Below are positions 1 to 46,245 of a stretch of 46,245 nucleotides of DNA, piece after piece. Source of the DNA: an uncultured euryarchaeote. GTDB lineage: Archaea; Thermoplasmatota; Poseidoniia; Poseidoniales; Poseidoniaceae. The position numbers were made by a program, and so were the translations under genes. The notes beneath the pieces were generated by a model. That model made no database searches. It had not been told where the DNA came from and saw only the letters and a list, made by a program, of their open reading frames with translations. The DNA lies in NCBI GenBank assembly GCA_937911345.1, contig CALDPP010000035.1, positions 1-46,245 of the forward strand, written 5' to 3'. Numbering within the stretch: the first letter of the stretch is position 1; each line of letters begins with the position of its first letter.

Positions 1-813
1 ACCGAAGCATAGGTAAATTGCCACATCTGCATTTCCTTCATCAATCCACAAATTTTCATATGGATCTTGGGCATTGTGGAGTAAATGCTGCAACTCATGT
101 GCGATGATTGATTTACCCCAAGAGAGGGTTATATCCGCAAAATCAACGAACACTGCTTCCCTTGAACTGGCAAATGATGGAGCAAAGTAACCACCAGTAT
201 TGAAAGCACCGTCTATATCGTAGATAACAATCTGAACTTGACAATTATTGTCAACATCCGGGGCAGCCAGTCCCCTTCCATCTTGGTAATCCTTGCCATA
301 ATATGTGGTCATTGTAGGATATATTGTCGAGTCCCATGAAGATGCTAAATTATTGAGTACAGTTGAGGAAAGTGTTCTACCATTTTGTACAACAAATGCA
401 ACTGTACTAGTCGTTTTTGCTACATAAGCATCTAGTGAACCACCAGAAATTGGTACGGTAAGTGAATCTCCTACAAGATGTGGATTACAGGCCCTTCCAC
501 TCGTTCTTCCTTGAGTGGTTGGCTCATATTTCATTTCATCAACCCCAGGCATTCCCGCATCAATCCAAGCCTGTTTCATGAAACCATAAGCGGAAACTAC
601 AGGAGTTTCCTCATCGATTAGGAGGTATTCACGGCCGCTATTTACATCAAAATTCGCTAAATCGCCAATGATTACTCCTTGGGCATTGTATGGCATTTGT
701 TCGGATGTTGAATCGGATTCTGCAGACACCGATGATGAGAATATTGGAACGGTTAACGAGACCAACATTAATGCAATTAACAAGCACGATTTTGTAGAGC
801 GTTTTTCCGACAT
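1..813 (-). CDS. Secreted zinc metallopeptidase, M30 (hyicolysin)-like, partial (runs off window start)
   Basis: Own translation of the minus strand from ATG at 811-813 (absent from the ORF track because no stop lies in the window): MSEKRSTKSCLLIALMLVSLTVPIFSSSVSA... signal peptide, then ...IIAHELQHLLHNAQDPYENLWIDEGNAD..., an HExxH motif with downstream WxxEGxA. Confidence 0.75.
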   Translation of the reverse strand, partial: MSEKRSTKSCLLIALMLVSLTVPIFSSSVSAESDSTSEQMPYNAQGVIIGDLANFDVNSGREYLLIDEETPVVSAYGFMKQAWIDAGMPGVDEMKYEPTTQGRTSGRACNPHLVGDSLTVPISGGSLDAYVAKTTSTVAFVVQNGRTLSSTVLNNLASSWDSTIYPTMTTYYGKDYQDGRGLAAPDVDNNCQVQIVIYDIDGAFNTGGYFAPSFASSREAVFVDFADITLSWGKSIIAHELQHLLHNAQDPYENLWIDEGNADVAIYLCFG

Positions 814-867
814 AGTTCAAATCCCACTAAATGCGTTATTGCATTCAAATTGAGCAGTAAAAAAGAA

Positions 868-877
868 GTATTTAAGG
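868..877 (+). promoter_or_regulatory. Candidate TATA/BRE element for the M28 peptidase gene (possibly leaderless transcript)
   Basis: A-rich AAAAGAAG followed by TATTTAAG about 26-30 nt upstream of the ATG at 900. Confidence 0.35.
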
Positions 878-899
878 GTCAGTCTGTTAGGATTCTATA

Positions 900-2117
900 A
901 TGCTCACTAGCAAGAGAGAAGGAGAAGGCCGTTCAGTGGTTGCTTTTGTCTTGATTTCATTAGTTATTACAAGCTTTTTGAGTACATCAAGTTCTGCTTC
1001 ATCTGATTTGGAGTACCAAGGCTCAGAACCATGCTTGTCAATAGACAAATTATCATTTAATTCGACTGCAGCAAATGCTTCAATAACTTGGCAGACAGAT
1101 TTGGGTCCTAGACTGCCTGGTTCCAACTCATCCGCTGAACTTAGACGTTCAATCACTCAAAATCTCACTCAATTTACCTTCGAAGAATCGAGCCATAATA
1201 GAGAAAACTTCACGCTTACAAATCTAGTCGGCAGCTTTAGTCCAGACAATTCCACTGGCCAAAATATTGTTTTTGTTGCTCATTACGACAGCAGATATAT
1301 GGCAGAAAGAGATGAAAATGAATCGAAAAGAAACCAACCTATTGATGGAGCAAATGACGGTGCAAGTGGCGTAGCAGTACTTATCGAACTGGGAAAAATC
1401 ATCCCCAATCTCGAACTCAACCATGATGTGACTCTTTTCTTTACTGACGCTGAAGATCAAGGGATAACAGGTGGATTCCACCCTTTGACATGGTCATATG
1501 GAGCATACGCATGGGTGGAAAATTTAACTGAAGAATACAAAAATAACATATCTGCTTATATCGTTATTGACATGATTGGCGATGCATATTTAGATTTCAC
1601 CAAAGTAAAAGACACTTCAGGTGAGCTTTGGGATACAATAACACCGATTGCTGCAGCCCTTGGAATGATGGAATCAGAACTTGACTGCGAGGGCAATTAT
1701 GGTGAGCCGATATACAATCCTAACACAACAAGAGGGGTTATTGACGATCATGTTCCTGCTAACAATGCCGGCATCCCTGCGATTAATTTTATTGACATAA
1801 ACTACGGTGAAAATGCCAGTGTATTTGGCGGTCACTGGCATACTCATGAGGATACTGCAGACAAAGTAAGTTCTGAATCTCTTGGCTACATAGGCAATTT
1901 ATTGGAACTAGGTTTGATAACGTCAGCATGGACATTAAATCCAATAGATACGAATGAATTAACCAACGAATCAAATCAAGACGATAACACACTGGAAACT
2001 AATGACGATTTAGAAAATAATGTTGAAAAAAGTAATTTTGTTGGATACTTATCAATAATAATCGTATCAGCCATATTAATTCTGATTTTAGTGGCAGATA
2101 TCAGTCTTAAACTGTAA
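900..2117 (+). CDS. M28-family metallopeptidase / glutaminyl-cyclase-like, secreted with C-terminal TM anchor
   Basis: Motifs FVAHYDSR, DGANDGASGVAVLIEL, LFFTDAEDQG, GGHWHTHEDTADKV; N-terminal signal and C-terminal hydrophobic helix (YLSIIIVSAILILILVADI). Confidence 0.85.
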   Translation: MLTSKREGEGRSVVAFVLISLVITSFLSTSSSASSDLEYQGSEPCLSIDKLSFNSTAANASITWQTDLGPRLPGSNSSAELRRSITQNLTQFTFEESSHNRENFTLTNLVGSFSPDNSTGQNIVFVAHYDSRYMAERDENESKRNQPIDGANDGASGVAVLIELGKIIPNLELNHDVTLFFTDAEDQGITGGFHPLTWSYGAYAWVENLTEEYKNNISAYIVIDMIGDAYLDFTKVKDTSGELWDTITPIAAALGMMESELDCEGNYGEPIYNPNTTRGVIDDHVPANNAGIPAINFIDINYGENASVFGGHWHTHEDTADKVSSESLGYIGNLLELGLITSAWTLNPIDTNELTNESNQDDNTLETNDDLENNVEKSNFVGYLSIIIVSAILILILVADISLKL

Positions 2118-2123
2118 TACCTA

Positions 2124-2158
2124 GCGCGGACAATTAGGGAAAGGGGTCATATCCGCGC
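2124..2158. repeat. Inverted repeat GCGCGGA-N21-TCCGCGC
   Basis: Perfect 7-bp GC-rich arms in the intergenic gap between the M28 gene and the next CDS. Confidence 0.5.
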
Positions 2159-2191
2159 ACCATAAGGGTTGATTAGGTCGGAGGTGAAGTT

Positions 2192-3037
2192 ATGTCGGAG
2201 AAGAGTTTTGATGAACGCAGGGCTGCTCTCAGGCAACGGGTTCAAAATCAGCTCGAAAACAACGAACAAAACATCTTAGACAAACAATCAGATCTATTAC
2301 CTTTTGAAGACGAACAAGAAATAGTAGTTAAGCCAATGATTGACCTTGATTATGATGACAGAGAAAGATTGAGGATGATTGTTGCGATATTGGTCTTAGT
2401 TGGGAGCATATTAGGCGTTGTCAGTGGTGGAATTTTACTTCAAGGTAATCCTGATGAGTTACTAAACTCAACGATTTTTAATGAGGCGGAGACTGTTGAT
2501 TTAACCGGGCAAATACTTACCGTTGATGGCGTAACTTTAGAGAATGCGACTATTGAATTATATGAGGAAAAAAGCGTGGTTGTAATCCAATCAACAAGTT
2601 CAGATCAAAATGGTTATTTTCAATTTTACAATGTTAAGCCTGAAATTATGGAAATAAGAGTAGTTATCTCTGGTTACCAAAGTGTCGAAAGAACTCTCAG
2701 GGCGGAAAATGGATTGATTGCTCCGTTTACTATGGTTGAAGGAAACTCGTCAAGCATTATCCAAGAAAATACTGTTGGTAGTGAGGGGGGTTGGTCTCTT
2801 GAAGCAGCAGTGGCGTTATCGACATTTCTTGGAATAGTGACTATAATTACTGGCTTTGTTGGCATTCAAGCATCAGTTGAAATAAGGCGAGGGAAAAAAT
2901 ACCGGAGAACACAATATCTCGCTGGCGTTAGCTTATTTAGCAGAGGATTAATTTGGATTGGTCCTATTCTAATTCTCGCAGGTATCGCACTAAACAGTAT
3001 GGTCAAAGACCAATATGAAGACTATATCGAGGATTGA
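2192..3037 (+). CDS. Membrane protein with carboxypeptidase-regulatory-like (CarboxypepD_reg) domain
   Basis: TM helix (MIVAILVLVGSILGVVSGG), beta domain ...VDLTGQILTVDGVTLENATIELYEEKSVVVIQSTSSDQNGYFQFYNVKPEIMEIRVVISGYQSVERTLR..., two C-terminal TM helices. Confidence 0.7.
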   Translation: MSEKSFDERRAALRQRVQNQLENNEQNILDKQSDLLPFEDEQEIVVKPMIDLDYDDRERLRMIVAILVLVGSILGVVSGGILLQGNPDELLNSTIFNEAETVDLTGQILTVDGVTLENATIELYEEKSVVVIQSTSSDQNGYFQFYNVKPEIMEIRVVISGYQSVERTLRAENGLIAPFTMVEGNSSSIIQENTVGSEGGWSLEAAVALSTFLGIVTIITGFVGIQASVEIRRGKKYRRTQYLAGVSLFSRGLIWIGPILILAGIALNSMVKDQYEDYIED

Positions 3038-4386
3038 AAATGTATCTTATCTCAGTCGAGGGAGGAGACGGTTCTGGTAAAGGAGAAGCCGCCAGAATAA
3101 TCAGCGAGTTGTTGACTAGTTTCCCGTTTCCGAAAATCCATTCTACTCATGAACCCAGAAGACATAGTGAGTTGGGTAAACTAGCCCTTGATTCGGTTAT
3201 GAAAGGAGATAAGACTCCACTTGAAGAGGCGGGATTATTTGCTGCTGATAGACTTGATCACTCGCACACAATTATCAAACCATTGCTAGACAAAGGGCAT
3301 GTTGTAATATCTGATAGGAATATACACTCATCACTTATCTATCAGGGAATCGTTGGTGATTTGGGAATAGATGATGTCGTAAAGATGAATTCTGCAGCAA
3401 TGATTCCTGATTTAGTAATATGGATAGATTGTGATCCTGCAAAGGCAATGAAAAGGATACGCTCCGGAACTTTGAGAATGACTAGCAACAAGCAAGAATA
3501 TTTTGAAACTACAGAAATTCAAAAGAAAATAAGGCAGGGTTTCAGTGAACTATTATCTGGCAAGATTACTGTACCTGAACCATTCGACAAATGTGAGGTT
3601 GTAGGTCCAATTCTAAATGAGTCAGGATTGGATGAACTGAAGAAGAAGTTAGCAGATACTCTTCGAACATTTTTCAACAAAAAACCTTCTCCACTTAATG
3701 TCGATTCCGATAAAGTAGACAGATACTTACTAAGCCGACTAATCGGCAATCTTGAAACTCAAACTCGTCTACCTGGAGCACCATTGAACATGAGTGCAAT
3801 ACATGAAGGATGGTTAAGTGGTAAAAGCCCTGCTGAATGGATGGCATTTGTCGAAGCGAATTGGCCTAAAGAATCCGCAAAACAGTTTGACGTACCAAGT
3901 AATCCGTTTTCTTTTTCATCATGGTCAATTATTGGGACTCTGTCATTAATTGGAGGTTCAACAGAAGTTCCCAAACTTCACAAATTATTGGGTCCGCACA
4001 GAATGATGACCAAGCGCCACACACAGAGACTTGTCAAATGGTTAGAAGAAGAAAAATGGATAAATAAACAGTTTAATCACATACCATTTTCAGACGCTAA
4101 AGTTTTCAAATTAAAACAGGATCGACTAGGTTTTGGAAGATTATCTCTTGCACTTTGGCCATTGAGGGGAATGATTTCCTCTTGGCGGAGAGCGAATCCT
4201 GAACTCGAATGGGAAGGGGCCCTAGAAGACCTCATTACTAACTCAAAATTACCATCTTACCAAGTTAAAAAATCTCTCAGTGATGTCTTTGAGAGACTAA
4301 AAATACTAACAAGCGGGCACAATGAATGTCCTGTACCAACAACGAAGGAAGAATTGATTGTTTGGTGGAAAACTCCTCCACCATGA
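3034..4386 (+). CDS. tmk: Thymidylate kinase (N-terminal) fused to a ~235-aa uncharacterised C-terminal domain
   Basis: P-loop EGGDGSGKG, THEPR, SDRNIHSSLIYQG, PDLVIWIDCDPAKAMKRI; the C-terminal half resembles no thymidylate kinase region I know. Confidence 0.8.
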   Translation: MKMYLISVEGGDGSGKGEAARIISELLTSFPFPKIHSTHEPRRHSELGKLALDSVMKGDKTPLEEAGLFAADRLDHSHTIIKPLLDKGHVVISDRNIHSSLIYQGIVGDLGIDDVVKMNSAAMIPDLVIWIDCDPAKAMKRIRSGTLRMTSNKQEYFETTEIQKKIRQGFSELLSGKITVPEPFDKCEVVGPILNESGLDELKKKLADTLRTFFNKKPSPLNVDSDKVDRYLLSRLIGNLETQTRLPGAPLNMSAIHEGWLSGKSPAEWMAFVEANWPKESAKQFDVPSNPFSFSSWSIIGTLSLIGGSTEVPKLHKLLGPHRMMTKRHTQRLVKWLEEEKWINKQFNHIPFSDAKVFKLKQDRLGFGRLSLALWPLRGMISSWRRANPELEWEGALEDLITNSKLPSYQVKKSLSDVFERLKILTSGHNECPVPTTKEELIVWWKTPPP

Positions 4387-5115
4387 TTATTCCTCTTCAA
4401 CAAGACGGAATTTCATTCCACCTGGCAAAGAGACTTGTGCAGCTGACTTGAAGAACTTTGAACGAGCAGAATACGCTGCACTAATCAAGACGCCAAGCCC
4501 AATGCCAAAACCGATTCCAGTTATTGGCCTAGTAATATTATTCGATTCATATGGGGTTAACAATTGGGTAAATCCATCAACAATTAATGGCAAACAAAGT
4601 ACCAAGCCACAAAGTAACCAAATCAGTGTCCTTCTATTTTTTTGATAGGTACCCAGTAGCCATTTATCTGGCAGTAGAGATAAACATGTATCTTTTACCG
4701 TCCATCTATTATATCCCTTTCTTGAAAACCAAAAACCGCCTACAGCGAGACCAAAAAATATCCCTACATCCCTCGTACAAACTGGCATTTGATTTTCATT
4801 TATGAGGATTGAACGCTCCGCCTTGTTATGGCAGTTCAAATCGCCAAATGCATAAATAAATGCAGAATAAGGATCTAATTCAGTCCATGCAAATGTCTCA
4901 TTTGGATTAGTGTTATCATTTCCTGAAGACCAAAAGCCATCCTCTGTAGCGAAATCAAATGCATTTGCTCGTCCGTTTTTTATTTCTGGAATTTCTCCAG
5001 TTTCAACAACCATAGGCGCAATGAAGAAGGAGAGTAAAAAGAAGCTTGAAACATAGAAAACTCTGTTTCCTACTTTTTTCTCACGCTCTCTCGAGGCAAG
5101 TCCATTCTTATTCAC
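4387..5115 (-). CDS. DUF2085-like multi-pass membrane protein
   Basis: ...CHNKAERSILINENQMPVCTRDVGIFFGLAVGG... and LIVDGFTQLLTPYESNNITRPITGIGFG match DUF2085-type motifs. The track extends to 5205 from TTG; GTG at 5115 avoids overlap with the divergent gene. Confidence 0.65.
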   Translation of the reverse strand: MNKNGLASREREKKVGNRVFYVSSFFLLSFFIAPMVVETGEIPEIKNGRANAFDFATEDGFWSSGNDNTNPNETFAWTELDPYSAFIYAFGDLNCHNKAERSILINENQMPVCTRDVGIFFGLAVGGFWFSRKGYNRWTVKDTCLSLLPDKWLLGTYQKNRRTLIWLLCGLVLCLPLIVDGFTQLLTPYESNNITRPITGIGFGIGLGVLISAAYSARSKFFKSAAQVSLPGGMKFRLVEEE

Positions 5116-5190
5116 AGTTGGCGTACTAATCGGCAGTACAAAAGAATTAACGTCAAAGTGTTCATCTATCTCTATCAAGCCCACACATAC

Positions 5191-5826
5191 ATGGAGGAAG
5201 CCCAAGGGGAACCTGTTGGCCTAGGCATGGGCTTCCAAGCTGGAGGTCTTATTGGACTATACCTAGGATTTTCGCTTGCAACAATTTCTGTTTTGACAGA
5301 TGCAGAAAATATCCAAAGAACTGTTTCGTTAATGTGCATTCCACCATTTCTATTTTCGATACTTTTAGGACCATTTTTGGCAAGGCGCCGTAAACCAGTG
5401 ATACTAACTAAAGAGCCTTTGATAGAAGCAAGAGAGAAGTTGTCACAATTTAATGAAGGGCAAGGAAAATGGCGAGTTCTGAGCCATGTATCTAGTGATG
5501 GTGTAAATCTAAGGATAGACATGCATAATTTAGAAAATATCGAAGGTGTTGTTGATGCAGCACTAGAATTAGCAGAGAAAACAACTGTTAAATTTATAGT
5601 TGGAAGAGGCAATATCAAAAGTTCATCCCCGAAACTACGTAATCGGGTACTAAAAAGAGTCGAAGATAGTGTAGGAGTTTTGAGAAGAACACGTAAAGCA
5701 AAATCTATAGAAGTGAACCCTGTAAAGTCTAGTGAATATAATGACTATCAAAATAAACTTAATCGTATTCTACTTATTTTATTGCCAATTGTTTCGTTTT
5801 TGGCTTGGTTAGAAATGAGAAATTGA
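5191..5826 (+). CDS. Uncharacterised membrane protein
   Basis: ORF with two N-terminal TM helices and one C-terminal TM helix. The first in-frame ATG (MEEAQGEPVG...) is at 5191; the track uses 5158. Confidence 0.6.
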   Translation: MEEAQGEPVGLGMGFQAGGLIGLYLGFSLATISVLTDAENIQRTVSLMCIPPFLFSILLGPFLARRRKPVILTKEPLIEAREKLSQFNEGQGKWRVLSHVSSDGVNLRIDMHNLENIEGVVDAALELAEKTTVKFIVGRGNIKSSSPKLRNRVLKRVEDSVGVLRRTRKAKSIEVNPVKSSEYNDYQNKLNRILLILLPIVSFLAWLEMRN

Positions 5827-5875
5827 CAAATCAAGCAGGAATAGATGTTATGAAACAATCAATGCTAGCGTTACC

Positions 5876-6793
5876 ATGCGAGAGGTCACTTTGTTTTGGA
5901 AAAGAGACCGAATCAAGGATTTAGACATTGGAGAACTTACCAATATATTCAAGCAAGCAGAGTTCATTTCATATGTGAAAAGAGTGCCAAAAGATATTCG
6001 AATAATTTTGAAAGTCAATTTTTGCGATGGAAAATCGCCAAAAGACATAGTCGACCTACATTTCCTTGAATTACTTGACGTAATTCTTGAACCTAGAGAT
6101 AATTCCGACAGTTATCTGATTCTAGTAAAACTGAACCACTCTGTCTCAAATCTAAACGCTAGAACCAATGGCACGAGTTCAGTTCCGGGGAGTAGGCTTG
6201 ATGGAGAAGGCTTGACTTACATTATTCAAGGTCCACCAATCAAATTACGTTTGGTTTCAACGTTAGCAAGGCTAATTGCTCAACCAGATAGAATAAGTGC
6301 AAGAAGTTTAGATTTCAACTCAACCCTCAATCACTCTGCACTTTCAACCAAACAACTGAAGTTGGCAAAATTTGCCTATGATAGGGGATTTTTTGACATC
6401 CCAAAGCGAACAAGGATCTCTGATTTAGCTAGTGAAATCGGACTTGCTAGAGCCACAATTTCGGAGCATCTAGCTCGAATAGAATCAATACTTATGGACG
6501 ACATGTTTTCCTCGTATGATGAGGCATATACAGATCCTAAATTGGTTAAGTCGCTTATTGAAACTGTAACTATGGAAATTGAAAATGATGACATGAATCT
6601 AGTTGACAATATGATTCACTTATTATCGGATATTAAGAAATCAATTTCGTCCCAAATTGTTGAGTTAAAAAGTGAAGAATTTGATGAAAAAACCGATGAT
6701 GAATTGATTGAATTGGCTGTAAAAGAATATGAAGAGAACCTAAGTTTTATTGACGAAATTGTTGAAGAGAAATTTAAGTCCTCATCAAATTAA
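5876..6793 (+). CDS. Bacterio-opsin-activator-type HTH (HTH_10) transcriptional regulator
   Basis: LSTKQLKLAKFAYDRGFFDIPKRTRISDLASEIGLARATISEHLARIES is a characteristic HTH_10 segment. Confidence 0.8.
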   Translation: MREVTLFWKRDRIKDLDIGELTNIFKQAEFISYVKRVPKDIRIILKVNFCDGKSPKDIVDLHFLELLDVILEPRDNSDSYLILVKLNHSVSNLNARTNGTSSVPGSRLDGEGLTYIIQGPPIKLRLVSTLARLIAQPDRISARSLDFNSTLNHSALSTKQLKLAKFAYDRGFFDIPKRTRISDLASEIGLARATISEHLARIESILMDDMFSSYDEAYTDPKLVKSLIETVTMEIENDDMNLVDNMIHLLSDIKKSISSQIVELKSEEFDEKTDDELIELAVKEYEENLSFIDEIVEEKFKSSSN

Positions 6794-6830
6794 TGACATC
6801 ATTTACAAGATACGAAGTTATAGACACTGT

Positions 6831-7802
6831 ATGACCCGGGCAGCGGACTTACTTAGACGCCTGTCCAAAGATGGTGTTTTAGTCCCTGACCAAGTAAAAA
6901 AAGCGATGCTAAAAGTCGACTTAGAGGACTTTACCGATTATGATGTTGCTCCTTTCTATGCTGACCGTCCTGTACCATACATTGAATCAAATTCGGGCAA
7001 CATCAAAACTATCTCAGCACCTCACATGATAATTACACTTCTTCATCACATGGAACTTAGTTTAGGGCAGGAAATTATTGTTATAGGATGTAAAGGCGGC
7101 TATTTATCTGCATTGATAGCAACAATAGTAGGAGAAAAAGGGCGAGTAAACGTTTTAGATCCTTCAATTGAGGTTGTAAATCACGCAAAAGAAAGGCTAT
7201 CTCATTGGCCAACGGTTGAAATAAGGACTGTAGAAGACCTAAATATTGCACCAGTTGCATTTCCTGGCGAATTCAATAGGGTAATTATGACGGGACAAAT
7301 AGAAGAAATACCACAATGGATTAAATCAAGAGTTAGCGACGGAGGATTTGTTATCGCCCCGCTGGGAGATATAGATTCACAACATTTGATGAAAATTGAA
7401 TTTCAAGATGACTTAGAACTTGAAACAAATCTAGGCAATGTATGTTTTGGCCCAATAGATTTAGACTCAAATGATAATACTCATCTTCATCCAAAAGAAC
7501 TTGCAGATTTGATTGAATTGTCAATTGAAACTTGTGAAGAATTAGAAATAATTGATTATGAGGAGCTCCAGAGCCTGCAAGATTTGGTTGCGAAATTAAA
7601 CAATTTACCAGATGAGACGCCACCCATTGGAGAGGGTGGAATTCCCGTTTCAGATCACCCAATGGTAAAATTACTGTGGCACTATTCACCGTCTTTCCTT
7701 CGGCTATGGCCAATAATTCAAGTCATGTTACATCCAATGATTTCAAATTTTGATCTCAACACATGGAACCAATTCAACGATGACGAAGATACTGACTGGT
7801 GA
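6831..7802 (+). CDS. Protein-L-isoaspartate O-methyltransferase-like protein with C-terminal extension
   Basis: ADRPVPYIESNSGNIKTISAPHMI and Rossmann-like strand IIVIGCKGGYLSALIATIVGEKGRVNVLDPS. ATG at 6831 (MTRAADLLRRL) is the likely start. Confidence 0.7.
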   Translation: MTRAADLLRRLSKDGVLVPDQVKKAMLKVDLEDFTDYDVAPFYADRPVPYIESNSGNIKTISAPHMIITLLHHMELSLGQEIIVIGCKGGYLSALIATIVGEKGRVNVLDPSIEVVNHAKERLSHWPTVEIRTVEDLNIAPVAFPGEFNRVIMTGQIEEIPQWIKSRVSDGGFVIAPLGDIDSQHLMKIEFQDDLELETNLGNVCFGPIDLDSNDNTHLHPKELADLIELSIETCEELEIIDYEELQSLQDLVAKLNNLPDETPPIGEGGIPVSDHPMVKLLWHYSPSFLRLWPIIQVMLHPMISNFDLNTWNQFNDDEDTDW

Positions 7803-8803
7803 GTAACTTGTCAACTAGGTTTTCTACTTCTGCAAATCTAAATAGCAAAGATGATCGTAAGAAAAGACGAGCCGTTAGAGAGCTTTTCGAACTAGATGAC
7901 GAAAATAATCTATCCTCATTCATACCTCTGTTAGATGACAAAGACTCTTGGTATAGAACCAAAGCACTGGATGCATTTAGAATGTGGTCAATTAGACTAG
8001 ATACATCACACCTTGCTCCGTTAATTAATCACAAAAATTTGGATTATAACAGAGCCGCTGCCAACCTTTTAGAGCGATTTGAAAAAAACAACATAGAAAC
8101 AGTGAAAGGATTATTCGAAAAAAATGATTTGATTTGCCAGATAAAGTCAGCGGAATTTATCCTACAGTGTGATAATCAAGAAGATTTCTTTGAAGATTTA
8201 TTATTAAATGAGAATGCAAAATTAAAGTTGATTGCCCTGAATAGTAAATATTCTACACAAGAAGTACTAATCAAATCATTAGAAGATAAATCAAGCAGCA
8301 TAGTCAATTTTAGCCTTGGTAAATTAACTGATTCAAACTTTATTATCGAAGAAAATAAATTATCCCAACTAATATCCAATGGAGTAGACTTCACAAATTT
8401 TGCTCCATATTTGTTAAAGCATAATCCCAAGAAACTGATTGAACATATCGAAAATCTCAACAGCACCGAGATAAGAATGATTGTTAAGATGTTGCGACAA
8501 GAGTGTAAAACCTTGGATAATGAAATAATCAAAATGATCATTCAAAGTAAATCCTATGTAGTCTTAGGAAGGTGGTTACAAGGCAAAAAAGGTGATGCGA
8601 TAGATAAATTGCGATGGGAGATTATCGCCAATGAAGATGTGGATGAGATAGAAAGATGCCGCCTTGTTGAGCGATTATTTTCACGATGTGATGAAGAGAA
8701 TATAATTAACATGGCAAAAATTATTTCAGAAGAATCAGATAGTGATTTGATAAAAATAACAGCGCATAACCTTTCAACCGCCAATGCTGAGGGTAGTTCA
8801 TGA
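7799..8803 (+). CDS. HEAT-repeat-like alpha-helical protein
   Basis: Helical repeats such as DDKDSWYRTKALDAFRMWS and HKNLDYNRAAANLLERF; GTG start overlapping the preceding stop. Confidence 0.55.
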   Translation: MSNLSTRFSTSANLNSKDDRKKRRAVRELFELDDENNLSSFIPLLDDKDSWYRTKALDAFRMWSIRLDTSHLAPLINHKNLDYNRAAANLLERFEKNNIETVKGLFEKNDLICQIKSAEFILQCDNQEDFFEDLLLNENAKLKLIALNSKYSTQEVLIKSLEDKSSSIVNFSLGKLTDSNFIIEENKLSQLISNGVDFTNFAPYLLKHNPKKLIEHIENLNSTEIRMIVKMLRQECKTLDNEIIKMIIQSKSYVVLGRWLQGKKGDAIDKLRWEIIANEDVDEIERCRLVERLFSRCDEENIINMAKIISEESDSDLIKITAHNLSTANAEGSS

Positions 8804-10623
8804 CAACGGACTCTGGAGTCAAGTTTGCAATCGATGCAACTGATGGTGCAAGTAGATACTTGCATGTTAGAGTTACCGTCTCACCACCGTTTACTGGCAA
8901 TAAGTTAACGCTAAAATTCCCGCGATGGGTTCCTGGATCTTACTTCATTCGAGAACCTATGCAATATCTAACTGGGATTTCATGCCATCAAAATGAAAAA
9001 GATGTTAGTTTTGCCCGAAAAGCAGTTGATTCTGTTGAAATAAAATTAAGTGACCAGTCCAGCGATTTAGTGGTAAATTACAAGATATTTGGCATTGAAT
9101 TATCAGTAAGGTCAACACATATCGATAACTCTCATTTACATATGATGCCACCATTCACATTCCTGTTACCCACTTCAGGAATTGATAAATCACGCATGGA
9201 TATGGAACATAAAATTGAAGTTTATTGTCCAACTGAATGGTCACCAGCAACACAATTACATCTTGTTAAGAAAGACGAAAATAACGATTCAATGGTTGGC
9301 AATAAAGCAAATTTGTATACCTTTTCAGCACCAGATAGAGATCGCTTACTTGACGGAATCATTGAAGTAAATAGCAACGAAAATATCCACTTCAAAGTTG
9401 ATGGTAGAAACCATGTGCTCAAATTATGGGATAGTGGTGGTTTCCAAACCGATTCATCGATGGTAACCCGTTTCATAGAAGATATGAAGAAAATAATCAA
9501 AGAATATCACGCCCTATTTGGAGTACCTAACTGGGGAGCCTACGTCACAGTTTTACAACTAACTGAAAAATCAAGAGGTGGTTTGGAACATTTAAATTCA
9601 CAGACTTCGATGTTGCCAAGAGTATGCTTGATAGATGGCTTTGTTGATGAATATCGGGACCTAATCAGCCTATTCAGCCACGAATATATGCACCAATGGA
9701 ATGTTAAGAGATTAAGACCAAAGAATTTCATCCACTATGATTTACAACAAGAAATCCACACCGATTTACTGTGGTGGTTTGAAGGATGTACATCCTGGTT
9801 GGGTGATATTCTATGTGTACGTTCAGGTGCATGGTCGGAAGACGATTGGCGAAAAGATATGGAAAGAAAATTATCAAGACACACAATAAGAAACGGTTCC
9901 GAGCATGAATCACTTGCAGAATCAAGTCACGATGCATGGATACACCTCTATAGAAGCCATAGCTTCTCGAGAGAAATACAGATATCATATTATCTTGAAG
10001 GGGAATTGGCTATTTTTTGTATAGATGCTGAATTAAGAAAGAGATCAAAGGGCAAGCATGGAATTTGCGACCTAATGGTAAAGTTATGCGAGAAATACGC
10101 TCTTGGATACCCTAATGCAGTTCAAATAGGCGTAGACTACAAAGATATCAGAAAAGAATTAGTCAACATGGAAGGTGGAAGAAACTTAGGAAAATATCTT
10201 GATGAATTGGTTTTTGATAAGTCTGCACCAAACATTGCTAAGGCATTAGGATACTACGGCCTTAGCCTAAAGAGTAAAGTTTCGAAAGACAACCAATTAT
10301 CATCATCTTGGTTAGGATTAAATTTGTCGGACAAAGGTGGCAAAGTGCTTGTGTCCAGCCATCAATCAAACTCTCCACTACGTGAATTAATCATGCCGGG
10401 TGATGAATTGATTTCGATAAACAGATTGCGAATAAATAGCGTCAAATCGTTGAAATCAATACTCGCAAAATTGGAGCCATCAAATGTTGAAATTTGTTAT
10501 AACCATGAAGGAATAATTAAACTTGACAAAATTGATTTGCGTATTGAACCGGAATTGAAGAATAAGTTAAATGGTAACGGCAACGCCAAATGGCGCGATT
10601 ATATTGCCAGTAGAGTCATTTGA
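8800..10623 (+). CDS. M61-family (glycyl aminopeptidase-type) peptidase with C-terminal PDZ domain
   Basis: SHEYMHQWNVKRLRPKNF (HExxH plus M61 signature), LLWWFEGCTSWLGDILCVRSG, C-terminal PDZ-like WLGLNLSDKGGKVLVSSHQSNSPLRELIMPGDELISINRLRI. Confidence 0.88.
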   Translation: MTTDSGVKFAIDATDGASRYLHVRVTVSPPFTGNKLTLKFPRWVPGSYFIREPMQYLTGISCHQNEKDVSFARKAVDSVEIKLSDQSSDLVVNYKIFGIELSVRSTHIDNSHLHMMPPFTFLLPTSGIDKSRMDMEHKIEVYCPTEWSPATQLHLVKKDENNDSMVGNKANLYTFSAPDRDRLLDGIIEVNSNENIHFKVDGRNHVLKLWDSGGFQTDSSMVTRFIEDMKKIIKEYHALFGVPNWGAYVTVLQLTEKSRGGLEHLNSQTSMLPRVCLIDGFVDEYRDLISLFSHEYMHQWNVKRLRPKNFIHYDLQQEIHTDLLWWFEGCTSWLGDILCVRSGAWSEDDWRKDMERKLSRHTIRNGSEHESLAESSHDAWIHLYRSHSFSREIQISYYLEGELAIFCIDAELRKRSKGKHGICDLMVKLCEKYALGYPNAVQIGVDYKDIRKELVNMEGGRNLGKYLDELVFDKSAPNIAKALGYYGLSLKSKVSKDNQLSSSWLGLNLSDKGGKVLVSSHQSNSPLRELIMPGDELISINRLRINSVKSLKSILAKLEPSNVEICYNHEGIIKLDKIDLRIEPELKNKLNGNGNAKWRDYIASRVI

Positions 10624-11023
10624 GATCATCAAGACTAACTAATATTGGTGGGAGATCAAAAATCGTTGTATGTTTAGTGGTTTTTGGAGGAAATAGATCT
10701 CCTGACTCACACATTTGAATTACCATTGATTTAGTAATTGAATCAAAATCCGTATTTGGCCATAATTCGAGAGTAATATCTTCAGATGAAAGATAATCAA
10801 GACATATTGCTGGTATTTTTGATAGCCCCAATTCTTGCGCTACTGATAATCTGTGATGCCCATCTAGCAATGAGCCTGTTACACTATCAACTAGAACCGG
10901 TTTAGTAAAACCCCCCCATCGCTTGGTCATGTCAAGTAACTTGTCTCGAGCTTTGGATTTAATTTGTTCATGTGGTTTTAACCAATCGACCTCAACCATG
11001 ACGACATCATCTTCAGTCCACAT
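10616..11023 (-). CDS. Short SerK-like (ParB/sulfiredoxin-fold) putative L-serine kinase family protein
   Basis: KPHEQ, LLDGHHRLSVAQELG and C-terminal GDLFPPKTTKHTTIFDLPPILVSLDDL resemble Thermococcus SerK as I recall it; only 135 aa. Confidence 0.65.
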   Translation of the reverse strand: MWTEDDVVMVEVDWLKPHEQIKSKARDKLLDMTKRWGGFTKPVLVDSVTGSLLDGHHRLSVAQELGLSKIPAICLDYLSSEDITLELWPNTDFDSITKSMVIQMCESGDLFPPKTTKHTTIFDLPPILVSLDDLK

Positions 11024-11074
11024 GAAACTGGGAACAGTATTTCAAGGATAATACTTTGGCAATTACCATAGGGA

Positions 11075-12427
11075 TTGGAGATTAATTTGATTGAGCATAT
11101 TCTAGGCAATGAATCGGATGTCAAAGGACTTCCTTTGACTAATGAAATGTCTCAGTTTGTTGATAGATTGCCGACTCAATTGATTGATGTATTAAACAAA
11201 ATCGCCGTTAACGGCGGAGGTGTGTGGATTGTCGGTGGGGCTGTAAGAGATGCTTCAATGGGATTAAATCCTTCAGATGTAGACCTAGCTACTGATTTAA
11301 CTCCCGATGAAATTCTTGGAATTTTTCCGGATGCTATAGAAACTGGAGTTTCTTTTGGTACGATTACCATCAAATCTGGGATATTTCTCTTCCAAACCAC
11401 TACACTAAGAACCGATGGTGAATATATTGATTCTAGAAGGCCCGATAAAGTGAAATGGAATATGTCTCTAATGGAAGACCTAAAGCGACGAGATTTTACT
11501 ATTAATTCAATGGCTATTGATGTCGCGAGAAGAACATACTATGACCCACACAATGGTTTGAGTGATATAAAAAATAACATTATTCGTTGTGTTGGTAACC
11601 CGCAAAAAAGAATCAATGAAGATGCTTTAAGAATCCTCAGAGCATATCGATTCTTAGGACAAATGGGTGGGAAAAATTGGCAGTTAGAAAAACATCTTAG
11701 TGATGTTATGGTTGTTAATTCATATTTGCTAGAAGAGTTGTCTAGCGAACGAATTTGGCAAGAAATGAGCAAAATTCTCAGCTTCTCAAAAAGTGGAAAA
11801 ATACTTGTAAGAATGTTATCGGATGGAATATTAAAAATTATTTTCCAATGGGATAACTTTGAAACTTCAAAATTGGTTTTGGCTCTTGAAGATTCTAGTC
11901 AGTTTGAATTAATCACGATGTTTGTACTGCTCAATTACCACCTAGATCAAGGGTCAATTGATGAATTATGCAAATCGCTAAAATTATCTAGGAAAGACAC
12001 CAAGGACGTCGTATTTACTTTTACAAATGCATTAATTGTTCCATCAAAGAACGAGAAATATCTCCGCTTATACAGACATATACTAGGAGCTAAATGTCGA
12101 CAGATTATCTTACTGAGTAAAACATTTTGCAAGTATGAATTACACAATAATTTCACTGATATTGATGATAATTATTTCAACCAAATAATATCACTGCTAG
12201 CAGATTTACCCAAAAACAAACTTGAGAAACAAATTATTGATGGTAACTGGTTGATGAGAGAAACTAACCTGGGACAAGGACAAAAACTTGGACGATTAAA
12301 GGAATGGTTATTTCGAATTCAAATTGAAAATGATCTTACTGATGTATCAGAAATCACCCTGCAACTAGCGAAGATTCAATGGCAAAATGATGATTTCGAA
12401 TCATGGCCTAGAATGTCATTAGAATGA
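11075..12427 (+). CDS. Class II (bacterial-type) CCA-adding enzyme / poly(A) polymerase family nucleotidyltransferase
   Basis: VWIVGGAVRDASMGLNPSDVDLATD, RRDFTINSMAID, YYDPHNGLSDIKNNIIRCVG, NEDALRILRAYRF: class II motifs A-D. Confidence 0.88.
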   Translation: MEINLIEHILGNESDVKGLPLTNEMSQFVDRLPTQLIDVLNKIAVNGGGVWIVGGAVRDASMGLNPSDVDLATDLTPDEILGIFPDAIETGVSFGTITIKSGIFLFQTTTLRTDGEYIDSRRPDKVKWNMSLMEDLKRRDFTINSMAIDVARRTYYDPHNGLSDIKNNIIRCVGNPQKRINEDALRILRAYRFLGQMGGKNWQLEKHLSDVMVVNSYLLEELSSERIWQEMSKILSFSKSGKILVRMLSDGILKIIFQWDNFETSKLVLALEDSSQFELITMFVLLNYHLDQGSIDELCKSLKLSRKDTKDVVFTFTNALIVPSKNEKYLRLYRHILGAKCRQIILLSKTFCKYELHNNFTDIDDNYFNQIISLLADLPKNKLEKQIIDGNWLMRETNLGQGQKLGRLKEWLFRIQIENDLTDVSEITLQLAKIQWQNDDFESWPRMSLE

Positions 12428-12466
12428 AGGGATTATCTTCAAGAATGATGAATTATAGGCAAGTCC

Positions 12467-13600
12467 ATGTTCAGTGGTAGAATATCTCAGGCTGTTGCTA
12501 GTCAAATTGAGAAAAAAATATCAGAGAATAATGACCTGAATTCTTTATCTAATTCAGAACTAGCAAACTTAGCGATAGAATTTGTTGGCGATGCCCCTCC
12601 TTCCCATGTACCTAGAGAAACTGTCATCGAAATATTATCACAACAACCCGAGATTAATTCGTGGAGAGAGAACCTAAAACAGAAAGCTGTAGAGGCAGCC
12701 AAAAATAAAGTTAGAAACGTCGCAAATAATGTTGATCCTAGAATGGCAAACATGATTAAGCAACAATTCGGCCAGTGGCTGCAAAATTCTGGCCTTTCTA
12801 CTGTGGAAATTACTACAAAAATAGACACTAACTCCGATGGTATGATTAGTAGAACTGAACTAAATAATTTCATTCAAAATCTATCTGGAACTCAACCCCC
12901 AGAATGGGTATCTGAAACACTAATTTCTATTCTAGACAAAGACCAAAATGGAGTAATTGAAGTTCAAGAGTTATGGGATTACCTCGGAGCAATTGGATTT
13001 GAAGTTCCTGTAATTCAGGAACCGGTAACCGAAGAAATGGTTGTGGAAGAACCAGTAATCGAGGAATCAACAGAAGAGGTGCATGAAAAAGATGTGTACG
13101 AAGATGCTGAATGGTCAGATGAATCAGAAATCGATATTGATCAAGAAATAAAAGAGATTCCGGATATTCCACATGTTGAAGAAACCGATACCATAACTCA
13201 AGCAGAACAAAAACCTGCTATTGTGGTCGAAAATGACAATAATGTTGAGGAATTGCCAAGCATCAATACCTCTATAGAAATTGGTATAGAGAAACTACAC
13301 TCGACAAGATTGCATAGAGAAGCGATCAGTGTAATTGAATCTACTGAGCCTGGTAATTGTACAATCATAGTTGAAAGGGTCGAAAGGACATTGATGGTAA
13401 TGGACAGTTATAGAGGAGGCATGACCGTAGTAGGATTACTTGATAACGGACCTTACACCGTAGCGGTATTATTTGAGCCAAATTACAATGATCAAATCGA
13501 GACATTAGTGGGCAAGAAGATTTCATTTTCTGGAGCCCTTCATGATTGGTCAAGTGGACTTAGACAAGCTAAACTGAAAGGTTCAAATTTAACCTTGTAG
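12467..13600 (+). CDS. Cytoplasmic EF-hand pair protein with acidic linker and uncharacterised C-terminal domain
   Basis: EF loops DTNSDGMISRTE (nt 12824-12859) and DKDQNGVIEVQE (nt 12935-12970), both with canonical ligand spacing; no signal peptide. Confidence 0.8.
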   Translation: MFSGRISQAVASQIEKKISENNDLNSLSNSELANLAIEFVGDAPPSHVPRETVIEILSQQPEINSWRENLKQKAVEAAKNKVRNVANNVDPRMANMIKQQFGQWLQNSGLSTVEITTKIDTNSDGMISRTELNNFIQNLSGTQPPEWVSETLISILDKDQNGVIEVQELWDYLGAIGFEVPVIQEPVTEEMVVEEPVIEESTEEVHEKDVYEDAEWSDESEIDIDQEIKEIPDIPHVEETDTITQAEQKPAIVVENDNNVEELPSINTSIEIGIEKLHSTRLHREAISVIESTEPGNCTIIVERVERTLMVMDSYRGGMTVVGLLDNGPYTVAVLFEPNYNDQIETLVGKKISFSGALHDWSSGLRQAKLKGSNLTL

Positions 13601-14770
13601 TTACTTTAAGGATCTTGAAATTACTATCCTCTGGACCTCTTGAGTGCCCTCGTATATTTGAGTGATTTTAGCATCCCTGAAAAATCTCTCAACTGGGAAT
13701 TCTTTAGTGTAGCCATATCCACCAAGGACTTGTATTGCTCTTTCTGAGACCCACATAGCGGTATCACCTGCATACAATTTGGCCATGCTTGCCTCTTGAG
13801 TATGGCGTGGACCATTGTTCTCATAATGTTCTTGCTTGGCCCAAGAAGCACGGTAAACAAGTTGTCTCGCTGCCTGTATTCTAGTTGCCATGTCAGCCAA
13901 GTAGGACATAATCATTTGGTGATGAGCGATTGGTTTGCCGAAAGCTTCCCGCTCATGAGAGTAATTTAGAGCCGCTTCATATGCTCCTTGTGCTATACCA
14001 AGTGCCTGCGCAGCAATACCAATTCGGCTATTATCCAATGCGTTCATAGCAATTGGAAATCCATTTCCTACACCTTTTAGTACGTTTTCAACCGGAACTT
14101 TACAATTATTCAAAATCAAAGTACAGGTATCTGAAGAACGTATTCCTAGTTTGTCTTCTTTCTTACCAACTGAAAATCCTTCGAATGACGATTCGACGAT
14201 GAATGCAGTAGTTCCGCCATGTTTTTTGACGCCATAGTCTGGATGATCGACATCTTTAGCAAACAGAACTAGAATTTCTGCTTGGGCCCCATTAGTCACC
14301 CACATCTTCTCTCCGTTTAACAAAAAGTGCTTGCCATCGTCTGATAACTTAGCCTTGCAAATCATTGCTGCAGCATCAGTACCTGCACCCGCTTCAGAAA
14401 GTGAGTATGCGCCTACTTGTCCTGCTGCAAGCCTAGGCAGATAATTTTGTTTCTGCTCTTCATTGCCGTGTAATGCAATCGTTTTTGCACACAATCCAAC
14501 ATGAACACAAAACATCACACCAAATGATGGATCGACTCTTGAAAGTTCTTCAACAATAATTGATTCTGAGATATCATCAACCGGTGAGCCTCCGTATTCT
14601 TCTGGAATTGTTACTCCTTGTAGACCATAATCAAGAAATTGTTGCCACTCTTCTTTTGGTGGAATTTGATTAGCATCTCTATGCTCAACTGTAGGTGATA
14701 ATACTGTCTCAGCAAAATCTCTAACTAGTTCCCTAATCATTTGCTGTTCATCGGTTTCGGCGTAGTCCAT
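13601..14770 (-). CDS. Acyl-CoA dehydrogenase
   Basis: YSLSEAGAGTDAAAM, KMWVTNGAQAEILVLFA, LGIRSSDTCTLILNNCKVP, QVLGGYGYTKEFPVERFFRDAKITQIYEGTQEVQRIVISR. Likely ATG at 14770 behind GGGGAG. Confidence 0.95.
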   Translation of the reverse strand: MDYAETDEQQMIRELVRDFAETVLSPTVEHRDANQIPPKEEWQQFLDYGLQGVTIPEEYGGSPVDDISESIIVEELSRVDPSFGVMFCVHVGLCAKTIALHGNEEQKQNYLPRLAAGQVGAYSLSEAGAGTDAAAMICKAKLSDDGKHFLLNGEKMWVTNGAQAEILVLFAKDVDHPDYGVKKHGGTTAFIVESSFEGFSVGKKEDKLGIRSSDTCTLILNNCKVPVENVLKGVGNGFPIAMNALDNSRIGIAAQALGIAQGAYEAALNYSHEREAFGKPIAHHQMIMSYLADMATRIQAARQLVYRASWAKQEHYENNGPRHTQEASMAKLYAGDTAMWVSERAIQVLGGYGYTKEFPVERFFRDAKITQIYEGTQEVQRIVISRSLK

Positions 14771-14890
14771 ATGTCTCCCCATCCTACCCAATAAGCCGAC
14801 TCACTTAACCCGTTTGCTAATTTTATAATATTCATTTTTCCCAAATTATTCATATATGATGCTCATGAGGCGCGGACAGGAGGAATCATT

Positions 14891-15292
14891 TTGGATGAAG
14901 AAACCGTTGAATTTAATGTAGCGCACAATAGAAAATACTCCACAGATCATTTGTGGTATCAGGAAAAGGACGACCGCCTGATGATTGGAGTAAGTGAATT
15001 CTTGAAACTAGAAATTGGAGATGTCCTAAGAGTAATTCTACCACAAGCTGAAACAGAAGTTGATGAGGGAGATGGTATGTTCTCTATCTGGACAGCAGAG
15101 GAAAAAAAGCCATTCCCTGCACCGTTTTCAGGACTCATTGCTGAGGTTAATGGTGAAGTAGAAATAAACCCAGACTTAGCTAACGACTCCGCATATGACC
15201 TTGGTTGGATTATCATCCTAGAACCTCATGACCTAGACTTGGAATTACTACTAGACCCTGACGAATATGTTGAATATCTTGCTGAACTGTGA
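14891..15292 (+). CDS. Glycine cleavage H-like (lipoyl-fold) protein lacking the canonical lipoyl lysine
   Basis: KYSTDHLWYQEKDDRLMIGVSEFLKLEIGDVLRVILPQ and PFPAPFSGLIAEVNGEVEINPDLANDSAYDLGWIIIL follow the GcvH layout, but the ESVKA region reads WTAEE. Confidence 0.7.
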   Translation: MDEETVEFNVAHNRKYSTDHLWYQEKDDRLMIGVSEFLKLEIGDVLRVILPQAETEVDEGDGMFSIWTAEEKKPFPAPFSGLIAEVNGEVEINPDLANDSAYDLGWIIILEPHDLDLELLLDPDEYVEYLAEL

Positions 15293-15879
15293 TGGTTTTG
15301 GTGGCCATCATGGAAGAAATAGATATTTTGAAACAGAGTCTGGAGAAAGCGCCGATAATTTGGAAAGGCGATTATCCATATTTTATTCACCCCATTACTG
15401 ACGGCGTACCAAGGCTAGAACCAAAGGTTTTGGAAGCGATTATTGAATTGTCTGTGCCGCTAATTAACTGGGATAACATCGACGTGATACTAGGCATAGA
15501 AGCGATGGGTTTGCCTCTGATGGCGCCGCTGTCGATGCGTACCAACATCCCAATGGTTATCGCTAGAAAGCGTCAATATGGACTTGAAGGAGAGATTGAG
15601 ATAAATCAAGAAACCGGTTACTCCAAAGGCAGTATTTTTCTAAATGATATCAAACCAGGCGAAAAAATAGCCATAATCGATGATGTACTATCGACTGGTG
15701 GAACAATAAGGTCAGTTATTGAAGGTGTCAAAAGAACCGGTGCTGTAATCCAAAATATTGTCGTAGTAGTTGAAAAAGGACCCGGGATGAAAATTTTACA
15801 AAATGACTATCCAAACATCAAGTTTGACTCCTTGGTCAAACTTGAAATGGACGGCGAAAAAGTCGTAATATTAGATTAG
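15289..15879 (+). CDS. Archaeal-type hypoxanthine/adenine phosphoribosyltransferase
   Basis: PRPP motif IAIIDDVLSTGGTIRSVIEG; WKGDYPYFIHPITDGVPRLEP N-terminus typical of archaeal purine PRTases. Confidence 0.88.
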   Translation: MMVLVAIMEEIDILKQSLEKAPIIWKGDYPYFIHPITDGVPRLEPKVLEAIIELSVPLINWDNIDVILGIEAMGLPLMAPLSMRTNIPMVIARKRQYGLEGEIEINQETGYSKGSIFLNDIKPGEKIAIIDDVLSTGGTIRSVIEGVKRTGAVIQNIVVVVEKGPGMKILQNDYPNIKFDSLVKLEMDGEKVVILD

Positions 15880-15890
15880 GAAGTGAATTA

Positions 15891-17000
15891 TTGGACCTTG
15901 ATAGACACGATTTTCAACTCGATGATTTGGTTGAGAAAATTAAGCAAAATGACAACCGTCTAATTGCACTCCAGGTTCCAGAAGGACTCAAGATGCAGGC
16001 TTTGGAAATGATGGATGAAATAGAAACTGAAACAAGCGCTAAGGTTGTTTTAGCTGCCGATCCATGTTACGGAGCGTGCGATTTGGTTCACGACAAAATG
16101 AAGATGATGGGCGTTGAGTTAGTTGCCCATATGGGTCATTCTCAAATGAATATAGATTCTGGAATGCCAACCGAATTTATCGATGTTACTTACGATGGCG
16201 ACCCTGAGTTGAAACCGATTTTACCAATTCTAAATAAACACCTTTCGATGGCTCAAGAAAGAATGGCAAATCAAGAACAAAATCCAGCATTGTCGGAAGC
16301 AGAAGCCCAAGATAAATTCCTCGACGCTGTTGGTAGAATGGCTCCATTAACTGGTACAAAACTAGGATTGGTTGGATCTATACAACATCTTCACTTGTTG
16401 CCGGACTTTCATGATCGTTTAGAAGAGGCAGGCTTTGATGTTACAATTCCTATTGGTGGAGCGAGATTATCATTCCCCGGACAGGTACTTGGATGTAATT
16501 ACTCTGGTGATGATCCCAGTATTGGTCACTATCTTTTCCTGGGTTCGGGGGATTTCCATCCAATTGGATTAGTCCTACACACTGGGAAACCTCTGGCCAT
16601 GCTAGACCCTTATTCAGGATCTGCAGAGGAAATGTCATTCGAAAGAATCGAGAGAATACTAAGGCAAAGATTTGGTTTGATTATGTCTAGTCAAGATTCC
16701 CAATCTTTTGGCATATTGATTGGGGAAAAACCAGGTCAAATGCGCCGTACTCTTGCTCTTAGAATGAAAAGAATGCTTGAGAAGCATGGTAAGAAAGGTT
16801 ACTTGTTAGCACTTGAACACATTGGCCCTGATTTGATTGATTTTTATCCAGTCGATGCATTCGTTAACACCGCTTGCCCAAGAATTGCCATAGATGATGC
16901 AGTTAGATACCGTAAACCATTGATTACACCATTTGAACTAGAAGTTGCACTGGGTGAAAAACAGTGGGAAACTGGTTACATGTTTGACGAAATACCTTGA
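15891..17000 (+). CDS. dph2: Diphthamide synthase 2-(3-amino-3-carboxypropyl)histidine synthase (Dph2)
   Basis: IALQVPEGLKMQA, ADPCYGACDL, GCNYSGD, NTACPRIAIDDA: the three conserved Cys positions of archaeal Dph2. Confidence 0.92.
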   Translation: MDLDRHDFQLDDLVEKIKQNDNRLIALQVPEGLKMQALEMMDEIETETSAKVVLAADPCYGACDLVHDKMKMMGVELVAHMGHSQMNIDSGMPTEFIDVTYDGDPELKPILPILNKHLSMAQERMANQEQNPALSEAEAQDKFLDAVGRMAPLTGTKLGLVGSIQHLHLLPDFHDRLEEAGFDVTIPIGGARLSFPGQVLGCNYSGDDPSIGHYLFLGSGDFHPIGLVLHTGKPLAMLDPYSGSAEEMSFERIERILRQRFGLIMSSQDSQSFGILIGEKPGQMRRTLALRMKRMLEKHGKKGYLLALEHIGPDLIDFYPVDAFVNTACPRIAIDDAVRYRKPLITPFELEVALGEKQWETGYMFDEIP

Positions 17001-17073
17001 GTATGATAATTGCCAAAAATTGGCCAAATTAAAGCGTATATTCAATAACGGTTGGCGTAAGCCTTCAGTTGTT

Positions 17074-18270
17074 ATGAGTAGTTATCTAGATAGGATTGGG
17101 GCTGGTTATGTGATTGATAACCCCGACCCTCTGGATTTTGATTATGTTCCAAAAGAATTGGTTTGTAGAGAGAAATATCAAAACTACTTGGCTGCTAGAT
17201 TCTCTTCTATAGACAAAGTTGATTCTAGTTGCAGGGCAATAATTACCGGTCCAGTCGGTAGTGGTAAAACTGTACTTGTCAAAACCTTCTGCCGTGACTT
17301 ACAACGTCATTTGGTTAACCGTAGAACAATAAACATTGCACATGTAAATTGTAGAAATGCATCAACAAGCACTAGGGTTGTCCAAAGAATATTACATGCA
17401 ATTGATCCTGGTCACCCGGACAGAGGATTATCAATCGGTGAATTACTACTTAGTCTCCGTAAATTAACCAGAAGAAATTCATCTCATCTTATTGTTATAC
17501 TCGATGAAGTAGACCACATGCTGAGAAAGTCTGGTGATGACATATTGTACCAACTTTTGAGAATCGATGAAGACCAAGAAGGGAAAGGTACACTATCTCT
17601 TATTTTGATTAGCCAGGAACAAGTGTTAGATGTTTTGGAAACCGCAGTTATTTCTAGAATTGGCAAGACTAATCTGATAAAAATACCAGCATATAATGAG
17701 GATGAATTGTTTAATATTGCCATGCAAAGAGCTGATCTCGCATTGGTAAAAGGTTCTTATTCAGAACAAATTATCAGACTAATAGCGGAAAAATCCGCAC
17801 CAATAGGTGACGCTAGACTGGCAATAGAATTGCTAAAAGCGGCTGCTGAGTCGTGTGAAATAAGACAAGATGACCATACTGAAAGAGCAATAAGTATCGA
17901 TGATGTTCACGCTAAAGATGAGATTTTATCCGTTGACATGGTTTCCGAAATAGATGCGATTGATGGACTAAAACCACACGCAATGTTGGTTTTACTAGCA
18001 ATATGCAGGCGTCTGAAAAAAGAAAGTTCAATGACTACTGGTGATGTCGAAAGTCTCTATGCAGTTGTATGCGAAGAATATGAACAGCAGATGAAAAGTC
18101 ATACTACTCTCTGGAAATATTTGAAAGAACTTGAAAATAGACAATTAATCAAGACAAGAATTTCAACGGTCAGCGACGGACGTGGCAGAACAACACACCT
18201 GAGCATGCCGCATTTCCTTCCTAGTGACATTGCAAGTAGGCTTGAAATGTTAGTAAAAAAGCGCTTGTAA
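17074..18270 (+). CDS. Orc1/Cdc6 replication initiator (AAA+ plus winged helix)
   Basis: ITGPVGSGKTVLVKTFCRDL (Walker A), HLIVILDEVDHML (Walker B), C-terminal wHTH. ATG at 17074 chosen because the track ORF begins inside dph2. Confidence 0.9.
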   Translation: MSSYLDRIGAGYVIDNPDPLDFDYVPKELVCREKYQNYLAARFSSIDKVDSSCRAIITGPVGSGKTVLVKTFCRDLQRHLVNRRTINIAHVNCRNASTSTRVVQRILHAIDPGHPDRGLSIGELLLSLRKLTRRNSSHLIVILDEVDHMLRKSGDDILYQLLRIDEDQEGKGTLSLILISQEQVLDVLETAVISRIGKTNLIKIPAYNEDELFNIAMQRADLALVKGSYSEQIIRLIAEKSAPIGDARLAIELLKAAAESCEIRQDDHTERAISIDDVHAKDEILSVDMVSEIDAIDGLKPHAMLVLLAICRRLKKESSMTTGDVESLYAVVCEEYEQQMKSHTTLWKYLKELENRQLIKTRISTVSDGRGRTTHLSMPHFLPSDIASRLEMLVKKRL

Positions 18271-18303
18271 GCGATATGTGCCGCTAGATTTTTATCCGGT
18301 GAG

Positions 18304-18313
18304 CATAAATATA
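18304..18313 (+). promoter_or_regulatory. Candidate TATA box for the rps6e operon
   Basis: CATAAATATA about 37-46 nt upstream of the S6e ATG at 18350. Confidence 0.4.
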
Positions 18314-18349
18314 GGTCACTGTTGGCCAACCTGTCTTAGAGGCGATATT

Positions 18350-18841
18350 ATGGCTACTGGTACACAAGGAGAGTTCGTTGCTGTCGTAAATGATACTGAC
18401 CCAAAAAGCAACGGGAAAGCATACTCACTGAAAATTTCGGGAAATAATTATTCCCAAATCCTAGGGAAGAAAATCGGTGATGTAGTGGATGGTATTTTTG
18501 TCGGTGAAGGTGACAAGACATTATCTGGCTACAAACTACAAATCACTGGTGGAGCAGATAAGACAGGAACTCCTCTAAGAAGAGATCTTGAAGGCGGTTC
18601 AAGACAATCAATCCTAGTAACCCAATCTACTGGTTTCAAGGGCCACAATCTAGTTTTCAAAACCAAAGGTGGGGAAAAGAAGCGTTTCCGATACAAGCCG
18701 GATGGTCTAAGAAAGCGTAGAAACTTCCGTGGCAACACAATTACTCAAGACACAAGACAAATTAATCTCAAAGTAGTAGAGGCTGGTAAGAAAGCACTAG
18801 GTGACATTTTAGCGGCCGAAAGTGAGGAAACATCGGAGTGA
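18350..18841 (+). CDS. rps6e: Ribosomal protein S6e
   Basis: GEFVAVVNDTDPKSNGKAYSLKISG...LLGKKIGD-like...GGADKTGTPLRRDLEGGSRQSILVTQSTGFKG...KRFRYKPDGLRKRRNFRGNTIT; true ATG at 18350. Confidence 0.92.
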   Translation: MATGTQGEFVAVVNDTDPKSNGKAYSLKISGNNYSQILGKKIGDVVDGIFVGEGDKTLSGYKLQITGGADKTGTPLRRDLEGGSRQSILVTQSTGFKGHNLVFKTKGGEKKRFRYKPDGLRKRRNFRGNTITQDTRQINLKVVEAGKKALGDILAAESEETSE

Positions 18842-18878
18842 ATCCCGAGAGGGTTTTCGTGAATAGGAGTGTGTAGGA

Positions 18879-20117
18879 ATGGCTAGAAAACTTCCTACAC
18901 AACCAACTGTAAACATTGGACTTGTCGGTCACGTAGACCACGGAAAGACTACTCTAACTAGAGCACTTTCAGGAGTTTGGACCGACACTCACTCTGAAGA
19001 GAGAAAAAGAGGCATATCAATCAAACTAGGATATGCTGACACGGCATTCTATCAAACCAACGATGGGACATATTATGCCTCGGGAAAGAACCCCAATGGA
19101 AAGAAAGATGTCGATGAAGAATTGCAACGTGTTGTATCATTTGTTGATGCTCCAGGTCACGAGACACTAATGGCCATCATGATAACAGGTGCTTCAATCA
19201 TGGATGGAGCCATGCTTATGGTAGCTGCTAATGAGAAGTGTCCCCAACCACAAACTAGAGAGCATTTGATGGCGTTAAATATGTCAGGAATAAAGAATAT
19301 AGTTGTGGTTCAAAACAAAATAGATCTTGTAAGTAGAGAAAGAGCAATTGAATCTTATCAAGAAATCAAAGAATTCTTGAAAGGTACTGTTGCTGAAAAT
19401 GCCCCGATTATACCTGTTTCAGCCCATCATGACGTTAATCTCGATATTCTAATCGGCGCAATTGAAAAAACAATTCCGACACCTGAAAGAAGTGACAAAG
19501 AAAAGCCTTTGATGCATATTGCAAGGTCTTTTGACATTAACAGACCAGGTACCAGACCAACCAAACTCAAAGGAGGAGTTATTGGTGGTAGTATCGTAAA
19601 GGGTGAATTCAAAGTTGGTGATAAAATTGAAATCGGACCTGGGCGAAAAATTCAGCAGGGATCTAAGGTCAGATGGGAACCAATTAAGGCAATTGTTACT
19701 AGTATGCAAGGCGGAGGATTAAGCCTAGACAAAATGCACGCAGGTGGGTTATGTGGTCTTGCTACTGAACTTGATCCTTCTATTACTACTTCCGACAACC
19801 TCTCCGGACAAGTCGTCTCTCTATCTGGTTCACTTCCTGAAACTAGAGAAAGAATCGATATCTCTGTACATTTGATGGATTCGATGGTATCTACTGACGG
19901 TTCAAACCCAGAAAAAATCCATCCTCTACGCAATAATGAGATGCTAATGATAAATGTTGCAACTGCAACATCAGTCGGTGTAACAAAAAACGCTGAAAAA
20001 ACCAGAACAGGCCTTGAATTGAGACTACCAATTTGTGTAGATGTAGGAGAGAGAGTTTCTTTATCCAGAAGAATCGGTTCACGCTGGCGATTAATAGGCT
20101 ACGGAATAATCCAATAG
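18879..20117 (+). CDS. eif2g: Translation initiation factor aIF2 subunit gamma
   Basis: NIGLVGHVDHGKTTLTRALSGVWTDTHSEERKRGISIKLGYAD, VDAPGHETLMAIMITGASIMDGAMLMVAANEKCPQPQTREHL. Confidence 0.97.
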   Translation: MARKLPTQPTVNIGLVGHVDHGKTTLTRALSGVWTDTHSEERKRGISIKLGYADTAFYQTNDGTYYASGKNPNGKKDVDEELQRVVSFVDAPGHETLMAIMITGASIMDGAMLMVAANEKCPQPQTREHLMALNMSGIKNIVVVQNKIDLVSRERAIESYQEIKEFLKGTVAENAPIIPVSAHHDVNLDILIGAIEKTIPTPERSDKEKPLMHIARSFDINRPGTRPTKLKGGVIGGSIVKGEFKVGDKIEIGPGRKIQQGSKVRWEPIKAIVTSMQGGGLSLDKMHAGGLCGLATELDPSITTSDNLSGQVVSLSGSLPETRERIDISVHLMDSMVSTDGSNPEKIHPLRNNEMLMINVATATSVGVTKNAEKTRTGLELRLPICVDVGERVSLSRRIGSRWRLIGYGIIQ

Positions 20118-20125
20118 GCGATAAA

Positions 20126-20506
20126 ATGACTCAGCAAATTATTGTCGACAGCTGTGGCTGGGTGGCGATAATTGATGCTAACATAAACTTCGAACTAGAA
20201 CTTGAAAGGATGTTTGGAACATTTGAACTAATCCTCCTTGATAGTGTAGAGACCGAGTTACAGGATTTAGATTCAGCAAGGCCCCGAAGAAAATCACTAC
20301 TATTAGACATGCTGAGGGCAAAGTCCAATCATCTCTCAAGTGTTATGAATTCTCATACCGATGATTACATTTTCCAACTTGCAAGTGAAGGTGATTATTC
20401 GGTACTAACTATTGACAAAGTTTTGAAAAAGCGCTTGTATCAACACGGTATATCTGTAATTGAGGTGGCAAAAAGCAACCATTTGAGGTTGATAGATGGT
20501 CTATAG
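20126..20506 (+). CDS. PIN-domain protein
   Basis: IIVDSCGWVAIID...LLDSVETELQDL...TDDYIFQLASEGDYSVLTIDKVLKKRL...GISVIEVAKSNHLRL: acidic PIN residues; immediately follows aIF2-gamma, a common archaeal arrangement. Confidence 0.8.
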   Translation: MTQQIIVDSCGWVAIIDANINFELELERMFGTFELILLDSVETELQDLDSARPRRKSLLLDMLRAKSNHLSSVMNSHTDDYIFQLASEGDYSVLTIDKVLKKRLYQHGISVIEVAKSNHLRLIDGL

Positions 20507-20511
20507 AACGA

Positions 20512-20811
20512 CTATGGCAAAGTGAACAGTTCATCATCTCCATGACCGTCAAGTAACCTTAGTTTGATTCCTGCATCGATCCAAGCATGAGCATAATTTA
20601 TTGCTCCAAATGCTCTAACATAGTCACCATTTTCCATGAAATAATTTGCATCACTGGTATAATCATCAGCCATTCTTAGCAATATGGCAAGCATTTCAGA
20701 TTCCTTTGAGCCACCTGAATGAATAGGTGTAGCCTTGTCTCTTGCTTTTTTTGTTAAACCTAGATAATGCTCTAATTTTTCTTTAGAGATAGTATCTTCG
20801 ATTTTTTTCAC
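20512..20811 (-). CDS. DUF357-family protein
   Basis: LLRMADDYTSDANYFMENGDYVRAFGAINYAHAWIDAGIKLRLL matches the DUF357 pattern. Confidence 0.75.
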   Translation of the reverse strand: MKKIEDTISKEKLEHYLGLTKKARDKATPIHSGGSKESEMLAILLRMADDYTSDANYFMENGDYVRAFGAINYAHAWIDAGIKLRLLDGHGDDELFTLP

Positions 20812-21854
20812 TCTCCGCCCTCCTTTTGTCTCTTCAATAGCCTCTTAACATCTTCCTGACGGCCAAGTGCTTGGTATAATTCCACAGCAAGAGAGAGTCT
20901 TCCTTCATCTTCAGCATGAACTGCTCGGTCAAAAATAGCCTTTCTCTCATCCCAGTTTCTTGCCAATGCAGCCTCTGCGGCGGCTTGGAAGCGACTTTCT
21001 CTTTCCGAATTTGCTAGATGTGGAGCTTTCCACATTCTTAGCAATCCATTTCTTGTAGCGGTAACCATACTATCGGTGGTAACTTTCTGTAGTAAATCAC
21101 CAAGGTTCATACTCTGGCCCAAGATAATCTCATCTTCTTCCTCTAAGCCAGATAATAGGTAAAGCGAACCTTCAATTCCTAGCACCCACCAACCGTCGCC
21201 ACATCTTATTCCTTCCATAGGTTCAAGTGAGTCAGATTGCAATTTTTCGATATAATCCCAGCCGAACGGATGAGGTACACCTTCCCATATTTCACCCGAG
21301 CTAGTTTGCAATAGTAGTCGACCTTGATCTAATCTTGAGACCCAACTCCAAATCCTATCTTCTAGACACCGTTTGGAATAATTATTGCCAAGTCTACCAC
21401 ACCATAGTTTACCATCATCAGATTGCCATAAGATATGTTCTCTGTCTAGCCAACCAACGATCCTCCTCACCTTGCCTGTTTGGAACCTCTTTATTCCGAC
21501 TCCCTCATGAGAGAATAAATGCATTTGGCCTTCTTTACCGGTCAATATCCATCCGCCACCAGGCCTGTGTAGGACGTCTGTAAAACCACCAAATGTGGAC
21601 CTTCCATCATGTATCATACTACCATCCATAGTTGAGATAACGTAGAATCCATGAGCTGCAAGAGCCGCTAGTATTCCGTTGTGATAATTCATAGAGTGGA
21701 CTTTGAAAGGCGTCTTTATTGACCACCTTATCGATCCATCTGATTCTATTAGGACCATTTCCAAACCATTACTTACAACAATACCTCCTTCTACAGCAGC
21801 AATCGCTGATATTCTTTGGTTGGCTTGCCAAGACCAAGATATACTCCAAGACAT
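20808..21854 (-). CDS. Beta-propeller (PQQ/WD-like) repeat protein
   Basis: Repeated blade-like segments (NGLEMVLIESDGSIRWSIKTPFKVHSM; GWILTGKEGQMHLFSHEG; DDGKLWCGRLG). Confidence 0.6.
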   Translation of the reverse strand: MSWSISWSWQANQRISAIAAVEGGIVVSNGLEMVLIESDGSIRWSIKTPFKVHSMNYHNGILAALAAHGFYVISTMDGSMIHDGRSTFGGFTDVLHRPGGGWILTGKEGQMHLFSHEGVGIKRFQTGKVRRIVGWLDREHILWQSDDGKLWCGRLGNNYSKRCLEDRIWSWVSRLDQGRLLLQTSSGEIWEGVPHPFGWDYIEKLQSDSLEPMEGIRCGDGWWVLGIEGSLYLLSGLEEEDEIILGQSMNLGDLLQKVTTDSMVTATRNGLLRMWKAPHLANSERESRFQAAAEAALARNWDERKAIFDRAVHAEDEGRLSLAVELYQALGRQEDVKRLLKRQKEGGE

Positions 21855-23626
21855 TATTCATCACCTCCAATTACGCCCCAAGCAATTAACTGTGCTTTTG
21901 CTGATTGTGTAATCTTATAGTATCTACTTCGGCCTTTCATGCGGGCGTCTAAAATTCCAGACTTCAGTAATTTATTACTAATCTGAGACAATCTCGGGCG
22001 CTTTATTCCAAGGTGGTTTAATATTTCTTTATCACTAGGTGAGTAATTTCTTACTCGAGCGATTGAAAGGACGTATAATTCAGATGAATTAAGCGTTGAT
22101 AATGCTGTTGGGTTTAATGGATAGTCAACCTTTTGTCCAAAATTATTGGATGATAAATTCATCATTTTTTCTAAGAAGTCATCATTTTCTAAAGCCATAT
22201 TCGGATTTGAACCATAAACTAGATTTGTCAATAAATCAATCAAATTCTGCATGCTTTTATTTTCATTATTTTGTCCTTGATAGCGTATTGATTCGGCGAT
22301 CTCCTCAATATCTTGATTTTCTGCATCTTCATCATTATCTAAACCGATTTCGTCATAAATCAATTCAGCAGAGTTGTGTTCTTCAAATTCAATTCTCTCT
22401 TCAGCCTCAATCATTTCTTTAGAGACCCACAGTTCACTACCATGTTGGTTATGCTGATTTACCATTTCTTCAGGACTAGATTTATCCATTTCGTCAAAGA
22501 CCCTTGTTCTATCTAAAAGTCCACCAAATGCTCCAGCATTTACCATTGGCTTTGGTTTAGAATCTGGAACAATTATCTCTTCAGTATCAGGGCTAGCTGA
22601 ATAAGCAAGGTCTTCAACGGGTTTATCTAATTCCTGAGACTCTGATAAACCATCTAAGTCTAGTTCGAAACCAAATGGATTATGATTTGTTACTAAGTCT
22701 TCTGTTTTTTGTTCATGATTTCGCTTATCCCAAGGTACTGAAGCGTCGATAATTTCTGTGTTATTTGATTCAATAACATCCTCGGCATCATATTCATTAT
22801 GCGGCATAAAATGAACTTCTTCTAAATCCTTCTTTGTATCAATTTGTGGGCTTTGTTGGATAACTCCTGCATCAGTTAGACGGTAATTATCGATTGCATC
22901 TCTCATGAATTTTACCACTTCTAACGGCAAACCGCCAGTCTTCTCATGAATGGCTCTTGCGTGGTGTAATTCCAGTTTATATTCATCATTACTAACCGAT
23001 GATATACGCTTTTCAATGAGTGCCTGGACTTCATCTACAGACAATTGTGATAATGTTTCAACACTATCAAAACTATGCAACACACTATCTTGGAGATTCA
23101 TTCTCTGTTTTGATTCGACCACTACCACAATAACTGCCTGAAGTCGCTCAAGGGCTGGTAGCACATCTCTAAGGGCGACAAATAAAACGCTGTCATCGAC
23201 ATTTGGTGTATCAATTACAATTAGTGGTAGACTTTCAGTAAATGTTTGAGAGAAGTCAACCATTTTGTTTACTAGCTGAACTGTATTGGCCGGAAAATCA
23301 TAACCAACAAGTTCTGAATACATCCTTTGCAGGAGACTGTCATGAGGGTTTGATGCTGAAATATGGTCAATATGAACCGAAACTGGAGCCTCAAGCGCAG
23401 AGCAACGTAAAAGTGAGGTTCTACCACTACCTAAATCTCCGACCATTAGAATTCTTCTTGTTGATCGGAATTTGATGTGTTGGGATAATCGTCCTCTGAT
23501 ATCTAATCTACCAACATAAAGCTCCGATTTACTTCCTTCAAGTGGCATTGCAGAAAATGGATTAGAACTTAAGTTAGGAATCTCAAAACCGAGACCGTCT
23601 ACACGCATGATTGGCGGAACGAACAA
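21854..23626 (-). CDS. P-loop (AAA/STAND-like) ATPase with long acidic linker and C-terminal winged-helix domain
   Basis: ILMVGDLGSGRTSLLRCSA (Walker A), LPLIVIDTPNVDD (Walker B-like), EKTGGLPLEVVKFMRDAID; C-terminal SELYVLSIARVRNYSPSDKEILNHLGIKRPRLSQISNKLLKSGILDARMKGRSRYYKIT wHTH. Confidence 0.7.
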   Translation of the reverse strand: MFVPPIMRVDGLGFEIPNLSSNPFSAMPLEGSKSELYVGRLDIRGRLSQHIKFRSTRRILMVGDLGSGRTSLLRCSALEAPVSVHIDHISASNPHDSLLQRMYSELVGYDFPANTVQLVNKMVDFSQTFTESLPLIVIDTPNVDDSVLFVALRDVLPALERLQAVIVVVVESKQRMNLQDSVLHSFDSVETLSQLSVDEVQALIEKRISSVSNDEYKLELHHARAIHEKTGGLPLEVVKFMRDAIDNYRLTDAGVIQQSPQIDTKKDLEEVHFMPHNEYDAEDVIESNNTEIIDASVPWDKRNHEQKTEDLVTNHNPFGFELDLDGLSESQELDKPVEDLAYSASPDTEEIIVPDSKPKPMVNAGAFGGLLDRTRVFDEMDKSSPEEMVNQHNQHGSELWVSKEMIEAEERIEFEEHNSAELIYDEIGLDNDEDAENQDIEEIAESIRYQGQNNENKSMQNLIDLLTNLVYGSNPNMALENDDFLEKMMNLSSNNFGQKVDYPLNPTALSTLNSSELYVLSIARVRNYSPSDKEILNHLGIKRPRLSQISNKLLKSGILDARMKGRSRYYKITQSAKAQLIAWGVIGGDE

Positions 23627-23664
23627 TGAGGTATTTGATGTTTCAGTAGAATTTGAATTGTAAT

Positions 23665-23771
23665 AATGCGTTATTTGATGTTAATCGTGTTCTTCGGCAG
23701 CAGTTTTTTTTGATTTTAACGCCATGTTAACGTATTGCTAACGCGTTAATAAAAGCGTTAAATGCGTTAAT
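23665..23771. promoter_or_regulatory. Cluster of six GCGTTA/TAACGC motifs, including perfect palindrome TAACGCGTTA
   Basis: GCGTTA at 23668, 23743, 23755, 23764 (+); TAACGC at 23717 and 23739; GTTAAC palindrome at 23726-23731. All in the divergent intergenic region. Confidence 0.65.
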
Positions 23772-23812
23772 TTGTTTAATTCACAAACCCATCACTTATT
23801 TGCCAATCACAC

Positions 23813-25132
23813 ATGGATGCAACTAGTGAGGCCATGCCAGTAGAGAACAGTAGGTTGAGTGGATTCTTCAAATTGTCAGTAGATGAGAGAAGAAAATTGG
23901 TTCAAAAATTATCCGGCATATCGGAAGACCATGTACAAGCACTAGCTGATAATGGTGAATTATCTGATGAAGCAGCGGATCGAATGATTGAGAATGTTAT
24001 TGGAACAATGTCATTACCTGTTGGAATCGCTACCAACTTCGTTGTTGACGGCAAGCATTACCTGATCCCATTTTGCTTGGAAGAATCTAGCGTAGTTGCC
24101 GCCGCATCAAATATGGCTAAAAGATGCCTCAAAAATGGGGGTTTTCAAAGCCAAAATGATGCACCGATGATGATCGGTCAAATCCAAATCCTTGATACCC
24201 CAAACCTACAAGAAGCAATGAAAAACATTAACCAGAACAAAGATGAAATCATATCTCTGTGCAACAGCCTACCCTCAACAATGATAAAATTGGGTGGAGG
24301 TTGTAAAAGAATAGAAACTAGAGTCATAGAGACTTTATCTGGACCAATGTTAATCCTGCACATAATCGTTGATTGCCGAGATGCCATGGGCGCTAATGCA
24401 GTTAACACAATGGCAGAACTAATTGCGCCTGAAGTGGAAAGGCTAACTGGAGGCAGAGTTCACCTCAAGATTTTATCGAATCTAGCCGCACATAGACTAG
24501 CGAGAGTACAAGCAACTTTTACTCCTGAAGAATTAGCAAATGATGGAAGTGTCGAAAATGGGCAGGAAGTTATCAGAGGTATCATCGAGGCACATCACTT
24601 TGCAGTTGCTGACCCATTTAGGGCAACCACACATAACAAGGGAGTAATGAATGCAATTAGTAGTGTTGCGGTTGCCTGTGGACAGGATTGGCGAGCAATA
24701 GAGGCTGGTTGCCACGCATGGTCTGCCCACTCGAATGAACACTACAGTTCAATGACCAATTGGACAGTTAACTCTGATGGTAACCTAGTAGGCAGTATTG
24801 AGACTCCTATGGCTGTAGGAATAGTTGGAGGCGCTTCTAAAGTCCATCCAACTGCGAAAGCCAATCTTGCAATACTTGGAGTTGATTCAGCAAATGAATT
24901 GGCGAGTATAATTTGTGCTGCAGGCTTAGCACAGAACCTTGGTGCTTTGAGAGCTTTGGCAACAAGTGGAATACAGGCTGGCCATATGAAATTACACTCA
25001 AGGAATATGGCCGTCAGTGCTGGAGCGGTTGGTGAAGAAATCGAACTTGTTGCAGCAAGATTACAAGCACATAATGGGCCAAAAACTCAAACAACTGTAA
25101 AAAATATACTCGAAGAATTGAGAAGCAAATAA
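23813..25132 (+). CDS. hmgA: HMG-CoA reductase, class II (bacterial/Thermoplasmata-type)
   Basis: SRLSGFFKLSVDERRKLV, MIENVIGTMSLPVGIATNFVVDGK, EESSVVAAASNMAK, DCRDAMGANAVNTMAE, THNKGVMN, GLAQNLGALRALATSGIQAGHMKLHSRN: close to the class II (Pseudomonas mevalonii-like) pattern. Confidence 0.95.
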   Translation: MDATSEAMPVENSRLSGFFKLSVDERRKLVQKLSGISEDHVQALADNGELSDEAADRMIENVIGTMSLPVGIATNFVVDGKHYLIPFCLEESSVVAAASNMAKRCLKNGGFQSQNDAPMMIGQIQILDTPNLQEAMKNINQNKDEIISLCNSLPSTMIKLGGGCKRIETRVIETLSGPMLILHIIVDCRDAMGANAVNTMAELIAPEVERLTGGRVHLKILSNLAAHRLARVQATFTPEELANDGSVENGQEVIRGIIEAHHFAVADPFRATTHNKGVMNAISSVAVACGQDWRAIEAGCHAWSAHSNEHYSSMTNWTVNSDGNLVGSIETPMAVGIVGGASKVHPTAKANLAILGVDSANELASIICAAGLAQNLGALRALATSGIQAGHMKLHSRNMAVSAGAVGEEIELVAARLQAHNGPKTQTTVKNILEELRSK

Positions 25133-25738
25133 TCACTCTTCTTCAAATTTCAAGGTGTCTTGCACTGTACCCTGGTATTCTGATTCATCCTTGACCACGT
25201 CGCTTGATTCAAGGTCGTCTAGAATTCCTGTTTTCTGAACCTGTTCCCTAAACCAAGCCTTTACCTTCTTCCGGTCGGTATATGGGCACCCAAAGGCCTC
25301 AGAGAATCTTCTGGTGGTCGTTAACCTCCTTGTATTACCATCTTTTCTACGGTCAATCATGCCATATTGGGCTAATTCCCTAACATAATCATAGGCTTTT
25401 TGCCCCAATAGTTCTACCAACCTAGATTGAGACATTGGTTGGTGATAAGCGATTAGTGATGCAGCTTTGAGTAGTTTCTTCGGCAATTCGGTCTTAGCTT
25501 CTTTAGGCAGATGTTCAGCAATTTCTGGTTTTACCTCTATAGCCCAACGATCTCCAACTTCAGCAATCTGCAGAGCACCTCCACGGCGCCTCTTCAATGT
25601 TGAACGAAGAGAGTATAGACAATCCAGCATTTCATCCTCGTCATAGCCTAGAGAGTCACATAATTCGGTTACTGACATGGATCTTCCAGCACCAAACAGA
25701 GTGGCTTCCAATAGGGTATCAAGTTGTAATTCAGACAT
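25133..25738 (-). CDS. scpB: Segregation and condensation protein B
   Basis: LEATLFGAGRSMSVTELCDSLG, KKLLKAASLIAYHQPMSQSRLVELLGQKAYDYVRELAQYGMIDRRKDGNTRRLTTTRRFSEAFG; adjacent to scpA and smc. Confidence 0.92.
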   Translation of the reverse strand: MSELQLDTLLEATLFGAGRSMSVTELCDSLGYDEDEMLDCLYSLRSTLKRRRGGALQIAEVGDRWAIEVKPEIAEHLPKEAKTELPKKLLKAASLIAYHQPMSQSRLVELLGQKAYDYVRELAQYGMIDRRKDGNTRRLTTTRRFSEAFGCPYTDRKKVKAWFREQVQKTGILDDLESSDVVKDESEYQGTVQDTLKFEEE

Positions 25739-25750
25739 GTAATTAACTCC

Positions 25751-26923
25751 TTACTCAACTAGCCAATCATGTGATGGCAAATCTTCCTCAACATTTTGCT
25801 CGGATGCATTTTGTTCTCTTGCTTCACGTTCTTTTTCTTCTTTCAGCCGTAGTTTTTCCGCCCGTTTCTTGGCAAATTGTACCGAACCTGTTTCTTCACC
25901 TTCATTGGATTGTGATTGAAGTTGCTTCTTTTCCTCAATCCGTAAGTTTACCTCTTCAAATTCACTAATCTCAGGCCACAAATCTTCCAGCATTATATCG
26001 CCGTATGGTACTTCATCTTGACTAATTAGAGCATATCCCCGATGAGTGAGGAATAGACTTGCTATGAAAGATGCAACTTTGGCTTCCTCGCTATAGCCTT
26101 CAGGAGTTTTGCCGTTTTCCTGTTCTAGAATTAATCCTAATTCATTCATCACGTCGATAACCCTGACTTTGTTGGAATTATATTTTTTACAGGTATTCCT
26201 CAACGCATTCCAGCACCTAGAAATGTCACCCTCCAAGTCCTCATTATGCATTCTTCCCCCCACATTGTTGAGGTACTCTCCTAGTTCTGCCTGATGTGCT
26301 AAACGGTTTTCTTCTCGAATTTTTAATTCTTCAGCATCTTCTGCTGCATCTTTGAAAGCAGATAACAACTCACCTAAAGTAACTGGTCTACCCTCTTCCC
26401 TGCGAATTCTCTCATCAAATAGTGAGGGTAATATTTCATCTGCTTGTCCTTCTAGGATTGAAGTTGTAAACAAAAAGTCCTGATCGTCATAGTCTGATTC
26501 CCAACCGAAATCAATCTCATCTTCCCATTCCTCTTCTTGGTCCATAGTTTGTACACGGTCAAACAATACGATAGCTTGTTGATTCAAAACCTCCCAAGAC
26601 ATCCTAATCAATCTACCACAAGCAGGAAGATTCAATTTATCAGATTCAAGTCTGACTCGCTTAGTAAAGACCTTCAAAAATGTCGATAAATCAACGTCCC
26701 ATGGGTTGAGTTCCTGATCTTTAACCAAGGACAATACCAGGGCAACAGATCGGTCAAATGGGTCTTCTAAAGACTGGTATTCCGATTCTTCAGCTTCAAC
26801 AACAGGCATAATCCTCTCAGCGAATTTCAAAGCGTCTTCAGATTCTTCACCAGACTCCAGTAATTGATTGATGATATCCTGTCTAAGGAACCATTTGTCC
26901 AACACTGATTGTTTACTGGCCAT
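25751..26923 (-). CDS. scpA: Segregation and condensation protein A
   Basis: DPFDRSVALVLSLVKDQELNPWDVDLSTFLKVFTKRVR kleisin N-terminus. MASKQSVLDKW at 26923 is the likely start (the track starts at 26950). Confidence 0.88.
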   Translation of the reverse strand: MASKQSVLDKWFLRQDIINQLLESGEESEDALKFAERIMPVVEAEESEYQSLEDPFDRSVALVLSLVKDQELNPWDVDLSTFLKVFTKRVRLESDKLNLPACGRLIRMSWEVLNQQAIVLFDRVQTMDQEEEWEDEIDFGWESDYDDQDFLFTTSILEGQADEILPSLFDERIRREEGRPVTLGELLSAFKDAAEDAEELKIREENRLAHQAELGEYLNNVGGRMHNEDLEGDISRCWNALRNTCKKYNSNKVRVIDVMNELGLILEQENGKTPEGYSEEAKVASFIASLFLTHRGYALISQDEVPYGDIMLEDLWPEISEFEEVNLRIEEKKQLQSQSNEGEETGSVQFAKKRAEKLRLKEEKEREAREQNASEQNVEEDLPSHDWLVE

Positions 26924-26933
26924 GCTACCACGC

Positions 26934-29900
26934 TCAAATTTCTTCTTCAATATGCTCTGTCGGCGCTGTCTGTTCCAATTTTTCCTCTATAGAACTTATT
27001 GCATCGGAAACTTCTCTTCTTTCTTGTATATCTTCACTAGTTTCGCTAGCTCTTTCCATAAGACCTGATATCGTTGTTTCTTCTTCTGCTATTTCTTCAG
27101 TGAAATTTAGCAAACCACCCAAACTCTTTGGCGGCGGAAGTGGCTCTGGGACTGTAGGCATATCTGCCTGTGCATCTTGCTGTTTTTCTAGTGCAATTGC
27201 ACTAATCCTTTCATCAAGTGGATTATCTTTAGCCGATTCTATTTCACTTAGTTTGATGGCTCTTTCTCTATCGAAGTCAACTATTCTTCTGCTACAACCG
27301 TCTCCACCATGAGTTATTCCTATGTGGTGGTCAGCGAGTCTCAATGAAACCTTCCTTAGAGTCACCATCAAGAATTGTGCTTTCTTACTTCTTTCTCTAC
27401 ACATTTCTGCAATTCTCTCTGCATTAATTGCATCCAGGTTTTGGTCGACTTCATCGAAGTAGTAGAATGGGCTCGGATCATAATCCTGAATTGCAAAAAT
27501 CAGTGCCAATGCTGCCATTGATTGTTCTCCTCCAGATAGTTGAAGCCGATTTACCTTGGATGACTTACCCTTTGGTTTCGCCCAGAGCTCTAGTCCTCCT
27601 TTGAAAGGTTCGTCTGGATTTTCTAAGTATAATTCGCCCTTACCTCCATCACTAAGGATTTTGTATGATTTTTGGAAGTTCTCGTTGACCTTATCTAGTA
27701 CTTTCACAAGTTTCTGTTTTCTTTGCGATTCTAATTTCTCGGTAATCTCAACTAGATTAGCTCTACGTGATTGAAGTTGTTTGAATTCAACCTTCATGGA
27801 GTCTAGCCTTTCCTCACATTCTGCATATTGTTCGATTGCGAGCATGTTTACTGGACCATGTTTCTCCATTGCACGTTCTAAAGACCTAACTCGCTTTTCT
27901 GCGTCGCCAACTGAAGGTAAACTAACCTCTGGAGGTGCGGGAGAGATATCATTTGCTTGCATATCAGAATACAATTCATTGATGACCATCTCTTTGTTGA
28001 TTATTGAACGGCCCAATTCATCACTTAATCGTCTTCTTGATTGAGCATCTGTAGATTTTTGAGTCAGTTCAGTTCGAAGACTGGCTCTTTCATCAACTAA
28101 AGCAAGTCTTTCATCTTCTAGACCTTTATTCTCTTCTAATAGTTGAGTCCTCTCCTCTTCCCTATCTTTAAGTTCTATAGAATCGGTAGCTATTGATGCT
28201 TGAAGATTGTCAATCATATCAGACCTAGAAATGATACTTGAATTCAATGATTCTATTCTAGAAGTCAAATCTGTGACTCTTTCGGTCAGTAGTGTTTCGT
28301 GCTCACTGCCGCTTTCAAGCGCAGCAAGTGCTTTAGACATCAAACCTTCAGAATCTAATCTTTTCATTTGAGCGGCATGAAGTCTATCTTTTAGGTGCTC
28401 TGGGCTCGCCGCTTCCATCTCATTTCTGGTATCTGAAACCTTTTCATTTAGGTCTGCAACCATAGATTGTGCTTCATCCAAGGAATCTATTTGTTTACTT
28501 GCTAGCATTTCTAGATCGGACAATTTAGTTTCATGACCATTGACTTCTCCAAGTGATTTATTGTAAACTGATTTTGCTTGTTTAATCTCTGCACGCCATT
28601 CTTGCAATTTAACGGCTTGGTCACTATCAGTGAGTTCATTGATTTTAGTTCTAAGTTGTTGTTGTTCCTTTCTTGCTTGGTGAAGTGCGGCAGAAACTGT
28701 TTCAGACATTAATTCTAACTTCGCTATCTCGCTCGAAAGTTTCTCTATTTCGCTGGCACCCTTAATCCCGCCACCGAATGATACTCTCATGGGTCTTTTT
28801 GAACCGCCAATCATGGCACCTCCTGCCTCAGTTACATCGCCTCTTAGAGTAACTAACCGTACACCTCCCATGTAATTCCTGGCAGTTGAAAGTGAATCTA
28901 CAATCAAAGTATTCCTCAAAACGAATTTGATTGCGATATCTATCTTTGGATCATAATCTAGAAGTTCATGAGCGAATCCTACCACTCCTGGTTTCTTTGA
29001 AACCATCAATGCTTTACCTGCTGCTCTGTTATTGTTCAATTTATTCAATGGCAAGAATGTTGCTCTTCCAGCTCTCTTTTCTGCCAACCACTTGATTGCT
29101 TTTGCTGCGATTTCATCATTCTCTACCACTATAGAAGTCATGCCTCCGCCAATGGCCGTTGCCAAAGCGCTTTCATGAGATGAATCGATTGGCGCACATA
29201 ACTCTGCAATTGTTCCAATAATCCCAGTAAGTTCACCGTTATCTCTTGCTGAGATTACTGCTGCTGCACCACCAGCCATTCCTTTAGCACCAGATGAATT
29301 CTCCATCTCTGCTCGTAATCTTTCCCTAGTTCTCTCTGCTTCTCGCAACTTAACTTCAACCAATTGAGATTGTTCGACTAATTTTTCTTCGCTTCTTTGG
29401 GCAGTTATCAAGTCTTTAGACAATTTATTCCTATCCGTGCTAGGGTTATTGCCAGATAACTCTTGACCCTGTAACTCAAGTTCACCCAATGCCAATCTAT
29501 TTTCTTCAGCTGTTTCTTGAGATTTTGCCAACTGTTCTGAAATCAATTCAGCCTGAACAGCAGTTTTATTCACTTCACTTTGGGCCAAATTGAGTTTCTC
29601 TGTTGCTTGCTCTAATTCAGATAATAAACTAGTTAGTTGTTGGGAGAATTTAGCACTTTCATCGCCAGATGATTCCATGATTTTCTGAATTTCTAATTCT
29701 TCAGTTTGCGCTTCATCAAGCGATTTCTTCGAGTCTTCCAAGTCTTGCTTGGCAGTATTAAGATTGTTGACGAATTCCTCCAAGGCACTTTTTGCCCCAT
29801 CTAGGTGACTTGATAATTCTTCGACTTCGGCTTTATCATCTAAATCCTTTGATTCGGCCTCTGAAATTTTATCTTTGTTGGTATCTATACGTAAATGCAA

Positions 29901-30827
29901 ATCAAAAATTACCTTGTTCAAGCCTTTACTTTCGCCGCCAGTTAATTCTTCAATCTGTTTTTGTAATTCACCAATTTGGTCATCAAGTGAAAGCAATGTT
30001 TTCGAGCCTTCCCTAACCTGCTGTTCTAGATTATTTGCTTCCTCGAGATATCTAGATTGTTCGTTTACCTGATATTCCTTTTCTGCCAACTGGCTTGCAT
30101 AACTTGCTTGATACGAAGTGATTCTAGCTTGGTTTAAATCTTCAACCAAGTCTTTAACTTTTACAGCAAGATCTTTTTGTTTCTTTAATTCCTTCAAACG
30201 AATTTTCTGACTATCCTCAAGTAATTTGATTCTTTCAATATAATCATCAACGCTGTCTTTTTGCCGGTCTGCTTTTCTGATTTCATCATCATATAGAGTA
30301 ACACCTGCTACACTATCCAATACCTTTCGTCTCTCCTTTGCAGTCATCTTTGCTAGGCTAGTAACATCACCTTGCAAGACGATATTATACCCATCAGGGC
30401 GAGCATTTGCAGCACCAAGAATTCTATGGAATGACTTTTGCGAACTTTCCTCCCCATTCAAATGATAGTTAGTTACAACATTGCCTGACTTAGTCAACCT
30501 GATTGACCTAGACATCCGTACTTCATCCATATTCAACGGCAGCCTTCTGCGGCCATTGTCTAAAGAAGGGTTAGCGAATACTAAAGTGACGCTACATGAA
30601 CGAGCAGCATTGTGATTATTTCCACCATTGAAAATCAAATCCTTAGAGTTCTGTGCCCTGATTGTTTTGTTTGACCTTGGCCCAAGTACGAATTGTATAG
30701 CATCACCACAATTGGATTTACCTGAACCATTAGGCCCTGTAATTGCAGTAAATCCTCTTTCTAGAGGTATTGTCACCTCTCCTCTAAATGATTTGAAATT
30801 CGAAACTTCGAGTGCTTTTAGATACAT
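26934..30827 (-). CDS. smc: Chromosome segregation ATPase SMC with acidic C-terminal tail
   Basis: ITGPNGSGKSNCGDAIQFVLGPRSNKTIRAQNSKDLIFNGG, long coiled coils, hinge (LTGIIGTIAELCAPIDSSHESALATAIGG), LSGGEQSMAALALIFAIQDYDPSPFYYFDEVDQNLD. Confidence 0.97.
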   Translation of the reverse strand: MYLKALEVSNFKSFRGEVTIPLERGFTAITGPNGSGKSNCGDAIQFVLGPRSNKTIRAQNSKDLIFNGGNNHNAARSCSVTLVFANPSLDNGRRRLPLNMDEVRMSRSIRLTKSGNVVTNYHLNGEESSQKSFHRILGAANARPDGYNIVLQGDVTSLAKMTAKERRKVLDSVAGVTLYDDEIRKADRQKDSVDDYIERIKLLEDSQKIRLKELKKQKDLAVKVKDLVEDLNQARITSYQASYASQLAEKEYQVNEQSRYLEEANNLEQQVREGSKTLLSLDDQIGELQKQIEELTGGESKGLNKVIFDLHLRIDTNKDKISEAESKDLDDKAEVEELSSHLDGAKSALEEFVNNLNTAKQDLEDSKKSLDEAQTEELEIQKIMESSGDESAKFSQQLTSLLSELEQATEKLNLAQSEVNKTAVQAELISEQLAKSQETAEENRLALGELELQGQELSGNNPSTDRNKLSKDLITAQRSEEKLVEQSQLVEVKLREAERTRERLRAEMENSSGAKGMAGGAAAVISARDNGELTGIIGTIAELCAPIDSSHESALATAIGGGMTSIVVENDEIAAKAIKWLAEKRAGRATFLPLNKLNNNRAAGKALMVSKKPGVVGFAHELLDYDPKIDIAIKFVLRNTLIVDSLSTARNYMGGVRLVTLRGDVTEAGGAMIGGSKRPMRVSFGGGIKGASEIEKLSSEIAKLELMSETVSAALHQARKEQQQLRTKINELTDSDQAVKLQEWRAEIKQAKSVYNKSLGEVNGHETKLSDLEMLASKQIDSLDEAQSMVADLNEKVSDTRNEMEAASPEHLKDRLHAAQMKRLDSEGLMSKALAALESGSEHETLLTERVTDLTSRIESLNSSIISRSDMIDNLQASIATDSIELKDREEERTQLLEENKGLEDERLALVDERASLRTELTQKSTDAQSRRRLSDELGRSIINKEMVINELYSDMQANDISPAPPEVSLPSVGDAEKRVRSLERAMEKHGPVNMLAIEQYAECEERLDSMKVEFKQLQSRRANLVEITEKLESQRKQKLVKVLDKVNENFQKSYKILSDGGKGELYLENPDEPFKGGLELWAKPKGKSSKVNRLQLSGGEQSMAALALIFAIQDYDPSPFYYFDEVDQNLDAINAERIAEMCRERSKKAQFLMVTLRKVSLRLADHHIGITHGGDGCSRRIVDFDRERAIKLSEIESAKDNPLDERISAIALEKQQDAQADMPTVPEPLPPPKSLGGLLNFTEEIAEEETTISGLMERASETSEDIQERREVSDAISSIEEKLEQTAPTEHIEEEI

Positions 30828-30841
30828 CCCAATCCCTCAAG

Positions 30842-30920
30842 TGGAAAATATTTCCAACCTTATTCTTTAGAGCGGGTCTGTAAGGGTCTTAAAGTATACT
30901 AGTGTTGAGTACTCAATACT
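30842..30920. promoter_or_regulatory. Two palindromes in the smc upstream region
   Basis: TGGAAA-ATA-TTTCCA (30842-30856) and AGTgTTGAGTACTCAAtACT (30901-30920; perfect 12-bp core TTGAGTACTCAA 30905-30916). Confidence 0.5.
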
Positions 30921-30956
30921 GCGTTTTCATGAGGTCAAATAATTCACCGAATTAGT

Positions 30957-31730
30957 CTAAATTGATCCGGAAAAATCACATTTTGAACAACCAGCGCCTT
31001 CACAGTATGGGCAAGTGGCTTGAACCTTCAAAGAACTATTACTTCTCATTGTCAATTTTGAGTCCCTGTGCATCAAAGGCGACCGTGCCACACGCTTCTG
31101 TTTGCCATGCAACTCAGGCAGTGGTTTTGCTATAGTTCCGTATTTAGAGCGGAATTTTTCAGCGACTACTCGTCGCTTTTCCAATCTCTTGTTGGTTAGA
31201 TCTATTGCCTCGGCTTCCCAATATTTTGGCCCTCTCATCATAAATGCACCAATTATTGCCATGCCAAGTTGCACTGCTAAGGGCGACACATCTAGTGGAA
31301 TAAGACCAGCAATCCCTTCTGAACTTACCGATGTTGGAAGTAATTCCAATCTATCTAATATTGCTAAACCAAATAGCGTGCAACCACCAATGAAGGAAAT
31401 TCTCCTAAGACGCTTGGCCCATCTACCCTGTTGAGGGAATTTGAATTTTCCAACAAATATCATAAACAATCCTTCGGCTAATAATAGCAAATCTGCCCCA
31501 TTCCAATCACCGGAATTGCCTAAACAGAAACTATCATTTCCTTCTGCAAGTTCTGACTCAATTTCAGAGATTGCACAATGAGGTTCTAGCATTTTCAATA
31601 CATCCAACTTGGAGGTTTCTGCGCCTTCAATCAATTGAGGAGCCACTAAACCAAACTGGACATTTGCGATAACAAACGCAACCATAGAGACACCTACAAT
31701 GGTGGCTATATTGCGACGGATGCTCCCCAT
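30957..31730 (-). CDS. Multi-pass membrane protein with C-terminal CxxCxGxGCxxC zinc-ribbon-like tail
   Basis: TM helices and C-terminus CPYCEGAGCSKCDFSGSI; ATG at 31730 (MGSIRRNIATIVG). Confidence 0.6.
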   Translation of the reverse strand: MGSIRRNIATIVGVSMVAFVIANVQFGLVAPQLIEGAETSKLDVLKMLEPHCAISEIESELAEGNDSFCLGNSGDWNGADLLLLAEGLFMIFVGKFKFPQQGRWAKRLRRISFIGGCTLFGLAILDRLELLPTSVSSEGIAGLIPLDVSPLAVQLGMAIIGAFMMRGPKYWEAEAIDLTNKRLEKRRVVAEKFRSKYGTIAKPLPELHGKQKRVARSPLMHRDSKLTMRSNSSLKVQATCPYCEGAGCSKCDFSGSI

Positions 31731-31812
31731 GTTCCGCTGACACAGAATTAGTTTGATAGTGCTGTCGCTCAAACAGTTCAAAAGTGAGAGTTATTTGGCT
31801 AAATCGCTGACT

Positions 31813-33432
31813 ATGACGAGAATAGCCATTATCGGCAGCGGAATCGCTGGACTGTTTTCTGCTCTGAAATTAGCAAATAGCGGCCACTACATCACAATAA
31901 TTACAAAACAAAGAGTAAAAGATTCATCAACAAATTGGGCTCAAGGAGGTATCGCTGGAATCCTTGACAAGACCAATAGTGAAGGAAAAGAAGCACACAT
32001 TAGAGATACGCTACAATCTGGTGATGGACTATGCAATGAAGCAGTTGTTAGAGATGTAATTGAGCAAGCTGCCGACTGTATCAATGAACTAGTCAATATT
32101 GGTGTTAATTTCGAAAAAGGCGATGATGGTGAGTTTAAGCTAGCAAAAGAGGGAGGGCACTCAGAGCGTCGAATTCTTCATGCAAAAGATGCAACTGGTA
32201 GAGAAATTGAAAGAGCATTAATCAATGCTGCTAAACAACATCCAAAAATCACTTTGATGAGAAATACCCTGGCAGTCGATTTGATCCAGAGAGAACATGG
32301 TGATGCAAGCAAGGGAGTTTGCGGCGTTTGGTGTTTCAACCAAGAAACTAAAGAAGTAATCACTTTACCTGCTGATTCAGTAATTATTGCAACAGGTGGC
32401 GTAGGTCAATTATGGGCAAAAACCACTAATCCAAATGTTGCTACTGGCGATGGTGTAGCAATGGCATACCGTTGCGGAGCCGCTGTGAAAGACATGGCGT
32501 TTATTCAATTCCACCCTACAGCACTTGCGATTGAAAATGGCCGCCCATTTTTGATTACCGAAGCATTGAGAGGAGAAGGAGGAGTTATACTTGATGATGA
32601 AGGACTAGGTAAATGGAATACCGATTGTGAGCAATCACTTACTAACGGCTTAGAGCGGCCTAAACCTGAAGATTATTCATTTACTCTACAATTTTCGAAT
32701 CTTGGATCTATGGCAACAAGGGATATTGTTGCAAGAGCGATTGACCAAAACTTGAAGCAAACAGGACAAAAGTCAGTTTACCTTGTAACTTCACACCTCA
32801 ATAAAGAAATGTTAAGAAATTCATTTCCTAATATGCAAAAACATCTAGACAAATATAATTTAACTTTAGGAGTTAATCATCTACCGATATCCCCCGCTGC
32901 CCACTATATTGTTGGTGGCTTGGATGTAGACGAATATGGTAGGCCCAGAATATTCAATTCCAGTGAAATAATCCCATACCTATACGCAATTGGCGAGGTT
33001 GCATGTACCGGAATGCATGGAGCAAATAGACTAGCGTCTAACAGTTTACTTGAGGCTGTAGTATTCGCGGACAATGCAGCAAAACACATTATAGAAAATC
33101 CACCATCACAAATAAGTCACAAACTACCAGAATGGCGGGCTGATGGTTTAGATATCGTTAATGAGCATGCACCGATAATCAACGACTTGACGATGCTGAA
33201 AGATACAATGTCAAGTGAGGTAGGGATTGTGAGGAACCATAAACGTCTGAATCGAGCGTTGAGAAGAATAAAATTACTAGAAAAAGAAATTGCGATGATT
33301 TGGAAATCCTCCAAACCGTCAAGAGAAATTGTTGAGTTAAGAAATCTCATTCAAGTTGCTAATCTAGTCGTCCATGATGCAATAAGTCGAACAGAAAACC
33401 GAGGCCTTCACTTCAATACGGATCTAATATAG
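31813..33432 (+). CDS. nadB: L-aspartate oxidase
   Basis: IAIIGSGIAGLFSALKLANSG, SSTNWAQGGIAGILD, GGHSERRILHAKDATGREIERALI, FIQFHPTAL, AHYIVGGLDVDEYGRP, GEVACTGMHGANRLASNSLLEAVVFA. Confidence 0.95.
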   Translation: MTRIAIIGSGIAGLFSALKLANSGHYITIITKQRVKDSSTNWAQGGIAGILDKTNSEGKEAHIRDTLQSGDGLCNEAVVRDVIEQAADCINELVNIGVNFEKGDDGEFKLAKEGGHSERRILHAKDATGREIERALINAAKQHPKITLMRNTLAVDLIQREHGDASKGVCGVWCFNQETKEVITLPADSVIIATGGVGQLWAKTTNPNVATGDGVAMAYRCGAAVKDMAFIQFHPTALAIENGRPFLITEALRGEGGVILDDEGLGKWNTDCEQSLTNGLERPKPEDYSFTLQFSNLGSMATRDIVARAIDQNLKQTGQKSVYLVTSHLNKEMLRNSFPNMQKHLDKYNLTLGVNHLPISPAAHYIVGGLDVDEYGRPRIFNSSEIIPYLYAIGEVACTGMHGANRLASNSLLEAVVFADNAAKHIIENPPSQISHKLPEWRADGLDIVNEHAPIINDLTMLKDTMSSEVGIVRNHKRLNRALRRIKLLEKEIAMIWKSSKPSREIVELRNLIQVANLVVHDAISRTENRGLHFNTDLI

Positions 33433-34371
33433 ACTCAATGACTCGATTAATTCACTAAGTAATTGATTTAAAGGAGTTGCCAAACCATATTTCTCTGCTT
33501 TGTTAACTATCATCCGATTGAGAAACTTTATTTCAGTAGTTTTACCTAATCTAACGTCTTGTAGCATGCTACATTTGTTATCCTTGGTGTTCTGTAAAAC
33601 TAATTTCAAATTGTCTACAAGTTGACTATCATCGTCTAATTCCACACCTTCCATTCTTGCGACTTTAGCTGCTTCTAGCATGACCTCTGTACATGTTTCA
33701 AACATATCACCTTCGAGTAATTCTCCATTTTTCTGCCCTGTTATAGCTGCAATTGGATTAATTGCAATATTAATCAATACCTTTGACCATACCAAATTAC
33801 TGCCATTATCGCTCCAAGTTGGTTTTAGATTTGCAGCCTGAAATGAACTAATTAGTTTGGTTAATTGTTCTAATTTTGGGCTATTTCTGTCTTTACCTAG
33901 ATTGATTGCTCCTAGGCCGGCCCACTCAATGCTACCTGGGTTTTTTCGCCACACACCATGAGTTGTTGTTGCTGGTATCACTCGATGGGAACCGAACTCT
34001 TGTGATCCTAACTCAATATGTCCAAGACCATTACTCAAAATAATTATTCTAGTATCGTTGTTTGTGAATCGTTTAGCCAATTTGAGTAATTCTTCAACAT
34101 CTCCGGCCTTTGAAGTTATCAAAATGTAGTCTGCTAATCCATCAAAGACTGAATTAATTCCAACATCTTGTATTGAAAGATGATACTGATCTGGAGATAT
34201 ATGGAAACACTCAACACCATCGACAGAAATGCCGTTCACTGCTAGTGCTGCTGCATGTTCACCTCTGCCATGAATGAGTACCTCCGAATCATCTAATTGA
34301 GCCAACTTTGCACCGATTAAAGTACCAATATTGCCAGCGCCTAGAATAACAAATTTCATATTATCACTCAT
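33424..34371 (-). CDS. Ketopantoate reductase family (ApbA/PanE) protein
   Basis: MKFVILGAGNIGTLIGAKLAQ; DYILITSKAGDVEELL; VWSKVLINIAINPIAAITGQKNGELLE; substrate-domain tail. Confidence 0.88.
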   Translation of the reverse strand: MSDNMKFVILGAGNIGTLIGAKLAQLDDSEVLIHGRGEHAAALAVNGISVDGVECFHISPDQYHLSIQDVGINSVFDGLADYILITSKAGDVEELLKLAKRFTNNDTRIIILSNGLGHIELGSQEFGSHRVIPATTTHGVWRKNPGSIEWAGLGAINLGKDRNSPKLEQLTKLISSFQAANLKPTWSDNGSNLVWSKVLINIAINPIAAITGQKNGELLEGDMFETCTEVMLEAAKVARMEGVELDDDSQLVDNLKLVLQNTKDNKCSMLQDVRLGKTTEIKFLNRMIVNKAEKYGLATPLNQLLSELIESLSLY

Positions 34372-36941
34372 GAGTAACTACCTAGATAGATGTAAACTTC
34401 TCCATCCTCATAATCTATGTACATTGTTGATAACAAGTTATCTGGTGGCGCAAAGTTAAATCTATTCTCTCCTGGCATGATTTCGGTTACTGATTCGATT
34501 ACCGACCACTCCTCTGAGTCTTCTCCTGAAGTTGTTTGGACAATGTTAACTCGAGTGGTAGAATTTACGGGATTATGGATTACAAATTCTGACATGTTAC
34601 TTCCAGATAATTCTCCGTTTGCAGCAGATGCCCAAAGCGAAGTCCACATTCGGTAAAACATATTATTCCTTTCAAAAATCAGTTCAGGGCCATAATCTAT
34701 AGAGATTATACTGTCTGGAGCTGGATACAATTGTTGTGAACATATCGAAATTTCATCCTCATCATTTAGCACAATTAACAATGAATCATTTTCTTGAATC
34801 GCAGGAATCATTGAACTAGGGCGATAGTTCGTATTCCATATCCATTGTTGTGACTGATTGCTTGGTTTTGTGGGTGTGCTCGCCATTGGGTTGAGTTTGC
34901 AAGTTTGTTCAGAAACAGATAGGATATCTCCGGATTCTAATTCTGAACCCCAACCTCTAACATCAGTAGAATCCACTAACGTGCCGTTTTCTGGAGAGAT
35001 AAACCTCATCGGAAGTACAGGATTTTGTGGCGAGAAAGTATGATCTCCAACTTTGATCACAGTAAGGACATAAGACCTTAGTAAAATTACTGGGTCTTGA
35101 CCCTTAATACAGATCTCACCAATATCTTCGGTAATTTCTGCCTCCAAACCTTGATGACCTTCAATCCAATACATCCTAGTTTCAAAGGTAAAATCAGATG
35201 CTGAATTAGGGAATGAGACATTATACGGCTGCTCATTATCTGAAAATACCTCTAAACACCTCATCACATCATCTGAGTCATAATTCATATACCAACTAGA
35301 ATTAACATAATGAGGTATTTCAGGTGTAAGTTTTATTGTTGAAATTATTGGCTGATCATCGACATATGTAACCAAATATACTTCTTCTGAGGTAGGACTA
35401 TATTGATTATAATTCCAACTTACATTCAAAGAAACCGTCGAAACCATACCAGGAAGAATATTATCGCCACAGCCTGTTAATGTAGATGAATTGCGTTCAT
35501 CATCGCTACATAACCAATCAAAATTCCAGTTTTGAGAGACTACACCGTCAGAAGTTGCCAAATCAATTTGCCAATACTGTGTGATTGATGCTATGTTTAC
35601 TATGTCAATTTCTAATGTGCCATTCCATGAACCATTGGTTTCTAATATCGAGATAGAATCATTAAATTCGTATGAGATTTCTTGGTTCCAATCATCATCC
35701 ATTGAGTAAGGAGTCTGCCCCGGAAGTCCCAATAGGAAAATTACGAATAGCAAAATCCCCATCCGTTTAACACTGTCATTGTCGACTTCCTTTGGCTCAT
35801 CTAAAATCAGTGGCACCCTTCTATCAGCACCTAGTAGTAACAATAACGGGAAAATTATTCCCAGTATTGGAAGCCAAATATTGAAACTTGCAAAAGAATC
35901 AAACATCCAAGCAAAGGCAAGAATAATTGCAAAAAGAAATAGTTGATTGGTTGAATTTCTAGTTTCTGCCATACTAGTTCTAGCGATTAGCAAACGGCCA
36001 CCTGGGAATGTTGGTATTGGAATTAAAGAAATCCAGCCAAAGAAACACAGCATTGAACCTGCCTTCGATAGAGGATGTGACCAAACAAGTTGGGTCGTAA
36101 CATTATCTGAGAATAATGGACTCAACAAATTAACAATTAACGGCATGTCTGGTACATATTGCATTGATGAAACTGCGACTATCTCAGGAGTTAAGTGCAA
36201 ACCAACCAACCACAGTATAACTCCTAAACCAACCATTGTAGTTGGCACTATCAGAGCGCTCCAGCCCAACATTTCACGGTCTTTCCACGGCCTTGCATCC
36301 ATTCTTGGCAAGGATGGAATTATCAAAATCCCAAACGGCCAAATTAGTAATGACTTCGGCATCAAACCAATACTAAATAGCGAGATTGAAGGATCGGGTA
36401 TTGGCGTTAGATGACCAACTCGCAATCCATGCCTTTCTCCATGAGCTTTCTGGAGGAATGATGCCAACAAAATAGCAGAAAAAATAGGTAGAGTGTAGCC
36501 AATAAATGCGTCGAGAAATAATGATTCGACAAACCATCCATCATCTGGTCTTGCATCCTCAATCCAAAGCATTCCAGCAATAGTTGCGGTTATCAGCGAA
36601 AATGACCAAAATCCAATAGTTGTTTTTGATGATGGGAATTGTCTTTCAGGACTTGGAATAACTTGGACAAACCAAGGGTCTCCAACTTGTAACTTAGCCA
36701 GCCAACCTAGATTCTCCAAGTGAGAGTTGAGTTTCTCTAATTGCGAATGAACATCAGTTGATTCTTTTTCAGTAATCTTCCAAACAGGCCATTTGGTTCC
36801 GCCCAATTCGCCGGTTACAATGAAATATCTTGCAATTATGTTACCAAGCAGTTCCTTTTGACCCCAAACTTGCTTGTGGGCCTTCAATTGAGATTTATCA
36901 TCGCCATTATTTGTAGTCGATTCGTTGTCATCGCTACTCAC
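34368..36941 (-). CDS. Site-2-protease (EGY/archaeal S2P)-like multi-pass membrane protein, predicted catalytically inactive, with large C-terminal extracytoplasmic domain
   Basis: N-terminal domain VWKITEKE...LNSHLENLGWLAKLQ...VQVIPSPE; TM regions; ERHGLRVGHLTPIP; SHPLSKAGSMLCFFGWISLIPIPTFPGGRLLIA aligns to the LLPIGQLDGGR region; HExxH position reads ASFLQ. Confidence 0.55.
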   Translation of the reverse strand: MSSDDNESTTNNGDDKSQLKAHKQVWGQKELLGNIIARYFIVTGELGGTKWPVWKITEKESTDVHSQLEKLNSHLENLGWLAKLQVGDPWFVQVIPSPERQFPSSKTTIGFWSFSLITATIAGMLWIEDARPDDGWFVESLFLDAFIGYTLPIFSAILLASFLQKAHGERHGLRVGHLTPIPDPSISLFSIGLMPKSLLIWPFGILIIPSLPRMDARPWKDREMLGWSALIVPTTMVGLGVILWLVGLHLTPEIVAVSSMQYVPDMPLIVNLLSPLFSDNVTTQLVWSHPLSKAGSMLCFFGWISLIPIPTFPGGRLLIARTSMAETRNSTNQLFLFAIILAFAWMFDSFASFNIWLPILGIIFPLLLLLGADRRVPLILDEPKEVDNDSVKRMGILLFVIFLLGLPGQTPYSMDDDWNQEISYEFNDSISILETNGSWNGTLEIDIVNIASITQYWQIDLATSDGVVSQNWNFDWLCSDDERNSSTLTGCGDNILPGMVSTVSLNVSWNYNQYSPTSEEVYLVTYVDDQPIISTIKLTPEIPHYVNSSWYMNYDSDDVMRCLEVFSDNEQPYNVSFPNSASDFTFETRMYWIEGHQGLEAEITEDIGEICIKGQDPVILLRSYVLTVIKVGDHTFSPQNPVLPMRFISPENGTLVDSTDVRGWGSELESGDILSVSEQTCKLNPMASTPTKPSNQSQQWIWNTNYRPSSMIPAIQENDSLLIVLNDEDEISICSQQLYPAPDSIISIDYGPELIFERNNMFYRMWTSLWASAANGELSGSNMSEFVIHNPVNSTTRVNIVQTTSGEDSEEWSVIESVTEIMPGENRFNFAPPDNLLSTMYIDYEDGEVYIYLGSYS

Positions 36942-37006
36942 TGGACCACCTCACAGTTTGTGGGTGTAGTTCTTTCCTACTTTAATCATCGTTGAGAAAA
37001 TAAAAC

Positions 37007-37624
37007 TTATTTGTTCTTGAAACGCTTCAGTCTAAATGTTTCTTCACGTTCCATTTCTTCTAATCTAAGTTGAATAAACACTTTAGCTTCTTCTAACTCT
37101 GGAATTACTTTGAATTCAAGAGCGTTCACCCTACGTTTGGTCGCTTCTATTTCTTCAAGCAAACGCTTTAGTGTTGCTTCCATCTCTGATGCTGTGACTA
37201 TTTTCTCAATTAACTCACTAAATGATTCACTTGCTTCATCAATATATGGTGATGAACCAATATATCCTACACCGCGTTCTTGGAAAGTTGATTTTAGATT
37301 GGTTCCACTGACACTAGGAACAACTACACCCATGATGTTTCGTCTCTCAACTTCTACCTCGGGGTGAGCACTGTTAGCGATTGCTGCAGCTCTTACCTTC
37401 AAACCTCCATCAATTGCATTTGCCAAATCAATCCTTTGCTTGGCTAGTCGATAAGCGTCGGTAAGTTCTCGCTTTGCTTCAATCATTTTAGATAACAATT
37501 GTCTGAATTCATGAAACAATCCATCCCTTTTCATCTTCAAAAGTTTGTAACCATTCTTGGTTTGTTTTATTCTTGCTTTCAGCTTAATCAATTCACTGCG
37601 GGTTGGTTTGATGTCCAATGCCAT
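37007..37624 (-). CDS. atpD: A-type ATP synthase subunit D
   Basis: MALDIKPTRSELIKLKARIKQTKNGYKLLKMKRDGLFHEF; EIEATKRRVNALEFKVIPELEEAKVFIQLRLEEMEREETFRLKRFK. Confidence 0.95.
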   Translation of the reverse strand: MALDIKPTRSELIKLKARIKQTKNGYKLLKMKRDGLFHEFRQLLSKMIEAKRELTDAYRLAKQRIDLANAIDGGLKVRAAAIANSAHPEVEVERRNIMGVVVPSVSGTNLKSTFQERGVGYIGSSPYIDEASESFSELIEKIVTASEMEATLKRLLEEIEATKRRVNALEFKVIPELEEAKVFIQLRLEEMEREETFRLKRFKNK

Positions 37625-37640
37625 GAATATCTCTCCTGAT

Positions 37641-39020
37641 TCACTCTTTATTTTCTGGGTGATACTTTTCAATCCACTTTTGATCCAATCTTACTAGATA
37701 CTTGGTGTCAATTGATGCCATCAAGGTCCAGCACAGGTCTAGTGTTTCATCGATTGAACGGTCTTCATCTCTTGTCTGACGCAGGAACTTGTCTTCGAAT
37801 ACTCCGGAGAAGTCTAAGAGTTGCTTGTCACGCTCATTTAATGCATCTTCACCAACAATAGCCACAAGACCTCTCAATTCTCTACCTTGAGCATATGCAG
37901 CATACATTTGGTCTGATACAGATTTGTGGTCTTCTCTGGTGGTCTTTTCTCCGATACATGAACCCATAAGCCGTGATAGTGAAGGCAATACGTTAATCGG
38001 CGGATAGATACCCTGTTGATGTAGTTCTCTCGAAATAACAATTTGTCCTTCAGTAATATATCCTGACAAATCTGGGATTGGGTGAGTAATGTCGTCACCA
38101 GGCATGGTCAAAATCGGGAATTGAGTAATCGAACCCTTCTTGCCCTTAACAATTCCAGCACGTTCATACAACATAGCCAAATCAGTATACATGTAACCAG
38201 GGTAACCTCTTCTTCCGGGTACTTCTTCTCTAGCTGCTCCAATTTGCCTTAGAGCATCACAGTAGTTTGTCATATCAGTGTAGATAACTAGAACGTGGTA
38301 ATCTTTCTCGAAAGCAAGGTATTCAGCAGCGGTAAGTGCTAGCCTCGGAGTGATGATTCTCTCAACCGCTGGGTCATCCGCTAAATTAACGAACAATACC
38401 GCGTTTTCCAAAGCACCGGTTCTCTCAAGATCACTTCTAAAGAAATTATATTCTTCTGCGGTGATTCCCATTGCACAGAATACCACGATAAATTCTTCAT
38501 CGGAATCTTTCAATTTTGCTTGTCTGGCAATCTGCAGAGCAATATCATTGTGCGGCAAACCAGATGCAGAGAAAATTGGCAACTTCTGACCTCGTACTAG
38601 AGTCGTACAACAATCAATAGCTGAAATTCCTGTTTGAATGAAATCGTGTGGGCTTTGTCGGCTGTATGGGTTAATAGCAGCACCAATGATGTCGGCATTT
38701 TCTTCAGCTACAATACTCGGGCCGCCGTCTCTTGGTCGTCCAGCACCGTCAAGAATTCTACCAACAAGTTCAGTGCTGACTGGTAGTTTGAAAACATCCC
38801 CCATGAAGGTAACTCCAGATTCTCGATTGATTTTTGCAGTCCCTTCGAAAACCTGAACGATAACTAGTTCATCTGAGGTATCAAGAACTTGTCCATTCTT
38901 GATTGAACCATCTGCAAGCCTAATGGTTACTATTTCACCAAAGGCTACTGGTTCGGTTTTATTCAAAAAGACCAGAGGTCCTTTAACATCGGTAATTGTT
39001 CTGTATTCTTTTCCACTCAT
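37641..39020 (-). CDS. atpB: A-type ATP synthase subunit B
   Basis: [92 protein letters not shown]. Confidence 0.97.
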
Positions 39021-39031
39021 GATAATCCCTC

Positions 39032-40771
39032 CTAGTTACCCTCCACGGTACTTGCGACTTCATCGGTCATTTTCTTGACCATTTCATCAATTTCATCGAT
39101 GTAACCTTTCTCGAATCGACCTCTCATCAAGTCTGTTCTTGACTGTACATTGACAACGTCATTTAATTGGGCGCCTGAAGCCATAGCAGACTTGGCAGAA
39201 TCTTGGAATGCTAAGATTGCTTTTGCCATCTTGTACTGTAGATTGATGTCACAGTATGCATCAACTTCATGGAAACCATTCTGTTGTAGGAAGAACTCTC
39301 TAATCATTCTAGCAACCTCAAGGGTTAGTTGTTGGTCTACTGGTAATGCATCTGAACCTACTAATTGGACAATCTCCTGAAGTTCAGCTTCTATTTGGAG
39401 CAAACCACTAACTTGTGTTCTAATCTCTGGGAAGTCTTGTGCTATATTGTCTCTGAACCACTGATCCAAACTTTGTGGGTACAGTGAATAAGAATTCAAC
39501 CAATTAATAGCAGGGAAGTGTCTTTGTCTTGCTAAACCTGCATCAAGACCCCAGAATACCTTAACAATTCTAAGAGTTCCTTGGGAAACTGGCTCTGATA
39601 TATCTCCACCAGGAGGCGATACTGCCCCAATTACGGTAACTGAACCGTCGTCACCGTTTAGAGTTTCAACACGACCAGCACGTTCGTAGAATTCTGCAAT
39701 TCTTGATGAAAGGTATGCCGGGTAACCTTCTTCTCCTGGCATTTCTTCAAGTCTAGAGGATATCTCACGCATTGCTTCAGCCCACCTTGAGGTGGAATCT
39801 GCCATAAGTGCAACATCGTAGCCCATATCTCTGAAGTACTCAGCTATGGTGATTCCAGTATATACAGACGCTTCACGTGCAGCAACCGGCATATTCGATG
39901 TGTTAGCAATCATCACAGTTCTGTTCATCAACGGTTTTCCTGTGTTTGGATCAATCAAATGCGGGAACTCGTCAAGTACCTCAGTCATCTCATTACCTCG
40001 CTCGCCACATCCAATGTAGACTACGAGTTGAGCGTCTGAGTATTTTGCCAGTGATTGTTGAGTAACTGTCTTTCCAGAACCGAATGGCCCCGGAATACCT
40101 GCAGCTCCACCCTTTGCAAGTGGGAATAAGAAATCGAGAATTCTCATACCAGTCACTAGCGGAGTGTCTGGAGCATACTTTTGTCTAAATGGTCTTGGAG
40201 ACCTAACAGGCCACTTCTGCATCATCTGTAGTTCTGTACCGTCGTCAAGTGTACAAACGGTTTCTGTAACATTGAAATCACCAGATTTTATACTCTTTAC
40301 TTTGCCACTTTTACCCGGAGGAACCATGATTTTGTGAACAATAGTTTCAGTTTCTTGGACATGGCCAATGACTTGGCCGCTGGCTAATTCATCGCCCTTG
40401 GCGACCTTTGCCTCAAATGTCCACTTCTTTTCGAGGTCAAAAGCATCAGCATCAACACCTCTTGTGATGAAGACACCCATTACTTCCTCAAGGGTAGCAA
40501 GCGGTCTTTGAATTCCATCATAAATTTGAGTCAATAGACCTGGACCCAACGATACAGAAAGCGTTTCTTCTGTATTCAGAACTGGTTCACCCGGTCTAAT
40601 ACCTGACGTATCTTCGTATACCTGTATAACCGCTTTATCTCCGTGAAGTTCGATAACTTCACCCATCAGACCTTCATTACCAACTCTGACAACGTCATAC
40701 ATAGCTGCATTCATACCAGTAGCGGTTACAACCGGACCGGATATTCGATATATTACTCCTTCATTACTCAT
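39032..40771 (-). CDS. atpA: A-type ATP synthase catalytic subunit A (no intein)
   Basis: [45 protein letters not shown]; 579 aa continuous. Confidence 0.97.
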
Positions 40772-40793
40772 TATTTTTCCTCCTTTTTGGAAA

Positions 40794-41093
40794 TCATTTC
40801 CATAAGTCGACTCCTATTGCCTTACGAATTGTGTCACGTAAGGTTGTATCCTCTTCGGTCCCAATTCCAAGGACCGTTGGGGTTACTGATGCAGAAAGCT
40901 GATCTCTCAGTCTTTCTGGCAAGGTTGACATTATCGAGGAATCGATAACGATAATTCCAACCTCTTTTGAATTTAGTAGTGATTTTAATTGCGATGACAT
41001 TTCATCATCCGTCTCTGGATTGAAGATGTTTGAGATTCCAGCCAATTGGAATCCAAGCGTGAATTCTTGAGAACCTACTACCGCCAACTCCAT
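40794..41093 (-). CDS. atpF: A-type ATP synthase subunit F
   Basis: [19 protein letters not shown]...[40 protein letters not shown]. Confidence 0.93.
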
Positions 41094-41102
41094 GTTATCA
41101 CC

Positions 41103-42137
41103 TTACAAAATGTGCGCCTCTAGCACTTCAGGAGGCAATCCGGCAAATCTTCCCCTAACGATTATTCTCAAGTCTGCAACTTCTTGTACCTTCATTGCAA
41201 CGTAATATACGATTGGTAGCGCAGAAATAGGATGGAGATAACTCATTTTCTTCATGAATTTATATTCCCTTTCTTTGAACCATGTAACTACTGAATCAAG
41301 GCTTCTGGATTTAGTAACTTCTTCTAGTAAAGTCTCAAAATGTGGCATGTCGAACTTAGATGATGACCTAAGGATATCCATCAGAGCAGATTTACCACCT
41401 GCTGCGATAGAAGAAAAAGCCCTTGGCGGTAGAATCCTACCACCTGGAATCAACAACTCGGAAATCTCATCAGAGGAGATTCCAATCGAATCTGATTCTA
41501 ATACATTTAACAGATTCCTATGGTCTATTTCCATGCGAACATAATCCCTCAAGTATCGAGTTGCTGGATCATGTGCAGTAAGACGGCCTAAGGCTGATTT
41601 GAAGTAATGCCTGTCCAAGGCATCCTCATAATCTGAAAGTTTCGCATCGTCTGGTAGTGCTTTCAAATCATTACCAAACGGCTTTCTGCGCATTTGAAGC
41701 GCGGCGGACCGAAGGTCATCCGCAGTTTCAATAATCTTTAGCCATGGAGTATTAATTTCATTCAAATCAGGTAAAATTGAATTGGATACCTTCTCTAACG
41801 AAACCTCATTTAGCACTGAACGCAGTACAACTTTAGCATTTTGATATTCAAAACGAGAAGTATATATCTCGACAATGCCCTTGATTTTACCTCCACACAT
41901 TTCGAGAATTTCAGATAGTTCTGCTTCTAGGTTGTGTGTTAAGGCTGCTTCAACTAAATCTGCTCCAGACAACTTGCCTGCATAGAGATTAACTTCGTCA
42001 GCATAACCCATGTTGCTTACTGAGGCAGTTAATTGATCTGTGGATTGGTTAATCAATTGGCGCATTCTCGCCAAATCTGCAAGTTTCTTTCTTCGAGATT
42101 TGGCTCTCGAAACAACATATGCAGTATTACCAACCAT
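41103..42137 (-). CDS. atpC: A-type ATP synthase subunit C
   Basis: NTAYVVSRAKSRRKKLADLARMRQLI..., LRDYVRMEIDHRNLLNVL, PISALPIVYYVAMKVQEVADLRIIVRGRFAGLPPEVLEAHI. Confidence 0.94.
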   Translation of the reverse strand: MVGNTAYVVSRAKSRRKKLADLARMRQLINQSTDQLTASVSNMGYADEVNLYAGKLSGADLVEAALTHNLEAELSEILEMCGGKIKGIVEIYTSRFEYQNAKVVLRSVLNEVSLEKVSNSILPDLNEINTPWLKIIETADDLRSAALQMRRKPFGNDLKALPDDAKLSDYEDALDRHYFKSALGRLTAHDPATRYLRDYVRMEIDHRNLLNVLESDSIGISSDEISELLIPGGRILPPRAFSSIAAGGKSALMDILRSSSKFDMPHFETLLEEVTKSRSLDSVVTWFKEREYKFMKKMSYLHPISALPIVYYVAMKVQEVADLRIIVRGRFAGLPPEVLEAHIL

Positions 42138-42146
42138 CTTATCGCC

Positions 42147-42710
42147 TCATTCAAACAATATTTTGTTAACTTCTGATAGGGATTTGCCCCAAGCGTTTTC
42201 TAGCAAAGTGTCAAATCGCATGTCATAAGATACTGAACTGTCTGCTGCTTCTAAAATGAAACCACCAAGTCCATCAACAGATTCGCCTAGCTTGCGTTTC
42301 CCTTTCAGGTCGCCCAGAGCTTTCCTGTCTACTTCCACAGGCCTGATTATGAAATCGGCAGAGGCCAGTTTATTAGCCTTAGAAACCAGAGATTTCAACA
42401 TGCTGGCACGTCCTTTGAAACCAGGGTCTGCTAGTTGTTCCTTGACTGCAGCATGAGTACTATCCATTGCTTCTCTTTTGGCAATCAATATTGCCTTTTG
42501 ATTGGCTTGTCTTGCACTCGCTACAACTTCTCTTGAGATTTGCGAAGCTTCTCGCTCTGCACGGGAACTGGCATCACCAGTTATTGCAGAGGCCTTGCTC
42601 TTTGCCTCATCGATTATCTGCTTTGCTTCAGCTTTGGCTTCATCGATTATTGCTTTAGCATCAGCATCTGCTGAGGCTGCAATATCATTCGCCAACGTTT
42701 CTAGCGTCAT
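42147..42710 (-). CDS. atpE: A-type ATP synthase peripheral stalk subunit E
   Basis: Alanine/lysine-rich coiled coil; RPVEVDRKALGDLKGKRKLGESVDGLGGFILEAADSSVSYDMRFDTLLE. Likely ATG at 42710 (MTLETLAND). Confidence 0.88.
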   Translation of the reverse strand: MTLETLANDIAASADADAKAIIDEAKAEAKQIIDEAKSKASAITGDASSRAEREASQISREVVASARQANQKAILIAKREAMDSTHAAVKEQLADPGFKGRASMLKSLVSKANKLASADFIIRPVEVDRKALGDLKGKRKLGESVDGLGGFILEAADSSVSYDMRFDTLLENAWGKSLSEVNKILFE

Positions 42711-42762
42711 CTTTATTCCTCCATCATCTCCAACAGCCATCTTGGCCGTCAAAGGTCAATGT

Positions 42763-43077
42763 TCACTGTAGGAACAATGGCAATGCGCCTAGAATAACGA
42801 TAGATTCAGGTAGAGCAGTGAAAATTAGTGCGTAACCGAATTTGCTTCCGTCTTCTGCAAGCATTCCAACTGCTGCACTACCGATTGCAGCTTGGGAGTA
42901 GCCAGCACCAATAGCTGCTAATCCTAGCGCAATACCAACACCGAGTGCACCGATGTTGTCGTCGTCTCCTGAATCATCTGCTGCTGCATCTTGTGCGGCA
43001 ACACCTTGTGCTACCAAGGTCAATGCCAGCAAGACGATCAATGTTCTTAGGCTCATTTTTAGGGTATTCTTGTTCAT
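42763..43077 (-). CDS. atpK: A-type ATP synthase subunit K (c-ring proteolipid) with N-terminal signal-like segment
   Basis: LGVGIALGLAAIGAGYSQAAIGSAAVGMLAEDGSKFGYALIFTALPESIVILGAL: hairpin with TM2 carboxylate in LPES; preceded by SLRTLIVLLALTLVAQGVAAQDAAADDSGDDD. Confidence 0.93.
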   Translation of the reverse strand: MNKNTLKMSLRTLIVLLALTLVAQGVAAQDAAADDSGDDDNIGALGVGIALGLAAIGAGYSQAAIGSAAVGMLAEDGSKFGYALIFTALPESIVILGALPLFLQ

Positions 43078-43081
43078 ATTT

Positions 43082-43092
43082 GTTACCTCCTT
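43082..43092 (-). promoter_or_regulatory. Strong Shine-Dalgarno sequence for atpK
   Basis: Minus strand reads AAGGAGGTAACAAATATG; GGAGG lies 8 nt before the ATG. Confidence 0.75.
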
Positions 43093-43107
43093 ATTTTGTC
43101 CAATGGA

Positions 43108-45459
43108 CTATGATTTCCCCTCCACATGAAGGGTTCTGCCTCCTAATGGGGCAAACGCTTTTCCACTACCATCGTAGAATTTGCCCATCCATTCTACAAA
43201 GTGTAGACGGACGGCGTGAATTGATGGAGAGAGTATTCCAAGTGCTATCGCAAACAGTTGAATTAACACGAAAAGTACAATCCCTACTACAAGTGTTAGA
43301 TAATCTCCAGAGTCTAGTGCTGGACCTATTTTGTCCCAGCCCATACTGATTGAAATTTCTGCAATCTTTACCCCAGCAACTCCAACACCCATTATTCTAA
43401 GGTATGATAGAGTATTTGCGAGCAAACCAAATATTTCGATTGGCCCCATTACTAATCCTCCTACCCAGCCGAACTTTTCGTAAACTGCAAGACCAACAAC
43501 CAACGATGCCAGTCCAACTGCAATTAAAACGGTCCAAACTTGGAACTCGAATAATTCATTGAATCCCATAACCATATTTCTTGCTTGCATGGTTCCGCCA
43601 GTCATGATAAGTAACCAAGACCCTTTTTCGAAGTAAGCTGCTGCTGCACCATGGGCTTTGAACACGGTGAAAAGACCGATAAATAGCCCCACAAAGATGT
43701 GCAAGATTCCCACATATACTGAAAGTACTACGTATTCTTGTAGACCGCCGCCGGGCGTTGCTCGATGGAATGGTACGTGAAGGCCACCCATTGCAAGTAA
43801 GTCGGCCATGGTTCCAGGGACGTGGATATTTGCATATGTCCAATCATAGATAAAGTCAAATGGCGAGGAATTGCCTAATTGCCCCGTATCATCCCATACA
43901 AAACCAAATCCTTCAGCGAAAATTAATCCCCAGATAATACACCATATGCCCATCCAGCGAAGAATTGTTAATCCATTCTTGGCAATTGGGTCTGCGGCAA
44001 ATGGTTTGGTTCCAAAATATGCTGCTAATGCAACAAGAACGAGACCGTATCCCCAATCACCCAATATCATTCCATAGAATATCGGGAAAGTAAACGTCAT
44101 TAGTAGCGTTGGATCAAATGTTCCATATTTTGGCCTACCTACTAGGTCTACGAGAAGTTCAAATGGTTCGGAGAAATCTCCGTTATCAAACTTGATTGGA
44201 GGCTGTGCATCGTCATGGTGTTCTCCGACATGATAACTACCGTTTCTAATGGACCCAATAGCCAAGTCTAATTCTGGTAAATTGATTCTACCGTCTCTAT
44301 TCAAATCGATTGCTGCTAGGAACCTTGCCATATTCAGAGGCGGCATGTCTGGTATGTTAGCCTTCTTCATTGCGGCCTCTATCTCGCCGAACTCAAGTTC
44401 GCCTGAGTCATCTAAATCCATGCTCTTAAAGAATTCAAACACTGATTGATTCTTCAAGTCAAGGTAATCAGCTAGCATCTCTAATTCTTTTGGCACTTCC
44501 TTGGAGTGACTAGAATCGTCATGATCATCATCATGATGGTGGTGGTCATCAACATATTGTTCTATAGAAACGTGAGATGCGACTTTTCCTAGAGCAGATT
44601 CGACCTTTTCTTTATCTTCACTGGGCACCCAACCATCTAATACGAAGGCTTGGTTGCTAACTGCTAATAGAGTTGGAGCAGTGTAGATTGATTCTTCTTT
44701 TTCGAGATATTCAAGCAAAATTACCAAATCCCTGCCGTTTGAATTTGTCCATTTTTCGATCGATTTGTTAGCATTTTCAATATCTGACTCTAGTGAGTTT
44801 ATTGACGCCTCTGCTTGGGAAATCATGCTCTCAACGGAACCTTCACCGGATGGGATTTGTATTGCTTTGGCGCCAAGTGAACTTAGACCCATTTGGACTT
44901 CTGCACTATCAGACGGGCGACATGCTACCGCAATCACTCCTTTAGCAACCTGTAGCTCAATTTCAGAGATTATTTCGGAAAATTCAGAGCGTGCTTTGGA
45001 TGCCTTTGGAGATTCTGCCACATATAGTTCAAGCCCATCATATCCTGCCATTAACTCAAGTGGTATGCCCAGAGGAGCAATTCTTTGTAGGGCTTTTACC
45101 CGCTCTTGTAGTCTAGCGATTTCTGACTCAGCATCACGGGAAATGTCTATGCTAGCGAGAGCTTCATCGACTTTTGATTTCATTGAGGCTACAAGTTTTT
45201 TTACTTCAGCAACTGACTTGGGCCCATCTGTGTTTACCGCATTGATTTCAGACTGCAATGCTCTGGCCTTAGTAAGCAGTTGGCTGGTTTCGGCTGATTG
45301 TTCAGTCGAAATGGACTGCCCAACACCAATACCATCCTCAAAATTCCCGTATTCCTCAATGTGAACACATCCCAATTCGGCACAAATTCTTAGGATTTCT
45401 TCTAGTTTTCCAACTGGAGATGCTACTGTCAACCTAGACATCTCGGCAGTTTCAAACAT
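43108..45459 (-). CDS. atpI: A-type ATP synthase subunit I (a subunit) with inserted EF-hand pair
   Basis: PIKFDNGDFSEPFELLVDLVGRPKYGTFDPTLLMTFTFPIFYGMILGDWGYGLVL and LSYLRIMGVGVAGVKIAEI are subunit I signatures; residues ~304-420 form the insertion. Confidence 0.95.
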   Translation of the reverse strand: MFETAEMSRLTVASPVGKLEEILRICAELGCVHIEEYGNFEDGIGVGQSISTEQSAETSQLLTKARALQSEINAVNTDGPKSVAEVKKLVASMKSKVDEALASIDISRDAESEIARLQERVKALQRIAPLGIPLELMAGYDGLELYVAESPKASKARSEFSEIISEIELQVAKGVIAVACRPSDSAEVQMGLSSLGAKAIQIPSGEGSVESMISQAEASINSLESDIENANKSIEKWTNSNGRDLVILLEYLEKEESIYTAPTLLAVSNQAFVLDGWVPSEDKEKVESALGKVASHVSIEQYVDDHHHHDDDHDDSSHSKEVPKELEMLADYLDLKNQSVFEFFKSMDLDDSGELEFGEIEAAMKKANIPDMPPLNMARFLAAIDLNRDGRINLPELDLAIGSIRNGSYHVGEHHDDAQPPIKFDNGDFSEPFELLVDLVGRPKYGTFDPTLLMTFTFPIFYGMILGDWGYGLVLVALAAYFGTKPFAADPIAKNGLTILRWMGIWCIIWGLIFAEGFGFVWDDTGQLGNSSPFDFIYDWTYANIHVPGTMADLLAMGGLHVPFHRATPGGGLQEYVVLSVYVGILHIFVGLFIGLFTVFKAHGAAAAYFEKGSWLLIMTGGTMQARNMVMGFNELFEFQVWTVLIAVGLASLVVGLAVYEKFGWVGGLVMGPIEIFGLLANTLSYLRIMGVGVAGVKIAEISISMGWDKIGPALDSGDYLTLVVGIVLFVLIQLFAIALGILSPSIHAVRLHFVEWMGKFYDGSGKAFAPLGGRTLHVEGKS
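44200..44550 (-). other. EF-hand pair plus His/Asp-rich insertion within AtpI
   Basis: DDHHHHDDDHDDSSHSKE...; loops DLDDSGELEFGE (nt 44383-44418) and DLNRDGRINLPE (nt 44272-44307); HVGEHHDD at the distal edge. Confidence 0.85.
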
Positions 45460-45469
45460 TTCTTAACAC

Positions 45470-45796
45470 CTACAATGAAGACATTGTTTTGAGAATATGA
45501 TCAACTGCTTTAGATTGATTTTTCTCCGCAGTCGTAGAAATTGCATCCACTGACTTTGAGCCATCTTTTAGTACCTTATCCGCTGATTTAGAGGCTTCTT
45601 CACGAGCCCCGTCCAATGTTGCTTGAGTACTAGATACTGAATCATCAGAGGCTTTAGATACTAATTCTGTTGACTTTTTTCTAGCATCTGATACTATTTT
45701 GGATGCTTCATCCTTGGCAGCAGACAACTTGCGGGCTGCCTCTCTTTCGGTTTGCTTAATTTTCCTCAGGACATCAGCCATTGTCAAATTCATCAC
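45470..45796 (-). CDS. atpH: A-type ATP synthase peripheral stalk subunit H
   Basis: MADVLRKIKQTEREAARKLSAAKDEASKIVSDARKKSTELV coiled coil, directly upstream of atpI. The start could be the internal MADV. Confidence 0.8.
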   Translation of the reverse strand: MMNLTMADVLRKIKQTEREAARKLSAAKDEASKIVSDARKKSTELVSKASDDSVSSTQATLDGAREEASKSADKVLKDGSKSVDAISTTAEKNQSKAVDHILKTMSSL

Positions 45797-45882
45797 CTAC
45801 AAAACGGCCACTTGAAGGGGGTTTATGAGTGTAATGATTTGAAATTGTGAATTATTGAAGCAGAATCGGCAATTATGCGCAA

Positions 45883-46245
45883 TTACTCTGGCTTCGAACC
45901 TCTAAACCTACTTGCCATACAGAAAGGCAAAAGTAGCCTTCCCTGTACATTTTTGTAACCTACTTCCTTCATTAATTTTCGATAATATCCATTTGTCCCA
46001 TAATGAGAGTAAGTCTTAGCCAAACCTTTCCATGGATGGTCTTTTTTCTTAGTCACATACCTAGCCATCAACTGAACTATTGTTGACATCCAAATCCTAC
46101 CAGCCAATCCGTGTAGCCAATTTGCTTTCCCAGCATCACAAATTACTAATTGACCTCCTGGTTTTAGTACCCGGTATATTTCTTCCAAGCCCTTCTTTTT
46201 ATCTTGAAAATCCCTGAAAGAAAACAAGCAAAATACCCGGTCAAA
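45883..46245 (-). CDS. Class I SAM-dependent methyltransferase (UbiE/MenG-like), partial (runs off window end)
   Basis: FDRVFCLFSFRDFQDKKKGLEEIYRVLKPGGQLVICDAGK...; the reading frame continues through 46245, so the track start at 46227 (TTG) is an edge artefact. Confidence 0.8.
   Translation of the reverse strand, partial: FDRVFCLFSFRDFQDKKKGLEEIYRVLKPGGQLVICDAGKANWLHGLAGRIWMSTIVQLMARYVTKKKDHPWKGLAKTYSHYGTNGYYRKLMKEVGYKNVQGRLLLPFCMASRFRGSKPE

Follow-up and report, generated by a model that had tools for sequence, protein, structure and literature searches.

The A-ATPase operon and the EF-hand module of subunit I

The window, that is, the whole stretch of 46,245 nucleotides that was analyzed, was found to contain a complete-looking A-ATPase operon with the gene order H-I-K-E-C-(F)-A-B-D, and its subunit I gene, which belongs to this operon, carries an EF-hand pair in the middle of the protein. 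The genes of the operon and the features within subunit I were as follows.

37007..37672, minus strand: A-ATPase subunit D (Pfam ATP-synt_D, 5.2e-55)
37641..39020, minus strand: A-ATPase subunit B (Pfam ATP-synt_ab, 1.7e-79)
39032..40771, minus strand: A-ATPase subunit A (Pfam ATP-synt_ab, 1.6e-75)
40794..41093, minus strand: 99-aa ORF, probably subunit F, from its size and its position between C and A only
41103..42137, minus strand: A-ATPase subunit C, d-type (Pfam vATP-synt_AC39, 9.8e-50)
42147..42752, minus strand: A-ATPase subunit E, peripheral stalk (Pfam vATP-synt_E, 8.2e-11)
42763..43077, minus strand: A-ATPase subunit K, rotor ring (Pfam ATP-synt_C, 1.2e-12)
43108..45459, minus strand: A-ATPase subunit I (stator a subunit), 783 aa, bearing the EF-hand insertion (Pfam V_ATPase_I)
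44203..44229, minus strand: C-side half of an ancestral His/Asp linker (VGEHHDDAQ), from the alignment with other Poseidoniales subunit I
44239..44505, minus strand: inserted EF-hand module, residues 319-407 (core 321-406, about 87 aa), missing in the same-genus outgroup and in all other genera
44272..44307, minus strand: EF loop 2, DLNRDGRINLPE, residues 385-396; D at position 1, D at 5, G at 6, N at 9 and E at 12 invariant in 44/44 full-length carriers
44383..44418, minus strand: EF loop 1, DLDDSGELEFGE, residues 348-359; D at position 1, D at 3, S at 5, G at 6 and E at 12 invariant in 44/44 full-length carriers
44506..44553, minus strand: the other half of this ancestral linker, on the N side (VDDHHHHDDDHDDSSH), from the same alignment, in which other Poseidoniales subunit I proteins have the linker without the EF module
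45470..45796, minus strand: A-ATPase subunit H/G, peripheral stalk (Pfam V-ATPase_G_2, 7e-6, marginally under the cut-off; operon position)

The subunit I gene was one unbroken frame, as the sequence-only reading had held, and the domains on both sides of the insertion were those of a normal subunit I. The Pfam profile V_ATPase_I matched the protein at 4.2e-29 (101.5 bits, with a cut-off of 30.7), and the best Foldseek match of the subunit I model was the Thermus protein 6qum_N (E 3.9e-20). Its solved relatives in the PDB were subunit I of Thermus and Enterococcus and the a subunits of eukaryotic V-ATPases. The N-terminal crystal structure 3rrk was aligned to residues 6-307 and the membrane domain of Thermus subunit I to residues 411-772, and the C-terminal membrane region was strongly conserved. 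Because of these two alignments, the module is placed exactly where the cytoplasmic N-terminal arm of subunit I joins its membrane domain; according to the topology established for this family, the joint lies in the cytoplasm. Elsewhere in the operon, the usual domain of subunit K was found to be preceded by an N-terminal extension that is hydrophobic and signal-like and by a stretch rich in Asp (AADDSGDDDN). An 857-aa ORF adjoining the operon (34368-36941, minus strand) gave no match in Pfam.

EF-hand models of Pfam matched subunit I at residues 340-397 with scores near the cut-offs. In the scan of the protein, the scores were 2.9e-6 and 28.0 bits for EF-hand_7 (cut-off 30), 8e-6 and 25.5 bits for EF-hand_1 (cut-off 25.4) and 2.6e-5 for EF-hand_5; in the genome-wide scan, EF-hand_7 reached 32.2 bits on the same stretch, above the cut-off. 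The module was modeled by AlphaFold as two helix-loop-helix units, each loop containing a short strand, preceded by an extra helix (helices at residues 324-335, 340-345, 357-366, 377-384 and 394-405), at a moderate pLDDT of about 70-80, and its placement within subunit I is unreliable in this model (pTM 0.40, pLDDT of the flanking linkers below 50). Two known types of EF-hand protein were rejected as an identity for the module. Calmodulin has four EF-hands in two lobes, whereas there is a single EF pair here. Dockerins have calcium loops of the F-hand type, which lack the bidentate Glu at position 12; Glu 12 is invariant in both loops of the module, and the Pfam scan gave no dockerin match.

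Distribution, single gain and conservation of the module

When 319 genomes of the order were searched, alignments spanning the insertion were obtained only in the window's own genus, MGIIa-L1 (Poseidoniaceae). In the other genera, subunit I was matched in two pieces (about residues 1-318 and 413-783) and its frames were shorter, typically 676-740 aa. Among the 63 genomes of the genus, the module was present in 49, the closed MG-II chromosome CM001443.1 being one of them, and absent in seven (G041, G058, G060, G061, G068, G070 and G083); the other seven were undecidable, with subunit I either missing or in fragments. Among the matches listed from a phylum-wide sample of 390 genomes, none outside MGIIa-L1 spanned the insertion. 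A contig placed in a Flavobacteriales bin (CALKHD010000188.1, L117) was found to bear an ATPase subunit I of the MGIIa-L1 type and is probably mis-binned.

A tree was built from 75 subunit I proteins with the insert left out, and in it the 44 full-length carriers formed one clade (SH-aLRT 93) beside five module-free sequences of the same genus. The single clade implies that the module was gained once, and in this tree no loss was detected within it. The window genome is a metagenome-assembled genome of 219 contigs, for which an artefact of assembly or binning has to be considered; however, the module can hardly be such an artefact, since it occurs in 49 genomes from many studies, the closed chromosome included, and its flanks align in one frame. 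An assembly chimera, which according to the sequence-only reading would be indicated by absence of the insertion from all related genomes, was rejected on the same distribution.

Both EF loops were located where the earlier reading had placed them. In all 44 full-length carriers, the module had two 12-residue loops with ligands at positions 1, 3, 5 and 12 that were invariant or conservative and with Gly at position 6, and is therefore a paired EF-hand by sequence pattern. Loop 1 followed the pattern D-x-D-x-S-G...E, with D or E at position 9, and loop 2 the pattern D-x-[DN]-x-D-G...N..E, its position 3 being D or N. In 34 close pairs of sequences, which are not independent and have fairly high synonymous differences, the module had a dN/dS of 0.046; in the N-terminal and membrane domains it was 0.062 and 0.025, respectively, and in the linkers 0.076. 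These values indicate that the module is under purifying selection, kept as a predicted EF pair of the Ca2+-binding type. Because the ligands hold in 44/44 carriers, selection is purifying and the insertion is single and inherited, the EF pair is more than a chance resemblance. The linker is flexible and fast-evolving and tolerates changes in length, so that an insertion might have been tolerated there as a neutral passenger, with fold stability alone conserving it. This explanation is very improbable, given that neither the module nor any ligand has been lost in a full-length carrier of the clade and that the module dN/dS is as low as about 0.05.

The sequence-only reading had taken the His/Asp-rich runs on either side as part of a metal-binding insertion. 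The inserted EF-hand pair was confirmed, but the runs were rejected as part of the insertion, since they are found in module-free subunit I as well. Module-free relatives carry one continuous linker, for example VDDHHHHDDDHDDHHEP, between the same subunit I flanks; nearly all of the Poseidoniales examined had the His/Asp linker in subunit I, whether EF-hands were present or not, and a similar His-rich linker was seen in both families of the order. From these alignments, the EF module split an older Poseidoniales linker, and the two runs are its halves. Because the runs belong to this older linker, the insertion proper is taken to be the EF module of about 87 aa only. As an observation in its own right, a His/Asp- or Gly/His-rich linker (44203-44553 in the window; L220-L233) is general in Poseidoniales subunit I and might serve in metal or proton buffering.

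A sister module on a CcoN-fold membrane protein

When the whole of subunit I was compared with its own genome, the match besides itself was to a membrane protein, whose tail was 45% identical. Across the genus, strong matches to the module fell into two classes, that of subunit I and that of the membrane protein, and the next matches were at about 1e-9 and about 30% identity. Modules from subunit I and from the membrane protein of the same genome were 46-70% identical, and 48% identical in the window genome. The host of the sister module was as follows.

L165:8206-10182, and in the own genome L164:1794-4064, plus strand: 12-helix CcoN-fold protein with an EF-hand tail

A relation between the insert and a second EF-hand protein of the window had been hinted at in the sequence-only reading. 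That protein exists (12467-13600, plus strand; 377 aa, comprising a pair of EF-hands, a middle part rich in Glu and Val and a C-terminal domain that was not recognized), but it is not a close relative of the insert, the sister domain being that of the CcoN-fold protein. It was rejected as the source, as only the weak matches of about 30% identity were left beyond the two strong classes. The window genome encodes at least six EF-hand proteins in 1.88 Mb. Another frame, of 781 aa, was seen to combine several EF-hand pairs with zinc ribbons and membrane segments (L166, G000 contig C70, about 36000-37300; L003).

In MGIIa-L1, the membrane part of the CcoN-fold protein gave no match in Pfam, and its sequence profile gave none against PDB sequences. 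The fold was recognized from the AlphaFold model (pTM 0.71), which was matched by Foldseek to CcoN of a cbb3-type oxidase (9g6b_A, E 5.5e-9, target TM-score 0.75), and from two divergent members, with matches to Pfam COX1 (2.9e-15 in one of them, above the cut-off) and, weakly, to TIGR00780 ccoN (3.8e-8). The protein thus has the 12-helix COX1/CcoN fold of a heme-copper oxidase subunit I. The six heme- and copper-ligand histidines are not kept: the membrane part conserves only two His columns, 84 and 268, and divergent members are likewise without the full set. Because these six histidines are not kept, the protein probably no longer binds hemes; a separate, ordinary COX1 is encoded in the same genome. 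Throughout the family the protein resembles an uncharacterized pseudo-oxidase. Its gene is flanked by a radical-SAM protein gene on one side and the gene of a YchF-like GTPase on the other. Many copies end additionally in a SAP-like domain, which suggests that the EF tail is cytoplasmic.

The CcoN-fold protein was found in all 11 genera of Poseidoniaceae (156 of 171 genomes). In every representative examined, from eight genera, it ended in the same EF pair with an LPPW...DLDGDGKINLPELDI-like signature, and these EF-tailed proteins also occur in genera whose subunit I is module-free. The simplest reading of this distribution is that an older tail module of the CcoN-fold protein was most likely copied once into subunit I. 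On this reading, the His/Asp-rich linker of subunit I, which is cytoplasmic, would have received an in-frame copy of the EF-hand pair in the ancestor of most MGIIa-L1, with the C-terminal tail of the CcoN-fold protein of the same lineage as the most likely donor. The direction of transfer rests on phyletic distribution, the module tree of 87 columns being too short to give it; in that tree a single clade of subunit I modules was neither supported nor rejected (p-AU 0.24).

The occurrence of the same module in two membrane proteins of one genus, with the extra N-terminal helix and a PPW...NLPELDI signature conserved in both, could also mean that the EF pair serves in docking. It would then bind a protein or peptide with which both the CcoN-fold protein and the ATP synthase interact, or the two modules would bind each other, bringing the two complexes together, and switching by Ca2+ would be optional. 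We regard this as quite unlikely to be the main role of the module; the EF-tailed CcoN-fold protein is present in genera with a module-free ATP synthase, so that such a partnership is not obligatory there.

Proposed function and comparison with known systems

The explanation that we favor, with confidence a little better than even, is that the EF pair spliced into the linker has been kept as a Ca2+-binding-type module through which Ca2+ tunes or localizes the ATP synthase. The insert would have been retained since its gain as a working module. Its most likely role would be regulation or docking in response to Ca2+, exerted from the stator neck, where the arm meets the membrane domain: cytoplasmic Ca2+ would bind to the module there and shift its conformation. 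The shift would in turn alter a contact with the adjoining subunits of the ATPase, or with a partner able to recognize the EF module of the CcoN-fold protein as well, and the altered contact would tune or localize ATP synthase activity. ATP synthesis in MGIIa-L1 may accordingly be responsive to calcium. To our knowledge, cytosolic Ca2+ signaling is not established for these uncultured archaea.

The same ligands could form a structural site instead, the EF pair permanently holding Ca2+ (or Mg2+) and stiffening or lengthening the stator neck with no regulatory role. The ligands are invariant rather than varying, and the insertion point is a flexible, low-complexity linker, both of which agree with such a site. 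There is also a precedent in mEAK-7, whose EF-hand-like domain is likewise associated with a rotary ATPase, the mammalian V-ATPase, and is structural and not Ca2+-sensing, neither binding Ca2+ nor responding to it (PMC9263379). However, mEAK-7 is a separate TLDc protein and its EF-like region lacks the key acidic ligands (PMC9263379), whereas all ligands are kept in subunit I; moreover, the paralogue of the module is the terminal tail of another protein, where stiffening of a neck has no meaning. A purely structural site is for these reasons considered possible but rather doubtful, and the Ca2+-responsive element is preferred.

A further step from the preferred reading would be a Ca2+-keyed layer of control over energy conversion in archaea, in which one EF module, common to the ATP-synthase stator and to a heme-less oxidase-fold protein, allows cytosolic Ca2+ to couple or gate both; this is put forward tentatively and is itself unlikely. 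Marine Group II archaea abound in the surface ocean, and if Ca2+ does act on their ATP synthase, this would be a kind of calcium signaling not expected in prokaryotes. Sister species of the same genus with a module-free subunit I provide a natural control, and a fragment of about 120 residues suffices for direct testing of the finding.

Rotary ATPases are regulated through many added factors, and no A/V-type a/I subunit that incorporates a domain of the calcium-sensor type is known to us. In line with the sequence-only reading, none containing EF-hands was described in the literature searched, and searches on EF-hands together with Marine Group II, with A-type or archaeal ATP synthase or with heme-copper oxidase found nothing relevant. 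Subunit I and the EF-hand pair are each known; it is their combination that was not found in the literature searched or among solved relatives. Calcium proteins as a theme in Poseidoniales are already known, families of calcium-binding domains specific to the two subgroups of the order having been reported, with the subunit I case not among them (PMC9258230).

Compared with known archaeal and bacterial A/V-ATPases (6qum_N; Enterococcus hirae 8wci_P), the subunit I of MGIIa-L1 is alike outside residues ~303-420, but none of the solved relatives listed has a segment matching the EF pair of about 87 aa in its linker. The EF-hand mitochondrial ATP-Mg/Pi carriers (SCaMC) also place Ca2+ sensing in a bioenergetic membrane protein, although they are unrelated transporters and the likeness is one of analogy only (PMC12319048). 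The closest sister of the module is that of the CcoN-fold protein of Poseidoniaceae, up to 70% identical within one genome; in that protein it forms the C-terminal tail, in many cases with the SAP-like domain after it, whereas in subunit I it is internal. The best solved sequence relative was a calcium-dependent protein kinase (9vhu, E 2.9e-8). The module resembles canonical EF pairs, such as a calmodulin lobe or the EF domain of CDPK, in loop residues 1-3-5-6-8-12 and in its paired helix-loop-helix units, and differs from them in that it is a single pair, lies inside the stator of a rotary ATPase and has both a PP(W/L) linker and an additional helix at its N-terminal end.
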